From the IMG/VR virus record IMGVR_UViG_3300042923_000331, positions 1 through 62,042 of that record: a stretch of 62,042 nt of DNA; one strand, written 5' to 3'. Each line of letters opens with the position of its first letter. Within the stretch, counting starts at the first letter, position 1. The DNA is from a virus. The position numbers and the translations under genes are program-made. Below are positions 1 to 62,042 of the stretch, piece after piece. The notes under the pieces were generated by a model. The model was not told where the DNA came from and searched no databases. It was given only the letters and a program-made list of their open reading frames with translations.

Positions 1-127
1 CCCTTTTTTAAGTGCTTCTATCGCAAGTCCAAACGTCATTTTGTCTGTTTGTCTGTACGCCTTTTCGAATGCTGCTTTAGGCGACCAACTCTCATAACCG
101 TCCTCGTATTTTACTTTATATCCGGGA
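1..127. repeat. Terminal direct repeat, left copy (assembly overlap of a circular genome)
   Basis: Identical to 61916-62042. The length of exactly 127 bases equals a standard assembler k-mer, so this is the closure overlap of a circular or permuted molecule rather than a biological terminal repeat. Confidence 0.9.
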
Positions 128-237
128 ACCGCGGTATATGTTTTTTTTATATTTTCATTTTCATCAAGTCCTATATGTGGCACACTCTTAATGAATGGCT
201 CTGCTTCGATTATTTTAGTTCCTATGTATTTTTGCAT
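1..237 (-). CDS. DUF2829 / Tad2-like anti-Thoeris protein, N-terminal part (gene continues across the contig junction)
   Basis: Reading starts at the ATG at 237 after an AGGAGCGAAC ribosome site and stays open to base 1. Because 1-127 equals 61916-62042, the gene continues at 61915 and ends at 61685, giving 155 residues. The first ~66 residues (MQKYIGTKIIEAEPF, then GYKVKYEDGYESWSPKAAF) are the leader commonly found ahead of DUF2829 in Firmicutes phages. The DUF2829 part follows from MTFGLAIEALKKG. Family knowledge: Tad2 proteins are DUF2829 and sequester the cyclic ADP-ribose signal of Thoeris defence. That this copy does so is inference. Confidence 0.85.
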   Translation of the reverse strand, partial: MQKYIGTKIIEAEPFIKSVPHIGLDENENIKKTYTAVPGYKVKYEDGYESWSPKAAFEKAYRQTDKMTFGLAIEALKKG

Positions 238-249
238 TGTTCGCTCCTT

Positions 250-393
250 TTATTTACCGTACAATCCTTTTTTTAGCTTAACAGCTCCGCACTTCTTACA
301 TTTGTATACTCTGTAAACGCGTTCTTTTTTTACTCTGTAACTAGTAAATTCATACTTGTGGCTACAAAGCAATTTACAAATATATCTCCACAT
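250..393 (-). CDS. Small zinc-ribbon-like phage protein (47 aa)
   Basis: An ATG at 393 opens a 47-residue frame ending in TAA at 250. It begins MWRYICKLLCSHKYEF and ends with YKCKKCG and a basic tail, so two cysteine pairs could bind zinc. It resembles the short DUF1660-type phage proteins that start with a C-x-L-(F/C)-x-H pattern. It sits 4 bases after the previous gene's stop and 12 bases before the Tad2-like start, clearly in the same operon. Function unknown. Confidence 0.65.
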   Translation of the reverse strand: MWRYICKLLCSHKYEFTSYRVKKERVYRVYKCKKCGAVKLKKGLYGK

Positions 394-397
394 TTCG

Positions 398-676
398 TTA
401 TATCTCCAAACCTATAAAATTTAATAGTGTTGCCGGCATATCGAATGCTACAAATTCTGTAATTTTTATGTCGCTGGTTGCTTTTAGTGTCAAATCTTTG
501 TTATATGCTTTATCATAATACTCTTTTTTCTTTTTAAAGCTGCTATTGCTGTTTAATATAACTTCCGGTGCGTCTTGTCCTGCTATTTTTACTTTTACTG
601 CGACGAACTTTTTTTCTTGCGCTATTGCAAAATCAAAAAGTTCCATTAAATCGTTTTTGTTTCCTGTTCTTCTCAT
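398..676 (-). CDS. Hypothetical phage protein (92 aa)
   Basis: The start ATG overlaps the stop of the MT-A70 methylase upstream (ATGA), indicating translational coupling. The protein is lysine-rich, with a predicted helix at the N-terminus (NDLMELFDFAIAQEKKF) followed by a beta-rich half. I do not recognise a family. Its place between methylases and the Tad2-like gene suggests an accessory or DNA-modification-associated role, but that is only context. Confidence 0.7.
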   Translation of the reverse strand: MRRTGNKNDLMELFDFAIAQEKKFVAVKVKIAGQDAPEVILNSNSSFKKKKEYYDKAYNKDLTLKATSDIKITEFVAFDMPATLLNFIGLEI

Positions 677-1239
677 TCGCTTACCTCATTTCCCCAGCAA
701 TCCCAGCTGGCGCGTTTATTTCTTGCGAATAATTCTATTTTATTGGCTTCCGGGAACATAACTTCTAGCATTTCATATGCCGCAATTGGCTTTTTGCTAT
801 GCTTTGTTGACGATTCTCTAATTACTGTTGTTTGCTTCCCTCTCTGCTCTTTACATGGCATTAGTATGCTGCCCTTTTTATAAAACCATAGCAAATATTC
901 ATGTGTGAATCTTACTGTGTATGCCGGTGACACGCCGTTTGTCTTGTCCCATATAATTCGTGCATGAAGCTCGTATCCTAATTCTTTCATCATTTGCTCT
1001 GTTTCATGCAAATATTTGTCTATCGCCCACATGAATACATTGTGCTTTTCTGTTGTTATGTTGTTAAGTATTTGTTTGTGGAGTTCTTTTATATCCTTCA
1101 GCTGCATTGTTGGATAATCTAATTCACCGCCGCTGCTGTTAGGTCTAACTTTCTTCTTTCCACCCTTTTTCTGCTGCCACGGTGGGTCTGAATAAACTAT
1201 GTCATATTTGTTTTCTGTGTTTAATACATTAATTTTCAT
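673..1239 (-). CDS. MT-A70 family adenine-N6 DNA methyltransferase
   Basis: 188 residues with the MT-A70 catalytic motif DPPW at about residues 18-21, preceded by YDIVYS, and a C-terminal NKIELFARNKRASWDCWGNE block typical of the family. Such enzymes transfer a methyl group from S-adenosylmethionine to adenine N6 and in phages usually protect against restriction. A GGAGCGAC ribosome site lies before the ATG. It overlaps the small terminase gene by 11 bases and sits two genes after the ParB-methylase fusion, so the phage carries two methylases side by side. Confidence 0.88.
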   Translation of the reverse strand: MKINVLNTENKYDIVYSDPPWQQKKGGKKKVRPNSSGGELDYPTMQLKDIKELHKQILNNITTEKHNVFMWAIDKYLHETEQMMKELGYELHARIIWDKTNGVSPAYTVRFTHEYLLWFYKKGSILMPCKEQRGKQTTVIRESSTKHSKKPIAAYEMLEVMFPEANKIELFARNKRASWDCWGNEVSE

Positions 1240-1738
1240 TTGTAGTCGCTCCTATTTCTCTTCCGTTTGATGGTATATAAATTTGTACAGCTGGCGGCGC
1301 TCCCTCTCTTCCGTATGTCTCTACGTTCTCGGTTGCATCTCCTCTACTTAGTCGCTCTAGCTTTGCTGCAACATCAATCATTTTTGTTACGTCCTGCGCT
1401 GTCATTTCGTCTACCGGTATTTTTTGCAGACCCTGCAGCGCTTTTGTTATCATTGCTCTTGCAGCTTTAATATGCATTTCGACCATTATTTCGCGTTCTC
1501 GTTGTGCCGATTCCCTTGTTTCTTTGTCAACAAATGCGTCATGCGCTCTTGCTCTCTCGACCCAACTCCATTTGCTGCACCACTTCTCCATATAAGAAGC
1601 ATATCTCCCCAGCTTCTCGGCTGTCTTACGGACACTTCGCTCGTTTGCCGGCATATTTCTGTATATAGTGAAAGCTTGAAATGCTTTTGGCGGCTCTTGC
1701 GGTTGTTGCTCCCAAGGTTCCGGTATACCATTAGTCAT
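1229..1738 (-). CDS. Putative terminase small subunit
   Basis: About 169 residues. The N-terminal half (FTIYRNMPANERSVRKTA, then YMEKWCSKWSWVERARAHD) is the helix-turn-helix DNA-binding pattern of Firmicutes phage small terminases, followed by a charged helical oligomerisation region. It would recognise the packaging site and present DNA to the large subunit, encoded about 2.5 kb further on across the contig junction. I chose the ATG at 1738, which follows GGCGGTG by six bases; an ATG at 1771 would add 11 residues and overlap the previous gene by 41 bases. Confidence 0.7.
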   Translation of the reverse strand: MTNGIPEPWEQQPQEPPKAFQAFTIYRNMPANERSVRKTAEKLGRYASYMEKWCSKWSWVERARAHDAFVDKETRESAQREREIMVEMHIKAARAMITKALQGLQKIPVDEMTAQDVTKMIDVAAKLERLSRGDATENVETYGREGAPPAVQIYIPSNGREIGATTNEN

Positions 1739-3338
1739 TTCCATCACCGCCTGTTGAATACGTTCCGTCAATTAAACCTTGAATCGTTATGCCGTTCTCG
1801 TCGCACACATGCTCGCAAAGCTCTAAGAAATCGTAAGTCTTGCCGTCTCTTTCACACGTTATTATGCTTGTTAGTCCTTTCATCTGTACATATCTTAACA
1901 GCCCTACGTCCACATACTTCGGTTCTAACTCGCATATTCTTGCTTGCCTGCCTGTTAGCTCGGCTCCAATCATGGTGCTGTGTGAACCACCGAAAAAGTC
2001 TGCTACAATGTCGCCCGGCTCGGAGCTGTTGCTGATAGCTCTTACGGCTAACTCTACAGGTTTTTGAGTTGGGTGCTTGTAGTTGGTTTCTTTTGAAACT
2101 TCCCAGCAAGTGTTTTCTTTTTCCTCATGGTATATTGTAACGCTGCGTCCGTCTGAAAGTCTTAAGTATCTAATCTTTTTGCCCTTTGGCGGCTTGTCAG
2201 CAATGTATATCTTGTTTCCCTCTCCGTCGGTTATTACTATTCCGCCTGTAAGCGTCGTTGCTAAACCGTCGTTGTCACGTATGGTTACTTTCCAGCATGT
2301 GCTTTGCTTTCTATCTCCGAACCATTTTGCTGTTTGTCCAGCTTTTTCACAGTAATATGCCGGTTCGTGTGCCCATTGGTAGTCACTACGTCCCATTTGT
2401 ATATTGTTCTTGACCCATATAATATATTGCTTTTCTATCAAACCAACTTTTGTTATAGCGTCGTCAAAGTCTTTTCGTGTTGAGCTGGCATGCCATATAT
2501 AAAATGCTGCGTCCTCTTTGGTATAACGCATATAGTTTTTAAAAGCCGGAACAAGCAACTTGTTCATTAAGTCGTCTTGCTCTAGTGCGTCGTTTGCTAT
2601 CTGTGCCCATTCTTTGTCGTGACCGCCTGTGTAAACTACGCCGTATGGTGGGTCTGTATTTACCACTTGCGCCTTTTCGTCCTGCATTAATCTATCTATA
2701 ACCTTTGGGTCTGTACTATCGCCACATATTATTCTGTGTTGCCCTACGTTCCAAATATCGCCTTTTTTACTTATCTGAATAACCGGTGGCTCCGGCACTT
2801 CGTCCAGCTGGTCGTCCTCTGTATCGTCAACACCGGATATTGCACTTATAAGGTTTTGTAAATCCTCGTCTGTATATCCGGTAATCTCTATCGGTATTTC
2901 ACCTGTGTCAATTTCGCTTAATAAATCTGCTAGCATGGTATTGTCCATTTCTGCTAGCTCTGAAAGCCTATTGTCTGCCATTAAGTCTGCATACTCTTCA
3001 GCTTCACTTGCGTATTCTTGAAAATCAACCGGCACTTCTGTTTCGCCGTACATTCTTGCAGCTGCTAATCGTCCATGACCCTTTACAATAAAGCCGCTCC
3101 TTTTACTAACTGTAATCGGTGCGCGCCAGCCTTGCGCTTTTATTATCTGTGCTAATAGTTTTATTTGCTCTGCAGGATGTTTGTTTGGGTTCTTTGGGTT
3201 CTCAACCATGGCTCCTACTTCTACTAATCTATCAAAGGCGCAGAATACTTTCACACCTTTTGCTGTAGTTGCTCTTGGCTCTGCTTCTGTTATGTAGTTT
3301 ATTTCTATATTGTTTGCTTTGCTTTTCTTCTTTGCCAT
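1731..3338 (-). CDS. ParB-like nuclease domain fused to N6/N4 DNA methyltransferase
   Basis: 535 residues from the ATG at 3338, which has GGGGAGATAAT in front; an upstream in-frame start at 3380 lacks a good site. Residues ~40-170 are a ParB/Srx-type domain (NPKNPNKHPAEQI, then FIVKGHGRLAAARMYG). Residues ~228 onward are a methylase with TDPPYG, and near 444 there is the DFFGGSHST AdoMet loop. The fusion is a standard phage orphan methylase placed just before small terminase. It probably modifies phage DNA; target sequence unknown. A strong terminator upstream (3422-3456) isolates it from the early genes. Confidence 0.9.
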   Translation of the reverse strand: MAKKKSKANNIEINYITEAEPRATTAKGVKVFCAFDRLVEVGAMVENPKNPNKHPAEQIKLLAQIIKAQGWRAPITVSKRSGFIVKGHGRLAAARMYGETEVPVDFQEYASEAEEYADLMADNRLSELAEMDNTMLADLLSEIDTGEIPIEITGYTDEDLQNLISAISGVDDTEDDQLDEVPEPPVIQISKKGDIWNVGQHRIICGDSTDPKVIDRLMQDEKAQVVNTDPPYGVVYTGGHDKEWAQIANDALEQDDLMNKLLVPAFKNYMRYTKEDAAFYIWHASSTRKDFDDAITKVGLIEKQYIIWVKNNIQMGRSDYQWAHEPAYYCEKAGQTAKWFGDRKQSTCWKVTIRDNDGLATTLTGGIVITDGEGNKIYIADKPPKGKKIRYLRLSDGRSVTIYHEEKENTCWEVSKETNYKHPTQKPVELAVRAISNSSEPGDIVADFFGGSHSTMIGAELTGRQARICELEPKYVDVGLLRYVQMKGLTSIITCERDGKTYDFLELCEHVCDENGITIQGLIDGTYSTGGDGND

Positions 3339-3421
3339 ATTATCTCCCCTTTGCTTGATACTACTATGCCCACCGCCCATATATGGCTCATCGCCTTTTT
3401 AATGTAGTATCGGCTCCCATT

Positions 3422-3456
3422 AAAAAAAGCTGCCCTATAGTTTGGCAGCCTTTTTT
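3422..3456 (-). terminator. Bidirectional rho-independent terminator
   Basis: AAAAAGCTGCC, a nine-base loop, then GGCAGCCTTTTTT: a GC-rich stem flanked by A and T runs on both sides. It lies between the last early-region gene (3518) and the ParB-methylase gene, so a separate late promoter probably lies close by. Confidence 0.8.
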
Positions 3457-3517
3457 CAACTATACAAAGTTTAACACAAATTTGGGTACCAAAACCACAA
3501 TGTTTTAAATTATTTTT

Positions 3518-3805
3518 TTATTCAGCTATTTCAAACTCGAAATCTTGTAGAGCTTCTTTTATTTCTAGCCATTTACGTTTCGCCGGTGTATTTAATTCAT
3601 TATGGTTTCTTATTAAATCTTCTTCTGTTATTGTTTCAAGCCCTGCTCTTTTTAGCCTATTAATATAAAATCTGTTCTCGCTTGGATAGTATACAAAATC
3701 ATGTGTAAACCTCATATCTGCTGAACAGCGCATATTTAAAATATATGCTTCTACTCCATCATAATTTCTTAATTCAAATCCTAATTCTTTTAATTTTTTC
3801 TCCAT
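3518..3805 (-). CDS. Hypothetical phage protein (95 aa)
   Basis: Starts with ATG after a GAGGAGCG site. Mixed alpha/beta, charged, with a central aromatic strand (FTHDFVYYPSENRFYINRL) and a C-terminal acidic helix. No cysteines beyond one, no membrane segment. Last gene of the early-region operon before the terminator at 3422-3456. No family recognised. Confidence 0.75.
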   Translation of the reverse strand: MEKKLKELGFELRNYDGVEAYILNMRCSADMRFTHDFVYYPSENRFYINRLKRAGLETITEEDLIRNHNELNTPAKRKWLEIKEALQDFEFEIAE

Positions 3806-3985
3806 TTAGTTTCGCTCCTCTTTTAGCAATTTGCATTTCGTTGGTTCATTTAAACACTTATTCTTGCAGCGCCGCTCCCTTTTACAATAAAAGCAGCATT
3901 GGTTGTTTAGCATATTATCGCAAAAGAAAACTTTGCAAAGCTTCTTGTCGTATTCCTCTGCGTATAAATCACAATTTATTCTCAT
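3806..3985 (-). CDS. Cysteine-rich small protein (59 aa), possible zinc finger
   Basis: ATG at 3985, TAA at 3806, directly abutting the next start. It carries about nine cysteines, including FFCDN, NQCCFYCKRERRC and KNKCLNEPTKC, consistent with one or two zinc knuckles. Its ATG overlaps the stop of a tiny upstream frame (ATGA). Such short treble-clef-like proteins are common in Firmicutes phage early regions. Function unknown. Confidence 0.65.
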   Translation of the reverse strand: MRINCDLYAEEYDKKLCKVFFCDNMLNNQCCFYCKRERRCKNKCLNEPTKCKLLKEERN

Positions 3986-4077
3986 TTTTTACCGCCTTTT
4001 TTTCTAAAGTCTCGGCATGGATATAATCTATCGGATTCAATACAGTTATAAAATTTGCGGCAATGCCTACAAGTAAT
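3982..4077 (-). CDS. Possible 31-aa cysteine peptide with non-ATG (ATT) start
   Basis: An open frame reading ITCRHCRKFYNC and later LYPCRDF matches the pattern of tiny phage zinc-knuckle proteins (CxxC-x5-C-x10-C) and ends with ATGA coupling to the next gene. No ATG, GTG or TTG is available; the best start is ATT at 4077, inside the end of the previous gene. It may be real with a rare start, or a remnant. Confidence 0.35.
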   Translation of the reverse strand: MTCRHCRKFYNCIESDRLYPCRDFRKKGGKK

Positions 4078-4345
4078 TTTTACCGACTTCTCTAATAAAA
4101 TCTTCTCGCGTATGCGTCTGCTCGTATATCCTTTGCGCAAATGCTTTCAGCTTCTTTCTTAGATTAGCATTGTTATGTATGCTATCTTTATCTATTGTAT
4201 GACACCAAGCACAAACTTTTATTAAAAAACCGTATTTCTCCGAAAATTTTTTTAATGCTCCGTTAAAAATATGGTGTGTCTGTAGTCCGTAACGTTTTTT
4301 GCAAATAAAACATTCATTCGGGTTGCCTATGTGTTTATATTCCAT
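4067..4345 (-). CDS. HNH-like / recombination-associated zinc protein (92 aa)
   Basis: Contains ECFICKKRYGLQTHHIFNG, then VCAWCHTIDKDSIHNN: two CxxC pairs bracketing an HH motif, the treble-clef layout of phage proteins related to HNH nucleases or Rap/NinG-type recombination factors. The ATG lies 11 bases inside the end of the upstream gene after GGAGGGAG. Likely a small DNA-structure-acting protein; catalytic activity not certain. Confidence 0.7.
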   Translation of the reverse strand: MEYKHIGNPNECFICKKRYGLQTHHIFNGALKKFSEKYGFLIKVCAWCHTIDKDSIHNNANLRKKLKAFAQRIYEQTHTREDFIREVGKNYL

Positions 4346-4784
4346 TTTCTCCCTCCATTGCTTTTTGGGCTTCTTCTTTAGTCAAAAATACTTTTTCAAA
4401 TTCTTTTCGTATAACATTACCTGTTGTTTTTATTTCTAAATCAAAACCAAATTTACTCATTTTTATTGCTAATATTTCACCAAAATTAATTCCTGTTTTA
4501 AATGGACTTAACCAATAAACTGTATCTCCAATCCTATACGGAAATTTTTTTAATAAACCTTGCTTTTCTAGCTCAAGCAATTCTGATATATGGTCGTGCA
4601 AGTCTTTTAAATCTATTCTTTTCATAAATTCTTGAAGTTCTTCCGGCTCTAGTCCTCTATCTTCGTAAGCTGCAAGCTTAACATATCTTAAATGTTTTGG
4701 ATGTGCTTCTCCATGTTCCTTTAACTGCGCTTCAATTTCTTGTTTACATATTTCTGCTTGACCGTTACAAGTTAATCTATTCAT
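4335..4784 (-). CDS. Conserved phage protein (149 aa) with SH3-like C-terminus
   Basis: The N-terminal MNRLTCNG and the RYVKLAAYEDRGLEPEEL stretch are a hallmark of a widespread, uncharacterised Firmicutes phage family. The C-terminal part (PYRIGDTVYWLSP) looks like a small beta-barrel. It begins with a GGTGGAGGTAG ribosome site and overlaps the HNH gene upstream by eight bases. No enzymatic motif seen. Confidence 0.75.
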   Translation of the reverse strand: MNRLTCNGQAEICKQEIEAQLKEHGEAHPKHLRYVKLAAYEDRGLEPEELQEFMKRIDLKDLHDHISELLELEKQGLLKKFPYRIGDTVYWLSPFKTGINFGEILAIKMSKFGFDLEIKTTGNVIRKEFEKVFLTKEEAQKAMEGENGI

Positions 4785-5181
4785 TTTCTACCTCCACCCA
4801 AGGAAGAACTTTACGTACAGCTTCTTCATAGTCTGCATCCACCCTTTCAAAATAAAATTTTCCATCCCATGGTTCAATTTTTATAATTCCGTAATCTTCA
4901 GCTACTTTACAAATATAATCTTGCCTTATTCTTTCATGTAATGTTTTCATCATGCGTCTAAATTCTTCTAGCATTGCGGCTCGTTTGTAGTGGTTACAGC
5001 GTCTGCAGGACGGATTCATATTTTTAATGTCATTTATATCTATTTCTTGCTTATATAGCGAATGTGCCCTTTGTGGAATTATATGGTCTACTTGCATATC
5101 TTTGTACTCTATTTTTTTTCCACAGTATGCACAATGACCGTTATACTTGTTATAGACTTTTAGTCTTTCAGCTTTAGTCAT
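4777..5181 (-). CDS. HNH endonuclease
   Basis: 134 residues with a complete HNH signature: HCAYCGKKIEYKDMQVDHIIP, then NMNPSCRRCNHYKR. The two CxxC pairs bind structural zinc and DH supplies the catalytic histidine. The position inside an early operon rather than beside terminase argues against a packaging nuclease; a free-standing homing-type or host-DNA nuclease is more likely. Preceded by AAGGGGTAG. Confidence 0.85.
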   Translation of the reverse strand: MTKAERLKVYNKYNGHCAYCGKKIEYKDMQVDHIIPQRAHSLYKQEIDINDIKNMNPSCRRCNHYKRAAMLEEFRRMMKTLHERIRQDYICKVAEDYGIIKIEPWDGKFYFERVDADYEEAVRKVLPWVEVENE

Positions 5182-5191
5182 AAGCTACCCC

Positions 5192-5368
5192 TTATTTTAA
5201 AGTTTCAACGATTATTTCAGCTATTTTCTCTTTATCGTAATCGCTCAAAACTTTATCACTTTTTATTATTAATTCGACTTTGTATTCGTCTTTTTCTTTA
5301 GTATTTGAAACGCTGGCAAACCAACTAGGTTTAATTTTTATAGGTATGCCGTTTATTATTACTTTCAT
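5192..5368 (-). CDS. Hypothetical small protein (58 aa)
   Basis: ATG at 5368 after GGAGTTAG; TAA at 5192. Begins MKVIINGIPIKIKPSW and continues with alternating hydrophobic strands and a C-terminal helix (DKEKIAEIIVETL). Sits between two operon genes on the same strand with small gaps. No family recognised. Confidence 0.6.
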   Translation of the reverse strand: MKVIINGIPIKIKPSWFASVSNTKEKDEYKVELIIKSDKVLSDYDKEKIAEIIVETLK

Positions 5369-5380
5369 TTCTCTAACTCC

Positions 5381-5557
5381 CTATCCTAATCTATTTTTCA
5401 AATCTTCGACTATATTTTCTATAAAGTCCATTATCTCTCTGCTATCATCGCCTTTTCTATTGTAAGTTGTTGGGTCATAATAACTTGCCTTTAACACCCT
5501 CAATTCTCCAATTACTCGCTGCAATTGCATTTGTTGTGCTTTGTATTCATTCATCAT
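5381..5557 (-). CDS. Hypothetical coiled-coil protein (58 aa)
   Basis: The ATG at 5557 follows GGAGAACTAAA; the longer frame from 5611 runs through a terminator hairpin and is unlikely to be used. The protein is helical (NEYKAQQMQLQRVIGELRVL, then FIENIVEDLKNRL). Function unknown. Confidence 0.6.
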   Translation of the reverse strand: MMNEYKAQQMQLQRVIGELRVLKASYYDPTTYNRKGDDSREIMDFIENIVEDLKNRLG

Positions 5558-5576
5558 TTTAGTTCTCCAACTTTTG

Positions 5577-5618
5577 AAAAAAGTGGTTATTGCAATTATG
5601 GAAACAACCACTTTTTTT
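5577..5618 (-). terminator. Rho-independent terminator
   Basis: AAAAAGTGGTTGTTT, a spacer, then AACCACTTTTTT on the minus strand, with A and T runs on both sides. It follows the DUF1643 gene and precedes the 58-residue coiled-coil gene. Confidence 0.7.
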
Positions 5619-5625
5619 GAATTCT

Positions 5626-6141
5626 TTATTCATTAGGCACCTCCAAGATTCTTATTCTATCACCGTCATATTCGCACAGCTTTGGCATGGTTGTATTTTT
5701 TAAATATAGTGGGTGCCGTGGATATCCCTCTTTCGTAACACCTAAACAATAAATGTCCGTTCCATATAAAATATCTAACGCCTTTTTATATGGTTGTCCT
5801 AGTCTTTTATTTACTACTCCGCATGCTATTATAACTATACCGGCGTTGTTTATTGTTTCTTCTATATGGTTATAATTTTCAATTCCTACAGGGTCTGCTG
5901 CTTTTAACAGCTCTTTTGGGTCTGTTGCTCTATATGCGAATACGTTTACTACTTTAATTCCGCCCATGCCCCACCCTTTAGCAAAATTTATGCATCTGCG
6001 AATTGTCGGGTCGTCCTCTTCTGCGTCTGCTGTGCTTGGGTTAAGCATTATAAATACTGCAGGCGGTTTGTTTTCGTCCCATATTCGTGTTAAAATATAT
6101 CTGTATTTTCCTGTTTGGTCTATGGTCGCTCCTCTTTTCAT
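5626..6141 (-). CDS. DUF1643 family protein
   Basis: 171 residues from the ATG at 6141 (GGAGAAGTGAAAATG); a longer frame from 6180 lacks its own site. Contains RYILTRIWDENKPPAVFIML, then NPSTADAEEDDPTIRRC, the diagnostic DUF1643 pattern, and a middle Rossmann-like stretch GIVIIACG. DUF1643 proteins are common in phages and mobile elements; activity is not established. It sits in an operon of small zinc proteins. Confidence 0.85.
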   Translation of the reverse strand: MKRGATIDQTGKYRYILTRIWDENKPPAVFIMLNPSTADAEEDDPTIRRCINFAKGWGMGGIKVVNVFAYRATDPKELLKAADPVGIENYNHIEETINNAGIVIIACGVVNKRLGQPYKKALDILYGTDIYCLGVTKEGYPRHPLYLKNTTMPKLCEYDGDRIRILEVPNE

Positions 6142-6143
6142 TT

Positions 6144-6485
6144 TCACTTCTCCTTGTATGACTTCATCATCGGCATCCATGCTATAACTTTGCCTTGCAT
6201 TATCCTGTTATAATATGCCGTAAAGTGATACTTTTTATCGCCAGCATAATATACATGGTTTATTTCACCAGCTTCATTTGTTACAAGACATTCTGTTCCT
6301 GTCTTTGGTGGTTCCTTTGTTATTGGTATCCAATCGCCGGTTATTTGCTTTTCTAAGGCTTCTCTTGCCATTGGTACAGCTTTGTAGCAAATTTCACAGG
6401 TTCCGCAATCGCCACTAAAACGACAACAATTTGCTAAAGTTCCTAAATTATCTATTGCCTTTTCAATCTCGTTTTTCTTATTCAT
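6144..6485 (-). CDS. DUF551 domain protein
   Basis: The C-terminal half shows the DUF551 pattern: GDWIPITKEPPKTGTECLVT, then VIAWMPM. The N-terminal part has a cysteine cluster (NCCRFSGDCGTCEICYKAV) that may bind zinc and is found ahead of DUF551 in other Firmicutes phages. Preceded by GAGGAGCG. Role unknown. Confidence 0.8.
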   Translation of the reverse strand: MNKKNEIEKAIDNLGTLANCCRFSGDCGTCEICYKAVPMAREALEKQITGDWIPITKEPPKTGTECLVTNEAGEINHVYYAGDKKYHFTAYYNRIMQGKVIAWMPMMKSYKEK

Positions 6486-6723
6486 TGGTTCGCTCCTCTT
6501 TCTTTATTCGGTAGTTATTGAATCCCTGTGCTCCACTAGCATGTATTACAAGTATTTGCTTTTTGCAATCGTCGCATACGTCTATTACTTGGTTTGATAT
6601 ATATGGTTCACAGCTTCTGCCCTCGTCTTGCTCTGTATCAAATATAACCGGGTATTTTATTGCAGTAACTTTTGCTTCTTTTTTGCAAATATCGCAGCTG
6701 TATTTTTCTATTACAGTTTTCAT
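6478..6723 (-). CDS. Zinc-ribbon protein (81 aa)
   Basis: Two CxxC knuckles (YSCDICKKEAKV near the start, IDVCDDCKKQI near residue 50) give a classical four-cysteine zinc ribbon. It overlaps its neighbours by a few bases at both ends. Possibly nucleic-acid binding; no specific family. Confidence 0.7.
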   Translation of the reverse strand: MKTVIEKYSCDICKKEAKVTAIKYPVIFDTEQDEGRSCEPYISNQVIDVCDDCKKQILVIHASGAQGFNNYRIKKEERTNE

Positions 6724-7124
6724 TGTTTTACATCCAACAAATCTTTATTATCGTATATGTTACCGGCTATTTCAATATTTGCTTCGTATGAATAATCATT
6801 GAAATTTTCTAGCCACTCGCCATTAGCAGCTCTTGTTTGGTACATTGTTTCTTGTTCGTTATAGTCAACATATACGTATCCGCTTCTATCTTCGACGTAT
6901 AGTCCATTGTCATATTCTCCATATACAAAGAATAAATCGCCTTTATATATTTCTTTTCCGTTTTTGTCATTTTTTCCTATGTACTGTCCTACTGTTTCGG
7001 GTATAATCGGGAATATTGTATTTTCGTCATTTAGCGGCATTATTGAAATTACGCCAAACATTTTTAATAAATACCCATACACCCATTCTTTTGTATCTGC
7101 TCTTTGACCTCTAAATTTAATCAT
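6720..7124 (-). CDS. YopX family protein
   Basis: 134 residues with the YopX start MIKFRGQRADTKEWVYGYL, the central ETVGQYIGKNDKNGKEIYKG and the terminal EIAGNIYDN, all characteristic of this family first seen in phage SPbeta. Role unknown, frequent in Firmicutes prophages. The ribosome site AGGAGGAGCG lies directly in front. Confidence 0.9.
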   Translation of the reverse strand: MIKFRGQRADTKEWVYGYLLKMFGVISIMPLNDENTIFPIIPETVGQYIGKNDKNGKEIYKGDLFFVYGEYDNGLYVEDRSGYVYVDYNEQETMYQTRAANGEWLENFNDYSYEANIEIAGNIYDNKDLLDVKQ

Positions 7125-7133
7125 TCGCTCCTC

Positions 7134-7541
7134 CTATGGTAATTCTAGCTCTTCCGCTACTAATCTAATAAAATCTGCGCTGTATGTCCCTGCAGTGTTT
7201 TCATGGACGTGTATCTGCAGCGCTGCGCCTGCTAAAGTGTACGTCTCTTTCCAATACACTAAATCTATTACTTTTAATCTGTCTGCAGCTGTTATGTTGT
7301 ATCGCTGTTTTGTCTTTTCTATAGCGTTTTCTATTGCGTCATACTTCTTTTGTTTTTGTTTCGGTAAATTATGTATAACACATCCCTCTGTTGGTGAATT
7401 CACACCGGAACCGTGACCGCCTGTTCCTATTGTAGAAGTTATTTTCGGCTCTAACGGTCGCATTATTTCTTTTTGTAGTTTTGGATATTCCCTTATTATT
7501 TTTTTAACGTAATTCCACCATGCTGGTTTTGTCTTTGCCAT
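7134..7541 (-). CDS. RinA/ArpU-like late transcription regulator
   Basis: 135 residues: N-terminal WWNYVKKIIREYPKL, a middle segment with GGHGSGVNSPTEG, then a helical DNA-binding region with LKVIDLVYWKETYTLAGAAL. This architecture is the RinA/ArpU family, sigma-like activators that switch on late genes in Firmicutes phages. It lies at the downstream part of the early cluster, where late regulators are usually placed. Confidence 0.8.
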   Translation of the reverse strand: MAKTKPAWWNYVKKIIREYPKLQKEIMRPLEPKITSTIGTGGHGSGVNSPTEGCVIHNLPKQKQKKYDAIENAIEKTKQRYNITAADRLKVIDLVYWKETYTLAGAALQIHVHENTAGTYSADFIRLVAEELELP

Positions 7542-7568
7542 TCGTCCCCTCCTACTATTACTCTTTTG

Positions 7569-7808
7569 CTATTTTTTAGGATTTAAAACCTTGAATGTTT
7601 CATATCGGAAACTATTATATTTCTTGTTCCTTGTATTTAACGAATTACATATTTCTTTTGCATGCTTTTCTTCTTTAAACAATAATGCTTTGTCAAACGT
7701 GTCAACACCTATAAAATGTTTTTGCTCTTCGTCGATACTAATATATATTCTTTGTCCTACTGTTTTAATGCCATATCTTATATCTTTAAGCTGTTCGGCT
7801 CTGTTCAT
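7569..7808 (-). CDS. Hypothetical phage protein (79 aa)
   Basis: The start chosen is the ATG at 7808 with GAGGAGCGAGAAG in front. Contains RYGIKTVGQRIYISIDEEQK and a lysine-rich end. It overlaps the upstream cysteine protein by 23 bases in another frame. No family recognised. Confidence 0.65.
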   Translation of the reverse strand: MNRAEQLKDIRYGIKTVGQRIYISIDEEQKHFIGVDTFDKALLFKEEKHAKEICNSLNTRNKKYNSFRYETFKVLNPKK

Positions 7809-7989
7809 CTTCTCGCTCCTCGAAATCATCACATATATTAGTTTTATATCTTCCGGTAGTCGCTAGCTTATTTATATGTTTCTTGCATTTTCCTATAAAT
7901 GCTGGACGTCCGTCTTTATAATATAAATCATCGAAATGCTTACAATTTGCACAAACTCTTTTTTTAAATTTTATTATTTTAGTTTTCAT
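7786..7989 (-). CDS. Cysteine-containing small phage protein (67 aa)
   Basis: Begins MKTKIIKFKKRVCANCKHFD, followed by a GKCKKH and an ICDDFE element, the four-cysteine zinc arrangement common in short phage proteins (CxxCxHF ... C ... C). Coupled to RusA: its ATG overlaps the RusA stop. Function unknown. Confidence 0.7.
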   Translation of the reverse strand: MKTKIIKFKKRVCANCKHFDDLYYKDGRPAFIGKCKKHINKLATTGRYKTNICDDFEEREDEQSRTA

Positions 7990-8435
7990 TCTTCGTCCTC
8001 TCTGCGCGGTTTTATTTCAATCATGGTTTGCTTTTTCCCACATTTGAATTTGCCGTCTAATTCTAATTTTATTACTTTGAAGTTGTCGTCCTTTATTATT
8101 CCGGCGTGCTTTAGTCCATCTAAAATGAATTTTCCGGAGTAATTATCCGGGTCACGGTCTATATCGTCTTTAAAAAAATATGTTAGTATAACTCTTACGC
8201 CTGTTAATGGTTTTGAAGGCTTTTTCTTCATTGTAGCCGCTTTTACTATCCATGCCCATTTCTGCTTTTCTTCTTGATATTCCCTTACATTTGTTCTTCC
8301 GATAAATTTATTGTTGCTTGGTGGTATATCGTCAATGTAATATGTAAATGTTTTATCTGCGTCTTTTATTGCTTCGTATGCTGTTGAGTCGAAATAGTTT
8401 TCTCCGTTAAATCTATCTCCTTTGTAATTTCCCAT
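7986..8435 (-). CDS. rusA: RusA-like Holliday junction resolvase
   Basis: 149 residues. The RusA core is clear: YYIDDIPPSNNKF, then FFKDDIDRDPDNYSGKF and ILDGLKHAGIIKDD, with the metal-binding aspartates (DRDPDN and the later DD). It cleaves four-way junctions produced during recombination-dependent replication before packaging. Its neighbours (helicase loader, replisome organizer) support a replication/recombination module. Confidence 0.9.
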   Translation of the reverse strand: MGNYKGDRFNGENYFDSTAYEAIKDADKTFTYYIDDIPPSNNKFIGRTNVREYQEEKQKWAWIVKAATMKKKPSKPLTGVRVILTYFFKDDIDRDPDNYSGKFILDGLKHAGIIKDDNFKVIKLELDGKFKCGKKQTMIEIKPRREDEE

Positions 8436-8520
8436 GCTTACCTCTCAAATTGGTTTTTATTTTTGTTTCTTTCCCCCATTTGAGTTTACGTATTGATTAA
8501 TGTTTTTCTTGCGCACAAAG

Positions 8521-9072
8521 TCATTCTATGGCTTCTACGCGTGTTTCTAGTTGCTTTGTTGTCTGTGCAATTAATTGTTTTACGTCGTTTGGCAAAGCTT
8601 CGTATTCTTTTCTTTTGGCTGCGGTCACCTTGTAGCTCCTCATAAAATTACTTGCCACTACTGTTTGAACATCTTTTACTTCCATTTGTGACCATTCCTT
8701 TAGTTGTCCGGGACTTCCTACTAATTGTTGAATTTCTTTTGGTAATTTATCAAACTCCTCTCTTGCGCCGTATGCGCTATTTTTTATTGCTTTGCTAATC
8801 AAGTTCCATGCTTGTTGCTCTGTTAATTCGTCCTCGGGATTTGTAGTTATTAGCTTAACTTTTTCTACTATGTCTGCTATGGTAGGCGGAAATTTTAAAG
8901 TTAATACTAATGCTTTGACCGCTGCTTCTATCAAAGGTGCTTGGTAGTCTTTAAGCATTATCTCCCAAGTCATAACCGTTTGCTTTGCTTCTAACTCTGT
9001 CTGTCCTTTATAAAAATTAGGGTAGCTGCATTTTATTATCGTAAGTATTTTTACTATCTCTTGTCTTGTCAT
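8521..9072 (-). CDS. Helicase loader / inhibitor (G39P-like)
   Basis: 183 residues opening with MTRQEIVKILTIIKCSYPNF and a KFPPTIADIVE motif, typical of the G39P-type proteins that bind the replicative helicase and deliver it to the phage replisome organizer. The start overlaps the stop of the organizer gene. No phage DnaB was found, so the host helicase is presumably loaded. Confidence 0.8.
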   Translation of the reverse strand: MTRQEIVKILTIIKCSYPNFYKGQTELEAKQTVMTWEIMLKDYQAPLIEAAVKALVLTLKFPPTIADIVEKVKLITTNPEDELTEQQAWNLISKAIKNSAYGAREEFDKLPKEIQQLVGSPGQLKEWSQMEVKDVQTVVASNFMRSYKVTAAKRKEYEALPNDVKQLIAQTTKQLETRVEAIE

Positions 9073-9980
9073 TGGCGCCCTCCGTTCATAAATTCTTCGT
9101 CTTGCATTAAGTCGTAAAAGTTATTTCCGGTTCTTTGGGTGTTTGCCGGTCTTGATGGGTAAGTCTGTCCCCTGTCCTGCTCTCTGCAAAGCCATCGATT
9201 TATAAATGCATTAATTCCTCTTGATGTTTTTCTTTTTGTTGGGTTTGAAAATAGCCAACCTTTCATTTTGCGCAGCTCCTGTTCTATATTTACTGCAGGA
9301 TAAGCTTCTTTGAATAAAATTATGTCATCTTCTGTTACTTCATGCTCTTTATCTCCTATAAGCTGCAATTTTATAAACACTTGTCTTGGCTTTTCAGTTA
9401 TAATTTCAGCTTCTATTGGTTCCGGGTTTTCCGGTCGGCTCGGAGCGGTATCGCTCGGAGCTAATATATTTATATGCTCTTTATCTTCTTCTAATTCTTC
9501 CTCTTCTTCTTCTTCTATTGCGTTACTCTGCGTTATTGTAACGTTACTTGTAACGTTACTTTCTTCGGGTGTTGTATTTTCTTCTAAAAGCTCCAGCTTC
9601 TTGCGCTCCCTATGTTCCGCCACTCTCTTTCTTGTCTGCTCTCTTATTTTGTCTAGACCCTCTACATTTTGATGTTTGTCCCAATTTGTTATTCGCAAAA
9701 TTTCGCCGTCAAAGTTTATCATTTCTAAACGTCGTAATGTTTCAAGTGCTAATTTTACCGTGTTTAGTGGTCTTTTAAAGCTGTGAGCGAGCATTTCTTC
9801 CGTGTATGGTATCTTTTCTGTTAAAAATATAAAACCGTTTGCATTACACTTTCCAGCCATAGTTAAAAGTTTGACCCATATAACTATTATTGTATCTGCT
9901 TCCGGTAGGCTCTCAATAAAATCTATTTTATCGTTGTCAAACATGCCTACGCTCAATTTTATCCATTGGACTTCAGCCAT
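9069..9980 (-). CDS. Phage replisome organizer / DnaD-like initiator
   Basis: 303 residues. The N-terminal ~110 residues (VQWIKLSVGMFDNDKIDFIE, then MLAHSFKRPLNTVKLAL) are the winged-helix replisome-organizer domain. A variable linker with a run of glutamates follows. The C-terminal part (INAFINRWLC) is a DnaD-like tail. It should bind the phage origin and recruit the loader encoded next. The linker DNA contains two GTAACGTTAC palindromes (9538-9547, 9550-9559) and a third lies just upstream of the start, as expected for an origin embedded in the initiator gene. Confidence 0.85.
   Translation of the reverse strand: MAEVQWIKLSVGMFDNDKIDFIESLPEADTIIVIWVKLLTMAGKCNANGFIFLTEKIPYTEEMLAHSFKRPLNTVKLALETLRRLEMINFDGEILRITNWDKHQNVEGLDKIREQTRKRVAEHRERKKLELLEENTTPEESNVTSNVTITQSNAIEEEEEEELEEDKEHINILAPSDTAPSRPENPEPIEAEIITEKPRQVFIKLQLIGDKEHEVTEDDIILFKEAYPAVNIEQELRKMKGWLFSNPTKRKTSRGINAFINRWLCREQDRGQTYPSRPANTQRTGNNFYDLMQDEEFMNGGRQ
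9538..9559. repeat. Two GTAACGTTAC palindromes, possible origin sites
   Basis: Perfect ten-base palindromes at 9538-9547 and 9550-9559, spaced 12 bases apart centre to centre (about one helical turn), with partial copies at 9521 and 9531. They lie inside the initiator gene, a usual place for a phage origin. Confidence 0.45.
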
Positions 9981-10013
9981 TTAGTTTCCCCCCTAATGGT
10001 TGTCCTAGTTTTT

Positions 10014-10023
10014 GTAACGTTAC
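10014..10023. repeat. Third GTAACGTTAC palindrome upstream of the replisome organizer
   Basis: The same ten-base palindrome as in the initiator gene, here 34 bases before its start codon. It could be an autoregulatory or origin site for the initiator. Confidence 0.4.
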
Positions 10024-10060
10024 ATTTTTCATCTTTCGTTATAACCTCCCTCAATACAGC

Positions 10061-10089
10061 ATTGTATTATCTTTTTTGGATAAAAGCAA
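10061..10089 (-). promoter_or_regulatory. Promoter with 17-bp operator in its spacer (class II), upstream of the replication genes
   Basis: On the minus strand: -35 TTGCTT, a 17-base spacer TTATCCAAAAAAGATAA, -10 TACAAT. The spacer is an imperfect palindrome (TTATC / GATAA) and occurs again exactly at 20005-20021. It probably drives the replisome organizer, helicase loader and RusA genes. Confidence 0.6.
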
Positions 10090-10116
10090 TGCTTATTTTG
10101 TCAAATTTAAACATCA

Positions 10117-10818
10117 CTAGCATAAAATAGTTGGTATCCCTGTTACTTCCTGTACTTTTTGCTTGATTTTTATGCGGTTCGCATTGTCTTGGCTTATGTG
10201 AATTAAATATATTTCTTTTAATTTTGAAAGGTCATTCGCTTTTAGCGTTTCTATTAATGTTTCTAAACTCATATGACTTTTATGTATCCTGTTTTTAAGT
10301 ACCTTTGGTATTTGTCCATTTATAACACTTTCTATTATACTTTCTTCGTCATGGTTGCATTCTGCCATTATATAGTGTATATCTTTAAAAGTGTATTTTA
10401 GGTAATATGTATCTGTAAAATATAAAAGGTTTTCATAGCTTGTCTTACTGTGAATAAAAAAGCCTAATGGCTCTGCTGCGTCATGCTGTACATCGAAAGG
10501 CGTTATTGTATAAGTACCGATTGAAACCTTTTCTAGTGTCTTTAAATCGTGTGTGCGGTGTCCGTTTAGGTTGCAGGCTCCTAGTGTTCCAGCGCTGGCA
10601 TAAATATCAACACCGCGCTTTATAAGGGCGCTGCATGCAGCGCTGTGGTCTTGGTGCTCATGTGTTATAAGTGCGCCGGCTATTTTACTAATTTGAAAAT
10701 CGCAAGCTTCAGCTATTTTCTGTAATGGCATTCCGGCATCTAATAACAGGGTCGTTGCTCCGTCGTCAATCAAATAAGCGTTGCCTTTGCTGCTAGACCC
10801 TATTACTTTAATATTCAT
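10117..10818 (-). CDS. MBL-fold metallo-hydrolase (putative nuclease)
   Basis: 233 residues with the metallo-beta-lactamase signature THEHQDHS near residue 52 and later histidine/aspartate ligands (FDVQHDAAEPLGF, YFTDTYY). Starts MNIKVIGSSSKGNAYLI, like the YycJ/WalJ group of MBL-fold nucleases. In Firmicutes phages this family travels with RecT and a Rad50-like ATPase, both present here, so it may be the exonuclease partner of the recombinase; that role is inferred. Confidence 0.85.
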   Translation of the reverse strand: MNIKVIGSSSKGNAYLIDDGATTLLLDAGMPLQKIAEACDFQISKIAGALITHEHQDHSAACSALIKRGVDIYASAGTLGACNLNGHRTHDLKTLEKVSIGTYTITPFDVQHDAAEPLGFFIHSKTSYENLLYFTDTYYLKYTFKDIHYIMAECNHDEESIIESVINGQIPKVLKNRIHKSHMSLETLIETLKANDLSKLKEIYLIHISQDNANRIKIKQKVQEVTGIPTILC

Positions 10819-11120
10819 AAAATCTCCTCCATTCCAATTTGGTTTTCAAGTGTTATTACTTCCGGTATCCTTGGGCTATGTTTCAAAAGCTCCTTAATTT
10901 CAGTATACTCGTTTTTTCCAAAATGGCAATTAAATATTCCGCATGCTTTATATTTTCTTCGCCAATCGGTACCCTCTCCACCGCTGATTCCATATATTTT
11001 ACACTTAAAATATGTTTTATCATGGTAGGTTATTTCTATAAAGTTGCAGCATTCCGGGCAGCTGTGTTCTTCTTTCTTGCCGTATCGCTCATACATTGCT
11101 TCAATCTTTCGTTTTATCAT
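10815..11120 (-). CDS. Cysteine-rich phage protein (101 aa)
   Basis: Contains HSCPECCNFIEI, FKCKIYG and ACGIFNCHF, enough cysteines for one or two zinc sites. The stop overlaps the MBL start, so the two are translated together. Similar small zinc proteins precede MBL-fold genes in related phages. Function unknown. Confidence 0.7.
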   Translation of the reverse strand: MIKRKIEAMYERYGKKEEHSCPECCNFIEITYHDKTYFKCKIYGISGGEGTDWRRKYKACGIFNCHFGKNEYTEIKELLKHSPRIPEVITLENQIGMEEIL

Positions 11121-11122
11121 AA

Positions 11123-11305
11123 TTACCTACTTTCATAAAAAGGGCATATTCTCCTGCAGCAATTATTTGTGTTTTGCTTTACCTTTTCGACCCATTCTTC
11201 AGTTACTTTTTTATTATCACATATTATCGTTGGCTTGCCGCTCATTAAACCGAATAAACCTACAAACTTAAAGCTTTTATATTTACACATTTTTTTGCCT
11301 TTCAT
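11123..11305 (-). CDS. Small cysteine protein (60 aa)
   Basis: ATG at 11305 with GGGGAGAAG in front. Features MCKYKSFKFVG, IICDNKKV and NNCCRRICPFYESR, that is five cysteines and a basic surface. Separated by two bases from the next gene. Probably another zinc knuckle. Confidence 0.6.
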   Translation of the reverse strand: MKGKKMCKYKSFKFVGLFGLMSGKPTIICDNKKVTEEWVEKVKQNTNNCCRRICPFYESR

Positions 11306-11317
11306 TTTCTTCTCCCC

Positions 11318-11548
11318 TCATACTATATCATTTATGCAGTTTGGCGGAATTAATACATTACATTCTTGTAAAATTTCCTTTGTAAGCTCCATTGGTGTAA
11401 AAACGTCTTGTGTTACTAAAGTAATTAAAGCTTGTTTTATTGCTGTTTGTGTTAAAATTCCGTTAAAATATGCTTTTTCTTGAAAAACAACATATTGCTT
11501 TAAAACCGGTTCTAATCTTGTTCTTATCTCTTCCGTAAATTTATACAT
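11318..11548 (-). CDS. Hypothetical phage protein (76 aa)
   Basis: Helical protein (RLEPVLKQYVVFQEKAY, then IKQALITLVTQDVF). Strong AAAGGAGG ribosome site. No recognised domain. Confidence 0.65.
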   Translation of the reverse strand: MYKFTEEIRTRLEPVLKQYVVFQEKAYFNGILTQTAIKQALITLVTQDVFTPMELTKEILQECNVLIPPNCINDIV

Positions 11549-11573
11549 TCATTCCTCCTTTGTATGCTTGTAC

Positions 11574-11930
11574 TTATTTAAAACCAACTAACCATGTAGG
11601 CGGCTGCGGCAATTCCGCACCTATTGGTTTCCAAATATGCAGGCAGTATGGATGGTTATTTACGTAATCTTTTTCTGCCGGGTGATACTGAATAGCGCAC
11701 TCGTCTTTATTGAAAAATATATCTTTTATTTTGCACATTTCTTCCCAAGTGGGACAACGTTTTTTTAGGCTGGCAGATACGTGTTCCCAGCCGGCTCCGT
11801 TGCTGAATATTATTCCTATTTTTTCTGCTTTTCCTCCGGAATGAGTTTTCATATAGCAGGCGCCGCCGTCGTGTGCCATTGCTACTATTTCAATTTTCGG
11901 GTTGTTTCTTATTTCTTCAAATGTTTTCAT
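11574..11930 (-). CDS. Conserved phage protein of the WEHVSxS...PTWEEM family (118 aa)
   Basis: Contains GWEHVSASLKKRCPTWEEM, IKDIFFNKDE, QYHPAEKDYVNNHPYCLHIW and a final PPTWLVGF. This pattern defines a small phage family found near SSB and recombination genes; biochemical role unknown. A GGAGGTAG ribosome site precedes the ATG. Confidence 0.75.
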   Translation of the reverse strand: MKTFEEIRNNPKIEIVAMAHDGGACYMKTHSGGKAEKIGIIFSNGAGWEHVSASLKKRCPTWEEMCKIKDIFFNKDECAIQYHPAEKDYVNNHPYCLHIWKPIGAELPQPPTWLVGFK

Positions 11931-11936
11931 CTTATA

Positions 11937-12134
11937 CTACCTCCAATGCTTTTTTATTATTTGATAATTTATTACAACTAAGCTTTCAGCTCCTATTTTT
12001 CTTTTTAGGTAGCTTTCTATTTCTTCAATATCCCGGGTACTTTTTATTTTTTTAATATGAGTAATTAACATTCTTCCTGTTCCACTTTTTGTTTTGGTAT
12101 CAAATGAATATGCAATTAAATAATCATATTTCAT
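11937..12134 (-). CDS. Conserved small phage protein (65 aa)
   Basis: MKYDYLIAYSFDTKTKSGTG followed by a helix with DIEEIESYLKRKIG and a final beta strand VVINYQII: a ferredoxin-like small fold common in Firmicutes phages, role unknown. Site TAGGAGGAG in front. Confidence 0.7.
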   Translation of the reverse strand: MKYDYLIAYSFDTKTKSGTGRMLITHIKKIKSTRDIEEIESYLKRKIGAESLVVINYQIIKKHWR

Positions 12135-12142
12135 AGCTCCTC

Positions 12143-12463
12143 CTATTTAAAACACTTTTCAAATAATTCTCGCTCTTTTTTCTCTGCTTCTCTGTAATAT
12201 TCTGTGTCTATTCCTTTTGCTGTAAGTGTATATCCCCAATATGGCGGATATAGTTCTTCCGAATTGCTTACGTTTTCAAATGTTAGTTCAATTAGACCGT
12301 CTGCTTTTAATTCCTCAATGCATTTCTTTACTTGATAGCGGCTAGTTTTTAAAATATTTGCTATATTAACAAGATTAACACATTTTATAGGGCACATTAT
12401 AGCAACTTGATTATTTACAATTATTTTATAAACGTCGTCTTTAGTTACTTTTATATAGTTCAT
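12143..12463 (-). CDS. Winged-helix DNA-binding protein (106 aa)
   Basis: The ATG at 12463 follows AGAGGAAGCC. The middle (NLVNIANILKTSRYQVKKCI) is a helix-turn-helix and the following strands form a wing (GLIELTFEN, GYTLTAKGID). Likely a transcription regulator within the early cluster; target unknown. Confidence 0.65.
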   Translation of the reverse strand: MNYIKVTKDDVYKIIVNNQVAIMCPIKCVNLVNIANILKTSRYQVKKCIEELKADGLIELTFENVSNSEELYPPYWGYTLTAKGIDTEYYREAEKKERELFEKCFK

Positions 12464-12507
12464 ATGGCTTCCTCTTATTTTCTCAAAGTCCTCCAAAATT
12501 TAAGTAA

Positions 12508-12532
12508 TGCAAGGAGCTTTCGCTCCCTGCTT
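12508..12532 (-). terminator. Weak terminator-like hairpin
   Basis: GCAGGGAGC, a GAAA loop, then GCTCCTTGC on the minus strand, without a good T run. It lies between the 86-residue gene and the winged-helix gene and may attenuate or stabilise the mRNA. Confidence 0.4.
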
Positions 12533-12534
12533 TG

Positions 12535-12795
12535 TTAGAATAAACTACTGTCTAGCAACAGTAAATCGTTTTTAATATTTTTGAAATCTTCTTCTGTTGG
12601 GAAATCATCATCTTCGTCTTTTGCATTCAAAAATAATTGTTTTGCTGCTTCGGTTTCGATTTCTTTTAAGTCGTCATAAAACTTTTCATCATTCTCAATG
12701 TCACATACCTTTTCTACGTATATTTCCAAAGCTTTTTCTTCGTTTTCTGCTGCTATTAAAGCATAATAAGGTTGTTGTATTTCAAAATATTTCAT
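12535..12795 (-). CDS. Acidic conserved phage protein (86 aa)
   Basis: MKYFEIQQPYYALIAAENEE, then a strongly acidic C-terminus (KDEDDDFPTEEDFKN). A frequent neighbour of SSB in Firmicutes phages. Very good site AGGAGGGGG. Role unknown; acidity suggests protein-protein contact or DNA mimicry, not proven. Confidence 0.7.
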   Translation of the reverse strand: MKYFEIQQPYYALIAAENEEKALEIYVEKVCDIENDEKFYDDLKEIETEAAKQLFLNAKDEDDDFPTEEDFKNIKNDLLLLDSSLF

Positions 12796-12806
12796 TTATC
12801 CCCCTC

Positions 12807-13262
12807 CTAAAATGGTATATCTTCGTCGTCTACCGGTTGGAATATGTCACTATCGTCGTCGCTAAATGCATTATTGAAAAAGCTTTCTGCGTCTTGGTGT
12901 GCTGCAGGAGCTGCTCCGCTTTTTGCTGCACCGACAAATTCTACTCTATCTGCTATTACGTCGGTCGTATATCTTTTCTCGCCGGTTTGTGTAGTGTAGC
13001 TTCCTGTTTGAATTCTACCGTGCACAGCACATTGGCTGCCTTTAGTTAGGTAGTTTGCACAGTTTTCTGCCTGCTTTCCGAATGTTGTTATGCCGATAAA
13101 GTCTGCGGTCTGTTTACCTTGGCTCTGTGCTTCTTGTTTTTTATCTTTTGACATTTCTCTGTCAACAGCTAAGTTGAATTTTGCTACTGCCATTCCGGAT
13201 GATGGTATGAATCGCAATTCCGGGTCTCGCGCTAGTCTGCCTATTAATACAACATTATTCAT
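12807..13262 (-). CDS. ssb: Single-stranded DNA-binding protein
   Basis: 151 residues. The OB-fold starts MNNVVLIGRLARDPELRF and contains KFNLAVDR, DFIGITTFGKQAE and GRIQTGSY. A Gly/Ala/Asp linker ends in DDEDIPF, the acidic tip that docks recombination and replication partners. Coats single-stranded DNA during phage replication; sits in the same operon direction as RecT. Confidence 0.95.
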   Translation of the reverse strand: MNNVVLIGRLARDPELRFIPSSGMAVAKFNLAVDREMSKDKKQEAQSQGKQTADFIGITTFGKQAENCANYLTKGSQCAVHGRIQTGSYTTQTGEKRYTTDVIADRVEFVGAAKSGAAPAAHQDAESFFNNAFSDDDSDIFQPVDDEDIPF

Positions 13263-13264
13263 TA

Positions 13265-13543
13265 TTATTCCCTCTCTTTTATGTTAAGTTCTTTGAGCGT
13301 TTGGTCTACTTTGTCAATGGTTTTATCAATCTTATCTAGCGCCGCTAAAAGCTCGTTGACGCTTGTTGATTCTGATGTGTTTGTATTATAGTTTTTATAT
13401 CCATGTAATGCTTCCCTTAGTGTGCCGTAATATCCAAGCGGCACTTCGTATTTTACTCCGTCCGGATTTATTTTGTTATCGATTAAAATCACATTTCTTG
13501 GGTCGCTCTTAACTGATATTGTTTCATTGATTTTAAAATTCAT
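13265..13543 (-). CDS. Conserved phage protein (92 aa)
   Basis: Beta-rich N-terminal half including VPLGYYGTLREALHGYKN, then a coiled-coil tail (LDKIDKTIDKVDQTLKEL). Found two bases upstream of SSB. It may be a small SSB- or DNA-associated factor; no family function known. Confidence 0.65.
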   Translation of the reverse strand: MNFKINETISVKSDPRNVILIDNKINPDGVKYEVPLGYYGTLREALHGYKNYNTNTSESTSVNELLAALDKIDKTIDKVDQTLKELNIKERE

Positions 13544-13561
13544 TTTAGTTCTCCTTTGGCT

Positions 13562-14098
13562 TTATTCTATACTATCTATTAGTATTGGTTGTGTAGAAAA
13601 ACTTTTCCTAGTTGAGCTGTATCTAAATTTTCCATTCCATTGGTCGTATGAACCGTCGGGAGTAAACCAAAATATTCCCTCGGGTCTTGTTCCCCATGTT
13701 CCGTCTATGTCCGGAGCTTCAGCAACATATGATTCGCTGCCGAATCCCTCTACTCTTCCAACTGTTAACTCTTCCATTGGTGTCATGTAACTATTTAAAC
13801 TTACCGGTACGCCCAATATTTGAATTTCTTCTAGCAACACTCCGTTTTCTGCGAATAAATATAAGTAGCCTATTAAGTCGGGTTGGTTTATAAATTCTGC
13901 TTGTCTCTTTAATGCTGCTCTAGCCATACTTTTGGTTATTGTGGGTAAGCTATCGCTTTTTATAAGGCTTTCTACCGCCTTTTCGTTTGCTATTGCTGCT
14001 TGCTCTGTAGCGTCCTTTGGTCTTACGTATTCCTCACATCCTGTTAGTAAAGCTAAAATCAAAGCTAAAATTACTACTAAACATAATACTTTTTTCAT
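13562..14098 (-). CDS. Phage lipoprotein
   Basis: 178 residues. The N-terminal MKKVLCLVVILALILALL followed by TGCEE is a lipoprotein signal with lipobox (LLTGC), so the mature protein is tethered outside the membrane. The rest includes DLIGYLYLFAENG and IQILGVPVSLNSYMTP, shared by a group of phage lipoproteins. Possible role in superinfection exclusion or envelope change; inferred from location only. Confidence 0.75.
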   Translation of the reverse strand: MKKVLCLVVILALILALLTGCEEYVRPKDATEQAAIANEKAVESLIKSDSLPTITKSMARAALKRQAEFINQPDLIGYLYLFAENGVLLEEIQILGVPVSLNSYMTPMEELTVGRVEGFGSESYVAEAPDIDGTWGTRPEGIFWFTPDGSYDQWNGKFRYSSTRKSFSTQPILIDSIE

Positions 14099-14119
14099 TC
14101 TCTTCTTCTCCTTTGGTTT

Positions 14120-14593
14120 TTAGTGTGTTAAATCTTGACCGGCGTAAAACGCTCTAGTGATATTGCTTGGTAAATTGTCCTTAAAAATAGCCCTGTTTTC
14201 CATGCTGCTTCTTGCGTTGTAATCTTCCATGGCTTTATTCGTGAGCTTTTGTAGAGCATAAAAGCTGTTTCTTAAACTTGCTTCTTCTTGTTTATCTAAT
14301 CTATCCCATGTTGTCCTGTCTATCGGCAGCGTTAATATGTAATTGTCGTATTCCTCTTTGGCTATTTGCTCGTTTTTAACACATTGTCTGATGTAAGCTT
14401 CCTGCTGTTTAAACCATTCGTAATTCTCTATGGCGTTTTTGCCTGTCATGGTTTCTTTTACTACTTCATACGCCGTGTCTACGCTTTTTGAAACTGTGTT
14501 TACCGGGAAAAATACTATTTTTATTGCAAGTCCCCCAAATAGCAAAATTAATACTGTTAGTAACACTAAAACTGTTGTTTTAAAGTTGTTCAT
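14120..14593 (-). CDS. Membrane-anchored phage protein (157 aa)
   Basis: One N-terminal membrane helix (TVLVLLTVLILLFGGLAIKI), then a soluble helical domain with NYEWFKQQEAYIRQ and a final SSMENRAIFKDNLP. The same pair, lipoprotein plus this helical protein, recurs in phages. Likely faces the outside or periplasm-like space; function unknown. Confidence 0.7.
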   Translation of the reverse strand: MNNFKTTVLVLLTVLILLFGGLAIKIVFFPVNTVSKSVDTAYEVVKETMTGKNAIENYEWFKQQEAYIRQCVKNEQIAKEEYDNYILTLPIDRTTWDRLDKQEEASLRNSFYALQKLTNKAMEDYNARSSMENRAIFKDNLPSNITRAFYAGQDLTH

Positions 14594-15065
14594 TTCTTTG
14601 ACCCTCCCAAGTCCATAATCTTTGCTGCCCTTTTGCCGGCACCGGTTTATCTAAAATTTTTACGTTTGCAAGTTCCCATGCGTATCTACCCGGCGTCCAA
14701 TCGCCGAATAGTAGCTCTTGTTCGCTCATTTCTTGTATGCTTATAGTTTTTTCGTTTTCTCGAAAGCTTAATCGATTAGTAATTCTATGGCAATTTACAA
14801 GCTCCGCTGTTGCTATAATGTATCCTTGTGCTTCTTCCATTAACTTTTGCGCTTGACCCTCTATTTTGTATGCTTCATAAAATGCTTTAAATACGCCGCT
14901 TACTACATCGAAAGGCAAATCACCCATTATTTTATAAATATCTTTCTTTGCTGCGTGTATTGCTATTTGTCCACGGTAGCTGGTCGCCCAGCTCCGTGTT
15001 TCATATTGCTTTGCACCTATTGCAATTAATGACGCCCATGGTTGCCATATTGTTATTGCTTTCAT
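14580..15065 (-). CDS. ASCH domain protein
   Basis: 161 residues from the ATG at 15065 (AAGGAGGAGCG). The start MKAITIWQPWASLIAIGAK plus YETRSWATSYRGQIAIHA and the final YAWELANV are diagnostic of the ASCH fold, an RNA- or modified-base-binding domain related to PUA. Phage ASCH proteins are common; no partner reaction visible here. Confidence 0.85.
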   Translation of the reverse strand: MKAITIWQPWASLIAIGAKQYETRSWATSYRGQIAIHAAKKDIYKIMGDLPFDVVSGVFKAFYEAYKIEGQAQKLMEEAQGYIIATAELVNCHRITNRLSFRENEKTISIQEMSEQELLFGDWTPGRYAWELANVKILDKPVPAKGQQRLWTWEGQRNEQL

Positions 15066-15078
15066 CGCTCCTCCTTTT

Positions 15079-15354
15079 TTAGTCACAATAGCTTCTATTA
15101 CAATGTGGACAGCCTGTGATTAGTGTTTTTCCTGCTTCTTCAACTGTAACTCCTGTTTTATGGTGTAATTCTACTGATTTTAAAGGCACTTGAATTTTTC
15201 TTCCGTTTTCTACTTTCCAGCCTACTTCTTCATAAATATTTTTGCAACACCTGTAACAAATGCCGCTTGCAGGTGCAAAATGCGGTAATTTCTTCTCATT
15301 ACAATAATTTTCTTGTGCTTTTCTTGCTTTTGCAATATCAAATGTGTTTTCCAT
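15079..15354 (-). CDS. Zinc-finger phage protein (91 aa)
   Basis: Contains ICYRCCKNIY, SVELHHKTGV and GCPHCNRSYCD, an HNH-like treble clef without a clear full catalytic set. Stop overlaps upstream part of the ASCH gene. Possibly DNA-binding. Confidence 0.7.
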   Translation of the reverse strand: MENTFDIAKARKAQENYCNEKKLPHFAPASGICYRCCKNIYEEVGWKVENGRKIQVPLKSVELHHKTGVTVEEAGKTLITGCPHCNRSYCD

Positions 15355-15363
15355 GTTTCCTCC

Positions 15364-15744
15364 TTATACCTCAATTATTATTTTTTTAACTTTTAGTTTT
15401 ATTTTAGTTGCGTCTATTATGGCTTTTAGTATATTTTCATTGCTGTCTATAAAATAATTTGGATATTCTATTTCTATACTGTATCCATGGCTTATTAATT
15501 CTTGCTGCAGCCTGTTTAAATCTCCATCAGTGCTATTTTCTTCTAAAATCATGTATAACTCTCTATCTATATGTATTGCTTGCGATTTTAGAATATATAG
15601 TTTTTCCCGAATTGCTCTTTCCATGGCTATATTATAAGCGTCAAGCAGCTGCGCAGTATAACCATTTATAAAATTAAACATACTCTCGCTGCTCATACCA
15701 CCACCGCATTTTCCGCCAAATTTAATCTCATCGCTTTTGTTCAT
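15364..15744 (-). CDS. Hypothetical phage protein (126 aa)
   Basis: An N-terminal glycine/cysteine patch (GGKCGGGMSS) followed by helices (LLDAYNIAMERAIREKLY). Overlaps the previous gene by 17 bases. No domain recognised. Confidence 0.6.
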   Translation of the reverse strand: MNKSDEIKFGGKCGGGMSSESMFNFINGYTAQLLDAYNIAMERAIREKLYILKSQAIHIDRELYMILEENSTDGDLNRLQQELISHGYSIEIEYPNYFIDSNENILKAIIDATKIKLKVKKIIIEV

Positions 15745-16009
15745 TTCTTTCCTCCTGCAAATACTTTTTTAACTTTTCACGTATTTCGGTATCTATAATC
15801 ATACTTTCGCAGCTCCATTCCCATATTCTGAAAACAGCGTCTGATTCTCTTTGTACCACTACCGGCAAATCTAATTTTTCTATAAGGTGATTATAGTATC
15901 CGATAGTTCTTGATAATTTTTTTCGTCTTTCAAGTACATCAATGTACCTTATTTGCAAAAATATTATCGTCGTTAAAAGTATACTGTACGAAATTATTAA
16001 ACCGTTCAT
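15728..16009 (-). CDS. Membrane-anchored hypothetical protein (93 aa)
   Basis: A single N-terminal membrane helix (LIISYSILLTTIIFLQI) followed by a charged cytoplasmic-type domain with EKLKKYLQEERNEQKR at the end. No family. Confidence 0.6.
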   Translation of the reverse strand: MNGLIISYSILLTTIIFLQIRYIDVLERRKKLSRTIGYYNHLIEKLDLPVVVQRESDAVFRIWEWSCESMIIDTEIREKLKKYLQEERNEQKR

Positions 16010-16025
16010 TTATCCCCTCTTTGGT

Positions 16026-16175
16026 TTATTTATCTTCTTTTGTTACAAAAATTGCTGCGCTTATCATTAACGCGCTGTTAACTATGGTAAATTCTAAATT
16101 TCCTAAAAATGCATTTAATACCGCCATAGTCAAAGCAATTATAAAACCTATTATTTTACTGTCTATTTCTTTCAT
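16026..16175 (-). CDS. Small membrane protein (49 aa)
   Basis: ATG at 16175 following AGGAAATG; TAA at 16026. Two hydrophobic stretches, KIIGFIIALTMAVLNAFLG and IVNSALMISAAIFV, give a hairpin membrane protein. Overlaps the upstream gene by 20 bases and belongs with the preceding membrane gene in the operon. Confidence 0.6.
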   Translation of the reverse strand: MKEIDSKIIGFIIALTMAVLNAFLGNLEFTIVNSALMISAAIFVTKEDK

Positions 16176-16551
16176 TTCCTTTCCCCCTTTTTAACCAATC
16201 ACACCAATCGCAGAATGATTTAAGTATTGGTTCTGAATTAAAGCTGTCTGCCCAGCCTGCAAAACCTATAAATCCTCCGTTATTAAAACTTACTGATTCT
16301 CTTTTGCTAAAAAAGCTGCCGTCTACTGTTAAAAATGCACTTTTCAATTCGCCGTTTTCAAATCTTATATTCTTTTTTAATAGTTTGCCGGCTTTCATGT
16401 TCATAGATATAGCTGTTCCATCACCGCTTAAAATACGTTCTGTAAGTTCCTTGTCTATTAGTCTGTTTAGTATTTCTATATCCGTTTGTTTGATGTCTGT
16501 ATATTTTAAGCCTAATTCTTTAAAATACTGTCTTGCTTGGTCGTTTGTCAT
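16156..16551 (-). CDS. Conserved phage protein (131 aa)
   Basis: Starts MTNDQARQYFKELGLKYTDI, continues with a beta-rich GSFFSKRESVSFNNGGFIGF stretch and FCDWCDWLKRG. Patterns like these occur in Firmicutes phage early operons without assigned activity. Confidence 0.65.
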   Translation of the reverse strand: MTNDQARQYFKELGLKYTDIKQTDIEILNRLIDKELTERILSGDGTAISMNMKAGKLLKKNIRFENGELKSAFLTVDGSFFSKRESVSFNNGGFIGFAGWADSFNSEPILKSFCDWCDWLKRGKGNERNRQ

Positions 16552-16576
16552 TGGTTCGTTCCTCCAAAATTTTAGA

Positions 16577-17212
16577 TCATTTTAGCGTAACATATACACT
16601 GTGTCTTTCATCGTATTTTACTGTAACCGGCGCTTTACACTGTATGCATGGTATTTCTATTGTTTCGTCTGTTACGTTAGTTAAATATTTTGATTGTCGT
16701 CCGCATTTAATGCAGTTTGAGAATAGCTTTTTCATTGAGTTTAATTTCGTAACTTCATTACAGCTGAAACACTTAAATTCTTTTATTTTTTCTTTAGAGC
16801 TAAATACTTTTATTTCACCGCAATGCTCGCATTTTATTACTAAAAAGCCGCTATATCCATCCGCTGGGTCATAAAATTGTGGCATTGTTCCTTTAATTGG
16901 TGCTGTTCCTACAACTCTTGTTACTTCTAAAGCTCTTGGGTATGCTTTTATTTTTGTCGGGTCAAGCTCTGTTGCATAATCTTCTTTTTTTGCATGGTAG
17001 CCGGCACATCCTTGTTTCATTTGCTCATTAATTTTGTCAACAGGGTCGCCTATATAATAGTTACTACTTATTTTCCCCGGCGTTAATGCTTCTGTTTTTG
17101 TTTCCTGCGGATATATTACTGCTATTATTTTTTTGAATAACTCGTCGCTTTGTTCTTTGTTAATGTCCAAAATTTTAATTTCTTTGTGCTCTGTTCTGAT
17201 TATAATTCCCAT
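16577..17212 (-). CDS. Multi-zinc-ribbon protein (211 aa)
   Basis: The C-terminal 90 residues carry four CxxC pairs (KCEHCGEIKV, FKCFSCNEV, NCIKCGRQ, PCIQCKAP) making two ribbons, resembling zinc ribbons in nucleic-acid-processing proteins. The N-terminal 110 residues are novel to me. Early-operon location; probably DNA- or RNA-binding. Confidence 0.65.
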   Translation of the reverse strand: MGIIIRTEHKEIKILDINKEQSDELFKKIIAVIYPQETKTEALTPGKISSNYYIGDPVDKINEQMKQGCAGYHAKKEDYATELDPTKIKAYPRALEVTRVVGTAPIKGTMPQFYDPADGYSGFLVIKCEHCGEIKVFSSKEKIKEFKCFSCNEVTKLNSMKKLFSNCIKCGRQSKYLTNVTDETIEIPCIQCKAPVTVKYDERHSVYVTLK

Positions 17213-17232
17213 TTCTCTTCTCCCTTAGTTTT

Positions 17233-17481
17233 TTATTTGTACTGTTGTACATTTTCTTTTGTTTCTTGCTGATTTTTCTTCAATGCTGCCATGAAACGCT
17301 CTTGTCTTTTCTTGCCAAATCCAAACTCTTTATATAGCGTTATAAGCACATTTTCTATTAGCTCCGTTGAGGTATTTTTTAAAAGTGTCTCTATTGTGCT
17401 ATATAATTCTGTTTCTGACATTCCTTTTAGCTGTTTTTTTAGTGTTTTTGCTATCAGTTTCTTTTTCTGCCGTTCTTTCAT
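17233..17481 (-). CDS. Basic helical hypothetical protein (82 aa)
   Basis: Lysine-rich start (MKERQKKKLIAKTLKKQLKG) and helices throughout (LIENVLITLYKEFGFGKK). No domain recognised. Confidence 0.6.
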   Translation of the reverse strand: MKERQKKKLIAKTLKKQLKGMSETELYSTIETLLKNTSTELIENVLITLYKEFGFGKKRQERFMAALKKNQQETKENVQQYK

Positions 17482-17500
17482 ACTGTCCCCCTTTCGTTTT

Positions 17501-17938
17501 TTATTTTATTTTGATTATGTCGTCTGTTTTACTAACCGGCTGCGTACTATATGTTACAGTTACAGTTCTTTGATATGAAAATACACTGTTGCAGTTTCCA
17601 CATTCGTGTTTTTCATCGTCGTCGTCTCTTAATTCCCAGCTGTCTATATCTTCAAAGCCGCAGTATGGACACACTATATTATTTGCGTTGTCTGTTTCTC
17701 TCGGCATTGCATTTCTTACAAACACATTTTGTATTGGTAATTTCCACACCATGGCTCTTGATTGACTATGATTTACAGTTCCTACGCTGTAAGCTATATT
17801 ATTTATGATTAATATTGAAAAAATTTCTATATCTTCATCAGTTTCTGCTATTGGTTTTATTCCCTCAAGCGCTGCTTTTTCTTCGCCAAATTCAAAAAAC
17901 TTTTGGCTCCCTAACTTTTCTTTATCGTATATTTTCAA
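17501..17938 (-). CDS. Zinc-ribbon protein (145 aa)
   Basis: One zinc ribbon (IVCPYCGFED and HECGNCNSVFS) near residues 88-122 after an N-terminal alpha/beta part. The start overlaps the stop of the SpoIIID-like regulator (4 bases), so the two are co-translated. Function unknown. Confidence 0.65.
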   Translation of the reverse strand: MKIYDKEKLGSQKFFEFGEEKAALEGIKPIAETDEDIEIFSILIINNIAYSVGTVNHSQSRAMVWKLPIQNVFVRNAMPRETDNANNIVCPYCGFEDIDSWELRDDDDEKHECGNCNSVFSYQRTVTVTYSTQPVSKTDDIIKIK

Positions 17939-18225
17939 TTTTTCACCGCCTTTAGTGTATTTGTTTGCTTTTCTTTTTTTCGTTTCAATAAAGCCGCTTT
18001 TGTGGCTTCTCCGCCGCGAATAGTTCTTTCATCATAGTTTAGTTTTAAAATTTTATGCACTAATTCGTACTTTGTAAGGCTTAATTCTTTTAATTTTTTG
18101 CTCATGTCTTTATGTACGGTTGTTTTACTTACACCGAATACTTTTGCACACTCTCTGATGGTGCACTCTGTTTTTATTATATGCTCCGCTTCAGATAAAA
18201 TGCATTCCTCTTTGTCTGCTCTCAA
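17935..18225 (-). CDS. SpoIIID-like sporulation-type transcription regulator
   Basis: 96 residues aligning along most of their length with Bacillus/Clostridium SpoIIID: a helix-turn-helix TIRECAKVFGVSKTTVHKDM (residues ~22-41), a second helix block, and the diagnostic RTIRGGEATKAALLKRK basic tail. SpoIIID binds DNA as a monomer and controls mother-cell genes during sporulation. A phage copy could act on phage promoters or modify host sporulation. It follows the RecT gene after a hairpin terminator. Confidence 0.85.
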   Translation of the reverse strand: MRADKEECILSEAEHIIKTECTIRECAKVFGVSKTTVHKDMSKKLKELSLTKYELVHKILKLNYDERTIRGGEATKAALLKRKKEKQTNTLKAVKN

Positions 18226-18244
18226 TCTATCCCTCCTTTAAAGG

Positions 18245-18266
18245 AAAGGGAGCAGGCTCTCCCTTT
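18245..18266 (-). terminator. Terminator between recT and the SpoIIID-like gene
   Basis: AAAGGGAG, a six-base loop, CTCCCTTT on the minus strand. The plus-strand T run is stronger, so it may terminate in both directions or attenuate. Confidence 0.5.
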
Positions 18267-18268
18267 TT

Positions 18269-19081
18269 TTAGAATTCCGGTGTCATTTGAATCTGTGTAT
18301 TTGCTTTGCTTTTATCCTGCTTTTCTTCGTTTTGTTCCGGCTCCGGCTCCGGCTCTTTACTTGTTTCTTCCGGTTCCTTGTCGTCCTCAGCCGAAATTTC
18401 TATTTTATTTGCATTTTGTTTTATCTCTTCTTTAACCTCTGTTTTGGTATCCTCAACTATAGTGTAGTCATTTTCGCCTATTTCCACTATTTCGTCTACG
18501 CTATATATGCCCATTATCATATCCGGACAGTTAAGTCTACCAAAGAAACTAGCTGCTCTATATTTAATCATAACTTCCGGCATGGTTTTCCATTTACTCA
18601 TATTTTTATCAAGCCAGCCCTCATCTTTTGCCATTTGCATTGTTATTTCTGTTCCGGTTACTTTATGACCGTTCCAATCTTCCGCCCATGCTGTGCATTT
18701 CATGTTCATGCCGGTGCCTGTTAAATCATATTGTAGCTCTGTTTTATATTTTTTTGAGCTGTTAATTACTGCAATTATATATTGACTACTCCACGCCGGT
18801 CTGCCGTTTACTACGTATAAATTTTGCATTACCATCATCGGGCTAGTATTCATTCTTGTTGCCATATCAAGTGCTATTAGTACGTTTGCTGGATTGTTCT
18901 GATAATCTTTTGGAACAATTGTGCTCTCAGCCAGCGCTTTTGCCATGTATATGGCTGCTTTAAATGCTTGATAATCGCTGAAAATATCAGTATTTTTAAA
19001 ATTAACATTGTTCATTGTATCCGGGAGTAAGCTCTCTTTTTGCTCTTTTGGTTTTACTTCATTTGTTTTTTGCTCTGCCAT
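18269..19081 (-). CDS. recT: RecT-family single-strand annealing recombinase
   Basis: 270 residues with the RecT-type core: PANVLIALDMATRMNTSPMM, then WSSQYIIAVINSSKKY and VMIKYRAASFFGRLNCPDMI. The acidic C-terminal tail (EPEPEPEQNEEKQDK) may contact SSB. It anneals complementary strands in phage recombination. Its probable partners here are the Rad50-like ATPase and the MBL-fold protein. It overlaps the upstream zinc gene by 28 bases. Confidence 0.88.
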   Translation of the reverse strand: MAEQKTNEVKPKEQKESLLPDTMNNVNFKNTDIFSDYQAFKAAIYMAKALAESTIVPKDYQNNPANVLIALDMATRMNTSPMMVMQNLYVVNGRPAWSSQYIIAVINSSKKYKTELQYDLTGTGMNMKCTAWAEDWNGHKVTGTEITMQMAKDEGWLDKNMSKWKTMPEVMIKYRAASFFGRLNCPDMIMGIYSVDEIVEIGENDYTIVEDTKTEVKEEIKQNANKIEISAEDDKEPEETSKEPEPEPEQNEEKQDKSKANTQIQMTPEF

Positions 19082-19407
19082 TCCTCATTCTCCTTAAAAT
19101 TTTTTAGTATTTTTTCACATTCAAATGTGCTTGCTTCGCAATCTTCTTTTTCTGTACAATCGTAACAATATACGTCTCGTAACCAATCATCTATGCCGTC
19201 ATATTCGAATTCGCTTTCGCCGTTTTCACTGCAATATGTTGTTATTATATTATTGCATGAATTATGCAGCTTTCTATCAAAAAATTCACCATCATATTTT
19301 CCACTCTGCCGGTGATATTTTTCACCCGGCAGAATAACTCCTCTGCACATTTCGCATTTGTGCTCTTTCTTTGCTTTAGGTGTTAAATCTGTGAAAAAAT
19401 CTAACAT
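19054..19407 (-). CDS. Zinc-binding phage protein (117 aa)
   Basis: N-terminal HKCEMCRGVILPGEKYHRQS is a zinc-ribbon pattern typical of phage proteins next to RecT; further cysteines (YCYDCTEKEDCEAS) sit near residue 80. GGAGC ribosome site. Probably a structural zinc protein; activity unknown. Confidence 0.7.
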   Translation of the reverse strand: MLDFFTDLTPKAKKEHKCEMCRGVILPGEKYHRQSGKYDGEFFDRKLHNSCNNIITTYCSENGESEFEYDGIDDWLRDVYCYDCTEKEDCEASTFECEKILKNFKENEEWQSKKQMK

Positions 19408-19408
19408 T

Positions 19409-19693
19409 TTATTGCTCCTGTTTTTTTAATTCTTTTTGTATTATAATTGTTCTTTCTAAAAGTGAATCTGCTGTTATTTTAAAAATTGCCGGTGAGCTTG
19501 CTTCTATCATTCCAGCTACTGCTCTTAATACAACTATTGCTAAAGGCAAATCGCTGTAAGGTATTTCTTTTAAAACAGCTTGAATTTTTTCCGTGTATTC
19601 TTGCATATTTTCGTTCATTATTTCGTCCATTTTTTTTACGTCCCACGCTTGAATGTTTCTTTCTACCATTTTTTGTGGTATTGATTTAATCAT
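19409..19693 (-). CDS. Hypothetical phage protein (94 aa)
   Basis: Mostly helical (NMQEYTEKIQAVLKEIPYSD, then LERTIIIQKELKKQ). Starts after AGGAGGAGC. No family recognised. Confidence 0.65.
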   Translation of the reverse strand: MIKSIPQKMVERNIQAWDVKKMDEIMNENMQEYTEKIQAVLKEIPYSDLPLAIVVLRAVAGMIEASSPAIFKITADSLLERTIIIQKELKKQEQ

Positions 19694-19708
19694 TTTTTGC
19701 TCCTCCTA

Positions 19709-19915
19709 TTATTTTACTTGTACGAAATCCATTATGAAATCAACCGCTTCTTCATAACTCTGTGCTTCGTCAAATACTTTGTCTATAAGCTCGTCCGCTT
19801 TTTCATGTAGTCCTGCGTTGCGTAAAGCTCTTGCTGCTATACTTGTTATATTTATTATATTTCCATTTGTGCCGCTCAGTATTGCTACAGGCTTTGTTAA
19901 TGTCGCTATCATCAT
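19709..19915 (-). CDS. Small conserved phage protein, first gene of the RecT transcript (68 aa)
   Basis: MMIATLTKPVAILSGTNGNI and ALRNAGLHEKADELIDKVF resemble a short family that starts recombination operons in Firmicutes phages. It is the first frame downstream of the repressor-type promoter at 19968-19996, with an AAGGGAGAG ribosome site. Confidence 0.7.
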   Translation of the reverse strand: MMIATLTKPVAILSGTNGNIINITSIAARALRNAGLHEKADELIDKVFDEAQSYEEAVDFIMDFVQVK

Positions 19916-19967
19916 TTCTACACTCTCCCTTTCGTATACTTATAGTCGGGAATCTTCCCTTACTATA

Positions 19968-19996
19968 AGTATACTTCCAATATGGAGAAATGTAAA
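19968..19996 (-). promoter_or_regulatory. Class I operator-promoter, RecT operon
   Basis: Minus strand: -35 TTTACA, 17-base spacer TTTCTCCATATTGGAAG, -10 TATACT. The spacer holds the TTCTCC...GGAA palindrome shared with five other promoters in this genome. Controls the operon 19915-18269 and possibly beyond. Confidence 0.75.
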
Positions 19997-20004
19997 GCTT
20001 TATT

Positions 20005-20021
20005 TTATCTTTTTTGGATAA
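20005..20021. promoter_or_regulatory. Second copy of the 17-bp class II operator
   Basis: TTATCCAAAAAAGATAA (minus strand), identical to the spacer of the promoter at 10061-10089. Here it has no good -35/-10 and lies just upstream of the RecT-operon promoter, where a regulator could act from about -50. Confidence 0.5.
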
Positions 20022-20023
20022 AA

Positions 20024-21997
20024 TTATTTGCTTATTTCTAAGGTTCCGTTGCTTATAAGTGTAAGTTCTTCATATCGCTCATCTACTATAAGGCGTATGG
20101 TTTGCGCGTTTGTTTGCTTTGGTTTTGTTACGCTTTCCGCGTTATCTAGTATTATTGGCATCGTTACGTTCCAATGCTGCGCCAGCTTGTCTATAATTTC
20201 AACTCCGGCGTTTATACGGCTTGCATTGTTTGCACTTTTAAAGTTTATCAATCCGGCTTTAGTTGGAACCAACACCTCACATGTGTCTATTATTTGACCG
20301 TCAACTTGCGGTTTAAAAAGCATAAATCTTACTTGGACGAATTGCTCGTTGATTATATCTGTTAGCATGGCGGCTTTGGTTTTAGTAAATTCTTGACATA
20401 ACCACATTCCTCTATCTATTTTATCAAATTCCGCGGATAGCTCTGTTTCTCTCACTTTTAATTCTTCTATTCGCTTATTTAGATTTGCAGCATTTGTTAT
20501 GTCGTAAATCTTATTTCCTAATTCTTTTATTTCTTCGTCTAAGGCGTTTATTTGCCTTTTGAGCTCTTCTCTTGCCGCACTAGCATTATTGCTTTCGTTT
20601 GCTAGTTTCAAATCGATATCTTTAATTAAAAGGGTTAAATCGTTGTATTTTTTCGTGCTATTAAACGCTACTGTCTCAACTCTAGCTTTTAATTGTTTTT
20701 CTTGTTCTTCAAAGCTTGCTATTTGTTCTTTGAGTTGTTGATTCATGGTGTCGCATTCTTTTTGCTGTTCTTCTAATTCTTGTATCATTTCTTTAGAACA
20801 TTCTTTTTTACCTTTTTCGTTTAATTCCTCTAGCTTTTTACTTTTGCTTAAATTGAACATTGCCATGGCTTGTTCTATTTTCTCTGCTGGGATTGTTTGA
20901 CCGCATGTTGGACATATGGTGTCACCGGTATATTGTTCAGCTGCTATTTTTTGATACTCTTCGAACAGTTTTGCTCTTTGGTTATTCATAACTTCTATCT
21001 TCATTTTTAAGTTATTTGATTTGATAGTTGCTTTTGTGGCTTCTTGTTCAAGCTCTATCTTCTTTGTTATTTTCCCTGCAATTTCATTTGTAACCATTTT
21101 ATTTTTGACATTCAATTCTTCCGTGTGCGCTGTTTCTGCCTGCGCAAGCTGCAATTTTAAATTTTGTTGTTGCGCCTGTAAAACCGCCGTTGCTGTGCTC
21201 TCTATATTTGCCATATCAGCCTGTATTTTGGCTTTTGCCGCATTTTTTTCAGCTATTTGAGCGTTTATAATATAAACGTTAAGCCCTTTAATATTCGGCA
21301 TCGCTCGGGTTACTTCATCAATTCTTGATGGTAGGTTCTGCAGCTCTTCGTTTATTTGTTTAAGTTTTGCTTTTCCTATTTTCAAAAACTCGTCTACTGT
21401 GTAATATTGGTCGGTTGTTCCGGGCTTTTTTAAGTATTCAAGCAATGGCTTAAGTTCTTTTTTATTACTAATAACATCCGAATCTGCTATATCTCCGCAC
21501 AGCTCTAAAAGTAATTCTCTGCGCTTTTGCCATTCTAAGTCCTCTGAAAAATACGTTGGTGAGGTTAACATTTTTGTTTGCTCTATGTTACAAATCGCGT
21601 CTAGTCGGTCTTTGTATGCCTTTTCACTTACCGGCACACCGTCTAAATAATGCTGTATCGGGTTTCCTTTAAAGCTCTTTTCATTGGTGCCCTTTTGTTT
21701 TACCCAATTTTCCTGCAGCTCTTTTTTAAGCACCAGCTGGCTGCCATCGTCTTGTATAAATGTTCCCTCGGCGCTATGAATTAAAAAGTGTATTTCCTCG
21801 CCGTCTTTTTGAGTTTTTGGTGTATAGCTTTTTTCTCCTGTAATTGGTTTTCCGTATAGTAAAAAAGCTATAGAATTTCCGAATGTTGTTTTTCCGGTGT
21901 CGTTATCACCGCGCAGTTCTATGCCGTCGCCGTCGCCTTCGTATAGTAATTTTTTAATTCCTTGGTAGTTTTCTAAAACTAATTTTTTTAATCTCAT
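20024..21997 (-). CDS. Rad50/SbcC-like AAA ATPase
   Basis: 657 residues. Walker A GDNDTGKTT at residues ~30-38, long coiled coils interrupted by a zinc-hook CPTCGQ near residue 362, and a C-terminal Walker B/signature segment (MPIILDNAESVT near 612). This is the SMC/Rad50 layout, used with a nuclease to process DNA ends. No SbcD-type nuclease gene lies next to it; RecT and the MBL-fold protein are the likely partners in the same phage. Confidence 0.88.
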   Translation of the reverse strand: MRLKKLVLENYQGIKKLLYEGDGDGIELRGDNDTGKTTFGNSIAFLLYGKPITGEKSYTPKTQKDGEEIHFLIHSAEGTFIQDDGSQLVLKKELQENWVKQKGTNEKSFKGNPIQHYLDGVPVSEKAYKDRLDAICNIEQTKMLTSPTYFSEDLEWQKRRELLLELCGDIADSDVISNKKELKPLLEYLKKPGTTDQYYTVDEFLKIGKAKLKQINEELQNLPSRIDEVTRAMPNIKGLNVYIINAQIAEKNAAKAKIQADMANIESTATAVLQAQQQNLKLQLAQAETAHTEELNVKNKMVTNEIAGKITKKIELEQEATKATIKSNNLKMKIEVMNNQRAKLFEEYQKIAAEQYTGDTICPTCGQTIPAEKIEQAMAMFNLSKSKKLEELNEKGKKECSKEMIQELEEQQKECDTMNQQLKEQIASFEEQEKQLKARVETVAFNSTKKYNDLTLLIKDIDLKLANESNNASAAREELKRQINALDEEIKELGNKIYDITNAANLNKRIEELKVRETELSAEFDKIDRGMWLCQEFTKTKAAMLTDIINEQFVQVRFMLFKPQVDGQIIDTCEVLVPTKAGLINFKSANNASRINAGVEIIDKLAQHWNVTMPIILDNAESVTKPKQTNAQTIRLIVDERYEELTLISNGTLEISK

Positions 21998-22015
21998 GGT
22001 TTTCTCCTTTGTTTT

Positions 22016-22267
22016 TTATAGTGATTTATTAAGTTCTCTTATACATTTTTTACATATGCACACGCTGTTTTTGAATTTAAGCTCTTCTGTTTCACTTTCA
22101 TCGCATATTGCGCATTTAATGGCGTATTTTTTTATGATTATACTGTCTTTATCAACAAAAATCTCCATTTCGTCTTGTTCGTTAATTCCTAAAGTTCTCC
22201 TTAATTCTTTCGGCAACACCACTCTGCCTAAATCGTCAATTCTTCTTACTATTCCTGTTGCTTTCAT
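22016..22267 (-). CDS. AbrB/SpoVT-type regulator with C-terminal zinc ribbon
   Basis: 83 residues. The first 45 (MKATGIVRRIDDLGRVVLPK, then ELRRTLGI) are the swapped-hairpin AbrB DNA-binding domain. The tail carries KCAICDES and VCICKKC, a four-cysteine ribbon absent from host AbrB. Transition-state-type regulators of this kind often tune phage or host gene expression. It immediately precedes the Rad50-like gene. Confidence 0.85.
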   Translation of the reverse strand: MKATGIVRRIDDLGRVVLPKELRRTLGINEQDEMEIFVDKDSIIIKKYAIKCAICDESETEELKFKNSVCICKKCIRELNKSL

Positions 22268-22306
22268 TTTTTATCCTCCGTTTTTTAATTTTCTATATTT
22301 TGTCTA

Positions 22307-22405
22307 TTGACAATAATATCGTATTATAGTAATATGCAAGTGTAAGCGGTCGCTCCGCTTGCATCTTTCGTTTAAAGCCGCTCGGTTCGCTCCGGCGGTT
22401 TTTTT
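22307..22405 (+). ncRNA. Candidate plus-strand small RNA with near-consensus promoter and terminator
   Basis: Plus strand: -35 TTGACA (22307-22312), 17-base spacer, -10 TAATAT (22330-22335). About 65 bases follow with hairpin AAGCGG/CCGCTT (22344-22360) and a second GC-rich hairpin (22378-22398) ending in seven T. No open frame inside. In a genome coded otherwise on the minus strand this looks like a small RNA. The promoter spacer contains a palindrome ATAATA-TCG-TATTAT. Confidence 0.45.
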
Positions 22406-22997
22406 ATTGTGCTTCAAAGTCGTTATAAGCTGCTATTACTTTTTTGCTGTAGGAGCTTTCTGTTATTCCTTGAACCCACTTTTTTTGTGCACCAGCTTCG
22501 CCATGGTTGTATGCCATTAAAGCCAAATGCAAATCCTCATATTTCATTAAATCGCTTAACATCAAAATTCCAGCTTCTATATTTCCTCTTGTTGTCATTA
22601 CGTCTACGCCTATTTTTTTTAGCCATCCATGGTTGCATTCGTTTATTTGCATTATTCCATAGTCGCTTGTTTTGCTTACGGTTTCTGTATTAAAACCACT
22701 TTCTATCTGCATTACTGCTAGTATTAAATTATAGGGCACACCGTATTCTTTGCACTTTTCATATGTATATGTTTGTAGTTCCTCTGATAAAGGAATATTT
22801 TTTATGTATGCTGGCGGCTTTACTTCTGCCGTCCGCTCTGCTTCGATATCCGGATTGAGTGTTAGTTCAATCGCCGGCATATCTTTCGTTAAAATCGATT
22901 TTGGCGTTCCATGCGGTACCGTTACGGCTTGTCCTAAAGTTTCTATATTTAATGCCGCTATGATAGCGGCAAATAACAAAACTTTTCTTGCTTTCAT
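22404..22997 (-). CDS. Secreted lytic transglycosylase (SLT / VirB1-like)
   Basis: 197 residues from the ATG at 22997 (GAGGTACAAAAG). A signal peptide (MKARKVLLFAAIIAALNIET) is followed by a proline-rich stretch and an SLT domain with catalytic glutamate in AVMQIESGF, then DYGIMQINECNHGW and LALMAYNHGE. It cuts peptidoglycan locally. It could help DNA entry, lysis or, given the VirB4-like ATPase in this genome, a wall-spanning secretion complex. Confidence 0.85.
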   Translation of the reverse strand: MKARKVLLFAAIIAALNIETLGQAVTVPHGTPKSILTKDMPAIELTLNPDIEAERTAEVKPPAYIKNIPLSEELQTYTYEKCKEYGVPYNLILAVMQIESGFNTETVSKTSDYGIMQINECNHGWLKKIGVDVMTTRGNIEAGILMLSDLMKYEDLHLALMAYNHGEAGAQKKWVQGITESSYSKKVIAAYNDFEAQ

Positions 22998-23048
22998 CTT
23001 TTGTACCTCGGTTCGTTTTTTATGCGTCACTCCGCTTGCTCTTTCGTA

Positions 23049-23273
23049 TTATTTTTCGATTTGTATTTGTTCATCAAAGAATACATCCTCAATCGTCAGA
23101 TTCAAATCATAAGTTTCGTTTAAAAAATCGGTTATTTTCTTTGCTTCTACTAAGGAAAATTTCAAGTCGCCGGCTTCTTTTTTGTAATATGTTCCTACAC
23201 TCTCAACGCCTATTACTTCTGCCATTTTAGCTGCAGGAATATTAAAATCTACTCTGAATCTTTTTACACTCAT
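23049..23273 (-). CDS. Xre-like helix-turn-helix protein, candidate repressor of the class I regulon
   Basis: 74 residues from the ATG at 23273 (GAGGGTGAAAAA). FRVDFNIPAAKMAEVIGVES is a degenerate Cro/CI-type helix-turn-helix, followed by SLVEAKKITDFLNETY. Its promoter (23334-23362) carries the same palindrome as five other promoters, the usual arrangement for an autoregulated phage repressor. That it binds these sites is inferred. Confidence 0.7.
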   Translation of the reverse strand: MSVKRFRVDFNIPAAKMAEVIGVESVGTYYKKEAGDLKFSLVEAKKITDFLNETYDLNLTIEDVFFDEQIQIEK

Positions 23274-23333
23274 TTTTTCACCCTCTTTATTATTGGTTTC
23301 GTTTATAGACAAAATCTTGTATCTATTAAAGAC

Positions 23334-23362
23334 ATTATACTCTCCATTTTGGAAATTGTCAA
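23334..23362 (-). promoter_or_regulatory. Class I operator-promoter of the helix-turn-helix gene
   Basis: Minus strand: -35 TTGACA, spacer ATTTCCAAAATGGAGAG (17), -10 TATAAT. A consensus promoter with palindrome TTTCCAAAATGGAGA inside; about 60 bases upstream of the repressor-like gene. Confidence 0.8.
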
Positions 23363-23370
23363 ACTTTTTA

Positions 23371-23805
23371 TTATTTATGTTTGTATATTGTTACATTCAC
23401 ATCCTGCATTACTTCTTCGATGGTGGCTTCTACTTCGTCCCAATTTCCGCCGGCTATGCCGCAGCTTAATTTGTATGGTAAAGCCACACTCATGTTGTTT
23501 TGTTTTGCAAAATCCGCCAGCTGCTTCAAGGCTTTTTTTAATTCGTGTAATCTATAATCGGCGCCCGGTTGAAATTGTCCGAATATGTTTGCTATAATTT
23601 TTCCTTTATCTTTTACAAAATACGTTGTGCCTAACATGGCTGTGGCTACTATTGCTTCGCAGCAATTTTTATAATACTTGCCTGCTTTTTCGTATTTTTC
23701 GAATATATCGCCGGCAAGTCCACCGGCGATTCCAAAACAGTTTGTTTGGTGACCGATTATATCTTCGGTCGCGTTTAATATATTACCAATTTTATATATT
23801 ATCAT
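23371..23805 (-). CDS. Macrodomain protein (TARG1/Poa1-like)
   Basis: 144 residues. The ligand loops are NCFGIAGGLAGDIFEKY and PYKLSCGIAGGNWDEV, the paired ADP-ribose-binding loops of the TARG1/ALC1-like macrodomains. These bind or remove ADP-ribose or its derivatives. Last gene of the amidoligase operon, overlapping the cyclotransferase by four bases; the phage also encodes two ADP-ribosyltransferase-like proteins. Confidence 0.88.
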   Translation of the reverse strand: MIIYKIGNILNATEDIIGHQTNCFGIAGGLAGDIFEKYEKAGKYYKNCCEAIVATAMLGTTYFVKDKGKIIANIFGQFQPGADYRLHELKKALKQLADFAKQNNMSVALPYKLSCGIAGGNWDEVEATIEEVMQDVNVTIYKHK

Positions 23806-24317
23806 TTAGCCCTCCTAATAAAATTACTATATTCGTCTAGTGTTACGTATTTACATTTAACTCCGTTTCTTTTTTGTGTAGTTGATTTTTTTACACCCTC
23901 TACTAGCGGCGATATGTCCCAGCCAGCCGTTTCGTATCCTGCAGCTATTACGTTATAATAGTATTCTGATGGTGCTCCAAGGTTCCCATAATTCATTATA
24001 TATATCATTACTTTTTCGCCGTCTATGTCTATATATTCTTTGCGGTAAAGGTAAGGGTATCCCTCGTAAGCGTCTAAGTTTATTTCGTCTTTTGCTGATA
24101 CTTCCCATATTAGAATCGGTACGTTACAGCCTTTTTTTGGCTCTACGGTCGCTACAGCTCCGCCGCTTGAGCTTCTGCCGGTTGTTCTAAATAAAAGTTC
24201 GTAATCTTTTAATTCTGTCGCTCTGACGATTCTCGCGTCCGGGCATCTTCTTTCCATTTGTGGTAAATTTAAGTTGCTTCCGTATGCGGCATATAGTTTT
24301 CTAGTATTCTTTTTCAT
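23802..24317 (-). CDS. Gamma-glutamylcyclotransferase-like (AIG2/GGCT) protein
   Basis: 171 residues from the ATG at 24317 (GGGAGGAATTAC). KLYAAYGSNLNLPQMERRCP is the diagnostic YGSN substrate loop, and the catalytic glutamate sits in LDAYEGYPYLYRKEYI. Such enzymes release a 5-oxoproline-type cyclised product from gamma-glutamyl compounds. Here it pairs with an amidoligase, suggesting making and trimming of a gamma-glutamyl or similar amide link. Confidence 0.9.
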   Translation of the reverse strand: MKKNTRKLYAAYGSNLNLPQMERRCPDARIVRATELKDYELLFRTTGRSSSGGAVATVEPKKGCNVPILIWEVSAKDEINLDAYEGYPYLYRKEYIDIDGEKVMIYIMNYGNLGAPSEYYYNVIAAGYETAGWDISPLVEGVKKSTTQKRNGVKCKYVTLDEYSNFIRRAK

Positions 24318-24330
24318 TGTAATTCCTCCC

Positions 24331-24771
24331 TTATATTCTTTCGCCTGCAAATCTGCAGCCGGTATATTTCCATGTTCCGTTTATTTTTTGTAGCGTCATG
24401 TATGTTCCACGCCATTTTCCGTTTGCGTCCTCTTTATGTGAGTACGGCTCGCCTATTTGTAGCAAGTCTTTTTCTATTGTTCTTGGTGGCATTATCTCTA
24501 AGAAATATTCGTACATTTCTAAATCTACGTCGTCGCCCTCTTGCAAATAGTCGCTTAAATTCTGTTTGCTCTCTTCCCAGCCTTTATATGTTTTAGTATG
24601 CCTTTGGCTAAAAGTTTCCATCCATTCTACAAGTAAGCTTCTTGCTTCTTTATCGCCTATATTAAAAGCTTTTTCTATATAAGGGCTTGCTCCGAACATG
24701 TTTGTTGCTCCGGACTCTCTTAGTTTGTCTAAAAACTCGAATACTTTTTCTTTGTCTATTTCTTTATTCAT
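24331..24771 (-). CDS. Unknown protein of the amidoligase operon (146 aa), DUF1419-like C-terminus
   Basis: The N-terminal FLDKLRESGATNMFGASPYI block is shared by many phage accessory proteins. The C-terminal part (YFLEIMPPRTIEKDLLQIGE, then PYSH) resembles DUF1419 proteins of plasmids. Located between amidoligase and cyclotransferase in one transcript. Role unknown; might specify substrate. Confidence 0.65.
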   Translation of the reverse strand: MNKEIDKEKVFEFLDKLRESGATNMFGASPYIEKAFNIGDKEARSLLVEWMETFSQRHTKTYKGWEESKQNLSDYLQEGDDVDLEMYEYFLEIMPPRTIEKDLLQIGEPYSHKEDANGKWRGTYMTLQKINGTWKYTGCRFAGERI

Positions 24772-24795
24772 TATATTTCCCTCCTATTGGGTGGC

Positions 24796-25788
24796 TTATG
24801 CCACCCCTATTGTATTATTATTTATTGTTACTGCTGCTGCAGTTGTTATCTCGTCTTTTTTCTTGTTTCTGTTTTGGTAGCTTGCGTATGTGTTTGGGTC
24901 GTGTCTCCAAGCTGCGTTTCCGGTCAAGTTTGCTAGTAGGTGGTCGCGTGTCGTTTTGAATTCGTCACCTATCATTCCTAGTGTTAGCAGCCAGCATCTA
25001 AATGCGTATTTGTCGTTGTCTGTTATCGGCTTTTGTGCTTTTGCTCTCTTCTGGTTTATTGCCTGCGCACTCATTGCTAGTGAAAGGTTTATATATGCTT
25101 TTATTTTGCCGGCGTGTAAGGTTCCGTTGTACATTCTGAATTCTATTGTTCTTTTGCTTCCGCTACGTTGCCAAATGTTATGCAAGTTTAGCATTCTATA
25201 TCTTGAGTGGTTGTAATGGTCGGTTCTGTTATATTCGTTTCCCTCGTACCAAAGGTCGGCAAGTTCATCGTCTGTTACGGCTTTTTTCTCGCCTAGTTTT
25301 TTTACGAATGTTAATTCTGTTTTCTTGCAGTAGCTTATGCGGTTACGCTTTATTTTAAGGCTTTTTTCAAGCAAATCCTCTTTACTGTACATTATGTTTA
25401 CTAGGTTTTTTACTGTTTGCGGTGTGTGGTATGTGCTATAGTCTACATGTACGTGTATTCCGCAAAGGTCGTTTGCTCTTGCTCCGGCTGCTTTTAAATT
25501 TCTTACTATCTGTTGCAATGTTTCTATGTCTTTGTACTGTAGCGGCGGCGTTACTAGCTCGCAGTTTGTTGGGTCGTTTCTAAGGTTGCTTAAGCTTGAG
25601 TCGCTCTCTATCTTCCACGTTCTTCCCTCGCCGTCTATTATTCCTCTTTCGTCTAAGTATCCTGTCATTCTGTGTGCGCTAGTTCCAAAAAAATCTGCTA
25701 CTACTTGCGCTGCGTTTACTCTTGTTATTCCTACAAATTCTACCTCTACTCCGAATCCTTGTTTTGTTATAAGCTCTTTATTTGTCAT
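24796..25788 (-). CDS. Amidoligase_2 family enzyme (glutamine-synthetase fold)
   Basis: 330 residues. Motifs of the COOH-NH2 ligase family: GFGVEVEFVGI (metal-binding glutamates), WKIESDSSL, NCELVTPPL, GIHVHVD and TIEFRMYNGTLH. Members join carboxyl and amino groups using ATP and are predicted to make peptide tags or small modified amides in phages and plasmids. First gene of a four-gene operon behind the operator-promoter at 25847-25875. Confidence 0.9.
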   Translation of the reverse strand: MTNKELITKQGFGVEVEFVGITRVNAAQVVADFFGTSAHRMTGYLDERGIIDGEGRTWKIESDSSLSNLRNDPTNCELVTPPLQYKDIETLQQIVRNLKAAGARANDLCGIHVHVDYSTYHTPQTVKNLVNIMYSKEDLLEKSLKIKRNRISYCKKTELTFVKKLGEKKAVTDDELADLWYEGNEYNRTDHYNHSRYRMLNLHNIWQRSGSKRTIEFRMYNGTLHAGKIKAYINLSLAMSAQAINQKRAKAQKPITDNDKYAFRCWLLTLGMIGDEFKTTRDHLLANLTGNAAWRHDPNTYASYQNRNKKKDEITTAAAVTINNNTIGVA

Positions 25789-25846
25789 TTTGACCGCTCC
25801 TCTCTTTTTCGCTCTTTCGTTTTGTGTAGCTCTTCCCTACATACAC

Positions 25847-25875
25847 AGAATACTCCAATTTGGAGAACAAGTCAA
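25847..25875 (-). promoter_or_regulatory. Class I operator-promoter of the amidoligase operon
   Basis: Minus strand: -35 TTGACT, spacer TGTTCTCCAAATTGGAG (17), -10 TATTCT. The palindrome CTCCAATTTGGAG (plus strand) is perfect around its centre base. Confidence 0.8.
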
Positions 25876-25904
25876 CTCTTTTTTATAAACTTTTTAAGAT
25901 ATTT

Positions 25905-26063
25905 TCACAGCTCCGGAGCTGGCATGGTTGCCTGTTCCATTTTTCTGTAATAAGTATTATTAATATTTTCAAAATATTCTATTGCTTCTTTTAATGTTAA
26001 ATTTTTATGAATAACTTCTTCTTTTCCATTCGGTTTTTTTATAACTACTTCATATTTTAACAT
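25905..26063 (-). CDS. Small hypothetical protein (52 aa)
   Basis: ATG at 26063 (AGGAGGCAATATA), TGA at 25905. MLKYEVVIKKPNGKEEVIHK followed by a helix with KEAIEYFENIN: a short alpha/beta protein with a phage-like two-strand start. Second gene of the transcript from 26840-26868. Role unknown. Confidence 0.6.
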   Translation of the reverse strand: MLKYEVVIKKPNGKEEVIHKNLTLKEAIEYFENINNTYYRKMEQATMPAPEL

Positions 26064-26074
26064 TATATTGCCTC

Positions 26075-26800
26075 CTATTTGATTTCTTTTACTAAAACTC
26101 GCATATGTAGTCTTTGTATGTTATAACCGCCTGCTAGTATTGTTTCAACTTTTGTCATTCCTTTTTCACCCTTTGCCCAGCCGTTTAGTGCTTTACCGCT
26201 ATAATATATATTTCCCCAATCTGTCACGGTTCCTGTTATGTTTATTATCCTGTTATAAAAATCTATTATGAAAAGTTCGGCTTCTCTAAGGTTTATTTTG
26301 TAAAATTCTTCGTCGGTTTTGTTCAAGCTTTCCTCTTCGGTATATTTGTACATTTTCCTAAATTCTTTATAGTCAAGCTCTTTTTTCTTCTGCTGCATTA
26401 CAGCTCTTCTCTTAATGTCTGTCTTTGTCCATTCTTCCGCTAATTCGTTTCTGCATTCTATAAATATAGGTGGCATTTCGTTGTTTATTATGCTTTCCAT
26501 TTCTGTTTGTTTATTGTATTTCGCTTTCCAATTCTCTAGTATTGTTTCGGCTTCTTTTAATTTTTCGGTTGCTGATTTTATATCTTCTATTTTACTTTCG
26601 TATCCACAAATCGCCCAGCATGCGTCGTAATGCTCTTCAGTACCCTGTTTACAATATCTATTATTTTCGTCCCAGCCGTTTTTTCTTATTGCTGCTAATT
26701 TCTTTTCTGCCTGCTCATTATGTCTCTTTATTGTGTTTTTGCATTTTAAAACCTTTTCTTCAGCTTTTATTACTCTTTCTTTTAATTCTATACTTGTCAT
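26075..26800 (-). CDS. Accessory coiled-coil protein under the class I promoter (241 aa)
   Basis: The start at 26800 (AAAGGAGCGAACCTAAA) is the first ATG downstream of the transcription start predicted from the promoter; an in-frame ATG at 26851 lies upstream of it. The N-terminal half is coiled-coil (ERVIKAEEKVLKCKNTIKRH), the second half alpha/beta with WGNIYYSGKALNGW. No family recognised; regulated like the other accessory operons. Confidence 0.7.
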   Translation of the reverse strand: MTSIELKERVIKAEEKVLKCKNTIKRHNEQAEKKLAAIRKNGWDENNRYCKQGTEEHYDACWAICGYESKIEDIKSATEKLKEAETILENWKAKYNKQTEMESIINNEMPPIFIECRNELAEEWTKTDIKRRAVMQQKKKELDYKEFRKMYKYTEEESLNKTDEEFYKINLREAELFIIDFYNRIINITGTVTDWGNIYYSGKALNGWAKGEKGMTKVETILAGGYNIQRLHMRVLVKEIK

Positions 26801-26839
26801 TTTAGGTTCGCTCCTTTTTTTATTTCTTACTACATTATT

Positions 26840-26868
26840 ATGATATTCCATTTTGGAGAATAAGTCAA
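26840..26868 (-). promoter_or_regulatory. Class I operator-promoter of the 241-aa gene
   Basis: Minus strand: -35 TTGACT, spacer TATTCTCCAAAATGGAA (17), -10 TATCAT. The spacer palindrome is TTCTCCAAAATGGAA. Confidence 0.8.
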
Positions 26869-26882
26869 CTAGATAAATAAAA

Positions 26883-26908
26883 ATAAAGCGCCCTCTTTTG
26901 GCGCTTAA
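26883..26908 (-). terminator. Terminator of the VirB4-like operon
   Basis: AAGCGCC, loop, GGGCGCTT then TATTTTTATT on the minus strand, overlapping the stop codon of the ATPase gene. Confidence 0.75.
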
Positions 26909-29151
26909 ATTGGATTTGGCAGTTCTGTAATAAACTTTTCGAATCCGGTTGTAGCTTTTATTAGGTTGAGCGAATGGTACCGCTTCAAGTTAAGCAAATC
27001 CTGCAGCTCGTATGGTTGCAAATCTTCTTTTAGCTCCTCATAATTCTTTTTATCAGTGCTCTGCAGCAACATGTAGCTGGCGCCGCTGGCTTTTAGTGCT
27101 TCCCGGATGGTGTCTATTTGGCTTAAATAATGAGCTGAAAATATGAATTTTAATTGGAATTTTCCGGCTTGGACTAATATATCTTTTAATAAAAATTCAG
27201 CCGTCGGAGCTTGGAATATCTCGTCTAGTATCACATGGCATCGGTTCGGCTTTGTTGCTCTCCCACCTCTTAGCTGGCTAGCAAGCCATATCTTACTTAT
27301 AAAAAAAGTTGCTAGAATATTTTTATGTGCCTGTGTCGGGAATTTATCTTCCGGAATCTTTATTAATATTACTTTTCCCCTGCTTATTTCTTCTGCAAAG
27401 TTTATATTTTCGTCCATGGTCTTATTAAACATAAGCTTCAGCTTTATATCTTCCGTCAATAGGTTTATTCTGTCCATGGCGTATTCGATTTTTGATGTTT
27501 TGGTGTCTATTATTTCGCCGCTCCTCTTGTCGTATTCGTCCATGTCCTTTAGGTTATATATATCATCCTGCAAATATTCTACAAGCTCTGCCGGGATAAG
27601 GCTTATATATTCTGCTCTTTTCCGGTAGTCGGATAAGCACTCTATTACGTTTCTTAAGCTCATATTTTTGTTTATAAACACTACATTGCCGGCGCTAGCT
27701 AAACCTCTACGCATTCTACTTGTAAGCGGCATATCCGGATTTATGGCGTTTAGGAAAGCAAGCATTAGCTGCGTCTGCATGTTTGCAATTTCTAGGAGCT
27801 CATATTTGTCTTTTGCGTTATAACTGTTAACTTCATTAAAAGCAAAGCTTTGTCTTTGGCTGGCTTCGCTTAAGTCTATAGAAATCAATTTGTTTGATGG
27901 TGTTACTCTTTCTATATCTGCGGAAAGCTCACAGTTTTTTACAAAATCAATCACAATCAAGCTTTCGCCTTTTCTTATAACATCATGTGCATAGTTAGCA
28001 AAGAATGTACTTTTACCGGCTCTTTGTGCTCCTAAAACACACAATCCGAGGTTTGCTAAGTTTGGGTCTGCGCTCATGGTGGCTCTTACTCTATTTCCTT
28101 TGTAAGTTGCAGCTCCTAAATTAATATATCCTTGTAGCAGCTCTTCCGGGATAACTGTTTCTAATGTGTTTATATGCTCTATATGATATCTTTCTAAAAG
28201 CTCTCTTCCTGCAAGTGCTATAAAATTTCCACACTCTTTAATACTCATTTTATTAACCTCCGCTCCTATATTTAAAGCTCCATGGTTAAATATTTTAAAA
28301 GCCTTTTCTTTCAAATAATTATCGTCATCTATGCTCCTAAAACTATTTGCTAATGACTTTATATTGTTTAGTGATTCTATCCGTCTATTGCTTTCACTTA
28401 TCAATGCTATTTGCGTATTTAAAATTGCAGCTGACGCCTTTAATTGTGTTTTATGCGAAAGTTCTTTTTGCTTTGGTGTATTTACTTGACCGCTGGTGTT
28501 GAATAGGTTTATTAGGCTGTAAGCTTCGTTAAAAATGCTTTTCGCTACGTATGTAATGTTTACTTTGTTTCGGTCTATCGGTGCTCCGCTTTCATATTTA
28601 TTTATAGTGTTCTTATATGCTGCTCTCCATAAATGTTGGCTCGTTGGTATAAAATTATAAAATATCCCGGTACGGTCGCTATCCTGCAGGACGTCAATTA
28701 TATTTAAATTATTGTTTAACAGCTCGTTGTCTCTTCTATCAACTTCTAGTGATAAAGCGTCCTCTTTTGCATATACTAACTGCTTGTAAATTGCTTTGTC
28801 GCTAAACGATGGTAGTTTTTCCGCGTCTAGTACGGTTACACTTCCCCACGCTCTTCCGATTGCTTCTTTTAAAATGCTCTTTTGTTTTTCTGCTACTATG
28901 AAATAGAAATCTACTTGCTTTTTCGTTATGTATATAAAAAATGCTGTTTTGCATGGTGCTTCAAATCGTATCAGCTGCGGCACTTCAAAGCTTAATACTT
29001 CTTTGTAATTTTCAAACGTAAAACGGCTAATTAAAGGCTTATACGTTGATTGTATTGCTTGCGCTATCTTGTACGTTTCATTATTTCTTGCGCTGGTTGC
29101 TGGTATTACTTTCAAAATCTTATATTCCGGCTTTATTACTTCAAATTTCAT
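26905..29151 (-). CDS. VirB4/HerA-like secretion or DNA-translocation ATPase
   Basis: 748 residues. Walker A is LGAQRAGKSTFF near residues 370-380, Walker B is CHVILDEIF near 637-645, with a following FSAHYLSQID sensor-type segment. The N-terminal 350 residues show no known domain but resemble the variable half of VirB4/TraE-type ATPases. Such ATPases drive DNA or protein transfer in conjugation. Two small membrane proteins and a ParM module lie directly upstream. A phage-genome copy is unusual; HerA-type function in plasmid maintenance is an alternative. Confidence 0.75.
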   Translation of the reverse strand: MKFEVIKPEYKILKVIPATSARNNETYKIAQAIQSTYKPLISRFTFENYKEVLSFEVPQLIRFEAPCKTAFFIYITKKQVDFYFIVAEKQKSILKEAIGRAWGSVTVLDAEKLPSFSDKAIYKQLVYAKEDALSLEVDRRDNELLNNNLNIIDVLQDSDRTGIFYNFIPTSQHLWRAAYKNTINKYESGAPIDRNKVNITYVAKSIFNEAYSLINLFNTSGQVNTPKQKELSHKTQLKASAAILNTQIALISESNRRIESLNNIKSLANSFRSIDDDNYLKEKAFKIFNHGALNIGAEVNKMSIKECGNFIALAGRELLERYHIEHINTLETVIPEELLQGYINLGAATYKGNRVRATMSADPNLANLGLCVLGAQRAGKSTFFANYAHDVIRKGESLIVIDFVKNCELSADIERVTPSNKLISIDLSEASQRQSFAFNEVNSYNAKDKYELLEIANMQTQLMLAFLNAINPDMPLTSRMRRGLASAGNVVFINKNMSLRNVIECLSDYRKRAEYISLIPAELVEYLQDDIYNLKDMDEYDKRSGEIIDTKTSKIEYAMDRINLLTEDIKLKLMFNKTMDENINFAEEISRGKVILIKIPEDKFPTQAHKNILATFFISKIWLASQLRGGRATKPNRCHVILDEIFQAPTAEFLLKDILVQAGKFQLKFIFSAHYLSQIDTIREALKASGASYMLLQSTDKKNYEELKEDLQPYELQDLLNLKRYHSLNLIKATTGFEKFITELPNPI

Positions 29152-29161
29152 TGTAGCCCTC

Positions 29162-29344
29162 CTATATTTCTAGTAGAAACATATATACTACTAACCCTAA
29201 CCAAATGTATTTTTTAGTGTCAAATCCTAACACCGCCAAAACTATTGAAATCATGCAGACGTATATGCATATTAAGTATCCTGCATTTTTCATGAAATTA
29301 TATACGTCGACTATAAATTCTATAAATTCTCCCAATCTTATCAC
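29162..29344 (-). CDS. Small membrane protein (60 aa), VirB3-like position
   Basis: Two membrane helices, GYLICIYVCMISIVLAVLG and YIWLGLVVYMFLL. It overlaps the upstream pilin-like gene by four bases and is 10 bases before the VirB4-like ATPase. Size and location match VirB3/TrbD-type proteins of conjugation clusters, but the sequence alone does not prove that. Confidence 0.6.
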   Translation of the reverse strand: MIRLGEFIEFIVDVYNFMKNAGYLICIYVCMISIVLAVLGFDTKKYIWLGLVVYMFLLEI

Positions 29345-29709
29345 CTGCCAAACATATTTTGAATTTCATCAAATGCTGTCGGTAGTAAATAAACGCCGGC
29401 GTATGCTAACAAGTATCCCATTAGATTTTTTTTAGCTGCTTGAATATCTCCGTTTATGCAAGCTTGAATTACTTCAAAAGCGCCCTTGAAAACTAATACT
29501 AGCTTTACTACTCCATCTGCCAATTTATAATATAAATTCATTCCTTTTCCCTCTGCGAAACCAGCTGACGCACCAAATGCTACAGAAATATTTAAAAAAA
29601 TCATCATCAAAAGAAAAATTTTTATTGTGTACTTGCATATTTCCGTTGTGTCGCGCATATTTTGGTAGAAAAACCGTCTACCAAAAACCTTAGACCCTTT
29701 ATGTGCCAT
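29341..29709 (-). CDS. VirB2/TrbC-like pilin-type membrane protein (122 aa)
   Basis: The ATG at 29709 follows a GGGGGGTG site. Two hydrophobic segments (IFLLMMIFLNISVAFGASAG, later MGYLLAYAGVYLLP) flank an alanine-containing potential cleavage region, and the amphipathic middle KLADGVVKLVLVFKGAFEVI resembles gram-positive VirB2/TrbC-like subunits. Position ahead of a VirB3-size protein and VirB4-like ATPase supports this. No other secretion gene is linked. Confidence 0.6.
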   Translation of the reverse strand: MAHKGSKVFGRRFFYQNMRDTTEICKYTIKIFLLMMIFLNISVAFGASAGFAEGKGMNLYYKLADGVVKLVLVFKGAFEVIQACINGDIQAAKKNLMGYLLAYAGVYLLPTAFDEIQNMFGR

Positions 29710-29711
29710 GA

Positions 29712-29891
29712 TTACACCCCCCATATTATGCTTGTTTCTACTTTTTCTGATTTCTTAACCCTCTCTAAAATCATAACGTCTCTTAAAATATCCTTAATAA
29801 ATGCGCTTTTTCCACTATGTATTTCTATCCATTCAAACAATTCTGCATCTTCCGGCTTGTTTTTAAAGCTTAGTACAATTGTCTTATTCAT
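29712..29891 (-). CDS. Second ribbon-helix-helix-like protein (59 aa), ParR paralogue
   Basis: ATG at 29891 after AGAGGGGGAACC, TAA at 29712. MNKTIVLSFKNKPEDAELFE, then a helix with SGKSAFIKDILRDVM parallels the ParR-like protein at 30463 (KKIILSFKEH, SGFIKDLLRE). Thus two related DNA-binding proteins flank this module, one after ParM and one before the secretion-like genes. It may regulate the secretion-like operon. Confidence 0.7.
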   Translation of the reverse strand: MNKTIVLSFKNKPEDAELFEWIEIHSGKSAFIKDILRDVMILERVKKSEKVETSIIWGV

Positions 29892-29973
29892 ATTGGTTCC
29901 CCCTCTATTTTGTTAGTTTTTATAATTTTATTATGAATTTTATAAAATATTCCTAAATTTAATAAAATTTAAC

Positions 29974-30010
29974 AAAAAAAGAACCGGACATTTTGTGTCC
30001 GGTTCTTTCT
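29974..30010 (-). terminator. Strong terminator between partition and secretion-like genes
   Basis: AAAGAACCGGACA, five-base loop, TGTCCGGTTCTTT followed by T runs on the minus strand: a 13-pair stem. It separates the ParM transcript from the ATPase operon. Confidence 0.85.
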
Positions 30011-30275
30011 AATCTCTAGGGTCAAATATTCCGTTTACGTATGCTTGATATTGCTCGTCGTTTCGCTTTTTTCTATTGGCTTCATTCTCTTCGACCACCA
30101 TTTCTTTTGTGTATCCGTTATACGTTATTTTGGCGCCGTCTACTCTCATAATTGTAAAACCTTGTATTTCTCCGCGCTCGTTTACGTCGTAATGCCTTGC
30201 CAAATCGTCATTTTGTGTGGTTCTTGAAAACATTCTAATTGTACTGTTTTGCGCTAATCTTGCTGTGTTTTTCAT
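30009..30275 (-). CDS. Hypothetical protein of the ParM operon (88 aa)
   Basis: Basic start (MKNTARLAQNSTIRMFSRTT), beta-rich middle (GFTIMRVDGAKITYNGYTKE) and charged end. Follows the ParR-like gene by 11 bases and precedes the strong terminator. Unknown; possibly an accessory segregation factor. Confidence 0.65.
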   Translation of the reverse strand: MKNTARLAQNSTIRMFSRTTQNDDLARHYDVNERGEIQGFTIMRVDGAKITYNGYTKEMVVEENEANRKKRNDEQYQAYVNGIFDPRD

Positions 30276-30286
30276 GGTTATCCCTC

Positions 30287-30463
30287 CTAAAAATCTATTA
30301 ATTTTATTCTTGGTGTTTCTTCTTTCTTTATAGCTCTTTTGCTTTTCATATCTTCTCTAAGCAAATCTTTTATAAATCCGCTATAATTCGATTTTTCTAA
30401 AAGGTAATTAAAAACGTCGTCGTCTTTGTGCTCTTTAAAGCTTAATATTATTTTCTTAGCCAT
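30287..30463 (-). CDS. ParR-like ribbon-helix-helix partition protein (58 aa)
   Basis: The ATG at 30463 has GAGGTGTGCGC in front. MAKKIILSFKEHKDDDVFNY plus KSNYSGFIKDLLREDMKS is the compact ribbon-helix-helix plan of ParR proteins, which bind centromere repeats and couple them to ParM filaments. It follows the ParM-like gene by 12 bases. No obvious repeat array for binding was seen close by. Confidence 0.7.
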   Translation of the reverse strand: MAKKIILSFKEHKDDDVFNYLLEKSNYSGFIKDLLREDMKSKRAIKKEETPRIKLIDF

Positions 30464-30475
30464 TGCGCACACCTC

Positions 30476-31354
30476 TTAAAATATCATTTCTGCTACTTTT
30501 TTAAAACCTATTGCATTACTATAAATATAGTTGTCTGCTAATATTGTCTTGTATCTTCTATTGAATGCGTTTTCGAATAATTTACCGCCGCCGCCTGTTA
30601 ATATAATCTGCTCCGTGCTCACAGGGTAATTCAATTCCAGCTCTCTGTTTATCTTTATAAAATTATCTCTTAAGGTTGCTTTTATAAAACTCAAATCAAT
30701 ATCAGCTCCGTCAACTTTCAAATATCCTTGCTGTATTATTTTTTCGGCGTGCTCATGGTCTATATTTAGCGCGTATTTATTATTTAAATATCTTGAAACG
30801 TCGCTGTATATATTTAATGTTCCTATTGCTAGCGTGCTATTATTCATAAGTTTTCCGGCTCTTATATAGCATATATCCGTCGTCCTGCCGCCTATATCTA
30901 CTATTATGCAATCTTTGTTGATGTTAAGTGAATAGTACGTCGCTAAACTTTCCGGGTATATTTCACACTCTTTGATTATTAGATTTCTCGGTTCATCATT
31001 TAGCTTTAAATTTTTAAATTTAAAGCTAAGTATGCGCTCTTTCAAATCTTCTTTATGTTCTTTAAATTGTCCGATTGGAAGCCCTAAAACCACACTATTG
31101 CATATATCTTTAGTTGATAAAAGAATAGCTGTTGTTAAAAGCGGAATTATATTAGTCTTTTTAGCTTTGTTTAGCATGGTTTCTATATTGCTTTCGCCAA
31201 TATAAAACACCTCACCGTTTAATTCCAGCTTTATTTTATTACCCATTATATTTTCTAGCGTTTCTACGGAGCTTTTAAAAATAACGTCCGGGCTTGCTTT
31301 TGTTGCATAATTTCCTACATCAATTCCAAGTATCAATTTTCTATCCCCTTTCAT
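30476..31354 (-). CDS. parM: ParM/StbA-like actin-family ATPase
   Basis: 292 residues with actin-fold motifs: phosphate 1 LILGIDVGNYATKA, phosphate 2 IIVDIGGRTTDICYI (near residue 150) and adenosine motif ILTGGGG (near 255). Filament-forming actins of this type push plasmid copies apart at division. Together with the absence of an integrase this supports a plasmid-like prophage. First gene of a three-gene transcript. Confidence 0.88.
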   Translation of the reverse strand: MKGDRKLILGIDVGNYATKASPDVIFKSSVETLENIMGNKIKLELNGEVFYIGESNIETMLNKAKKTNIIPLLTTAILLSTKDICNSVVLGLPIGQFKEHKEDLKERILSFKFKNLKLNDEPRNLIIKECEIYPESLATYYSLNINKDCIIVDIGGRTTDICYIRAGKLMNNSTLAIGTLNIYSDVSRYLNNKYALNIDHEHAEKIIQQGYLKVDGADIDLSFIKATLRDNFIKINRELELNYPVSTEQIILTGGGGKLFENAFNRRYKTILADNYIYSNAIGFKKVAEMIF

Positions 31355-31413
31355 ATTCTTTTACTTATTTATATGCGCTGCAGGATGAAAAGTTGACTAC
31401 TTTTTATATCTTT

Positions 31414-31563
31414 TTATGGTAAATTGGTAAATAAAACTTTTATATATCCGGTTGCTCCCCATACTAAGAATGCCGCCGAAGCGGCTCCAAGTATATTTTC
31501 AAAGCATTTCATTTTGTCCCATTTGTATTTCCTTTTAGCTTTTTTCATTTTAAAGTATTTCAT
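31414..31563 (-). CDS. Small membrane protein (49 aa)
   Basis: ATG at 31563 with AAGGGGGAC in front. Basic N-terminus (MKYFKMKKAKRKYKW) and one hydrophobic stretch (ILGAASAAFLVWGATGYI). It ends 60 bases before the ParM start. Could be a membrane anchor for the partition filament; speculative. Confidence 0.55.
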   Translation of the reverse strand: MKYFKMKKAKRKYKWDKMKCFENILGAASAAFLVWGATGYIKVLFTNLP

Positions 31564-31579
31564 GTTTAGTCCCCCTTAA

Positions 31580-31900
31580 TCAAAATTCATAAATCAAAGC
31601 GCTGCTGTTTATTGTTTCCGCCGGGATAACTTCCGGATATATATACGCTTTACATTTGAAAAATGCTTCGCTGTGGTCATATGAATAATCTAGCTTGCTT
31701 TTCTCTATGCTTTCGGTGTCAATTTCTATTACTATTAAGTCCTCAACTTTTTTCCCTCTGATTATTGGAAATTTTAGCGCGTTTTGTACTGAATCAGCAA
31801 AGTATATTACACCGTCGCACCCTGTTTTTAAACCGTTTTCTAGTATGCTGTCTAAATTCTTTTTTAATGTACTATGGTATAGCTTTTTTATTTCTATCAT
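31580..31900 (-). CDS. Small ADP-ribosyltransferase-like protein (106 aa)
   Basis: LYHSTLKKNLDSILENGLK, then GVIYFADS, is the opening of minimal ART folds: a histidine in YHST, a tyrosine in IYFADS and a later glutamate (HSEAFFKCK or PEVIPAE). KptA-, DarT- and PARP-like mini-transferases share this layout. Substrate unknown; the phage's macrodomain protein could reverse such marks. Confidence 0.6.
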   Translation of the reverse strand: MIEIKKLYHSTLKKNLDSILENGLKTGCDGVIYFADSVQNALKFPIIRGKKVEDLIVIEIDTESIEKSKLDYSYDHSEAFFKCKAYIYPEVIPAETINSSALIYEF

Positions 31901-31911
31901 TTTTATTCCTC

Positions 31912-32061
31912 CTAATATGTTTTTAATAAATCGTTTATTTTTTCTATTTCTGTTTCATAAAACTCATATTTTTCATAGTTGCCTTTCTCGTATTCCTCTT
32001 TGCTCGCTTTTTTGTATTCTTGTTTTTTCTTTTGTAAATAATTATAAGTTTGATAGTCCAT
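31912..32061 (-). CDS. Small charged helical protein (49 aa)
   Basis: ATG at 32061 after AGGAGGAAAC, TAG at 31912. KKKQEYKKASKEEYEKGNYE is a lysine/glutamate helix. No domain recognised; lies between two other short operon genes. Confidence 0.55.
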   Translation of the reverse strand: MDYQTYNYLQKKKQEYKKASKEEYEKGNYEKYEFYETEIEKINDLLKTY

Positions 32062-32071
32062 CTGTTTCCTC

Positions 32072-32206
32072 CTATTTGTTTTGTTCTGCTTCCGCGTCCC
32101 ATAACATTTGGTGTAATTCTCTTATTTCGTCTACCCACTGTAAGCTGCCGTCGTTATTATTTTCCATGCTTTCTATGTCTCTTTTTAGTGATTCTATTCT
32201 ATCCAT
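32072..32206 (-). CDS. Small acidic helical protein (44 aa)
   Basis: ATG at 32206 with AAGGAGGAGC; TAG at 32072. MDRIESLKRDIESMENNNDG followed by an acidic helix. Operon spacing of about 10 bases on both sides. Unknown function. Confidence 0.55.
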   Translation of the reverse strand: MDRIESLKRDIESMENNNDGSLQWVDEIRELHQMLWDAEAEQNK

Positions 32207-32217
32207 GTTGCTCCTCC

Positions 32218-32391
32218 TTATCTCTCATAAAAATGTTGGTCTATTAAATCTTGCTGCGCCCAGCCGTATTGTACGTCGGGTCTATTTTCATAATCTTCTA
32301 TAAATTCCGCTTCAGCTTCTGCTAATTCTCTTAAGCAATCACATTTGTTTTCTAGCGGTTCTCCGCAGTATTGACAAAACATTTTTTTCAT
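32218..32391 (-). CDS. Zinc-finger protein (57 aa)
   Basis: The ATG at 32391 is 6 bases after AAGGAGGTTT. MFCQYCGEPLENKCDCLREL has a four-cysteine knuckle, followed by an acidic helix and QYGWAQQDLIDQHF. Common small phage zinc protein type. Unknown role. Confidence 0.65.
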   Translation of the reverse strand: MKKMFCQYCGEPLENKCDCLRELAEAEAEFIEDYENRPDVQYGWAQQDLIDQHFYER

Positions 32392-32484
32392 GTTATAAAC
32401 CTCCTTATTTGCTTTGCTGTTTCGGGCTTGTAACCGTATCAGCTGCCGCATTACCGGAGCGCCGGCTCCGTTACTCTGCGCTTG

Positions 32485-32553
32485 TTATTTTATTATTAAA
32501 AGTATTACAAAGCTTATGACCGCTAGGGAAAGAAAAAAATCTGTTGCTGGCAT
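32485..32553 (-). CDS. Membrane micropeptide (22 aa)
   Basis: ATG at 32553 five to ten bases after a GGAGTGAA site; MPATDFFLSLAVISFVILLI then IK and stop. A single membrane helix with almost no soluble part, like other phage micropeptides. It follows the 71-residue gene by two bases. Confidence 0.45.
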   Translation of the reverse strand: MPATDFFLSLAVISFVILLIIK

Positions 32554-32555
32554 TT

Positions 32556-32771
32556 TTATTCACTCCATTCTGCGTTTCTATAATATTTCTCTTCTAAATC
32601 TTTTAACATTTGTAATCTGCTTTTAAGTACTAATGCTAATGTTGTTCCGTCTCTATTAGAGTTTTTTAATTTTTCTTCTTCATACGCAATTGTTGCTATT
32701 TCAATTTCTTTTTTTAATTGTTTTAAAGTCATACCTTTTCCGCTTGCATAATCTACCGTATATTTTGCCAT
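32556..32771 (-). CDS. Hypothetical protein (71 aa), first gene of the class I-controlled accessory operon
   Basis: MAKYTVDYASGKGMTLKQLK and then a helical segment with LALVLKSRLQMLKDLEEKY. First gene downstream of the promoter at 32824-32852. No family. Confidence 0.65.
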   Translation of the reverse strand: MAKYTVDYASGKGMTLKQLKKEIEIATIAYEEEKLKNSNRDGTTLALVLKSRLQMLKDLEEKYYRNAEWSE

Positions 32772-32823
32772 TTTGTTCGGCTCCTTTTACTTTATTTTCG
32801 GGTCAACTCTTACCCTCAAACAC

Positions 32824-32852
32824 ATTATATTCCATTTTGGAGAATTAGTCAA
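32824..32852 (-). promoter_or_regulatory. Class I operator-promoter of the accessory operon
   Basis: Minus strand: -35 TTGACT, spacer AATTCTCCAAAATGGAA (17), -10 TATAAT. Best -10 of the set; palindrome TTCTCCAAAATGGAA in the spacer. Probably reads into 32771-31414 and perhaps the ParM genes. Confidence 0.82.
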
Positions 32853-32965
32853 TAGTATTTTATAAATATATTGAAAAATCAATGATATATTTGCTTGCCG
32901 CTGCTTTTATCGTGCGTCAAAACTCATTTAAAGACGTCGCTTTTACGTTGAAATTTCAAACAAAA

Positions 32966-33016
32966 TAAAAAAAACAGCCGATACAGTTTTTTATACTGTA
33001 CCAGCTGCTTTTTATT
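32966..33016 (-). terminator. Terminator after the lysis cassette
   Basis: AGCAGCTGGTACAGT, loop, ACTGTATCGGCTGTT then an eight-base T run on the minus strand; a long stem with G-U and bulged positions right after the endolysin stop. Confidence 0.8.
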
Positions 33017-33604
33017 TTATATGCTCCACTTTGCTACTTTTATAACCAAAGTGTCTAGATTTTTTGTAGTCTCACACGCTTTTATCCAAAACTCCGGTGT
33101 GTTTATTACATTCTTTTTCACTAAATAGCCTATTGCTTCCGGGTATGTGTCAATTTCTTTCTTTTCGATGGCTGCTTCTATATACTCTCTCGGGTCTACG
33201 CAGCGCATAAACACATTATAGTCTGTTTTGCATCGCTCCCAAAAATTCGGATAGCTGCAATGTCTTACTTCAAAATGTAAATGTGCTGCAGTTGAATCGC
33301 CGGTGTTTCCTGTATATCCTAAAAGCTGTCCGGCTTTTACTAGCTGTCCGGCTTTTACTGCGAAACCGTCTAAGTGTGCGTATAGAGTGCCCCATTTTCC
33401 ATGGTCTACTACTATGTATAAACCGTATCCACCCGGATTGTCTTTTGCTACTTGTACAATTCCGGCTTCTACTGCAAAGACCGGCGTTCCTATAGCTGCG
33501 CGCAAATCTACGCCGTTATGCCACCACATGTCTTTATATTCTCGAAAACCAAAATCGTATGTTATGTACATTATGTTTAATGGTGGATTTTTAAAAGCGA
33601 TCAT
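33017..33604 (-). CDS. M23 (LytM-type) endolysin
   Basis: 195 residues. Zinc ligands in HNGVDLRAAIGTP, then YAHLDGF and the classical HLHFEV near residue 118, so it is a peptidoglycan cross-bridge peptidase. The C-terminal 60 residues (EAIGYLVKKNVINTPEFWIK) are probably a wall-targeting or XkdX-type tail. It follows the holin by an overlapping ATG/stop, forming the lysis pair. Confidence 0.92.
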   Translation of the reverse strand: MIAFKNPPLNIMYITYDFGFREYKDMWWHNGVDLRAAIGTPVFAVEAGIVQVAKDNPGGYGLYIVVDHGKWGTLYAHLDGFAVKAGQLVKAGQLLGYTGNTGDSTAAHLHFEVRHCSYPNFWERCKTDYNVFMRCVDPREYIEAAIEKKEIDTYPEAIGYLVKKNVINTPEFWIKACETTKNLDTLVIKVAKWSI

Positions 33605-34047
33605 TTTTGAACCTCTTCGTTTTCGGCTCTTTGGTTTAATACCGATAAAGCTTTTTGTATTATAGACGGTATTGGTATACCCATTAAGCCGGCATTCTCT
33701 GTAATGCTTAATGTTTCGTTAACTATATATGCTATTATTGCAGCGTTTCTTATTACTTGTGTTCCACTTACTTTGTCTAATTGAGCTGCAACTAATACTA
33801 TTAATAGTGTTCCGCCTTTTTTGCAAAGCCCTTTCCAACCGGCAAGCGATTCTAATTTGCCGGTTTCTGTTTTCTTTGATTTGTTGAATACTCCGGCTAC
33901 TACTAGCCCTGTTATGTAGTCTATTCCCATGAAAAGCACGAGCGTTTGTAGCGCCATGTCCCACCCTCCGAGTAAATTCGCTATAATGCTGCCTGCTACC
34001 CCTAGTACAGCTAATATGCTTGCTTTTATATTAGTTACATGTTGCAT
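33601..34047 (-). CDS. Phage holin (holin family 4 / TcdE-like)
   Basis: 148 residues with three hydrophobic segments: ASILAVLGVAGSIIANLLGG, LQTLVLFMGIDYITGLVVAG and AAIIAYIVNETLSITENAG. LFMGIDYITGL and NETLSITENAGLMG are diagnostic of this holin family, which opens the membrane for endolysin. Start coincides with the stop of the subtilase-SLH gene. Confidence 0.92.
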   Translation of the reverse strand: MQHVTNIKASILAVLGVAGSIIANLLGGWDMALQTLVLFMGIDYITGLVVAGVFNKSKKTETGKLESLAGWKGLCKKGGTLLIVLVAAQLDKVSGTQVIRNAAIIAYIVNETLSITENAGLMGIPIPSIIQKALSVLNQRAENEEVQK

Positions 34048-35042
34048 TACTTTTCCCCCTTAAGTTCGTTTGTTATTTTTTCATAAATTCTTCTTGATGT
34101 TGCTGCTTCTTCAGCTCTAGTAACTGTTTTGTGTGGGTCGAAAGTATTATCGCCATCGCCCTGCATTAAACCTTTTTCTGTGCAAAATTTTACGTCGTCA
34201 TAAAACCAATCTGTTTCCTTTACGTCGGTAAAATCCATATTTTCCTCCTCTTCTTTTGGTGGTTGCGGTTTATTATTTCTTAATTCATCAAGCTTTTGTA
34301 ATCTGTCCGTTAATGGTAACACCGGCAATCCGTAACCATAACTGTTATCTTTGTCTTTTTCGCCTAAATCAATGCTTATTGATTTTAATATTTCTACACA
34401 TTCTGCTTGTGTAAAATCGCCATATCTTTGCAAAAGCAAAGCTACTTTTGATGCCAATCCCGGAGAAGCTGCGGAAGTTCCCACACCCCTTGCCATAAAT
34501 GACATAAAGTCTAATTCTTCTCCTATTGCACTATAGTACATTCTTTTTATTGTGCCATTTTCCTTAATTTGAACAGAACCTACGGCTATTGCGGTGTCAT
34601 CTTTGGTGTATACTCCTCTTACGCCGTTTGCTCCGTCATTTCCTGCAGAACAAAAGAATATTACACCTTTTCGCTTTTGTATATCTTTGAAATAATTCAA
34701 AGTTGCTTTTGTCCCACTTCCGGCGAATGATTTTGTTACAATTTTTATGTTGTATTTATCAATAGCTTTCTCAAAATCAATTTTTTCGCCGTCAATAGTT
34801 AAATACATTTCGATTACTTGGTCGCCTTTTGTTCTGCCGCTTATGGTGCTATTTATTACAGTTGCTTCCGGTGCGTAATCTTTAATTACTTTAGTTGTCA
34901 TTTTTCCGTGGTCTGATAAGCTTTCACCATTTAAAATAACAATTCCTTTACCCTTGTAACCTAAATCGTGATAGTTTTTTATGTGATTGAATTGTATTTG
35001 CCGTTTGAAATCGGCTTCTAGTAATTCTGCATATGTTGTCAC
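34047..35042 (-). CDS. Subtilisin-like protease with C-terminal SLH domain
   Basis: 331 residues. S8 peptidase elements: a histidine region SLSDHGKMTT, oxyanion asparagine in FFCSAGNDGANG and nucleophile GVGTSAASPG near 205. The usual first aspartate of the family (D-T-G) is replaced by GES in VILNGESLSDHG. A proline/glutamate linker precedes one SLH domain (WFYDDVKFCTEKGLM, then DNTFDPHKTVTRAEE), which binds cell-wall polymers. No signal peptide, so it probably acts as a virion or lysis-time enzyme at the host S-layer. Confidence 0.85.
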   Translation of the reverse strand: MTTYAELLEADFKRQIQFNHIKNYHDLGYKGKGIVILNGESLSDHGKMTTKVIKDYAPEATVINSTISGRTKGDQVIEMYLTIDGEKIDFEKAIDKYNIKIVTKSFAGSGTKATLNYFKDIQKRKGVIFFCSAGNDGANGVRGVYTKDDTAIAVGSVQIKENGTIKRMYYSAIGEELDFMSFMARGVGTSAASPGLASKVALLLQRYGDFTQAECVEILKSISIDLGEKDKDNSYGYGLPVLPLTDRLQKLDELRNNKPQPPKEEEENMDFTDVKETDWFYDDVKFCTEKGLMQGDGDNTFDPHKTVTRAEEAATSRRIYEKITNELKGEK

Positions 35043-35044
35043 TA

Positions 35045-35104
35045 TTATTCCTCCCCTATTTTCATTTTTTCGAATGCGTCTTTACATTCACAGATAATGG
35101 TCAC
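35045..35104 (-). CDS. Possible micro-ORF (19 aa, GTG start)
   Basis: GTG at 35104 overlaps the stop of the preceding 18-residue frame; encodes MTIICECKDAFEKMKIGEE. Two cysteines close together. Supported only by coupling and position before the subtilase gene. Confidence 0.3.
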   Translation of the reverse strand: MTIICECKDAFEKMKIGEE

Positions 35105-35144
35105 CCCCTTTGGTGGTTTTATCAATAAAAATCATTCTTTTCAT
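35088..35144 (-). CDS. Possible leader peptide (18 aa)
   Basis: ATG at 35144 with a near-perfect AAAGGAGGTTC ribosome site; MKRMIFIDKTTKGGDHYL. It is the first frame after the terminator at 35166-35200 and lies before the protease-holin-endolysin genes, so a regulatory leader is possible. Confidence 0.35.
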   Translation of the reverse strand: MKRMIFIDKTTKGGDHYL

Positions 35145-35165
35145 TGGCTGAACCTCCTTTTAGAA

Positions 35166-35200
35166 TATAAAAAAGCCGTATAAAATACGGCTTTTTTATA
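35166..35200 (-). terminator. Terminator between tail and lysis genes
   Basis: AAAAAAGCCGTA, loop, TACGGCTTTTTT: a clean bidirectional hairpin after the XkdX-like gene. Confidence 0.85.
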
Positions 35201-35218
35201 TTGTTTTTTAAAACTTTT

Positions 35219-35488
35219 TTATAACTCTTCTGCTATTATTAAATCAGCTGGTTTGAATTGTGGGTCGTCAGCTGCTTTTAATGCTAAAGTGTCTGCATGC
35301 TCTTGCGCTGTAATATATCCGTTTTGAAGTGCTAAATCTATATCGTTTATATAATAGTTGTCTGCCGCATACTGCATAACAGGCACTTCATACTCGGGTC
35401 TTGTAGCTCTAATGTTAGCTAGTGTATTTTTCCCAGCTAGATACACATTTGTTGCATAACTTCTTACTAATAAATTATTTACTGCCAT
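35219..35488 (-). CDS. XkdX-like small tail protein (89 aa)
   Basis: Located after the fibre-associated gene, with the short helix-turn pattern DIDLALQNGYITAQEHADTL that characterises XkdX-type proteins at the end of PBSX-like tail operons. The N-terminal part (NLLVRSYATNVYLAG) is extra. Role in fibre attachment is presumed. Confidence 0.65.
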   Translation of the reverse strand: MAVNNLLVRSYATNVYLAGKNTLANIRATRPEYEVPVMQYAADNYYINDIDLALQNGYITAQEHADTLALKAADDPQFKPADLIIAEEL

Positions 35489-35489
35489 T

Positions 35490-35885
35490 TTATATTACCT
35501 CCATATCGATTAATAATTCTATTAATTCTTGTTGTGTTATACTTGTTTCGTTTGCAATTTGTTTAGCGGTAGATAGTTGCTGTTCTACTTCTGTTCTTTT
35601 GCTTTTTTCTTGTTCAAGTTGAGCTTTTAAATTTTCAATCTGTAATATTTCTTCTGTCGCTGTATTTTGGTACTGTACAGGTACCCACTTAAATACGCCG
35701 TTTACTTTATCGTACATGGCATAGTTTTTACTTAGTGGTGTTTGTAGTTCGGGCGGTTCTGTATAATCAGTTATCAAGATATAATTTAAACCTGTAGGGT
35801 TAAAATTCATATCTTCTTCGTTGATTATCGACAGCACCCTTTCTATACTTTTACCTGTGTTTTCTATATTTATTGCTTTATTCAT
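35490..35885 (-). CDS. Tail fibre-associated protein with C-terminal coiled coil (131 aa)
   Basis: N-terminal beta region with VNGVFKWVPVQYQN, then a coiled coil (LKAQLEQEKSKRTEVEQQ) and a short amphipathic end. Directly follows the fibre, as fibre chaperones and XkdW-type proteins do. Function not proven. Confidence 0.65.
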   Translation of the reverse strand: MNKAINIENTGKSIERVLSIINEEDMNFNPTGLNYILITDYTEPPELQTPLSKNYAMYDKVNGVFKWVPVQYQNTATEEILQIENLKAQLEQEKSKRTEVEQQLSTAKQIANETSITQQELIELLIDMEVI

Positions 35886-35902
35886 ATTATTATCTCCTCT
35901 TG

Positions 35903-38227
35903 TTATGATATATTAACACAAATGTAGTTACTGTTACGACCTGCCACTAGTCTATTATTTTCATATCTTAAACTATTAATTGAAAATGTGTTACTTATAG
36001 CAACAGGCAACCATTTTACTGCATCTGTTGAAATAAAGAAAATATTAACTGCATCATTATAAACACCACTTACATAAAAAGTATTGTTAAGGAATATTAT
36101 ATTTGTAAAACTGTTTACAGAAGCAAATGTACTTAATGTCCAAGTTACTGCATCTGTTGAAATCAACATATTTCCGTTACTTCCAACTGCTATATATTTT
36201 CCATTTCCATATGCAACGTCTAAAAGCAGAAATGCAGTATACCCGGAGGCTCTTAATGTCCAAGTTATTCCATCCGGGGATGTGGCAATTCTACCACCTG
36301 CCACAGCTACAAATAAATTATTCAAAAATTTAATACTATAGACAATATCACTAGTTAAAAATGGGCTTGTGCATTGTGTCCATGTAGTACCATTTGTAGA
36401 ACGCCATATTTGACCTGAGTAACCACCTGCTACAAGTTTACTACTTCCATATGCTATTGAATACATAGTAGTACCACCGAATAGACCAGTTGTATTTGTC
36501 CAAGTAGTTCCGTCGGGAGAAGTTGCAACTACACCCCCACCTACCATAATGAATTTGCTATATGCGTATATACTTCCATAACAGCTTCCGCTACCATAAT
36601 TTCTTGCTGTTGTCCATGTATCTCCATTATTAACAGATTTAGAAATTAAACCATTTGAACAGCCTACTACCCATACACCATTATAGTAACATGGTGCGTT
36701 TGTACCATTTGCATCAACATGAAGTGTTTTAGTTGTCCACTCAAATCCTTGTGTGGGAAAGGCTGTAAGTGTTCCTACAACACCACCTATATTTACGCCG
36801 TTTTTTACGTTCCCAGCTACTAAATTATCAAATACAGCTGTTATCTTACCGCTGCCGTTATGGTAGCCTTCGCCTATAGTGTACTGTCCATTTTGGGTCG
36901 TTATTGAACCCATAGCTGCGCCCTTATTAACTATTGTTCCTGTTAACATTACACCGTCTACAGCTGCTTTATATCCTGCCATGATTTTATCCGCTGTAGC
37001 TGTACCAGCGCTAGTATCTATCACATTAGAATTTCCAGCTACTCCAAATATATTTGCGCCTGCTTTTATGTTTGTGGATACTAAATCCGGGTCACCTGCT
37101 ACATATCCGGCACCACTATGATATCCATTTGAAATAGCTTGATTTGTTGTTCCGGGTGTTATTACTACCGAACCTCTATCCGGCATGGTTCCTGTAATTT
37201 TATTTCCATTTACATAAGCAGTAAATCCATCTCGTATATTAGAAGTAGCAGCAGTTGCGTCGCTTGTAAAGGTTCCTAAAATTCCACCAACGGTTACTCC
37301 GGCTTTTATTACACTTGCTATAAGCCCGGTTATAACAGCTTTTATTTTCCCGAGTCCGGTATGGTATCCCTCCGGTATAACATACTCTTGTCCCTCTTGC
37401 GTAATGTTTTGTACTGTGGCATTGTTTATGGTCATTTCTCCTGCTATTCCGGTGTCATCATCGTTGCTGAATGTCTCTCCTGCTAGTACATTTGCAGCAA
37501 CTGCGGTACCCTCTGCACTAGCTTTAAGAAAAAAACAATCGCCTGCTAGGTTGTACCAAACTGTCACAGCCTTTCCAGCTTTAAGATTCGGAGCGGTTGT
37601 TGTGTTTGGCTTATAAACCGGTTTGCTATTTATAGTTGTTGCTGCTCCGCCATTATCTGCAGCAACAATGAAAGTCTTTGAATATCCGTTTGCTAATTCT
37701 ATACCGGTCAATGTTATTGCTGTTCCGGTTCCTGTTGCTGTCTGAAATATTATTGAATTGTCTAATTGTTCTTGTGTTGCAAAAACAAGGCTTTCATCTA
37801 TTACAGCTGTTACGTTTGAAACATTGCTTACTGCTGCCACTAAAGCAAATATAAACTCTGTGGGAGTCGTTGCGTATGCTGGTATAGTTTCCGGCGTTGG
37901 CGCATATGCATATGCGTATAGAATTTCGCCCTCTGTTGGGTCTGTAGCGAAAAGTCCTATTTCTCGCCATTGAAATGCTGATACTAAACTATTATTTGTA
38001 AATTGCCCTTTTATTGTGCATTTCGCACTCGCTATTGAATATCCGGATATTGGGATATTGGTTACGCTTGTTACAAGTGCTGCCAATGCTTCAATTTCTG
38101 CTTGTGTTCCGCCACCGGCTAGCGTGCCGGAACCCATTTGCATTTTTGTAAACGACAGTGTTGTCCCTGCTTGTGCTTTTGCTAGTAAGTTTTTCCCGAG
38201 CTGTGTTAAATAAAAATTATTAAACAT
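35903..38227 (-). CDS. Tail fibre with C-terminal seven-bladed beta-propeller
   Basis: 774 residues. N-terminal ~165 residues are the phage fibre attachment domain (MFNNFYLTQLGKNLLAKAQA, then FQWREIGLFATD). A middle shaft has repeats with GYHTGLGKI, GYHSGAGYV and GYHNGSGKI. The last ~270 residues carry BNR/Asp-box-like repeats (NNGDTWT, SPDGTTWT, STNGTTWT, SPDGITWT, STDAVTWT, STDAVKW) plus closing strands, fitting seven blades. The propeller is a likely glycan-binding or cleaving receptor head at the fibre tip. Confidence 0.88.
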   Translation of the reverse strand: MFNNFYLTQLGKNLLAKAQAGTTLSFTKMQMGSGTLAGGGTQAEIEALAALVTSVTNIPISGYSIASAKCTIKGQFTNNSLVSAFQWREIGLFATDPTEGEILYAYAYAPTPETIPAYATTPTEFIFALVAAVSNVSNVTAVIDESLVFATQEQLDNSIIFQTATGTGTAITLTGIELANGYSKTFIVAADNGGAATTINSKPVYKPNTTTAPNLKAGKAVTVWYNLAGDCFFLKASAEGTAVAANVLAGETFSNDDDTGIAGEMTINNATVQNITQEGQEYVIPEGYHTGLGKIKAVITGLIASVIKAGVTVGGILGTFTSDATAATSNIRDGFTAYVNGNKITGTMPDRGSVVITPGTTNQAISNGYHSGAGYVAGDPDLVSTNIKAGANIFGVAGNSNVIDTSAGTATADKIMAGYKAAVDGVMLTGTIVNKGAAMGSITTQNGQYTIGEGYHNGSGKITAVFDNLVAGNVKNGVNIGGVVGTLTAFPTQGFEWTTKTLHVDANGTNAPCYYNGVWVVGCSNGLISKSVNNGDTWTTARNYGSGSCYGSIYAYSKFIMVGGGVVATSPDGTTWTNTTGLFGGTTMYSIAYGSSKLVAGGYSGQIWRSTNGTTWTQCTSPFLTSDIVYSIKFLNNLFVAVAGGRIATSPDGITWTLRASGYTAFLLLDVAYGNGKYIAVGSNGNMLISTDAVTWTLSTFASVNSFTNIIFLNNTFYVSGVYNDAVNIFFISTDAVKWLPVAISNTFSINSLRYENNRLVAGRNSNYICVNIS

Positions 38228-38230
38228 GGT

Positions 38231-38797
38231 TTAATTCACCTGCCTTAGTTGAAAATATTTGTAATTATGAAATATTCCGCCGATATATTCTGTTCCAGCT
38301 ACTATCTGCTCATATTTCACATGATAAATCAAATGTGATGGCTTTACTTTGTTTATCTCATTTATCAGTTCTGTTTCGTCTAGTGTTATTGAAGTTAGCC
38401 ATATTTCAAATGTGTTTTTCGCTGTATTCTCAACAATTCTAGCCGGCACACCGGTTATGGTTTCTGCTATTGTTTTTAATCTAAACGGATTTGAAGCAAT
38501 ATTAGTTGATAGCGCTGCCATTAAACGTTGCCGTCTTTCTGCTATGGTTGCTCCGGGTACAGTTTTAAACATGAATTCTTGCTCCCAATATTTGAGACCC
38601 CATGTTGCCGTTTGTGGAACCATTTGTAAAGCTATATCTTCTGCTATTGCTTCAGCTTCGTCCATTTGCTTGCCTATAGTGTTAAATATGCTAAGTGCGA
38701 TGGTAGCTTTGCCGTATATAGGAGAAACAAAAGACAAAATTTCTTTTGCCTTTTCGCTGGTTATTATTTGTTTAATTAGCTCTGTTTCGTATATCAT
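38231..38797 (-). CDS. Baseplate protein XkdU-like (DUF2313)
   Basis: 188 residues; QTATWGLKYWEQEF, RRQRLMAALS and NPFRLKTIAETITGVPARIV are characteristic of the XkdU/gpI group that caps baseplate wedges beside gpJ. Starts overlapping the baseplate J gene, as in PBSX. Confidence 0.88.
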   Translation of the reverse strand: MIYETELIKQIITSEKAKEILSFVSPIYGKATIALSIFNTIGKQMDEAEAIAEDIALQMVPQTATWGLKYWEQEFMFKTVPGATIAERRQRLMAALSTNIASNPFRLKTIAETITGVPARIVENTAKNTFEIWLTSITLDETELINEINKVKPSHLIYHVKYEQIVAGTEYIGGIFHNYKYFQLRQVN

Positions 38798-39921
38798 ACG
38801 GTAAATGTCACCTCCGCTATTGTTGTACGCGGTAAGTTTCCGCTCGGGATAACTACATTAGCTGCGGTTCCGTTTATTAATAAATTGCTATAATCACTCA
38901 CACCGCTTATTCCGGATAATATAGCCGCGACTTTGGAATACTTAATATATCCGTCTGCTAGTGCTTCTTTGTAGTATTCTGTAAGCTGTGCTACAAAGTC
39001 CGCTTTTATAGTATCTATGTTTCCTACGAAAACTATTGTTGCTGTTACGGTAACAGTTATTGTTGTTGGTGCTATAACGTCTATTTGTGCGTTTATTGGT
39101 GATTTTCTTAATGCTGGCTCGTCGGATGACATTATGTAATTATATACAGCTGTGCACAGCTCTGTGCTGGCTGGATTCCCCACACTATCAGTTATTACTA
39201 TCTGTATCACTCCTGTATCATCCGCCGGTCTTACAATGTTTACTCCACCAACTCCGGTTACTGAAAGCGCCCACCTAGAATAATCAGCGTCGGAACCTAT
39301 AAACGAATTATCTTTGTTTTGGTCATAATCAAGTATTCTAGAGCGTAAAGCTTCGTCGCTTTCTAAATCTACTCCACCCATTGTTGCTGCAGTGTTTGTT
39401 ACGGTCTTTAAACCGTTTATAGGCGTCGAAGGCATTGTTATTGTACTTGCGTTTACATTGCCGGCTATTCCTGCTATTACGGCTTGAATGCTGGCTTCTA
39501 CAGCGATATCTCCGTTAAGCGTTGCTTCTGTAGTTGTTACGAATTCTATATTGGTCTCGCCGTTTACAGAAACTGTTGAAAACCTAGTCCCTATATTTAT
39601 TACAGTTCCTAATATTCCGGTCATTTGTATTATGCCGGTTGCTGCCACAGCTGGCTTTCTTTGTAAACCTCTAGTTTCTGCATGGTAGTCAAGCATTTGT
39701 TCTCTTGCCCACATTGGAAACAGATTTTTTAGAAATTCAATCATAGTAAATTGTACTAACTGCGATTTCTGTATTGCTATTGGCTTGGTTAAATCGTAAG
39801 GAAATTGCCCCTCTGATTTGTCTAAATCGGGCGGTAAATCGTCGAGCATTTCTTTTAAAATGGTGTTTGTGTCCTGTCCCTCTGAAAAGGACGGATTTTC
39901 AAAATCATATATTACTGCCAT
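38794..39921 (-). CDS. Baseplate J-like protein (XkdT)
   Basis: 375 residues with the gpJ core: FPMWAREQMLDYHAETRGLQ, GTRFSTVSVNGETNIEF and AGNVNASTITMPS, ending DLESDEALRSRILDYDQNKD. It forms the wedge ring of contractile tails. Neighbours XkdS- and XkdU-like proteins keep the canonical order. Confidence 0.92.
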   Translation of the reverse strand: MAVIYDFENPSFSEGQDTNTILKEMLDDLPPDLDKSEGQFPYDLTKPIAIQKSQLVQFTMIEFLKNLFPMWAREQMLDYHAETRGLQRKPAVAATGIIQMTGILGTVINIGTRFSTVSVNGETNIEFVTTTEATLNGDIAVEASIQAVIAGIAGNVNASTITMPSTPINGLKTVTNTAATMGGVDLESDEALRSRILDYDQNKDNSFIGSDADYSRWALSVTGVGGVNIVRPADDTGVIQIVITDSVGNPASTELCTAVYNYIMSSDEPALRKSPINAQIDVIAPTTITVTVTATIVFVGNIDTIKADFVAQLTEYYKEALADGYIKYSKVAAILSGISGVSDYSNLLINGTAANVVIPSGNLPRTTIAEVTFTV

Positions 39922-39931
39922 TCATGCCCTC

Positions 39932-40375
39932 CTAACTGTATTGTACTGTTAATGTTGCTTTTCCTATATTTGCTGCTACTACCTCAAAAGAAACATAAAT
40001 ACTGTCATTCTTCCAATCAAAATTGAAATTAGCCACACTTATAGTCCTTTTAGCAGGGTCTGCCATTAATGTATCGGTGATTGTTCTTGCAATGCTACTT
40101 TCTTTTGCACTTTTATTCTCGTTTCCACGCATTATTTCTTCAAGCTCTGCTCCGTATTCATCGCTATACGCTAAGTATGCATATCTTTCTGTATACACAG
40201 CTTTTAAGCACCATTGTATCCACGCATTGTATTCATCTGCCGCCTGCAGCTTTCCTGTTCCGTCGGTTACAAAATCGCCCTTGTTAAAATCAAAGTATAT
40301 TGATTTTTTAAACTCCGGGCTTTGCTCTGCTTCGGTCAAGTCTAATGGTGCAAATGTCGGATATAGTTTTGGCAT
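39932..40375 (-). CDS. Baseplate protein XkdS-like (DUF2634)
   Basis: 147 residues; FDFNKGDFVTDGTGKL and the AYSDEYGAELEEIM segment match DUF2634, the gpW/gp25-type wedge protein of PBSX-like tails. Homologues initiate sheath assembly at the baseplate. Confidence 0.88.
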   Translation of the reverse strand: MPKLYPTFAPLDLTEAEQSPEFKKSIYFDFNKGDFVTDGTGKLQAADEYNAWIQWCLKAVYTERYAYLAYSDEYGAELEEIMRGNENKSAKESSIARTITDTLMADPAKRTISVANFNFDWKNDSIYVSFEVVAANIGKATLTVQYS

Positions 40376-40376
40376 T

Positions 40377-40823
40377 TTAAATTATCACCTCCGTTGCCGG
40401 TAATATTACGTCAATAATTACTGCGTCTGCTCCTACCCATGCTACAAGTACCCGGTCGCCCGGCTTTAATTTTGTTTCTGCGTCCGGGATTGTTAATGAA
40501 TGAATATGCCCACCAGCTGATTCCGTTGTTCCGCTTACGCTGTGCGAGTGCAAATCGCCACCGGCTGATGTCGTACCGCTTGTCGTACTATATGAGTGAG
40601 CGTGTGTTCCAGCTGTTGCAGAATCTATTGTAATACTTGCCGATACAGCCTTAGAAATGCCCCTACAAATCAAATAGTCGGTCGCTGGTATTGGTATTCC
40701 AAAAGTATTAGTTTTAAGGCTGTAATCGTCGTTTATAGTCCCAAAATCTAAAATTAAATTGCCTTTTACGCCGCGTTGCATTTCTAGTTGCATTGCATAT
40801 GCGAATTTTTCAATCCCTGTCAT
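40377..40823 (-). CDS. DUF2577 (XkdR-like) baseplate protein with histidine-rich HxH insert
   Basis: 148 residues. The C-terminal KLKPGDRVLVAWVGADAVII identifies the DUF2577/XkdR type. The middle contains THAHSYS, LHSHSV and GHIHSL, three HxH motifs separated by Ser/Thr/Gly-rich loops. Membrane-piercing spike tips of contractile tails hold iron through HxH motifs, so this may be the spike or its tip. The metal function is inferred. Confidence 0.75.
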   Translation of the reverse strand: MTGIEKFAYAMQLEMQRGVKGNLILDFGTINDDYSLKTNTFGIPIPATDYLICRGISKAVSASITIDSATAGTHAHSYSTTSGTTSAGGDLHSHSVSGTTESAGGHIHSLTIPDAETKLKPGDRVLVAWVGADAVIIDVILPATEVII

Positions 40824-40839
40824 TCCGGCGCCCTCCTCT

Positions 40840-41835
40840 CTAGTATGTAGTAAGCTCTAATTCTGCTTGCATGCTTTTTTCTGAAAAGTCATGTGTTACC
40901 GCTTTTATATAAAAATCTCCTATAAGGTTTCCGGCTTCAACTCTTAATTTATCGCCTTTTCTTAATGGTGGAATATCCGGAGAATTTATTGTTATTGATT
41001 GCAGCGGCTTTCCTCTTTCTTCTAATATTGTTTCGGCTTCTTTTCTTGCTTCTTCTAGTGTCGCATTACTAGATTTTGTCACTATTTCTTGCAATATTCC
41101 GTATTCTGTTTTTCCCTCTATGGAGCTAATTACGGAGCTGCGGTCGCCGTCGCTGTCTGCTGCCACTATTATTATTTTAGTAACTAGATTATCCATTGAA
41201 ATCCTGTAATCTGTGCTTATAGTGTTTTTAGTATTCAAAATATATATATCTTTGTTGGTTCCTTTGGCTCTTATGTATAGAGTATCTTCAACCATTAAAG
41301 CCACAGCCTTTTCTTTAAGCTGCTTTGCGGCTTCTGACATAAATTTATATATTTCTTCTACAATAGTTGAATTTTTAAATACCATTTTTTCATGCGGTAT
41401 GCTCTTCCACTCATATTTAAAATTAACATTCCAGCGTTTTGCTATGTCTGTTATGCCTGCCTCGGTGCCGGTGCCTTTTGGGTAATAACTATCCTCTTTT
41501 GATTTTTGCATGTATATCATTTTATCGTATGCAACTATAGTCAAATCTTTTTGCGTTGCACTCGCATAGTTATAATCCCACAAAGTTCCTTTGAAAACTT
41601 TTTTAAACCCGGTTCCCCAATTAGCTTTTATATATATGTGTGTGCAAAGCTCTAGTAGCGTCGTTAAATAGCCCATAGCGCTTTTGTAATTCGCTAGCTT
41701 TATATTTGCTCGTTGAGCTATTTCGTTGTCGTTATCGCTCCATGTAAGGCTTTGAATTGATTTTGTTAGTTCTATTGTATTGCCGGTAGAAAGAACAGCG
41801 TATAATCTATATTTCAAATCTTTTACTATTATCAT
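40840..41835 (-). CDS. Tail hub protein XkdQ-like (late control D type)
   Basis: 331 residues. Starts MIIVKDLKYRLYAVLSTGNT and includes a WSDNDNEIAQRANI core and DIPPLRKGDKLRVEAGNLIG, features of XkdQ hub proteins. Forms the central hub around the tube end with XkdP. Confidence 0.85.
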   Translation of the reverse strand: MIIVKDLKYRLYAVLSTGNTIELTKSIQSLTWSDNDNEIAQRANIKLANYKSAMGYLTTLLELCTHIYIKANWGTGFKKVFKGTLWDYNYASATQKDLTIVAYDKMIYMQKSKEDSYYPKGTGTEAGITDIAKRWNVNFKYEWKSIPHEKMVFKNSTIVEEIYKFMSEAAKQLKEKAVALMVEDTLYIRAKGTNKDIYILNTKNTISTDYRISMDNLVTKIIIVAADSDGDRSSVISSIEGKTEYGILQEIVTKSSNATLEEARKEAETILEERGKPLQSITINSPDIPPLRKGDKLRVEAGNLIGDFYIKAVTHDFSEKSMQAELELTTY

Positions 41836-41846
41836 TGCTGCTCCTC

Positions 41847-42467
41847 CTATGGCATTTTTAGTGTTTGCCCGGGTATTATAATATTTGGATTTGCAATATT
41901 ATTAAGGCTTGCAATTTCCATATATTTGCCGCCGCTTCCTAGCTGACTTTGCGCTATTTTCCACAAAGTGTCGCCGGTTTTTACTGTGTATATTTTTGCT
42001 TTTGGCGCAATACTTCTTTGCGTTACGCTAGTTTCCTGCGTGTTAGCTTCGTTAATGGTGTTTATTACAAGCTGCTTTGCTTGTTTAAATGTTACCGAAT
42101 AAGTGTAATCTCCGTATCCACCGGAATACTCTACGCTGTATTCATCAAGCCATACATCATGATTTATTGGTGTATTTGAAATAAGCAAATGAAGAAGCTT
42201 TCCTGTGCTTCTGAAATATGATAGTTTTTCTTGTATAACTTGAGGTGGCACCCAATCAAAAACGTATGGCTCGTTTTTCCTTTTCTCTCCCGGTAATATT
42301 CCATCCCACGAGAAAATTGTTAAAAGTTCGCCGCCCGGAATATCGATGTCCCCTATGTCTAAAATAACATAAGTTCTAAATTTCGCTCCGGCTTTTACGT
42401 TTATTTTTTCCGGCATCATCGGAAATACTATAGTTTCATTCGTTTCTTTATCTGTTAAATAAATCAT
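41847..42467 (-). CDS. XkdP-like LysM tail protein
   Basis: 206 residues; the C-terminal ~50 are a LysM domain (YTVKTGDTLWKIAQSQLG, then IIIPGQTLKMP), the N-terminal part the tail-specific XkdP region. Probably connects tape measure, tube and hub. Confidence 0.9.
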   Translation of the reverse strand: MIYLTDKETNETIVFPMMPEKINVKAGAKFRTYVILDIGDIDIPGGELLTIFSWDGILPGEKRKNEPYVFDWVPPQVIQEKLSYFRSTGKLLHLLISNTPINHDVWLDEYSVEYSGGYGDYTYSVTFKQAKQLVINTINEANTQETSVTQRSIAPKAKIYTVKTGDTLWKIAQSQLGSGGKYMEIASLNNIANPNIIIPGQTLKMP

Positions 42468-42482
42468 TTTAGTACCTCCCTT

Positions 42483-44390
42483 TTACCATTCTGTTGCGCC
42501 GGATTTTCTTGGTGTGTTATTGAATATTTCAGCTGCTCTTGTCGCTAATTCGTTTGCTAACATGTCGGTTACTGATGGAAGCTCTCGCCTTATTGAGCTT
42601 ACTACTGATTCGCCGTCCTGCGTCTTAACTTCAAAATACATATTTCCTAATGTTATATTGTTTTCCTGCTTGCTTGTTGAACTTTTATTAGTCACAGACG
42701 CGTCGGAGTCTTTTCCACTCAATAAATCGCTTACTGATTCCACTATTGGTTTTAATACCATTGTTGCAGCTGCAGCTAAACCTAAAGCTATTAATGCTGT
42801 TCCGCCGGTACCTATTGTCGCTGCTCCTAGTCCGGCTGCTCCAGCTCCGCCTAGTCCAGCTGCTGCTCCTATGCTGCCTATTCCTGCGGCTGCTGCTGTT
42901 CCTAATTTACCTAAAAGCCCTAATTTTTTTAACACCATTACTGTTCCTGCTATGGTTGCTATGCCGCCTACTTTTTCGCCAGCTGATGTTCCATCTTCGT
43001 TAGTTATAACTTTTCCAGCATTACTGTATCCGCCTTTTATAGCTTCCCATATTGCTGCGCCAACTGTACTTGCATCGAATCCCTCTAAAAAGCCTGTCGC
43101 AAATGATTGTCCAACTGAAATTCCGCTGTTAGTAATTCCGTCTAAATCCACACCGAGAAGCGTCATTATAACGCCTTTATTAAATGTGCCTATTCCGTGT
43201 CCTATTTTTTCGCCTAGTCCAGCAGCCCAAGCTAAACCCTCGCTGCTCCACCATTCGTCAAAAGGTGTAACTATCATATCGCGCCATACTATTTTTACTT
43301 TGCCGAATAAATCTGCTTCTTGAAATTCTCTAGTTTTCATTATGCCTAGTAAACCTCTATATGCTGCGTCGAATTTATCCACAACCCACGTTGACAATCC
43401 GGTTCCAAGGTCTTTTAATTTGTCGCCTAATTTATCAAGTGTTCCTCTACCGTTAGAAAGCAATTCATTTAGTTTTCCCATGCCTTTAATAGCTCCCACT
43501 TGTAAGCCCTCACCCCATTTTTTCACTAAGGTTACTGCGAAAGTGTCTTTTATTTGGCTCATTAAGCCGGAAACAGTTCTTGTTGCTGTGCTTTCCATTA
43601 AGCCGTCAAACTCTCCCATACCAGCTATTATTGCGTCGATTGCTTTTTCTACCGGGACAAGTCCTTTTGATGTCATTTTCTGTATTTGTGGTATAGTAAC
43701 ACCCATTCCGTCAGCAAGATATTTCCATCCGTTTACGCCGGCTTCGGTTAATTGCAGCATTTCTTCTGCTGAAATCTTACCTTTCATTCTCATCTGTGAA
43801 AGTGCGAGTGTTATTCTTTGTATTCCCTCTTCACCTTTTCCGGTTCCTGCAGCTGCGTTTCCTATTTTCTCTAAATCCGGAAGTATTTTTTCAACAGCCC
43901 AGCCCATGGCTAACATTCTTTGTGATGTTGAAACAAGACCCTGCGTTTCAAATGGTGTCCTTATTGCAAACTCTTCAATTTCTTTCATCATTTTTTGCGC
44001 TTTTTCAATACTGCCGAGCTTTGTCTCAAATCCTACTAAGGCGCCGGATATACTATCTGCATAGTTTAGCGGCGCCATTATCGCCTTTTGCATTACCACA
44101 CCGGCGACAATTCCTGTTAGAATACCTTTTAAACTTGTTGCAAATCCTAGAATACCTCTTAGCGGCGCTGTTGCATAATCTAGTATTTTAACCGGTATTT
44201 TAATAGCTTGTTTCGCTAAATATTTTACGGTAGAATACATTTTGTCAAGGCTTTTGTCTGCTAAATTAGCTTGCTTTTTAGTGTTTTTTATTGAATCATT
44301 AAACCTATCTGCTGCTTTTGTTGATTCGTTTAAATTTTTGGAAGTTTGGTCGTTATATTTCGCGGTAATATCTATTACTATTGTTTCCAT
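42483..44390 (-). CDS. Tape measure protein
   Basis: 635 residues. Coiled N-terminus, the conserved tape-measure segment (AIRTPFETQGLVSTSQRMLA), hydrophobic alanine/glycine-rich membrane-like stretches near residues 480-550 and a final beta-rich part. Length predicts a tail of roughly 90-100 nm. It sits directly after the frameshifted chaperone, the universal order. Confidence 0.92.
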   Translation of the reverse strand: METIVIDITAKYNDQTSKNLNESTKAADRFNDSIKNTKKQANLADKSLDKMYSTVKYLAKQAIKIPVKILDYATAPLRGILGFATSLKGILTGIVAGVVMQKAIMAPLNYADSISGALVGFETKLGSIEKAQKMMKEIEEFAIRTPFETQGLVSTSQRMLAMGWAVEKILPDLEKIGNAAAGTGKGEEGIQRITLALSQMRMKGKISAEEMLQLTEAGVNGWKYLADGMGVTIPQIQKMTSKGLVPVEKAIDAIIAGMGEFDGLMESTATRTVSGLMSQIKDTFAVTLVKKWGEGLQVGAIKGMGKLNELLSNGRGTLDKLGDKLKDLGTGLSTWVVDKFDAAYRGLLGIMKTREFQEADLFGKVKIVWRDMIVTPFDEWWSSEGLAWAAGLGEKIGHGIGTFNKGVIMTLLGVDLDGITNSGISVGQSFATGFLEGFDASTVGAAIWEAIKGGYSNAGKVITNEDGTSAGEKVGGIATIAGTVMVLKKLGLLGKLGTAAAAGIGSIGAAAGLGGAGAAGLGAATIGTGGTALIALGLAAAATMVLKPIVESVSDLLSGKDSDASVTNKSSTSKQENNITLGNMYFEVKTQDGESVVSSIRRELPSVTDMLANELATRAAEIFNNTPRKSGATEW

Positions 44391-44405
44391 GGCACACCTC
44401 CTCCC

Positions 44406-45061
44406 TTATTTCTTCGGCGGCTGATTGTTTATTTCGGCTTCAATCTCTATTAGCTCTGAGGCAAATAAAAAAGCAAGCTCCCCCGGCGGTCTTTTCAGAA
44501 CGTCGGTCGGATACTTGCCTTTCTGCTGCCAAATTCGATGAAGCAAATAGGATTTGCCGCCTGCCTTTATTAGTTTTTTGCGTATTCCTCTCTTGATACA
44601 CCGTACCCGGACAGAATATCTATTTCGTTAATTATCCACTCTTTCTCACCAGCCATAAGCACAGCGTCGATAACGTCTATTGGCGAAAGTACGTTAAGCT
44701 TATCTTTAAGCTTTGTATTATTCCACACTTTTTTTCTGTCCTCTTCAATTGTTGCTGCGTATATTTTGTATGAGCGAAGCCTTACTATGTTGGTTGTATC
44801 TTCAATCTTCGGAAGATGGCGACCGTTTGGATTTGGAATGTATTTTGTTGCTTTCTCTCTACACTCGTCGAGTTCTTCCTCTTCCAATGGTCGAATGCGA
44901 AACTCAAATAAAAGCTTGCCGTTTCTAACAACTTTTACTAGCTTAATATTTTGCTCGTCATCTTTAAATTGTGCTGCTTCAAATAGTCCTGCTAAAAGCC
45001 TATCTTCATCCATTAACACTTCTTCTTTAGTTGGTAATACATTTTCATCTGTTTCTTTCAT
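44406..45061 (-). CDS. Tail assembly chaperone, long -1 frameshift product (218 aa)
   Basis: The zero-frame gene ends AKN-stop within A AAA AAC, a classical -1 slippery heptamer (44573-44579). Shifting back one base continues for 55 codons (LIKAGGKSYLLHRIWQQKGK onward) to a TAA at 44406, just before the tape measure start. A small stem GCAAAT/ATTTGC lies 15 bases downstream. This is the lambda G/GT-type organisation giving a minor long chaperone. Confidence 0.8.
44570..45061 (-). CDS. Tail assembly chaperone XkdN-like, short form (163 aa)
   Basis: DEDRLLAGLFEAAQFKDDEQ and FEFRIRPLEEEELDECREKA are typical of XkdN/gpG-like chaperones. It precedes the tape measure gene and is read through by frameshift into the long form. 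Confidence 0.85.
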   Translation of the reverse strand: MKETDENVLPTKEEVLMDEDRLLAGLFEAAQFKDDEQNIKLVKVVRNGKLLFEFRIRPLEEEELDECREKATKYIPNPNGRHLPKIEDTTNIVRLRSYKIYAATIEEDRKKVWNNTKLKDKLNVLSPIDVIDAVLMAGEKEWIINEIDILSGYGVSREEYAKN

Positions 45062-45089
45062 TGCTTTTCCCCTCTTTTATTTGATTATT

Positions 45090-45545
45090 TTATTTTTTAA
45101 AATATGCAATCAATTCCGGTGTTGCATTTGCTCTGAAGCTCCAATTTCTTTTCAAAATTTCTCCCGGCTGGATATTTAGTAAATCAACAGTTCCGTCGGG
45201 AATGCAACTTCTTACAACTTGTCTTTGTGCCTGCCCATCTCTGCGCTTTATTTTGCCTTGAAAATCGAATGTTGGCATATAGCCGTTTTTTAAGTCGTCG
45301 TAAAATTTAGTTAAAGTAACGTCGTCTCTAACTATTGTTTCTGTTAGTGTTACTGTTACGGTATAGCCTGTATTTATTGCATATACTAAAGCTGAACCGA
45401 TTGGTTGGTGGTCTGTATTATTAACATTTAACTGAATTCCGAATGCTTCTGCTTCTGCTAAAAACATTTGATTTCCGTCTGATAGTGTTACAAACACTTG
45501 ACCGTCTTTTCCGGTCGTAATATTTCTTACGTCTAATGTTTCCAT
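45090..45545 (-). CDS. Tail tube protein XkdM-like
   Basis: 151 residues; beta-sandwich pattern with DGQVFVTLSDGNQMFLAEAE, FDFQGKIKRRDGQAQRQVVR, then RSCIPDGTVDLLNI. The order sheath, tube, chaperone matches PBSX. Confidence 0.9.
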   Translation of the reverse strand: METLDVRNITTGKDGQVFVTLSDGNQMFLAEAEAFGIQLNVNNTDHQPIGSALVYAINTGYTVTVTLTETIVRDDVTLTKFYDDLKNGYMPTFDFQGKIKRRDGQAQRQVVRSCIPDGTVDLLNIQPGEILKRNWSFRANATPELIAYFKK

Positions 45546-45558
45546 TGCTTACCTCCCA

Positions 45559-46971
45559 TTATACTGCAGCATATCTAAACATAAATGCAAAATAGCCCTT
45601 GTCTAAGCTGTCTATGTCGTCTGCGTAAATTCTAAACCATGCACTGTCACCTGCTGGTGCTAAATCCGGGTCAACTATAATTGTTGCTCCTGCAGCAAGT
45701 TTGTTTTCCGGTGCTATCATTTGGTTAATTACGCCTTGTACGGCTTGAATAACCGTTGCTCTTCCGTCGTCGTCGTTATTTATTTGACCCACTAATGGTT
45801 CTGTAGCTTCGGAAGCTCTTTGCATTAGCTCAAAACGCACTTTAGTTCTTTTGATTTTTTTCCATCCCTCGTCGTTTTCGCCGGTAAGAGTTGTAAGAGT
45901 GTTTATGCCGCTGTCTATCCACACTATGCCTTTTGCTGATGTACTGAATGTCAGCATACCGTTGTCTATAGCTTGATTGTATTGCTCATTTGTCAATACT
46001 TCCGCCACTCTTACCGCTCCGGATATTGTTTTATGTGTCAAACTTTGATTTGATGGTGTAGCTGCTATTAAGCCGGCTACTCTTCCTGCTGCTAAATATC
46101 CGTTAAGTAATACGTCACTTGAGTTATAAAAACCGCCGCCGCAGTAAACTACTAAATTAGTATTGAAAGCTTTTGCGTGTGCTAGTCTAGTTTCATATGC
46201 CACCGATATTGGTTCGCCTACTACTGCCATTGACATTTTTCCGCCCTCAAACACTCTTGTTATGTAAGCTGCTAAAAGTGTATGCACTTCCGTCGAAACT
46301 GTATCAATACAAATTGTATTCCATACATGTGGCTCTAAAAGCACAAATGCGTCTGAATAATCGCCGTTTGTTATTACAGGATTTGTTCCAGCTGTAACCG
46401 GTGTTTGTGGAGTAACAACAACTAAATTTGTTCCAGCGTATGCTGCTGCTTTTGCAAATGTGAAGTATGCTGATGTAGCTGCAATTAAGCCATCAACAGA
46501 ACCGTCAAAAGTTATTTTTTCAAGAAGAGTTGTTCCCTCGTATACAAGAAATTCTTTCTTTGTTCCGTCAGCTAATGAAACTCTTACCTCAAATATTAAA
46601 GTTCTGTCGCCCTCGTATTTTGCCGTCAAATTTATTGCTACAGCTGGCACCTCTGCTGTATCGTTTAATGTGCCAGTAGATTTTGTTCCGCCGGTTCCAA
46701 TTCTTACTACCTTTAAAACTCTAGCTCCGCCAGCTGCAATCTCTGTCAATAGATTAATGGTTCCGGCTGCTCCGCCGGTTCCGAAGTATTTTTTTGCTGC
46801 TTCCACGCTTTCAAATGTTAGAATTTTTCCTAGCTCTCCCCAATTTGATTGTACTACGGCAGCAACTATGCCGTCTAATGCTCCGGGAGTGCTTCCGCCA
46901 CCGTAATTTTCATATCGTTGGTACACACCGGCTCTTGTCTTTGCTTCTCCTACGTTAAAGAATATACCCAT
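45559..46971 (-). CDS. Contractile tail sheath protein (XkdK-like)
   Basis: 470 residues; N-terminal MGIFFNVGEAKTRAGVYQRY, the conserved GDYSDAFVLLEPHVWNTICI region and C-terminal DNGMLTFSTSAKGIVWIDSG are hallmarks of the sheath. Defines the virion as a myovirus. Confidence 0.95.
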   Translation of the reverse strand: MGIFFNVGEAKTRAGVYQRYENYGGGSTPGALDGIVAAVVQSNWGELGKILTFESVEAAKKYFGTGGAAGTINLLTEIAAGGARVLKVVRIGTGGTKSTGTLNDTAEVPAVAINLTAKYEGDRTLIFEVRVSLADGTKKEFLVYEGTTLLEKITFDGSVDGLIAATSAYFTFAKAAAYAGTNLVVVTPQTPVTAGTNPVITNGDYSDAFVLLEPHVWNTICIDTVSTEVHTLLAAYITRVFEGGKMSMAVVGEPISVAYETRLAHAKAFNTNLVVYCGGGFYNSSDVLLNGYLAAGRVAGLIAATPSNQSLTHKTISGAVRVAEVLTNEQYNQAIDNGMLTFSTSAKGIVWIDSGINTLTTLTGENDEGWKKIKRTKVRFELMQRASEATEPLVGQINNDDDGRATVIQAVQGVINQMIAPENKLAAGATIIVDPDLAPAGDSAWFRIYADDIDSLDKGYFAFMFRYAAV

Positions 46972-46974
46972 TTG

Positions 46975-47142
46975 CTATTTTACCTCCTTTTTAAGAAACT
47001 TATTTATGATTGTTCTTGCTTCTGATGGTGTTGCTTTTGTCTTGCCTGCTACTTTAAAAGCTGCAATTACACATTCTTTTTTAGTCCCAAAAGTAACAGC
47101 TACTTCTGCTAATTCCTCTACCGTGTATTTAGATTCTATCAT
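46975..47142 (-). CDS. Small conserved protein upstream of the sheath (55 aa)
   Basis: ATG at 47142 after GAGGTGTGAA, TAG at 46975. YTVEELAEVAVTFGTKKECV then a helix-turn-helix-like end with ATPSEARTII. A protein of this size and start occurs in this position in many PBSX-like phages. Role unknown. Confidence 0.7.
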   Translation of the reverse strand: MIESKYTVEELAEVAVTFGTKKECVIAAFKVAGKTKATPSEARTIINKFLKKEVK

Positions 47143-47143
47143 T

Positions 47144-48010
47144 TCACACCTCTATATTCGTATAAATATGGTTAAGCGGCAATACTATCGGCTCTTTCTT
47201 TAACACTCCGTATTCGCCCATTAGAGTTATTTGTCCTGTTGTTAATGGATTTGCTGCGGTGTTATAAGAAAGCTGCTTTATTATCATCGGGCTATTGTCC
47301 GACATAGTTGTTTCGCCGTCTATTGCTATTGCTTCTGCGATTTGTTTTATATATTTTAATCGTGCTGCCGTTCCCGGAGCTATTACGTGCACTACAAGGT
47401 TTGTTTGTAACCAAGCCGCCGCATATGTATTACGCATAACGCTGTTTGCTCCTGTTAATCTCACATAAATTGCTGGTGCTACGTCTGAAGGTTTATATTT
47501 TTCTGTAAATGCGTCTATTCCTATAACCTTTGTTTCCGGGTATTTGCTTTTTATCCAGCTAGAAAGTGATATTGTTGGGTCGGGCGTTGTTGTCTCTTGT
47601 GATGGGAATGTTAGAATGTCAAACGTGATTGTAGCTCCGGATATTTTCGGTTCTGTCTGTCCTGCAACGTCGAATAAATCTGTTCTACTCCACACAGCAT
47701 AGTAAGTACCGCTTGTATCCGTGAAAAAGTAATCTGCCATGGCGTTTTGTATGATTAAGCCTAAATCTTCCGGCGCATGTTCTGCTAAACACCAAACATT
47801 TATACTCATTGACCCTGCTGTTTTTCTTTCTGCGTCGTATCTCCAATCTACAAGATAATCTATCCTTGGATATTGCTTTTGCCCCCAGCCAGCTGATTTA
47901 TCATCGGGCGCCTGTGCGTAAAATATAGCCGGTTTATTTGCGTATGTAGCAAGGAATGACGTTATGTTTATATCTTCTTGCATTGCTTGTAATATAATTT
48001 CCTCTATCAT
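47144..48010 (-). CDS. Tail terminator/completion-type protein (288 aa)
   Basis: YPRIDYLVDWRYDAERKTAG, then SMSINVWCLAEH, is a tail-completion type pattern; the second half (FTEKYKPSDVAPAIYVRLTG) looks like a further alpha/beta domain of similar kind. In order it caps the tail between connector and sheath genes. Confidence 0.75.
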   Translation of the reverse strand: MIEEIILQAMQEDINITSFLATYANKPAIFYAQAPDDKSAGWGQKQYPRIDYLVDWRYDAERKTAGSMSINVWCLAEHAPEDLGLIIQNAMADYFFTDTSGTYYAVWSRTDLFDVAGQTEPKISGATITFDILTFPSQETTTPDPTISLSSWIKSKYPETKVIGIDAFTEKYKPSDVAPAIYVRLTGANSVMRNTYAAAWLQTNLVVHVIAPGTAARLKYIKQIAEAIAIDGETTMSDNSPMIIKQLSYNTAANPLTTGQITLMGEYGVLKKEPIVLPLNHIYTNIEV

Positions 48011-48013
48011 TTT

Positions 48014-48550
48014 TTAACCTCCATACGGCTCTCGGTATATCCTTATTACAGCCGGCATTGCTCGGTCTATAGTCCTTTGCTTGAAAGGTCTTTTTTCAAT
48101 TCTCCCTAGTCCATTTTCTAAGATTTCTCCTAGTAAATAGGAGCTGCCGCCGCTCTTTGACTTAACTCTGTAATCTGATTCAGTTACTGCATGAATAACT
48201 CTGTCGTTACCGTTTCTATTTGTTACATAGTTACGTCTGCGCCATGATAGCCTAAATATACCGGTTCTATTCGCCGGCGCTTCTCCGGGTGCGGATGCCG
48301 TGTATTTTCTATATGTTATTGTTGCTGTTTTGGTTCTTTTATTATATTTTACTCTACCGGTTCCCGGTACATTATAAACGCGTCCGCTTCTTTGACCGCG
48401 TAAAATAAAGCCTATTGCATTTGTCAATTCATTTGACGCCCGGTATGCCCTGCTTTCTGTTTCGGCTCCTATTAAAGCGGTTATTCTTTGAATTGTTGCG
48501 GTGATAGTGCTAGACAAGTGCTCCGGGTTTGAATTGTTGATTAAAGGCAT
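48014..48550 (-). CDS. Head-tail connector / neck protein, HK97 gp10-like (178 aa)
   Basis: Strongly basic protein with RRRNYVTNRNGNDRVIHAV and a C-terminal RPFKQRTIDRAMPAVIRIYR, the usual ending of gp10-type neck proteins. Located between connector and tail terminator. Confidence 0.75.
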   Translation of the reverse strand: MPLINNSNPEHLSSTITATIQRITALIGAETESRAYRASNELTNAIGFILRGQRSGRVYNVPGTGRVKYNKRTKTATITYRKYTASAPGEAPANRTGIFRLSWRRRNYVTNRNGNDRVIHAVTESDYRVKSKSGGSSYLLGEILENGLGRIEKRPFKQRTIDRAMPAVIRIYREPYGG

Positions 48551-48889
48551 TTAAACACCTGTCCTTTCTTCACAGTATATAATTTGAAAAATATTTAATT
48601 CTGATGGGTCGTCTTTACCTTGCACGTAAAACTTGCGTGTTCCTAGTTTAAGTATGTTTTCAGCTTCAGCTTGGCATGTACCCCTTATAACTATTGTATG
48701 GGTTATCGGGTGCCCTGTTTGCTTCCATCTGTCTATTTCCTTTTGAGAAGCTTGCGAAATGGTACCACTAAAACTAGAGAATGCAACAGCTTTCGGCGTC
48801 TTGGTTACTCGCCCTTTTCCGTCTGTTGTTTCTTCTTGCTCGTATACATCAAAAGTCTTTATTTGCTGTCCCGGCACAAATCTAATCAT
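48551..48889 (-). CDS. Head closure protein (SPP1 gp16 / XkdH-like)
   Basis: 112 residues with SSFSGTISQASQKEIDRWKQ and GHPITHTIVIRGTC, the beta-barrel head-closure pattern of phage neck genes. Fits the order connector, closure, neck, terminator. Confidence 0.8.
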   Translation of the reverse strand: MIRFVPGQQIKTFDVYEQEETTDGKGRVTKTPKAVAFSSFSGTISQASQKEIDRWKQTGHPITHTIVIRGTCQAEAENILKLGTRKFYVQGKDDPSELNIFQIIYCEERTGV

Positions 48890-48903
48890 TTAATCACGCC
48901 CCT

Positions 48904-49314
48904 TTACGCATTCGGGTTGTCGTGCATACCTAAATAAAAATAGTTGCCGCCGTTTTCGGTTGTTCCTAGTGCTGCAGGGTTTACGGTTGGTCTTATATGA
49001 GGTCTTTCTCTTTCTTTTTCCTTAAGTATAGCTTTCCAACGCTCATATCTTTGTGAAAGTGAAAGGCTCATACCGCCGGCGCTGTAGTCTACTTCAAACG
49101 CGAATTTTGCAACTATGGCTTTTAAACACAAATATTTAGCATGTTCAAAGCTTCGCCCGGCTGCTGTGGCTTTAGTTATCATGGCTGTATATTCCTCGTC
49201 GGACAGTGCACATGTAGCTTTGCCGCCCTCAACTTCTACGTCGCCTAATTCAAAACGCATTTGGTCTTTTCCGCCGTCAGCAATTTTAGTTACGTCGTAA
49301 GCGTATAGTGCCAT
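48904..49314 (-). CDS. Head-tail adaptor (connector) protein
   Basis: 136 residues, helical; FEHAKYLCLKAIVAKFAFEV and RYERWKAILKEKERERP resemble the XkdG-downstream adaptor family (SPP1 gp15-like). Four-gene neck order supports this. Confidence 0.7.
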   Translation of the reverse strand: MALYAYDVTKIADGGKDQMRFELGDVEVEGGKATCALSDEEYTAMITKATAAGRSFEHAKYLCLKAIVAKFAFEVDYSAGGMSLSLSQRYERWKAILKEKERERPHIRPTVNPAALGTTENGGNYFYLGMHDNPNA

Positions 49315-49316
49315 AT

Positions 49317-49820
49317 TTATTCACCTGCCAACATTACCGCTTTTATTATTCCGTCTTTAGTCATGGTATCGTCTACCGGTAAACCGATACTTTGTGCGTA
49401 TGCCATAACGTCCGGCTTTAACATTTTTTCTAATTTATTCTTTGTCAATTTCTCGGGTTGAGCTGGTGCGCCGTCAATAGTTGTTTTATTGGTTTCTCCC
49501 GGCGCGGCGGTGTTCTCATTGAGTGTTTGCTTGTCACCGGGTGTTTCCGTGCCGCTATTGTCATTTAAAGGCGTTTGCGGCGGTGTTATGTTGTTTTGTT
49601 CTGCGTCTGCTGGCGGAGTAATGCCGTCCGTGTCTTTATCTGCTGGCGGTGTATCCGGAGTCACTTTTATAATTTCTTTTTTCGGCTCCTCTATGCTGAC
49701 GATTCTATTCTGTTTTATTAACTTAACTGCCGCTTCCGGTGACACTACATCGTCGGGGATAATATCCCCAACGAAATAGTCTATACCACTAAAACGGCAT
49801 GGCTTCTTTGCTATAAACAT
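49317..49820 (-). CDS. Proline/threonine-rich virion-associated protein (167 aa)
   Basis: A short N-terminal fold (FSGIDYFVGDIIPDDVVSPE) joins through an unstructured P/T/D/N-rich linker to a SAP-like helical tail (KLEKMLKPDVMAYAQSIGLP). Placed right after the major capsid gene; possibly a capsid surface or DNA-contacting protein. Confidence 0.65.
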   Translation of the reverse strand: MFIAKKPCRFSGIDYFVGDIIPDDVVSPEAAVKLIKQNRIVSIEEPKKEIIKVTPDTPPADKDTDGITPPADAEQNNITPPQTPLNDNSGTETPGDKQTLNENTAAPGETNKTTIDGAPAQPEKLTKNKLEKMLKPDVMAYAQSIGLPVDDTMTKDGIIKAVMLAGE

Positions 49821-49843
49821 AAACTCATGCCCTCCTATTTATT

Positions 49844-50875
49844 TTATTTTACACACTGAGTTAAATAGCAAGCTAAATCATCGCCGGTTTTCTTCATGTC
49901 GTAAGCCATTAAGCCCTCTATGAATTCAGCGTGTGTTCCTTTTTCGCCCTCCCACTGTGACATTGCGATATATTGGCTGCCGCCTAACATGTCCCAAGCG
50001 AAAGTGTAGCCTGCAGATGGTTCGTCGATTGCTGCGCTATTTGGTGCATAGCATACTAGCATTCCTTTAGGGTCGCAAATGAAATCCATATTTGCTGCCG
50101 CGCCTAATGCTGCTTTGTTGTATGTAGAAGCTAAAACTACTACTTTTTCAACTCCGAACAACTGTGCTAATACTTGCTCATTGATTGTTGCTGGGTTTGC
50201 TGTTGAACCGGAATATTTTACTCTCTCTATAATGTCGCCATGGTTCTTTAAAGCGTTGAAAGTTTCAAAACCTAAACCGATTTTGTTTGGCTTTCTTCTG
50301 CCATTCTTTCTGATGTCAGTTATGATTCCGTCAACAACTCTTATCGGGTCGCTGTTTGCATCGTCGAATTGATAAAATTGGCTTGCTCCCGGTGTAGTTG
50401 TTACACCTGTTTGTTGATTTGTCCACACTCCAGCTTTGAAAAAGCCGTCAGCAAACAATGTATCAAGATGAAGTTTTGTCTTTTCCACAGCCGCTCTAAC
50501 TTTTGCATTTCTTGGGTCTGCTGCTCCCGGAGCTTTAGTTCTTGTATAGTTCAAAGTTGACAGCTGGTCTATACCGATAATTATTTGGTCTACTTTACAG
50601 CTGTATGTATCTTCTGTTTGTCCTAACAATGCTGGTGCTACTTTTCCAAATGCAGGTTTTCTCTGCATATCATCTCTTGCTAAGTCCTCTTTACTAAACT
50701 TATAGTAATGGCTTGAAGCAAGTTGCACCGGTACTATTGGAAACAGCTTGTCAGCTACATAGTCAGCTTCCGCTTGGAAGTATGCTATCGCTAAGTTTGT
50801 TAAGTAAATGTTTGGTTTCCATTGTCCTGTCGCAATGGATTTTTGTATCATTTCTGGTGATGTAAAATTACTCAT
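49844..50875 (-). CDS. Major capsid protein
   Basis: 343 residues, HK97-type pattern: KPNIYLTNLAIAYFQAEADY, KPAFGKVAPALLGQTEDTY, KIGLGFETFNALKNH and the final AWDMLGGSQYIAMSQWEGE. Preceded by decoration and scaffold genes in normal order. Confidence 0.9.
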   Translation of the reverse strand: MSNFTSPEMIQKSIATGQWKPNIYLTNLAIAYFQAEADYVADKLFPIVPVQLASSHYYKFSKEDLARDDMQRKPAFGKVAPALLGQTEDTYSCKVDQIIIGIDQLSTLNYTRTKAPGAADPRNAKVRAAVEKTKLHLDTLFADGFFKAGVWTNQQTGVTTTPGASQFYQFDDANSDPIRVVDGIITDIRKNGRRKPNKIGLGFETFNALKNHGDIIERVKYSGSTANPATINEQVLAQLFGVEKVVVLASTYNKAALGAAANMDFICDPKGMLVCYAPNSAAIDEPSAGYTFAWDMLGGSQYIAMSQWEGEKGTHAEFIEGLMAYDMKKTGDDLACYLTQCVK

Positions 50876-50904
50876 ATTGTTTTTCTCCTCCTATTTTGCT
50901 AAAT

Positions 50905-51291
50905 TTAAGCTGGCTTGTAGCCGGATTTTGTGATTTCGATTTTTATAATAGTTCCATCTGCTCCGGCTTGTAATGCATAGCCTAGAACGTAATTTGTTGC
51001 AATCGCTTTTACTACTTTTCCTGCTGCTGTAACTGTAAGTTCATCGCCTACAGCTACTACACCGCCTGCTTTTGCAAGACCGATATCTTTTCTTTGCACA
51101 GTTACGTCGTCGCCTATTGCTACGTCACCTGTACCCGGTATAATCACACCATAAGCTAATTCACCTGCCACTGAACATGGTACGATTTTTCCTGCTGAAA
51201 ATTTTACTGCTAAAAAGTCTGCGCCTGTTATTGCTGCGCCTGCTACTCCTGCTATTACAGGAGATTCGTTTATACTTGTTCCTAAATACAT
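50905..51291 (-). CDS. Capsid decoration protein (DUF2190-like)
   Basis: 128 residues, Gly/Ala/Val-rich beta protein: ADFLAVKFSAGKIVPCSVAG, GELAYGVIIPGTGDVAIGDD, LGYALQAGADGTIIKIE. Similar small proteins trim the capsid surface and precede the major capsid gene. Confidence 0.8.
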   Translation of the reverse strand: MYLGTSINESPVIAGVAGAAITGADFLAVKFSAGKIVPCSVAGELAYGVIIPGTGDVAIGDDVTVQRKDIGLAKAGGVVAVGDELTVTAAGKVVKAIATNYVLGYALQAGADGTIIKIEITKSGYKPA

Positions 51292-51322
51292 TTCATTTCC
51301 TCCTTATTTTCCTATGATTTTA

Positions 51323-52333
51323 TTAAAATTCTGACAAGTTAGGGTTTGTTTCGTATGCTTTTACGATTGCTTCCGCTCTTGTCAAAGTTGGAGCTGACTT
51401 CATTATTTCTGATACTGTAGCATCTAAATCTTTTCTGTCTGCGCCGGTTCTTCCTGTTCCGAGTTCTTTAAAAATTCCGCTTGTGTTAGTCATTGCGACC
51501 ATTTCGTCGTATAAAGCTATAGCGTCGTCATAAGCTGTTCCGCCGGCTTTCTTTAATTCATAAAGCTTTTTCCCTAATTCTTTTGGGTCTTTGCCTAAGA
51601 TTTCATATTTCTTTGCAATTGTTTCAAGGTTTGCAATTTCCATACTCTTCTTAATCTCGTCAAGCTCTTTTCTTGCTTCAGCTGCGTCGTCTAGTGCTTT
51701 TTTAACTTCCGGATTTAATGTTTCTTCTTTTTTTTCTTCCTCTTTTTCAGTTCCATATTTCTTTTTGATTGCTTCGATTGTTGCTTTATCCTCTGCGGAC
51801 AATTTGTTCATGTCTAACTCTGCCATAATATCTACTCCTTTTTTAATTTGATTTTTTTTCTTTGCTGGTGGTGTTTCTTCGTCGTCCTCATACTCATCTT
51901 CTAGATTTTCTTCGTCGATTTCGTCGTCCTCAAGCTCATCTTCTTCAACAGCTTTTGCAATGCTCCATGTTCCAATTTCATTCCCTACTGTTTCCGTAAA
52001 TTCTTCAAGACTTTTTTCCATTAGTTCTGCTTTTGCTTCTGCGTCAATGGTTGTGTCGCCTATTATTGACATTATGCTTTTTTGGAAAGCTTCTGTGTAT
52101 GTGTCAACTCTGTTATTTACATTAACAGTTTCTTTTTCTTTAGTTTGTTTTAATACTTTTGCTATTGCTTTGCCTATTTTAGCAAACAGCTTTTCGTCGT
52201 CCATGTCCTCTTCACCTCCTTTCAAATGGTCTGCACTTTTAAACAGCTTAATATCAGAGTCCGGGTTTGCTCCTTGCTTGCACAAATCCACGGATGTGAA
52301 TTGCATGTTTTTTAAAAGGCTTTTCTTTTTCAA
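51323..52333 (-). CDS. Scaffold / XkdF C-terminal-type protein (TTG start)
   Basis: 336 residues from TTG at 52333 behind GGGAGGTGT. The N-terminus FTSVDLCKQGANPDSDIKLF is the segment that in PBSX XkdF follows the protease. The rest is acidic and coiled (ELEDDEIDEENLEDEYEDDE). An internal AUG at MAELDMNKLSAEDK could give a shorter scaffold. Here it is separated from the protease part by about 2 kb of accessory genes. Confidence 0.75.
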   Translation of the reverse strand: MKKKSLLKNMQFTSVDLCKQGANPDSDIKLFKSADHLKGGEEDMDDEKLFAKIGKAIAKVLKQTKEKETVNVNNRVDTYTEAFQKSIMSIIGDTTIDAEAKAELMEKSLEEFTETVGNEIGTWSIAKAVEEDELEDDEIDEENLEDEYEDDEETPPAKKKNQIKKGVDIMAELDMNKLSAEDKATIEAIKKKYGTEKEEEKKEETLNPEVKKALDDAAEARKELDEIKKSMEIANLETIAKKYEILGKDPKELGKKLYELKKAGGTAYDDAIALYDEMVAMTNTSGIFKELGTGRTGADRKDLDATVSEIMKSAPTLTRAEAIVKAYETNPNLSEF

Positions 52334-52354
52334 AACTTACACCTCCCTTAAATT

Positions 52355-52377
52355 TAAAAAAGCGCTTATGCGCCTTT
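52355..52377 (-). terminator. Terminator inside the head cluster
   Basis: AAAGGCGC, loop ATAA, GCGCTTTTTT on the minus strand, between the 65-residue gene and the scaffold gene. Confidence 0.75.
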
Positions 52378-52390
52378 AATCAAAACTTTT

Positions 52391-52588
52391 TTATTCGCCT
52401 ATAGGCTTCATTTTGCTACACATCAATACAATTTCGCCCGAACCTTGGTGTCCCTGCTCATAAGTCCTTTGATGTATTTCGTTTATTGCATTTCTTATTG
52501 TTTCTTCGTCCTTACATGGGCTTTCAACCACATTAATATTTTGGTGCTTTTGGCAATTCCAACACGGATTATTAAAACTGTAACTCAT
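52391..52588 (-). CDS. Small cysteine phage protein (65 aa)
   Basis: ATG at 52588 with AAAGGTGGTAAAAA. MSYSFNNPCWNCQKHQNINV and a central helix (RNAINEIHQRTYEQGHQG). A family of short CWNC proteins near scaffold genes in Firmicutes phages. Role unknown. Confidence 0.7.
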   Translation of the reverse strand: MSYSFNNPCWNCQKHQNINVVESPCKDEETIRNAINEIHQRTYEQGHQGSGEIVLMCSKMKPIGE

Positions 52589-52638
52589 TATTTTTACCAC
52601 CTTTCTTATTTTTTATTCGTTTTGTTTTTTTATAACTT

Positions 52639-52671
52639 AAAAAGAACCTCCCTGCGTGGGTGGCTCTTTTA
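52639..52671 (-). terminator. Terminator after the HD gene
   Basis: AAAGAGCCACCC, loop, GGGAGGTTCTTT with T run; it overlaps the HD gene end. Confidence 0.75.
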
Positions 52672-53097
52672 TTGTTCAAGTATTTTTATTGCTTCTTTGT
52701 ACTTGGCTAGCCTTTTCAAATCATATTCTGTCGGGTTTGGTATCCTGTTTATGTCACTGTTATGTTTCAAGTCTGCAAGCTTAACTTTAGTTGCTAGCGT
52801 GTTTTGCTTTATGTTTTCGATGTAGTCTTTGTAATCTGTCTTTTTGTCGCGCGTAAGCTGCTTTAAGGCGTCTACGGCGATATTTGGTATACCTATTTTT
52901 ATTAAATCTTCGAATGTTATGTTGCTGTCCTCTACTACGTCATGCAAAAGAGCTACTACGGTTTCTATTTCTGTTGTCATTTCTTCTGCTACTCTGAAAA
53001 CGTGTAGAACATACGGCATGCCGCCTTTGTCTTTTTGCCCGGCGTGCGCTCTTCTTGCTATGTTGAAAGCTTTCGTTGTAAGTGGTGTTTTTATCAT
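52669..53097 (-). CDS. HD-domain (p)ppGpp hydrolase-type protein (SpoT/MESH1-like)
   Basis: 142 residues matching the hydrolase half of RelA/SpoT: RRAHAGQKDKGGMPYVLH, then ALLHDVVEDSNITFEDL, supplying the H...HD...D metal ligands and the ED motif. It hydrolyses guanosine tetra- or pentaphosphate (family knowledge). It lies one gene after a RelA/SpoT-like protein, with its own promoter at 53351-53379, an arrangement reminiscent of toxSAS toxin and HD antitoxin pairs. Confidence 0.85.
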   Translation of the reverse strand: MIKTPLTTKAFNIARRAHAGQKDKGGMPYVLHVFRVAEEMTTEIETVVALLHDVVEDSNITFEDLIKIGIPNIAVDALKQLTRDKKTDYKDYIENIKQNTLATKVKLADLKHNSDINRIPNPTEYDLKRLAKYKEAIKILEQ

Positions 53098-53324
53098 TGT
53101 TTTTCCCAGCCGTCTATAAGTTTATTTGCTCGCTCTTCTGTTATTTCGTCATAGTCCGTTGTATTTGTTGCCGCTTCGAAGAAATCATTGTCTTTGTTCC
53201 AATTTCCGGTTTTCTGTCCGTATGCGTATGCACCGAAGTCGGCGCCGCTCTCAACAATTTTTATTAAACCGGCGTATCCTTTATTTGTCAAGTCAACTTT
53301 TCCATAATATTTTATTTTACTCAT
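53094..53324 (-). CDS. Hypothetical protein co-transcribed with the HD hydrolase (76 aa)
   Basis: MSKIKYYGKVDLTNKGYAGL and an acidic C-terminus (YDEITEERANKLIDGWEK). Overlaps the HD gene by four bases; directly after the promoter at 53351-53379 with AAAGGAGAGGTG. May belong functionally with HD; unknown. Confidence 0.65.
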   Translation of the reverse strand: MSKIKYYGKVDLTNKGYAGLIKIVESGADFGAYAYGQKTGNWNKDNDFFEAATNTTDYDEITEERANKLIDGWEKQ

Positions 53325-53350
53325 TTATATCACCTCTCCTTTACACTATA

Positions 53351-53379
53351 ATCATACTTCTAGTTACCGACAAAAGCAA
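53351..53379 (-). promoter_or_regulatory. Promoter of the HD hydrolase pair
   Basis: Minus strand: -35 TTGCTT, 17-base spacer, -10 TATGAT. Upstream at about 53385-53403 lies TTTTCCAAAATGGCGAAAA, a partial copy of the class I operator. Confidence 0.65.
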
Positions 53380-53407
53380 GATATATTTTCGCCATTTTGG
53401 AAAATGT

Positions 53408-54349
53408 TTATATTGTGTCGTCAGCAAATGTTGTAAATGATTTTAAATTACCTATTCCGGCAGGCGTCGGTATGGCTTTAGCTGCAATATTCATTTCTTT
53501 TTTTAATTCCAAGTACCTTTTTTCTGTTGTTCCCGGTTTTCTTTGCTCTTCATAAAGTTTATGATTGCTCATTTTTACATCAAAGCTGGCTTTAGTATGG
53601 AATTGCAGCTCAAATTTTCTGCCATTTGGCGATATAAGCACAGTGTTAATTCCTCGATAATCTGCATTTACGTCTACTAAACTGTTTTTTACTCTAGCCA
53701 CAGTATAGCCTTTTTGTTCAAAAGACTTTAAAACATAATTCGTATTTGATAGCAAATTATCTTCGGTATCAATATATGTATATCTGTTCAAATCATTCAT
53801 TGTAGATAGTGCTTTTTGTGGCGATATTTCATGTTTTAAACACTCCTTTTCTAGCTTTTCTTTCAAGGAGTCCTCTTCTTTCAGCTTGAATTCTAGTCCC
53901 TCTAATCTTCCGCTTCCGGTACCCTCTACAACACTTTCTAATAAAGTTGTTATTTCCGGCTCGTCAGCTGTGGCTTTGTCTATAGCTTCCGGAGCTAGTT
54001 TCATTATTTGTTTGTAGTCCGGTGTAAACTTACCACCATTCTTTGCTCCGCCGGTGCCTTTACTTGAAAATCGCCCTTTTCCGTCATGGAAAGGATTGTA
54101 TTTTACTATATTGCTAAAAGTTACGGCGGAAGTCTTTTTTTTTTCGATTAATTCGCCGAATGTCGTTGCCTTATTTATTTTGTTAGAAAGCGCCCAATCT
54201 GCTATTTCTTTGAATTTCTTTGGCAGCTGCTCTATCTTATCAACTTTCATTGTGGCTTTTATAAACGCGTCTTTGACTTCCTCGCCGTATTTTTCTTCTA
54301 TGTGCGTTATCTTTTCGCCTAATTCCTCAATAACTTGTAGTTCTAACAT
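53408..54349 (-). CDS. Capsid-cluster protein with RelA/SpoT-like C-terminal domain
   Basis: 313 residues. The N-terminal ~80 residues are helical, then VKYNPFHDGKGRFSSKGTGG, the same motif as in the neighbouring protease-ART protein. The C-terminal half aligns with (p)ppGpp-synthetase-type nucleotidyltransferases: DLNRYTYIDTED, DYRGINTVLISPNG and FELQFHTKAS near residues 230-255, resembling G-Y-R-S-L-H-T and E-I-Q-x-R-T. The glutamate in FELQF is the expected catalytic position. Substrate unknown: alarmone, or tRNA end as in toxSAS. Confidence 0.6.
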   Translation of the reverse strand: MLELQVIEELGEKITHIEEKYGEEVKDAFIKATMKVDKIEQLPKKFKEIADWALSNKINKATTFGELIEKKKTSAVTFSNIVKYNPFHDGKGRFSSKGTGGAKNGGKFTPDYKQIMKLAPEAIDKATADEPEITTLLESVVEGTGSGRLEGLEFKLKEEDSLKEKLEKECLKHEISPQKALSTMNDLNRYTYIDTEDNLLSNTNYVLKSFEQKGYTVARVKNSLVDVNADYRGINTVLISPNGRKFELQFHTKASFDVKMSNHKLYEEQRKPGTTEKRYLELKKEMNIAAKAIPTPAGIGNLKSFTTFADDTI

Positions 54350-54350
54350 T

Positions 54351-55898
54351 TTAGTAAACCTCCTTTTGCACTATTAGTTTACCTCTATTTAGCGCCACAG
54401 CGTAATCTCCAGCTGCTCTTCCACCGCTAGACATACCGTTATCTATTAAAAATCCGTCATAACCTCTTAATGCTGCATATCTTCCGATATCCTTTGCAAT
54501 TTGATTAAGTCCATTTGCTGTTGGTCTGTCTATCTTGCCAGCCTTATTAGCTGCTTTTACTTTGTTTTTAAAATCAAATGCTTCTTGGGTCAATGCTGAA
54601 TGCTTCCCAATCTTAGCGTCTGCAGCAAATGCTATCCTTAGTATTGAATTTTGAGCACCACTCGCGTATGACCTCGCAACTTGAAAGCCTTTATTTGTTG
54701 TAACTCCTTTTGCTCTTCCTGTCGTTCCGGCATTTGCAATATACGAACCGTTACCATAAACGCCTAATCCAGCATAATGTTTTGCGTCGGATATAAATTC
54801 CTGCGCTTTAACGCTGCCCGGCTTATTTTTACTGTAGCTGGTTGAATGTCCTCTAAAAAACGCTTGAGCTGAAGGATTCGCTTTTAAATAAGCTATCATT
54901 TCTGCTTGCGTCTTTAATTCGGGTTTAGCATTATAACCTCTTTTTTCGTATATATCCATTAAAGCTTGGTCGCCGCCCGATTTGGTGTTATGCCAGCCGT
55001 TTGTATTCATATTATTACTGCCGTCCGGAGCATTTCCGTATTTTGCTATGTTGCTTTTTCCTATTTCGGCTGCGTCCGGCATGTATTTGTCGATATTATT
55101 TACAAATTCATCGTCGCTCATACTTCGCCAATCTATTTTTTCGCCGGCATTTTCGGGTGTGCTATATTTTGGCTTTTGAGCGTCTTTGATTTTCTTGTCT
55201 GCCGCTGCATTTTCTTCGTCTATTACCTTGTTTCTTTCTGCTAGCAGCTCGGCTCTTGTTTTACGACCCATGTTTGCATGTGCGCCACCGATTTCGTCGT
55301 CGCCATCGGCTTGTCTGCGCTTATTTTCATTTGCAATACTTCTTTTAGCTTGATTGTCGTCTTTACCCGGCGAAAAACTAACATAACCGTTACGGTTTGA
55401 AAACTTCCCAGCTCTATCATGGTACGGATTGTATTTCTCTATTATTTCACTAAATGTTTTTGCTATTCTGTTGTCAGACTTTTTCATTTCTTCGTCTACC
55501 GGTATGCGCTGTCCGGTTCCCTCTACGCTGAACATTTGATAGTCGCCTTTTTTAATCTTTTCCCATGCGCTATTGTCATTTATTTTAAATCCGACCCACC
55601 AGCCCTGCGGCAAAGTGTTTTCTTCAAGTCCCATGGCAAGTTGTTTTTCTTTAGTAAAGACCACACTCTCAACTAATTTTCCTTTAAGTCTTTTGTCCGG
55701 GTCGTGTCGTTCTCCTGTGTCTCTGAATTTTAACACATATTCATATGCAGCTTGCTCTAAATCTTCCGGCTCCACCATGTCGTCTTGATAGTCTGCTATT
55801 TGTGTTCCGTCTTTTCTTATAGCCACATTAGCCCATCCGAACACAAGCTGCTGCTCTTCATTGGTCTTTGCTATTTTAAAGTTGTTGTCGTTCTTCAT
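54351..55898 (-). CDS. XkdF-type capsid protease fused to an ADP-ribosyltransferase-like domain
   Basis: 515 residues from the ATG at 55898 (GGGAGGAGGTAAC). Residues ~1-140 match XkdF capsid proteases (FGWANVAIRKDGTQIADYQD, then PEDLEQAAYEYV). A linker with KYNPYHDRAGKFSNRNG follows. From ~340 the sequence resembles ART folds: FFRGHS, GVYGNGSYIANAG and a final YAVALNRGKLIV. Thus an assembly protein carries a possible effector tail. Transferase activity is not proven. Confidence 0.65.
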   Translation of the reverse strand: MKNDNNFKIAKTNEEQQLVFGWANVAIRKDGTQIADYQDDMVEPEDLEQAAYEYVLKFRDTGERHDPDKRLKGKLVESVVFTKEKQLAMGLEENTLPQGWWVGFKINDNSAWEKIKKGDYQMFSVEGTGQRIPVDEEMKKSDNRIAKTFSEIIEKYNPYHDRAGKFSNRNGYVSFSPGKDDNQAKRSIANENKRRQADGDDEIGGAHANMGRKTRAELLAERNKVIDEENAAADKKIKDAQKPKYSTPENAGEKIDWRSMSDDEFVNNIDKYMPDAAEIGKSNIAKYGNAPDGSNNMNTNGWHNTKSGGDQALMDIYEKRGYNAKPELKTQAEMIAYLKANPSAQAFFRGHSTSYSKNKPGSVKAQEFISDAKHYAGLGVYGNGSYIANAGTTGRAKGVTTNKGFQVARSYASGAQNSILRIAFAADAKIGKHSALTQEAFDFKNKVKAANKAGKIDRPTANGLNQIAKDIGRYAALRGYDGFLIDNGMSSGGRAAGDYAVALNRGKLIVQKEVY

Positions 55899-55913
55899 GT
55901 TACCTCCTCCCAC

Positions 55914-55940
55914 TAAAAAAAGAACCTTGCGGCTCTTTTA
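55914..55940 (-). terminator. Terminator before the protease-ART gene
   Basis: AAAAGAGCC, GCAA loop, GGTTCTTTTTTT on the minus strand. It closes the short operon 56877-55945. Confidence 0.8.
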
Positions 55941-55944
55941 GTTT

Positions 55945-56148
55945 TTATTTATAATATCCGGTTGCTAAAAAATAGTTTTTTCTTTCTATAATTTTCATTT
56001 CCTGCTCGTATTCCTCTTTGGAAATTTCGTCTATGTCGTAATTTCCATCCAACTTTTTTATTACCTCTTCTTTTTCATCTTCTGTTACGTAATAAAAGTT
56101 AGCTCCTACAGGGTTATCAGCGTATTCCATGATTCTGTAATATTTCAT
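55945..56148 (-). CDS. Hypothetical protein of the 56.9-kb accessory operon (67 aa)
   Basis: Mixed small protein (RIMEYADNPVGANFYYVTED, then EEVIKKLDGN). Last gene before a terminator. No family recognised. Confidence 0.65.
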   Translation of the reverse strand: MKYYRIMEYADNPVGANFYYVTEDEKEEVIKKLDGNYDIDEISKEEYEQEMKIIERKNYFLATGYYK

Positions 56149-56173
56149 ATTCGCTCGCTCCTCTCTCTTTCGT

Positions 56174-56563
56174 TTATATATCTATTGAAATCCTAGTTGC
56201 TATCGTTACTGTGTTTCCTGCTTTGAAAACTTGTATCCAATTTGTGAAATACTCGCCTGTGCAATCGTAAGGGCTGCTAGCTCTTCTTTCGTTGATTTCC
56301 TCGTATCTTTCATCGATTATTTTATTTAAGTTTTCTTCTGTGTCGTCAAATCGTTCTATTCGCAAGTATCCGTCGTCGTCGTTTATAATGTTTATTCTCT
56401 GCTCCTGCGCTGTCGGCATGCTGTTTCTAAGCCTTATATCGTGCTTTATTAGCTTTATGTATTTATTTATAATTTCTTTTGTTTCTGCTGGTGCGTCCGG
56501 AAAATCTTTTAAAAATTTTTCGTCGTATTTTAACGCTCTGTATAAAGCTTTTAAACTGTCCAT
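56174..56563 (-). CDS. Hypothetical protein of the 56.9-kb accessory operon (129 aa)
   Basis: Helical start (LKALYRALKYDEKFLKDFPD), charged middle and a beta end (GNTVTIATRISIDI). Overlaps the preceding gene by 13 bases. Unknown. Confidence 0.65.
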   Translation of the reverse strand: MDSLKALYRALKYDEKFLKDFPDAPAETKEIINKYIKLIKHDIRLRNSMPTAQEQRINIINDDDGYLRIERFDDTEENLNKIIDERYEEINERRASSPYDCTGEYFTNWIQVFKAGNTVTIATRISIDI

Positions 56564-56877
56564 ATTTGTTCCCCTTTAAAAAGCTCTGCTAGCTTTATTA
56601 CAGTTTCAAATTCGTCTGATTCAAAACTCATGCTGTCACCTAGTCTTATACAGGCTAATTCGTATCCTGCACCGCCTTTTGGTGGGTGGTTATCATATAT
56701 GTCTTGTATCCACCTGTATTTTGCTATTTCTACTGTTCCATCGTCATGTCTTGAAAGTGTTATTGCTGTATGCTCTATATTTCCACATTCTAGCGTTACG
56801 CACTTTCCGTCTAGTTTAGTTATACCCGGTGTATGTTTTATAATCATGTCGTAAAATTGTTTGCTTAAATTCTTCAT
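56551..56877 (-). CDS. Hypothetical protein, first gene of a class I-controlled operon (108 aa)
   Basis: Small alpha/beta protein with VTLECGNIEHTAITLSRHDD and SMSFESDEFETVIKLAELFK. First frame after the operator-promoter at 56931-56959, with AAAGGAGCGAGCG before it. Its regulation like other accessory genes, in the midst of head genes, marks it as a moron-type gene. Confidence 0.65.
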   Translation of the reverse strand: MKNLSKQFYDMIIKHTPGITKLDGKCVTLECGNIEHTAITLSRHDDGTVEIAKYRWIQDIYDNHPPKGGAGYELACIRLGDSMSFESDEFETVIKLAELFKGEQIWTV

Positions 56878-56930
56878 ATTCGCTCGCTCCTTTGCTCTCT
56901 CGTTTTATTTGTATTTCTTACTACAAGAAC

Positions 56931-56959
56931 AGCATACTCCAAAACGGAGAATAAGTCAA
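56931..56959 (-). promoter_or_regulatory. Class I operator-promoter of the 56.9-kb accessory operon
   Basis: Minus strand: -35 TTGACT, spacer TATTCTCCGTTTTGGAG (17), -10 TATGCT. The palindrome ACTCCAAAACGGAGA (plus) matches the class, though it lies between head genes. Confidence 0.78.
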
Positions 56960-57279
56960 GCGATTTTAAAATGTTTTACTGTATTTTCTTTGAAATATCT
57001 GTACGGCGGTCTTTCCTGCATCGCTTCTAAAAATTCGTGATAGCGTAAATTTTTTAGAACCGGTTCAATTACCCATATTTCGTCTACGTCTAAGCCTGCG
57101 TATCGTGATAAAGGAACGTCGTAACTTAATGGTATCAAAGTATATATTGCGTTTTCTGATGTTCCTTTTAGTCGGCTCATTTCGACTTTTACTTTTCCTT
57201 TGCTATTTCTCATAAAGAAATAACATATTATTTCCGAATTGTCTGCTATTACTATAATATTTTTCTTGCTCTGTTTCAT
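56956..57279 (-). CDS. Hypothetical protein (107 aa)
   Basis: Beta-rich with SEIICYFFMRNSKGKVKVEM and GLDVDEIWVIEPVL. Follows the MuF-type head gene by 12 bases; the downstream promoter begins at its stop. No family recognised. Confidence 0.65.
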   Translation of the reverse strand: MKQSKKNIIVIADNSEIICYFFMRNSKGKVKVEMSRLKGTSENAIYTLIPLSYDVPLSRYAGLDVDEIWVIEPVLKNLRYHEFLEAMQERPPYRYFKENTVKHFKIA

Positions 57280-57291
57280 TGTTTCCCCCTT

Positions 57292-58218
57292 TTAAAAACT
57301 TGGTGCTTCCGCTTCTCTATATATAACTACATCTCTACAATGCGGATGAAAAGGCGGCGCTTCTACTTCTTTTCCGGTAGGTAATATAAACATATCGTCT
57401 ATCGGTATGTATTGCAAGTTCATAGCTCTGCAAATCCAGCACACTCTATCGTCGCCAGCTGTTAAGGAGGCTTTTTCAGTTCTTCCCATTTTGCGCTCGC
57501 TTATAGCTTGTTTCACAGCTCCCAGCTCTCCATGGTTATATGCAAATGCTAGCTCTGTTCTTGCAATCATATTAGCTCTGTAACGGTTTTGTCTAGCTGC
57601 GTATTTTAAAGCAGCTTCCTGTGCTTGTTTAAGTGCGCTCTCTCGTGTGATTCTCGGGTGCGCTTCTATTAAACCGTTTCTTACTGCATTTAAATACCTA
57701 TAATTAGCCATTGCCTGCTGCTGGTATAAACCGACCATTGGTCTTATTATTTGTGCCAGCTGGTCTACGGAGTAAACTTCTACATTTGCTGCGTATTGAA
57801 TCACACCATTTATCGCGTCTCTTTGGTTGTCTGTTAAATCTCTTATTAGCTCTGCCGAGCGTGTTGCTGTCCAGCGTCTTGTATTTTCTCCGTGTGGGTC
57901 ATACAAATATTCGGGATATTTATCCTCAAGCTGTTTAGCTGCTTCGTTAATAGCTTGTAACCACATCGGTTTTATATTTACATTAACCATTCGCGTGTAA
58001 TCTTGGCGCCACTCTTCTATGGTTGCTTCACTAAGTCCACCGTTTAATATTGCTTGTCTTAGTTCCCTATAAGTTATGGCGTCTTGCTGGTTATTCCAAG
58101 TATGATAAAGAAAAGTTGCTAATCTTGGCTCCTGCCTGTTTAAAAATATTCGAAGTCTACGCATAGCGGCATTGTAGTTCGGCGGCGTCTTTTTAATTTC
58201 GTCTTGAAATAAAATCAT
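57292..58218 (-). CDS. MuF-type (SPP1 gp7-like) head morphogenesis protein
   Basis: 308 residues. ARTELAFAYNHGELGAV followed by DDRVCWICRAM and PPFHPHCRDVVIYRE are diagnostic of the MuF family, with zinc-type cysteine and histidine positions. It is internal to the capsid, near the portal. No toxin tail is attached in this copy; putative effector tails sit on the next proteins instead. Confidence 0.92.
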   Translation of the reverse strand: MILFQDEIKKTPPNYNAAMRRLRIFLNRQEPRLATFLYHTWNNQQDAITYRELRQAILNGGLSEATIEEWRQDYTRMVNVNIKPMWLQAINEAAKQLEDKYPEYLYDPHGENTRRWTATRSAELIRDLTDNQRDAINGVIQYAANVEVYSVDQLAQIIRPMVGLYQQQAMANYRYLNAVRNGLIEAHPRITRESALKQAQEAALKYAARQNRYRANMIARTELAFAYNHGELGAVKQAISERKMGRTEKASLTAGDDRVCWICRAMNLQYIPIDDMFILPTGKEVEAPPFHPHCRDVVIYREAEAPSF

Positions 58219-58224
58219 GTTTTT

Positions 58225-59667
58225 CTACCTCCGCCCTAACTTTTCTTTTGCCACCTTTGCCTTTTTTTCGTCGTCCTCTTCTTGTTGTTGTATGTTTGCT
58301 TTACCATTTGGCTTTCGTGCGTCCTTAGTGCCTTTTAAGTCGTCAGCGTTTATTTCCGGGTCGTTAGGTAACTCCGCGCCCTCTACTTTGTCCGGCAAGT
58401 CTCCTAATCGTCTAACAAACTGTTCTAAGTTCTCATCCGGTTGTAATATTCCTAGTCCGGTCATTTTTTCGATATATGCTGCCATTTCTGTTATGTTTGT
58501 TTTTTCAACGTCGCCGTGTACCATTTTCGGGTAATCTGTTATTCCTTTGAATGCCGCTTCGTTTAAATCTATCAGCTGCGGAATAGCTTGATTATTAAAA
58601 GCTTCGCAAATTATATCTAAATAGGTTCCAAGAGCTACGCTGAAAAGGTGCGTTTTATCGTTAGAAAGTGCAAAACTGCCGGTTGTTTGGTGCCCTAGTA
58701 ATATAAAATCTGCTAATACTGTCATTGCCATTCTCTTGTCGTATCTGTCTATTACTGAACCAACCTCAAATTGCCTTTTACTGCCGCTTGACAAAAGTGA
58801 AAATTCCCAGCCGGGCGGTATAACTATTCCCTCTTTTGCGTCTCGTCTTACATTTTGCACTAATGTTTCTGCTGCGCGCAATGTTTCTACCATTTCCGGG
58901 TCGTCCGGGTTCCAAATATCCACACCGTCCGGCGCTTTTAGCAATGGAAGTCCAGCTAAGTCTCTTTCAATTCCCACACCCTCTATTTCTTGCAGCCTGC
59001 GCTTAAAATAATATGAGCGGTATGCGTTTCTTAATATTGAGCGACCCTCCGGGTTCATTTTTGTACTCTCTGTTACAAAATGCAAACACTTGTTTATCGG
59101 GATTGTTCTTACTGCATAATCGGGCGGCGCCATTTGTGAAAATCCCATAAGATTTTCTTCTTCGTCGTATTCCCATTTATATAGCGTGTCTTGTGCTCTT
59201 GTCGGTAAGTACTTCCATGCAATTAAACCGTCGTTAAATTTACTTTTTAAAGTCTTATTCTTTTGATTTCCCATACGGCGTTTATAAACTATTTCATTTA
59301 CGCTCCATCCATATGGCAGGAATGTTAGTATTTCCGACAAAGTGTCTTGCCATGTTTGGGTCATGTCGTCCATACATTCTTTTACAAATTCGGCTGCTTT
59401 TTTATCCTTTTCAGTATCTCCTTGCGGCTCTACGTCAAAAGTCGCCTGTCTAATCATCATTTTTATAGCAAATAATATAGCACCGATTATATCGTCATTA
59501 GCTGCCATTTCTTTAAATGCTTCAATTCCTTTTACTCCTCTTAGCTCGGGGAGAAATTCTTCATAGAAAACGCCGGCAAATTGTTTTCTACCTATACGCC
59601 CATATTCTTCAGTATTCTTATAGTTTCTTATTATCTCCAATTCGGGTGTATTGTATCCGTTTGACAT
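58225..59667 (-). CDS. Portal protein (DUF935 / Mu gp29-like)
   Basis: 480 residues. Central patterns FLPYGWSVNEIVYKRRMG and TESTKMNPEGRSILRNAYRS are typical of DUF935 portals. Forms the dodecameric gate for DNA. Immediately downstream of TerL, upstream of MuF: the Mu-type head order. Confidence 0.9.
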   Translation of the reverse strand: MSNGYNTPELEIIRNYKNTEEYGRIGRKQFAGVFYEEFLPELRGVKGIEAFKEMAANDDIIGAILFAIKMMIRQATFDVEPQGDTEKDKKAAEFVKECMDDMTQTWQDTLSEILTFLPYGWSVNEIVYKRRMGNQKNKTLKSKFNDGLIAWKYLPTRAQDTLYKWEYDEEENLMGFSQMAPPDYAVRTIPINKCLHFVTESTKMNPEGRSILRNAYRSYYFKRRLQEIEGVGIERDLAGLPLLKAPDGVDIWNPDDPEMVETLRAAETLVQNVRRDAKEGIVIPPGWEFSLLSSGSKRQFEVGSVIDRYDKRMAMTVLADFILLGHQTTGSFALSNDKTHLFSVALGTYLDIICEAFNNQAIPQLIDLNEAAFKGITDYPKMVHGDVEKTNITEMAAYIEKMTGLGILQPDENLEQFVRRLGDLPDKVEGAELPNDPEINADDLKGTKDARKPNGKANIQQQEEDDEKKAKVAKEKLGRR

Positions 59668-59683
59668 TTATAAACCTCCTCTC

Positions 59684-61147
59684 TTAACTTCTTAACCATG
59701 GTGAAGTTCTGTTCGCTTCTGCTACTCCTGCAGTAAATCTGCTTGGCTCCGGTTTGCTTTCTAGCTCATTAAATGCTGTTCCGCTTGCGTCCACCATATC
59801 TTTAAATTTACTCTGTGGAAAGCTTTCAAGCTGTGCAAAGTATTCCTCATTCCATGGTGCAATTAAAACGTCTATATTTCCTGTTTCGGCTCCTTTAATT
59901 CCTAGCCATTGAGCTGATAAAGGTTCCGCTCTTGTTTCTTTGCTTCCCGATTCTCTTTCAATCGCTATACTGAAACCTTTTAAATATTTCAAATATTGCT
60001 CTGCTTGGTCTTTTCCGGCTTGACCCGGGTCTTGATTAAGTCTTATTCTTACGTTTTTATATTTTATCTTGTCAACTATAGCTGTATTTTTAATCGTTGC
60101 TCTTACGTCAGCTGCGTTAAGTCTTTTGTTAACCACATCAGCTATTATCCAACGTCCACACTTTCTTTTACCCATTAACACACCAGCTGTATATGCTGCG
60201 CCGTCCTCCGGATTCTGTCCTTTTTTATCTTCTGTCGCTGCCATGTCCCAAGCTCTGACCCAGCGTATAACGTCGTTTGGTATTTCCTCAACTAAATTTA
60301 CTGTGCTGCGCTTAAAATACAGCCCTGCTGCCGGTCTGATTTTCCAATTGCCCTCTAATAGTCTTTCTCTTTCTACTGTCGCTAGCGCCTTTAAATTAGC
60401 CATATAGCCCGGGTCGTTCTTCATTAGTATCTTATTATCAGTAAGTTTTGACGGAATGAATGTAACCGATTTTGGCTCTTGCTTTTGCTCGTCTGTTACA
60501 AGGTTAAACTTTCCCCATAACTCTTCTTTAGTGTCAGCCCAATATAATACGTCGTTTACTCTTAAGAACCAGCGTATTTTCCCGGCTCTTTCCGGAATCG
60601 GGTAACCGGTCTTTTGGTCTATCCACCATTCGATGAACTCTGCGACCCAGCTGTCTGCGTCCGGGTTCGTTGTTGCTCTTATGTAACCTCTAACGCCGGA
60701 ATCTGAACGATTCCTAGAAAGCATATAAAAAAATTGCGATTTCGTAAAGTGTGTTAATTCGTCAAACATTATTAATGGTATCTGTGTTCCTTGCCATTTC
60801 ATAACGTCTGTTTCGTATTCCATATGTGCAAATGTGATTTTCATTCCGCTTGGAAATCTCCACATCGGTGCTGGTGTTTTAACCGGCTTTCCGCTTACAT
60901 ATGGATATATCTTCATTGAGGTATCCCAAAGACCGCCCTCTGCTGTTATTTGGTTGCTGTTTTTTCTAAAACAAACAGCTCCAAAGTTTTTATTATAAAC
61001 GTGTCTTAATGGCTCCAAAAGCAAACCGTAACTTTTACCGCCGCCGGCTGCTCCGCCATATATACAAATGTCAGCTGTTGTTGTTAAGAACAGCTCTTGA
61101 GTTCCCGGCTGTGGTTTTATTATTACTGTTTCTACTCCTGCAGGCAT
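59684..61147 (-). CDS. terL: Terminase large subunit
   Basis: 487 residues. Walker A YGGAAGGGKSYGL near residues 30-40, Walker B IPLIMFDELTHF near 124, then a RNase-H-like nuclease part with RWVRAWDMAATEDKKG and RLNQDPGQAGKDQAE. It packages DNA into the head. Ribosome site AGAGGTGAT precedes the ATG. Confidence 0.95.
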   Translation of the reverse strand: MPAGVETVIIKPQPGTQELFLTTTADICIYGGAAGGGKSYGLLLEPLRHVYNKNFGAVCFRKNSNQITAEGGLWDTSMKIYPYVSGKPVKTPAPMWRFPSGMKITFAHMEYETDVMKWQGTQIPLIMFDELTHFTKSQFFYMLSRNRSDSGVRGYIRATTNPDADSWVAEFIEWWIDQKTGYPIPERAGKIRWFLRVNDVLYWADTKEELWGKFNLVTDEQKQEPKSVTFIPSKLTDNKILMKNDPGYMANLKALATVERERLLEGNWKIRPAAGLYFKRSTVNLVEEIPNDVIRWVRAWDMAATEDKKGQNPEDGAAYTAGVLMGKRKCGRWIIADVVNKRLNAADVRATIKNTAIVDKIKYKNVRIRLNQDPGQAGKDQAEQYLKYLKGFSIAIERESGSKETRAEPLSAQWLGIKGAETGNIDVLIAPWNEEYFAQLESFPQSKFKDMVDASGTAFNELESKPEPSRFTAGVAEANRTSPWLRS

Positions 61148-61165
61148 TTAATCACCTCTTCTTTA

Positions 61166-61238
61166 TGGTCGGAAATGCCGGAATTGAACCGGCTCTTGCT
61201 GCTTCGTGTCAGCTGTACTGCCGTTATACTATATTCCT
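61166..61238 (-). other. tRNA-like element, probably degenerate
   Basis: On the minus strand a good D-arm (GTATAACGGCAGTAC), a perfect five-pair T-arm GCCGG-TTCAATT-CCGGC and a 3' ACCA are present. The acceptor stem pairs only GGAA/TTCC and the anticodon loop lacks the invariant T33. A decayed tRNA or a tRNA-like RNA just ahead of terL; not a clean functional tRNA. Confidence 0.4.
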
Positions 61239-61243
61239 ATAAT

Positions 61244-61273
61244 AAAGGCTTCCGTTATAGCCGGAAAGCCTTT
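61244..61273 (-). terminator. Terminator hairpin upstream of terL
   Basis: AAAGGCTT(T)CCG, loop GCTATAA, CGGAAGCCTTT followed by ATTATA on the minus strand. One bulged T in an 11-pair stem. Confidence 0.65.
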
Positions 61274-61333
61274 GGCAAAGACCCGAATTGTTACGCTTCA
61301 ATGAGTGGCTTATCGGGGACTATTCTAAATTTT

Positions 61334-61364
61334 AAAAAGCTCCATTTGTATTTTGGAGCTTTTT
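61334..61364 (-). terminator. Bidirectional terminator upstream of terL
   Basis: AAAAAGCTCCA, loop, TGGAGCTTTTT, with A/T runs on both sides. Confidence 0.8.
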
Positions 61365-61589
61365 ACATTGTTTACCGGCTCTAGTTAACGTCCGGTGGAG
61401 TGCTTTACTTTTTGTTTAGGCGGAAGCCCTTGAAACCGCCGCTCTTGGCGCTCTTAGCACCTGCGAGCTTCATATAAAACGATCATTTTTGTTTTGAACC
61501 TCTAACCGCCTGCTCGGTTCTGATTTGCTTTAAACAAACAGCTTTCTTGCACACGCAGGGGGACGCGTATACAAAACGGCACTTTTTAT

Positions 61590-61688
61590 TTATTCCGGCT
61601 GCTCTGCCGGTTTATCTTCTTTCCAGCTTTCCGCTTCTTTTACAGCTGCTTGAAGTAGCTTTTTTAATTCTTCTACGTTGTCTTTCAT
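61590..61688 (-). CDS. Small helical peptide coupled to the Tad2-like gene (32 aa)
   Basis: The ATG at 61688 overlaps the TGA of the Tad2-like gene (ATGA). MKDNVEELKKLLQAAVKEAE then SWKEDKPAEQPE: one amphipathic helix and an acidic-proline tail. Possibly an accessory peptide for the upstream protein. Confidence 0.5.
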   Translation of the reverse strand: MKDNVEELKKLLQAAVKEAESWKEDKPAEQPE

Positions 61689-62042
61689 TCGGTTATTTCT
61701 CCTAACCCTACAATCTCCCAATCTTCACTTAAAATATCGGTCTGCGAAGCCAGCCATGGCACAAGTCCGTTGTCTGCCGTTTTCATTGCTATATACGGCA
61801 GCAGCGTTCCGTCTATGTCTATTAATTCTGCTACATGATATTGATTGTTGTTGTATGGCTCGATATATCTTAGCCACATATTTTTACCGTTCCAGCCTTT
61901 TCTTGCTACTTTATGCCCTTTTTTAAGTGCTTCTATCGCAAGTCCAAACGTCATTTTGTCTGTTTGTCTGTACGCCTTTTCGAATGCTGCTTTAGGCGAC
62001 CAACTCTCATAACCGTCCTCGTATTTTACTTTATATCCGGGA
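61685..62042 (-). CDS. DUF2829 / Tad2-like anti-Thoeris protein, C-terminal part (continues from base 237)
   Basis: The DUF2829 core runs MTFGLAIEALKKGHKVARKG, then GKNMWLRYIEPYNNNQYHVA, and ends MKTADNGLVPWLASQTDILS-type followed by DWEIV. An in-frame ATG at 61954 would make an 89-residue core, but the complete gene starts at 237 across the junction. Tad2 homologues bind the Thoeris signal glycocyclic-ADPR (family knowledge). This copy lies in the late operon beside the terminases. Confidence 0.85.
   Translation of the reverse strand, partial: PGYKVKYEDGYESWSPKAAFEKAYRQTDKMTFGLAIEALKKGHKVARKGWNGKNMWLRYIEPYNNNQYHVAELIDIDGTLLPYIAMKTADNGLVPWLASQTDILSEDWEIVGLGEITE
61916..62042. repeat. Terminal direct repeat, right copy
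   Basis: Identical to 1-127; see the left copy. Removing one copy gives a 61,915-bp circle in which the Tad2-like gene is intact. Confidence 0.9.

What the first reader, a model, noticed from the sequence alone, without database searches (positions are those of the whole stretch)
26905..31354. ParM-type partition genes joined to a VirB4/HerA-like ATPase and two small membrane proteins
Transcription order is ParM-like actin, ribbon-helix-helix protein, unknown, terminator, second ribbon-helix-helix paralogue, pilin-like two-helix protein, 60-aa membrane protein and VirB4-like ATPase with Walker A/B. The last three match VirB2-VirB3-VirB4 in size and order. A phage carrying a minimal secretion or conjugation-like kit beside its segregation system would be unusual, and a VirB1-like transglycosylase lies elsewhere in the genome.
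Basis: partly seen in the sequence, partly recalled or inferred. Interest (0 to 1): 0.78.

Follow-up and report, generated by a model that had tools for sequence, protein, structure and literature searches.

The report
Phage-borne mini secretion-pilus operon
A phage of Gram-positive bacteria carries, beside its DNA-segregation genes, a small operon that looks like the pilin and motor core of a bacterial conjugation machine, and the same core recurs in dozens of other Firmicutes phages and prophages, so these viruses may build a membrane-spanning machine whose job nobody has tested.

Summary
The genes are as described. Hairpin terminators suggest two transcription units: ParM-RHH-unknown (31354-30009), and RHH-pilin-like-small membrane protein-ATPase (29891-26905).

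The ATPase is not HerA- or FtsK-first. Its AlphaFold model (pLDDT 89.8) matches VirB4 best (Z 28.1; DndH/DptH-type 26.4, TrwB 26.2, HerA 24.1, FtsK 16.7), and its motor-domain profile matches VirB4 profiles. Its N-terminal domain has no detectable VirB4 sequence signal. The 127-aa protein has a signal-peptide-like N-terminus plus a two-helix mature part. Relatives beside sister ATPases pass Pfam's cut-offs for TrbC/VirB2 (one) and T4SS_pilin (one). The 60-aa protein is VirB3-like only in size and position; in 13 of 57 loci its counterpart is fused to an M23 cell-wall peptidase.

It is not unique: 53 of 50,697 phage records, and 57 distinct loci with enough flank, of which 55 carry the pilin-like gene nearby. 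ParM is optional (21 of 57). VirB6, VirB8, coupling-protein and relaxase families were not found in this genome, so it is not a complete T4SS. A 2018 SPP1 paper already proposed a "trans-membrane translocon" for the same genes.

Best reading: a minimal VirB2/VirB4-type pilus or translocation machine; function untested.

The parts
30476..31354 (-). ParM-like actin ATPase (292 aa)
   Evidence: Pfam ALP_N 1.6e-16; PHROG 691 partition protein; ParM structures. Upstream of the ATPase in 21 of 57 loci
30287..30472 (-). RHH1, ribbon-helix-helix-like, ParR-like by position (61 aa; start probably the internal ATG with a better ribosome site)
   Evidence: PHROG 4223 1.4e-7; paralogue of RHH2
30009..30275 (-). 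88-aa protein, function unknown
   Evidence: no Pfam hit up to E 1
29976..30010 (-). intrinsic-terminator-like hairpin with T run that separates the two transcription units
   Evidence: -21.4 kcal/mol, z -6.98 for 29970-30012; not listed by the consensus scan
29712..29891 (-). RHH2, ribbon-helix-helix-like protein (59 aa), first gene of the pilin-ATPase unit
   Evidence: a relative lies upstream of the ATPase in 43 of 57 loci, including 27 of the 36 without ParM
29341..29724 (-). VirB2-like prepilin candidate (127 aa; a second in-frame ATG five codons in has a better ribosome site): signal-peptide-like N-terminus, then about 70-75 aa with two helices
   Evidence: AF2 helices 16-49, 60-90, 94-126; family in 55 of 57 loci; sister proteins pass TrbC and T4SS_pilin cut-offs
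29162..29344 (-). small membrane protein (60 aa) in the VirB3 position; counterparts elsewhere are fused to an M23 peptidase domain
   Evidence: one hydrophobic segment 23-41; counterpart in 41 of 57 loci, M23-fused in 13 of 57; pN/pS 0.29
26905..29151 (-). VirB4-like hexameric-motor-type ATPase (748 aa), PHROG 5156
   Evidence: PHROG 5156 2.4e-96 full length; AF2 pLDDT 89.8; Foldseek and VIA best match VirB4
26886..26906 (-). terminator-like hairpin after the ATPase gene
22404..23030 (-). lytic transglycosylase (SLT) with N-terminal hydrophobic segment; possible wall-opening partner, link not shown
   Evidence: Pfam SLT 4.2e-19; no relative in the flanks of the other 68 distinct loci

Best explanation
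RHH2, the 127-aa prepilin-like protein, the 60-aa membrane protein and the ATPase form one operon for a minimal, membrane-anchored VirB2/VirB4-type machine. Proposed mechanism: (1) the prepilin is inserted in the membrane and cut by signal peptidase, leaving a two-helix subunit of about 70 residues; (2) the small membrane protein holds the cytosolic hexameric ATPase at the membrane, in the way VirB3 partners VirB4; (3) ATP hydrolysis moves the pilins (or a substrate) out, making a pilus-like or pore-like structure through the envelope; (4) a peptidoglycan hydrolase (M23 fused to the small protein in relatives; here perhaps a separate enzyme) opens the wall; (5) the neighbouring, optional ParM-RHH unit segregates the phage DNA and may tether it to the machine. 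Shown here: gene order, homology of the motor domain to VirB4, homology of relatives to VirB2/TrbC pilins, conserved catalytic residues, purifying selection, recurrence. Inferred: cleavage, complex formation, steps 2-5, and what is moved.
For: ATPase fold: VirB4 4ag5 Z 28.1 over 336 residues, DndH/DptH-type 26.4, TrwB 26.2, HerA 24.1, FtsK 16.7; the first 11 Foldseek rows are R388 TrwK/VirB4 chains, E 5.5e-14 at best. Motor profile vs 16 VirB4 sequences P 98, E 2.8e-13. Pfam TrwB_AAD_bind in 31 of 60 members, best 4.3e-7. P-loop G379/K380, D643 and E644 invariant in 60 of 60. Pilin-like gene nearby in 55 of 57 loci; SPO1 gp29.1 and a gene in L068 are weak further candidates. TrbC cut-off passed by the L122 protein, whose neighbour is a family ATPase (1.3e-89); T4SS_pilin cut-off passed in L061. 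Small membrane gene in 41 of 57, M23-fused in 13 of 57. R388 has the same order and similar sizes, trwL-trwM-trwK 101-104-823 aa. Clustering of 939 neighbouring ORFs without prior choice recovers these families. Precedent for step 3: VirB4/VirB11 drive VirB2 extraction (PMC12624023, passages); for step 5: R1 ParM binds the VirB4-like TraC (PMC4949242, abstract).
Against: The N-terminal ATPase domain has no sequence signal to VirB4 (P 0.2), and the full-length structural match has rmsd 11 A. The window pilin has no Pfam hit, TrwL does not match its profile, and a fold search of its model gives nothing useful. The 60-aa protein shows no VirB3 similarity. No VirB6/TrbL, VirB8, coupling-protein (PF02534) or relaxase (PF03432) family in the genome, and none of the 105 chosen minus-strand ORFs has more than two predicted membrane segments. 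In SPP1 the corresponding 31.2 and 32 are non-essential in the laboratory (PMC6316719). The operon often sits beside lysis genes, which leaves room for a lysis or exclusion role.
Confidence: 0.6

Rival explanations
1. Superinfection exclusion or envelope remodelling: the pilin-like and small membrane proteins sit in the membrane of the infected or lysogenic cell and, powered by the ATPase, block or eject incoming phage DNA.
For: Around the 57 loci, endolysin (24 loci) and holin (6) families lie upstream and XRE-type repressors (43 loci) and integrases downstream or near, i.e. a position where lysogenic-conversion genes often sit (that last point is recalled). Early expression and non-essentiality of the SPP1 counterparts (PMC6316719). 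A FtsK/HerA-type motor could pump DNA.
Against: A signal-peptide-bearing VirB2-like pilin and an M23 wall peptidase are not expected of a simple exclusion protein.
Confidence: 0.2
2. DNA-segregation pump: the ATPase is a membrane-anchored HerA/FtsK-like DNA translocase that works with ParM-RHH to move phage genomes within the cell; the membrane proteins are only anchors.
For: ParM upstream in 21 of 57 loci; in the 32 loci with 3 kb on both sides, 11 upstream and 2 downstream. HerA Z 24.1 and HerA first in the sequence-profile search of solved structures, E 4.6e-5.
Against: 36 of 57 loci lack ParM while 55 of 57 keep the pilin gene; nearest sister pairs differ in ParM (WIN/L004, L019/L002); the operons are separated by a terminator-like hairpin; pumps of this kind need no processed pilin.
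Confidence: 0.1
3. Accessory lysis cassette: pilin-like and small membrane proteins are holin/antiholin-like and the M23-fused form is a membrane-anchored endolysin.
For: Lysis genes are frequent neighbours; 13 of 57 counterparts carry an M23 domain.
Against: The window has its own holin (33601-34047, Phage_holin_4_1 4.3e-37) and M23 enzyme (33017-33604); a large conserved VirB4-like motor has no known role in lysis; SPP1 31.2 and 32 are reported non-essential (PMC6316719).
Confidence: 0.06
4. Decaying fragment of a captured conjugative plasmid without function.
For: Only part of a T4SS gene set is present.
Against: Purifying selection, invariant catalytic residues in 60 of 60, and the same gene set across deep branches of the ATPase tree.
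Confidence: 0.03

Closest known systems
SPP1 gp31.1-gp31.2-gp32 (and phage GBK2 counterparts), proposed trans-membrane translocon, PMC6316719 (passages read)
   Same: Same order (membrane, membrane, ATPase) and exactly the sizes 120/105/836 aa of phage 049ML001 gp38-40, whose ATPase matches PHROG 5156 at 4e-287 and whose block aligns to GBK2 at 70%. The authors noted TrwB, VirB4 and FtsK similarity.
   Different: The passages name no VirB2-like pilin, signal peptide, M23 fusion or ParM link. SPP1 itself was not among my listed hits, so the link runs through sizes, order and GBK2.
R388 trwL-trwM-trwK (VirB2-VirB3-VirB4)
   Same: Gene order and sizes; best full-length structural match of the ATPase
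   Different: R388 also has further VirB proteins, coupling protein and relaxase; no sequence-level match of trwL or trwM to the phage proteins
Archaeal Ced/Ted DNA import systems (CedA1/TedC pilin, CedB/TedB ATPase, CedA/TedA channel), PMC9905601 (passages read)
   Same: Reduced system built on a VirB2-like pilin and a VirB4/HerA-like ATPase; TedC has a signal-peptidase site
   Different: Ced/Ted keep a VirB6-like channel; no such family found here
Monoderm (Gram-positive) conjugation systems such as pCF10
   Same: VirB4-like ATPase; a wall hydrolase
   Different: pCF10 has PrgI, a large lysozyme-type protein, coupling protein and relaxase; [quoted passage not shown]
HerA-type defence and repair ATPases (SIR2-HerA, DndH/DptH, MADS Mad8)
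   Same: Motor domain (mad8 3.9e-9)
   Different: Partners there are nucleases or NADases (recalled, and from the titles), not a pilin

Membership tests
VirB4 ATPase family | C-terminal RecA-like motor with Walker A/B and VirB4 fold | tested here: met
   VIA Z 28.1 to 4ag5; profile P 98, E 2.8e-13; Walker residues
VirB4 ATPase family | VirB4 N-terminal domain | tested here: inconclusive
   no sequence-profile signal, P 0.2; structural alignment runs over 5-748 but with rmsd 11 A
VirB2/TrbC pilin | Pfam TrbC or T4SS_pilin match | tested here: inconclusive
   window protein none; relatives L122 and L061 pass the cut-offs, L009 and TP-84 gp47 just below; profile link P 91 / 49.5
VirB2/TrbC pilin | cleavable signal peptide and two-helix mature subunit of about 70 residues | tested here: inconclusive
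   AxA at mature length 70-80 in 46 of 53, 0 of 1000 shuffles as high; a looser test did not discriminate; AF2 helices; cleavage itself not testable
VirB3 | VirB3/PrgI sequence similarity | tested here: inconclusive
   no VirB3 or PrgI among the 25 Pfam families shown for 50 members; TrwM no match
Type IV secretion system (complete) | VirB6-like channel, VirB8, coupling ATPase | tested here: not met
   PF04610, PF04335, PF02534: 0 matches at E<=1 in the genome; no ORF with three or more predicted membrane segments. Divergent forms could escape
Conjugative or mobilisable element | relaxase and oriT | tested here: not met
   PF03432: 0 matches; other relaxase families and oriT not tested
ParMRC partition system | actin-like ParM with adjacent DNA-binding ParR | tested here: met
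   RHH1 adjacent
ParMRC partition system | parC direct-repeat centromere | tested here: inconclusive
   no clear iteron array at 29700-31600; only two-copy repeats

The most novel reading that the evidence does not exclude
Tailed phages and prophages of Gram-positive bacteria carry a self-made, minimal conjugation-type apparatus (VirB2-like pilus or pore, VirB4-like motor, wall hydrolase) through which the phage genome, presented by ParM and an RHH protein, or a phage protein, passes directly from cell to cell without a virion; this would also be a case of VirB2-type pili in monoderm bacteria.
Probability: 0.15. Interest if true: 0.95.

Novelty: new variant of a known kind. Interest (0 to 1): 0.68.

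Why it matters
If right, virulent and temperate Firmicutes phages (SPO1, SPP1-like, TP-84, D6E, Paenibacillus and Clostridium prophages) share a reduced secretion-pilus core that has stayed an unlabelled ATPase (PHROG 5156, 'unknown function'). It would add phages to the places where T4SS parts were reduced to a core, as in archaeal Ced/Ted, it raises VirB2-type pili in monoderms, and it is directly testable in B. subtilis laboratory phages where part of the block is known to be dispensable.

Tried and rejected
Single-sequence profile comparisons with TrwK, PrgJ, TrwB, TrwL and TrwM were too weak to use (TrwK P 32, PrgJ P 0.6, TrwB P 50, TrwL and TrwM none); I then built a 16-sequence VirB4 set. 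A first hhalign run returned a full-length alignment, but separate domain runs showed that only the motor domain carries signal, so I do not use the full-length figure. Fold search of the 127-aa model: no Foldseek match with E<=0.001, VIA rows only generic helical bundles up to Z 7.6; VirB2 pilins are not listed there, which says nothing. My first AxA count (49 of 53) was not discriminating, since 86% of shuffled sequences also passed; the stricter test is. The first count of the small membrane gene (44) included pilins by mistake; corrected to 41 of 57. No parC-like repeat array. The transglycosylase as a conserved partner: no relative in the flanks of the other 68 distinct loci. Anti-phage defence: only a weak motor-domain match to mad8. 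No match of the block DNA in the plasmid collection; the protein matches in plasmids are three non-mobilizable records, one of them (A. dauci) with a phage morphogenesis gene. Tyrosine integrase: none found in the window; serine integrases and transposases not tested. Rows dropped before counts: 24 of 93 loci as near-copies (>=90% identity) and 12 of the remaining 69 for lack of 3 kb upstream. The ParM group table leaves 26 ungrouped rows out, so I use only sister-pair differences from it. In the genome searches with PHROG 5156 many weak hits look like general VirB4/HerA-like proteins, so the totals (56 of 291, 87 of 299) are not used as incidence.
Full report
What is there. The window is an IMG/VR virus record with a 127-bp terminal direct repeat, so probably a complete circularised phage genome of about 61.9 kb. 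It has a Mu-type portal and a terminase. The finding's genes all exist on the minus strand. From the hairpins I read two transcription units: ParM (31354-30476), RHH1 (30472-30287) and an 88-aa unknown (30275-30009), ended by a strong terminator-like hairpin; then RHH2 (29891-29712), a 127-aa protein (29724-29341), a 60-aa membrane protein (29344-29162) and a 748-aa ATPase (29151-26905), tightly packed and followed by a second hairpin. The coding sequences are under purifying selection against L004 (pN/pS 0.23-0.36). No transcription data are available, so the units are inferred.

The ATPase. Pfam gives only a sub-threshold AAA_14 match; PHROG 5156, 'unknown function', matches over the full length at 2.4e-96. 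tblastn finds 53 of 50,697 phage records (46 with at least 80% cover), mostly Bacillus, including SPO1 gp27.4, TP-84 and D6E, plus a Terrisporobacter phage. AlphaFold2 from a 60-row alignment gives pLDDT 89.8. Foldseek against the PDB puts R388 TrwK/VirB4 chains in the first eleven rows, E 5.5e-14 at best, ahead of HerA and TrwB. VIA-align ranks VirB4 4ag5 first (Z 28.1, 3.4 A over 336 residues), then DndH/DptH-type 26.4, TrwB 26.2, HerA 24.1, FtsK 16.7. Against a 16-sequence VirB4 set the motor domain matches with P 98 and E 2.8e-13, while residues 1-340 do not match (P 0.2) and reversed controls give P 0.1. A profile of 12 members against PDB sequences ranked HerA first (4.6e-5), which I count against a pure VirB4 label. 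Of 60 members, 31 match Pfam TrwB_AAD_bind, best 4.3e-7. I conclude: VirB4/TrwB/HerA class, VirB4 closest in fold; family membership open because of the N-terminal domain.

The pilin-like protein. The window protein has no Pfam match. Its family, extended by iterative profiles inside the loci, plus a second group found in Bacillus-type phages, occurs near the ATPase in 55 of 57 loci; the two others are SPO1, where gp29.1 is a candidate 2 kb upstream (6.4e-7 to the second group's profile), and L068, whose 171-aa gene gives TrbC at 0.0027. The two groups are joined by hhalign (P 91, E 1e-6 over 121 columns one way; P 49.5, E 1.7e-4 the other). In the second group, L122 passes Pfam's TrbC/VirB2 cut-off (29.5 vs 27.9 bits) and its neighbour is a family ATPase (1.3e-89); L061 passes T4SS_pilin (28.3 vs 26.6). 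TP-84 gp47 is just below (23.7 bits). An AxA site leaving a mature protein of 70-80 residues is found in 46 of 53 sequences; shuffling within blocks of ten gives mean 34.3, s.d. 2.8, maximum 43 in 1000. AlphaFold2 gives an N-terminal helix and a confident two-helix hairpin. A direct comparison with R388 TrwL found nothing.

The small membrane protein. It is VirB3-like only in size and place; neither Pfam (first 25 families of 50 members) nor TrwM supports homology. In 41 of 57 loci a relative sits between pilin and ATPase, and in 13 of 57 it carries an N-terminal M23 peptidase domain (Pfam M23 in 12 of 50 alignment members, best 3.7e-29). This ties a cell-wall hydrolase to the module in those lineages. 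In the window the only comparable enzymes I found are an M23 protein in the lysis region (33017-33604) and the SLT protein (22404-23030), neither shown to belong.

Context across relatives. Searches gave 46 and 20 IMG/VR loci and 15 bacterial-genome loci, the latter all in Bacillota as far as titles say. Of 93 loci including the window, 69 are distinct at 90% identity, and 57 of these have at least 3 kb upstream. In the 57: ParM upstream in 21, RHH in 43 (27 of the 36 without ParM), small membrane gene in 41. Where 3 kb is held on both sides (32 loci) ParM is upstream in 11 and downstream in 2. Sister pairs differ in ParM: WIN has it and L004 does not, L019 has it and L002 does not. So ParM is a recurrent but optional neighbour, and RHH belongs to the pilin-ATPase unit as well as to ParM, which explains the two paralogues. 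Clustering all 939 neighbouring ORFs of the 57 loci without prior choice gave endolysins (24 loci), ParM (24), RHH (21 and 11), pilin (38), small membrane (39), XRE regulators (43), integrases (6 and 5) and holins (6), and no multi-membrane-pass family that could be VirB6 (family names there are my reading of the sequences). The whole window genome gave no match to TrbL/VirB6, VirB8, T4SS-DNA_transf or Relaxase families, nor to tyrosine integrase. The Alicyclobacillus plasmid that carries the block also carries a phage morphogenesis gene.

How it probably works. A prepilin, a membrane anchor and a VirB4-type motor suffice on paper for pilin extraction: the 2025 review states that VirB2 is extracted with lipid, that VirB3 interacts strongly with VirB4, and that VirB4 and VirB11 supply the force (PMC12624023, passages). 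Archaeal Ced/Ted show that a VirB2-like pilin and a VirB4-like ATPase, with a VirB6-like channel, can serve DNA import (PMC9905601, passages). [quoted passage not shown] Which substrate, if any, the phage machine moves is unknown; a pilus for cell contact, DNA or protein transfer, and superinfection exclusion all remain open.

What is in print. [quoted passage not shown] The idea of a translocon is therefore not new. In the searches I made (listings, plus passages of the papers named) I did not see the VirB2-like pilin, the M23 fusion, the ParM/RHH association or the spread described here; the library lacks most subscription papers. The T4SS nomenclature review PMC12857230 has no occurrence of 'phage' at a word start.

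Verdict. I rate it a new variant of a known kind, with a function that can be tested in laboratory phages.

Noticed in passing
31580-31900 (-): 106-aa protein with weak similarity to RNA 2'-phosphotransferase Tpt1/KptA (Pfam 3.1e-5, below cut-off) just upstream of ParM.
   Followed up: no
24796-25788 and 23802-24350 (-): Amidoligase (8.2e-61) and gamma-glutamylcyclotransferase-like (6.5e-8) genes lie downstream of the ATPase; phage 031MP004 also has an amidoligase (gp40) and a gamma-glutamyl cyclotransferase (gp44) upstream of its ATPase gp51. Possible peptide-modifying pair.
   Followed up: partly
34047-35042 (-): Subtilase with an S-layer-homology domain beside the holin and M23 genes; a close relative lies in L004.
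   Followed up: no
23371-23805 (-): Macro-domain-like protein (1.7e-4, at the cut-off).
   Followed up: no
1-127 and 61916-62042: 127-bp terminal direct repeat, so the record is probably a circularised complete genome.
   Followed up: yes
L007 3352-3867 and 8654-9478 (phage SPO1): SPO1 gp29.1 looks like the missing pilin (signal-like start, 6.4e-7 to the Bacillus-type pilin profile), and gp27.3 next to the ATPase is a Replic_Relax protein (2.9e-12).
   Followed up: partly
BFVD G3MBM1 and G3MBM2 (Bacillus phage G gp155, gp156): Two consecutively numbered phage G proteins match the ATPase model (4.5e-12 and 5.8e-40); a second, different motor beside the VirB4-like one.
   Followed up: no
   Followed up: no
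L010 / NZ_CP104066.1: The A. dauci plasmid carries the block twice, as an apparent near-dimer.
   Followed up: no
window 26905-29151: Motor domain resembles Mad8 of the MADS defence system (3.9e-9), probably through shared VirB4/HerA ancestry.
   Followed up: no
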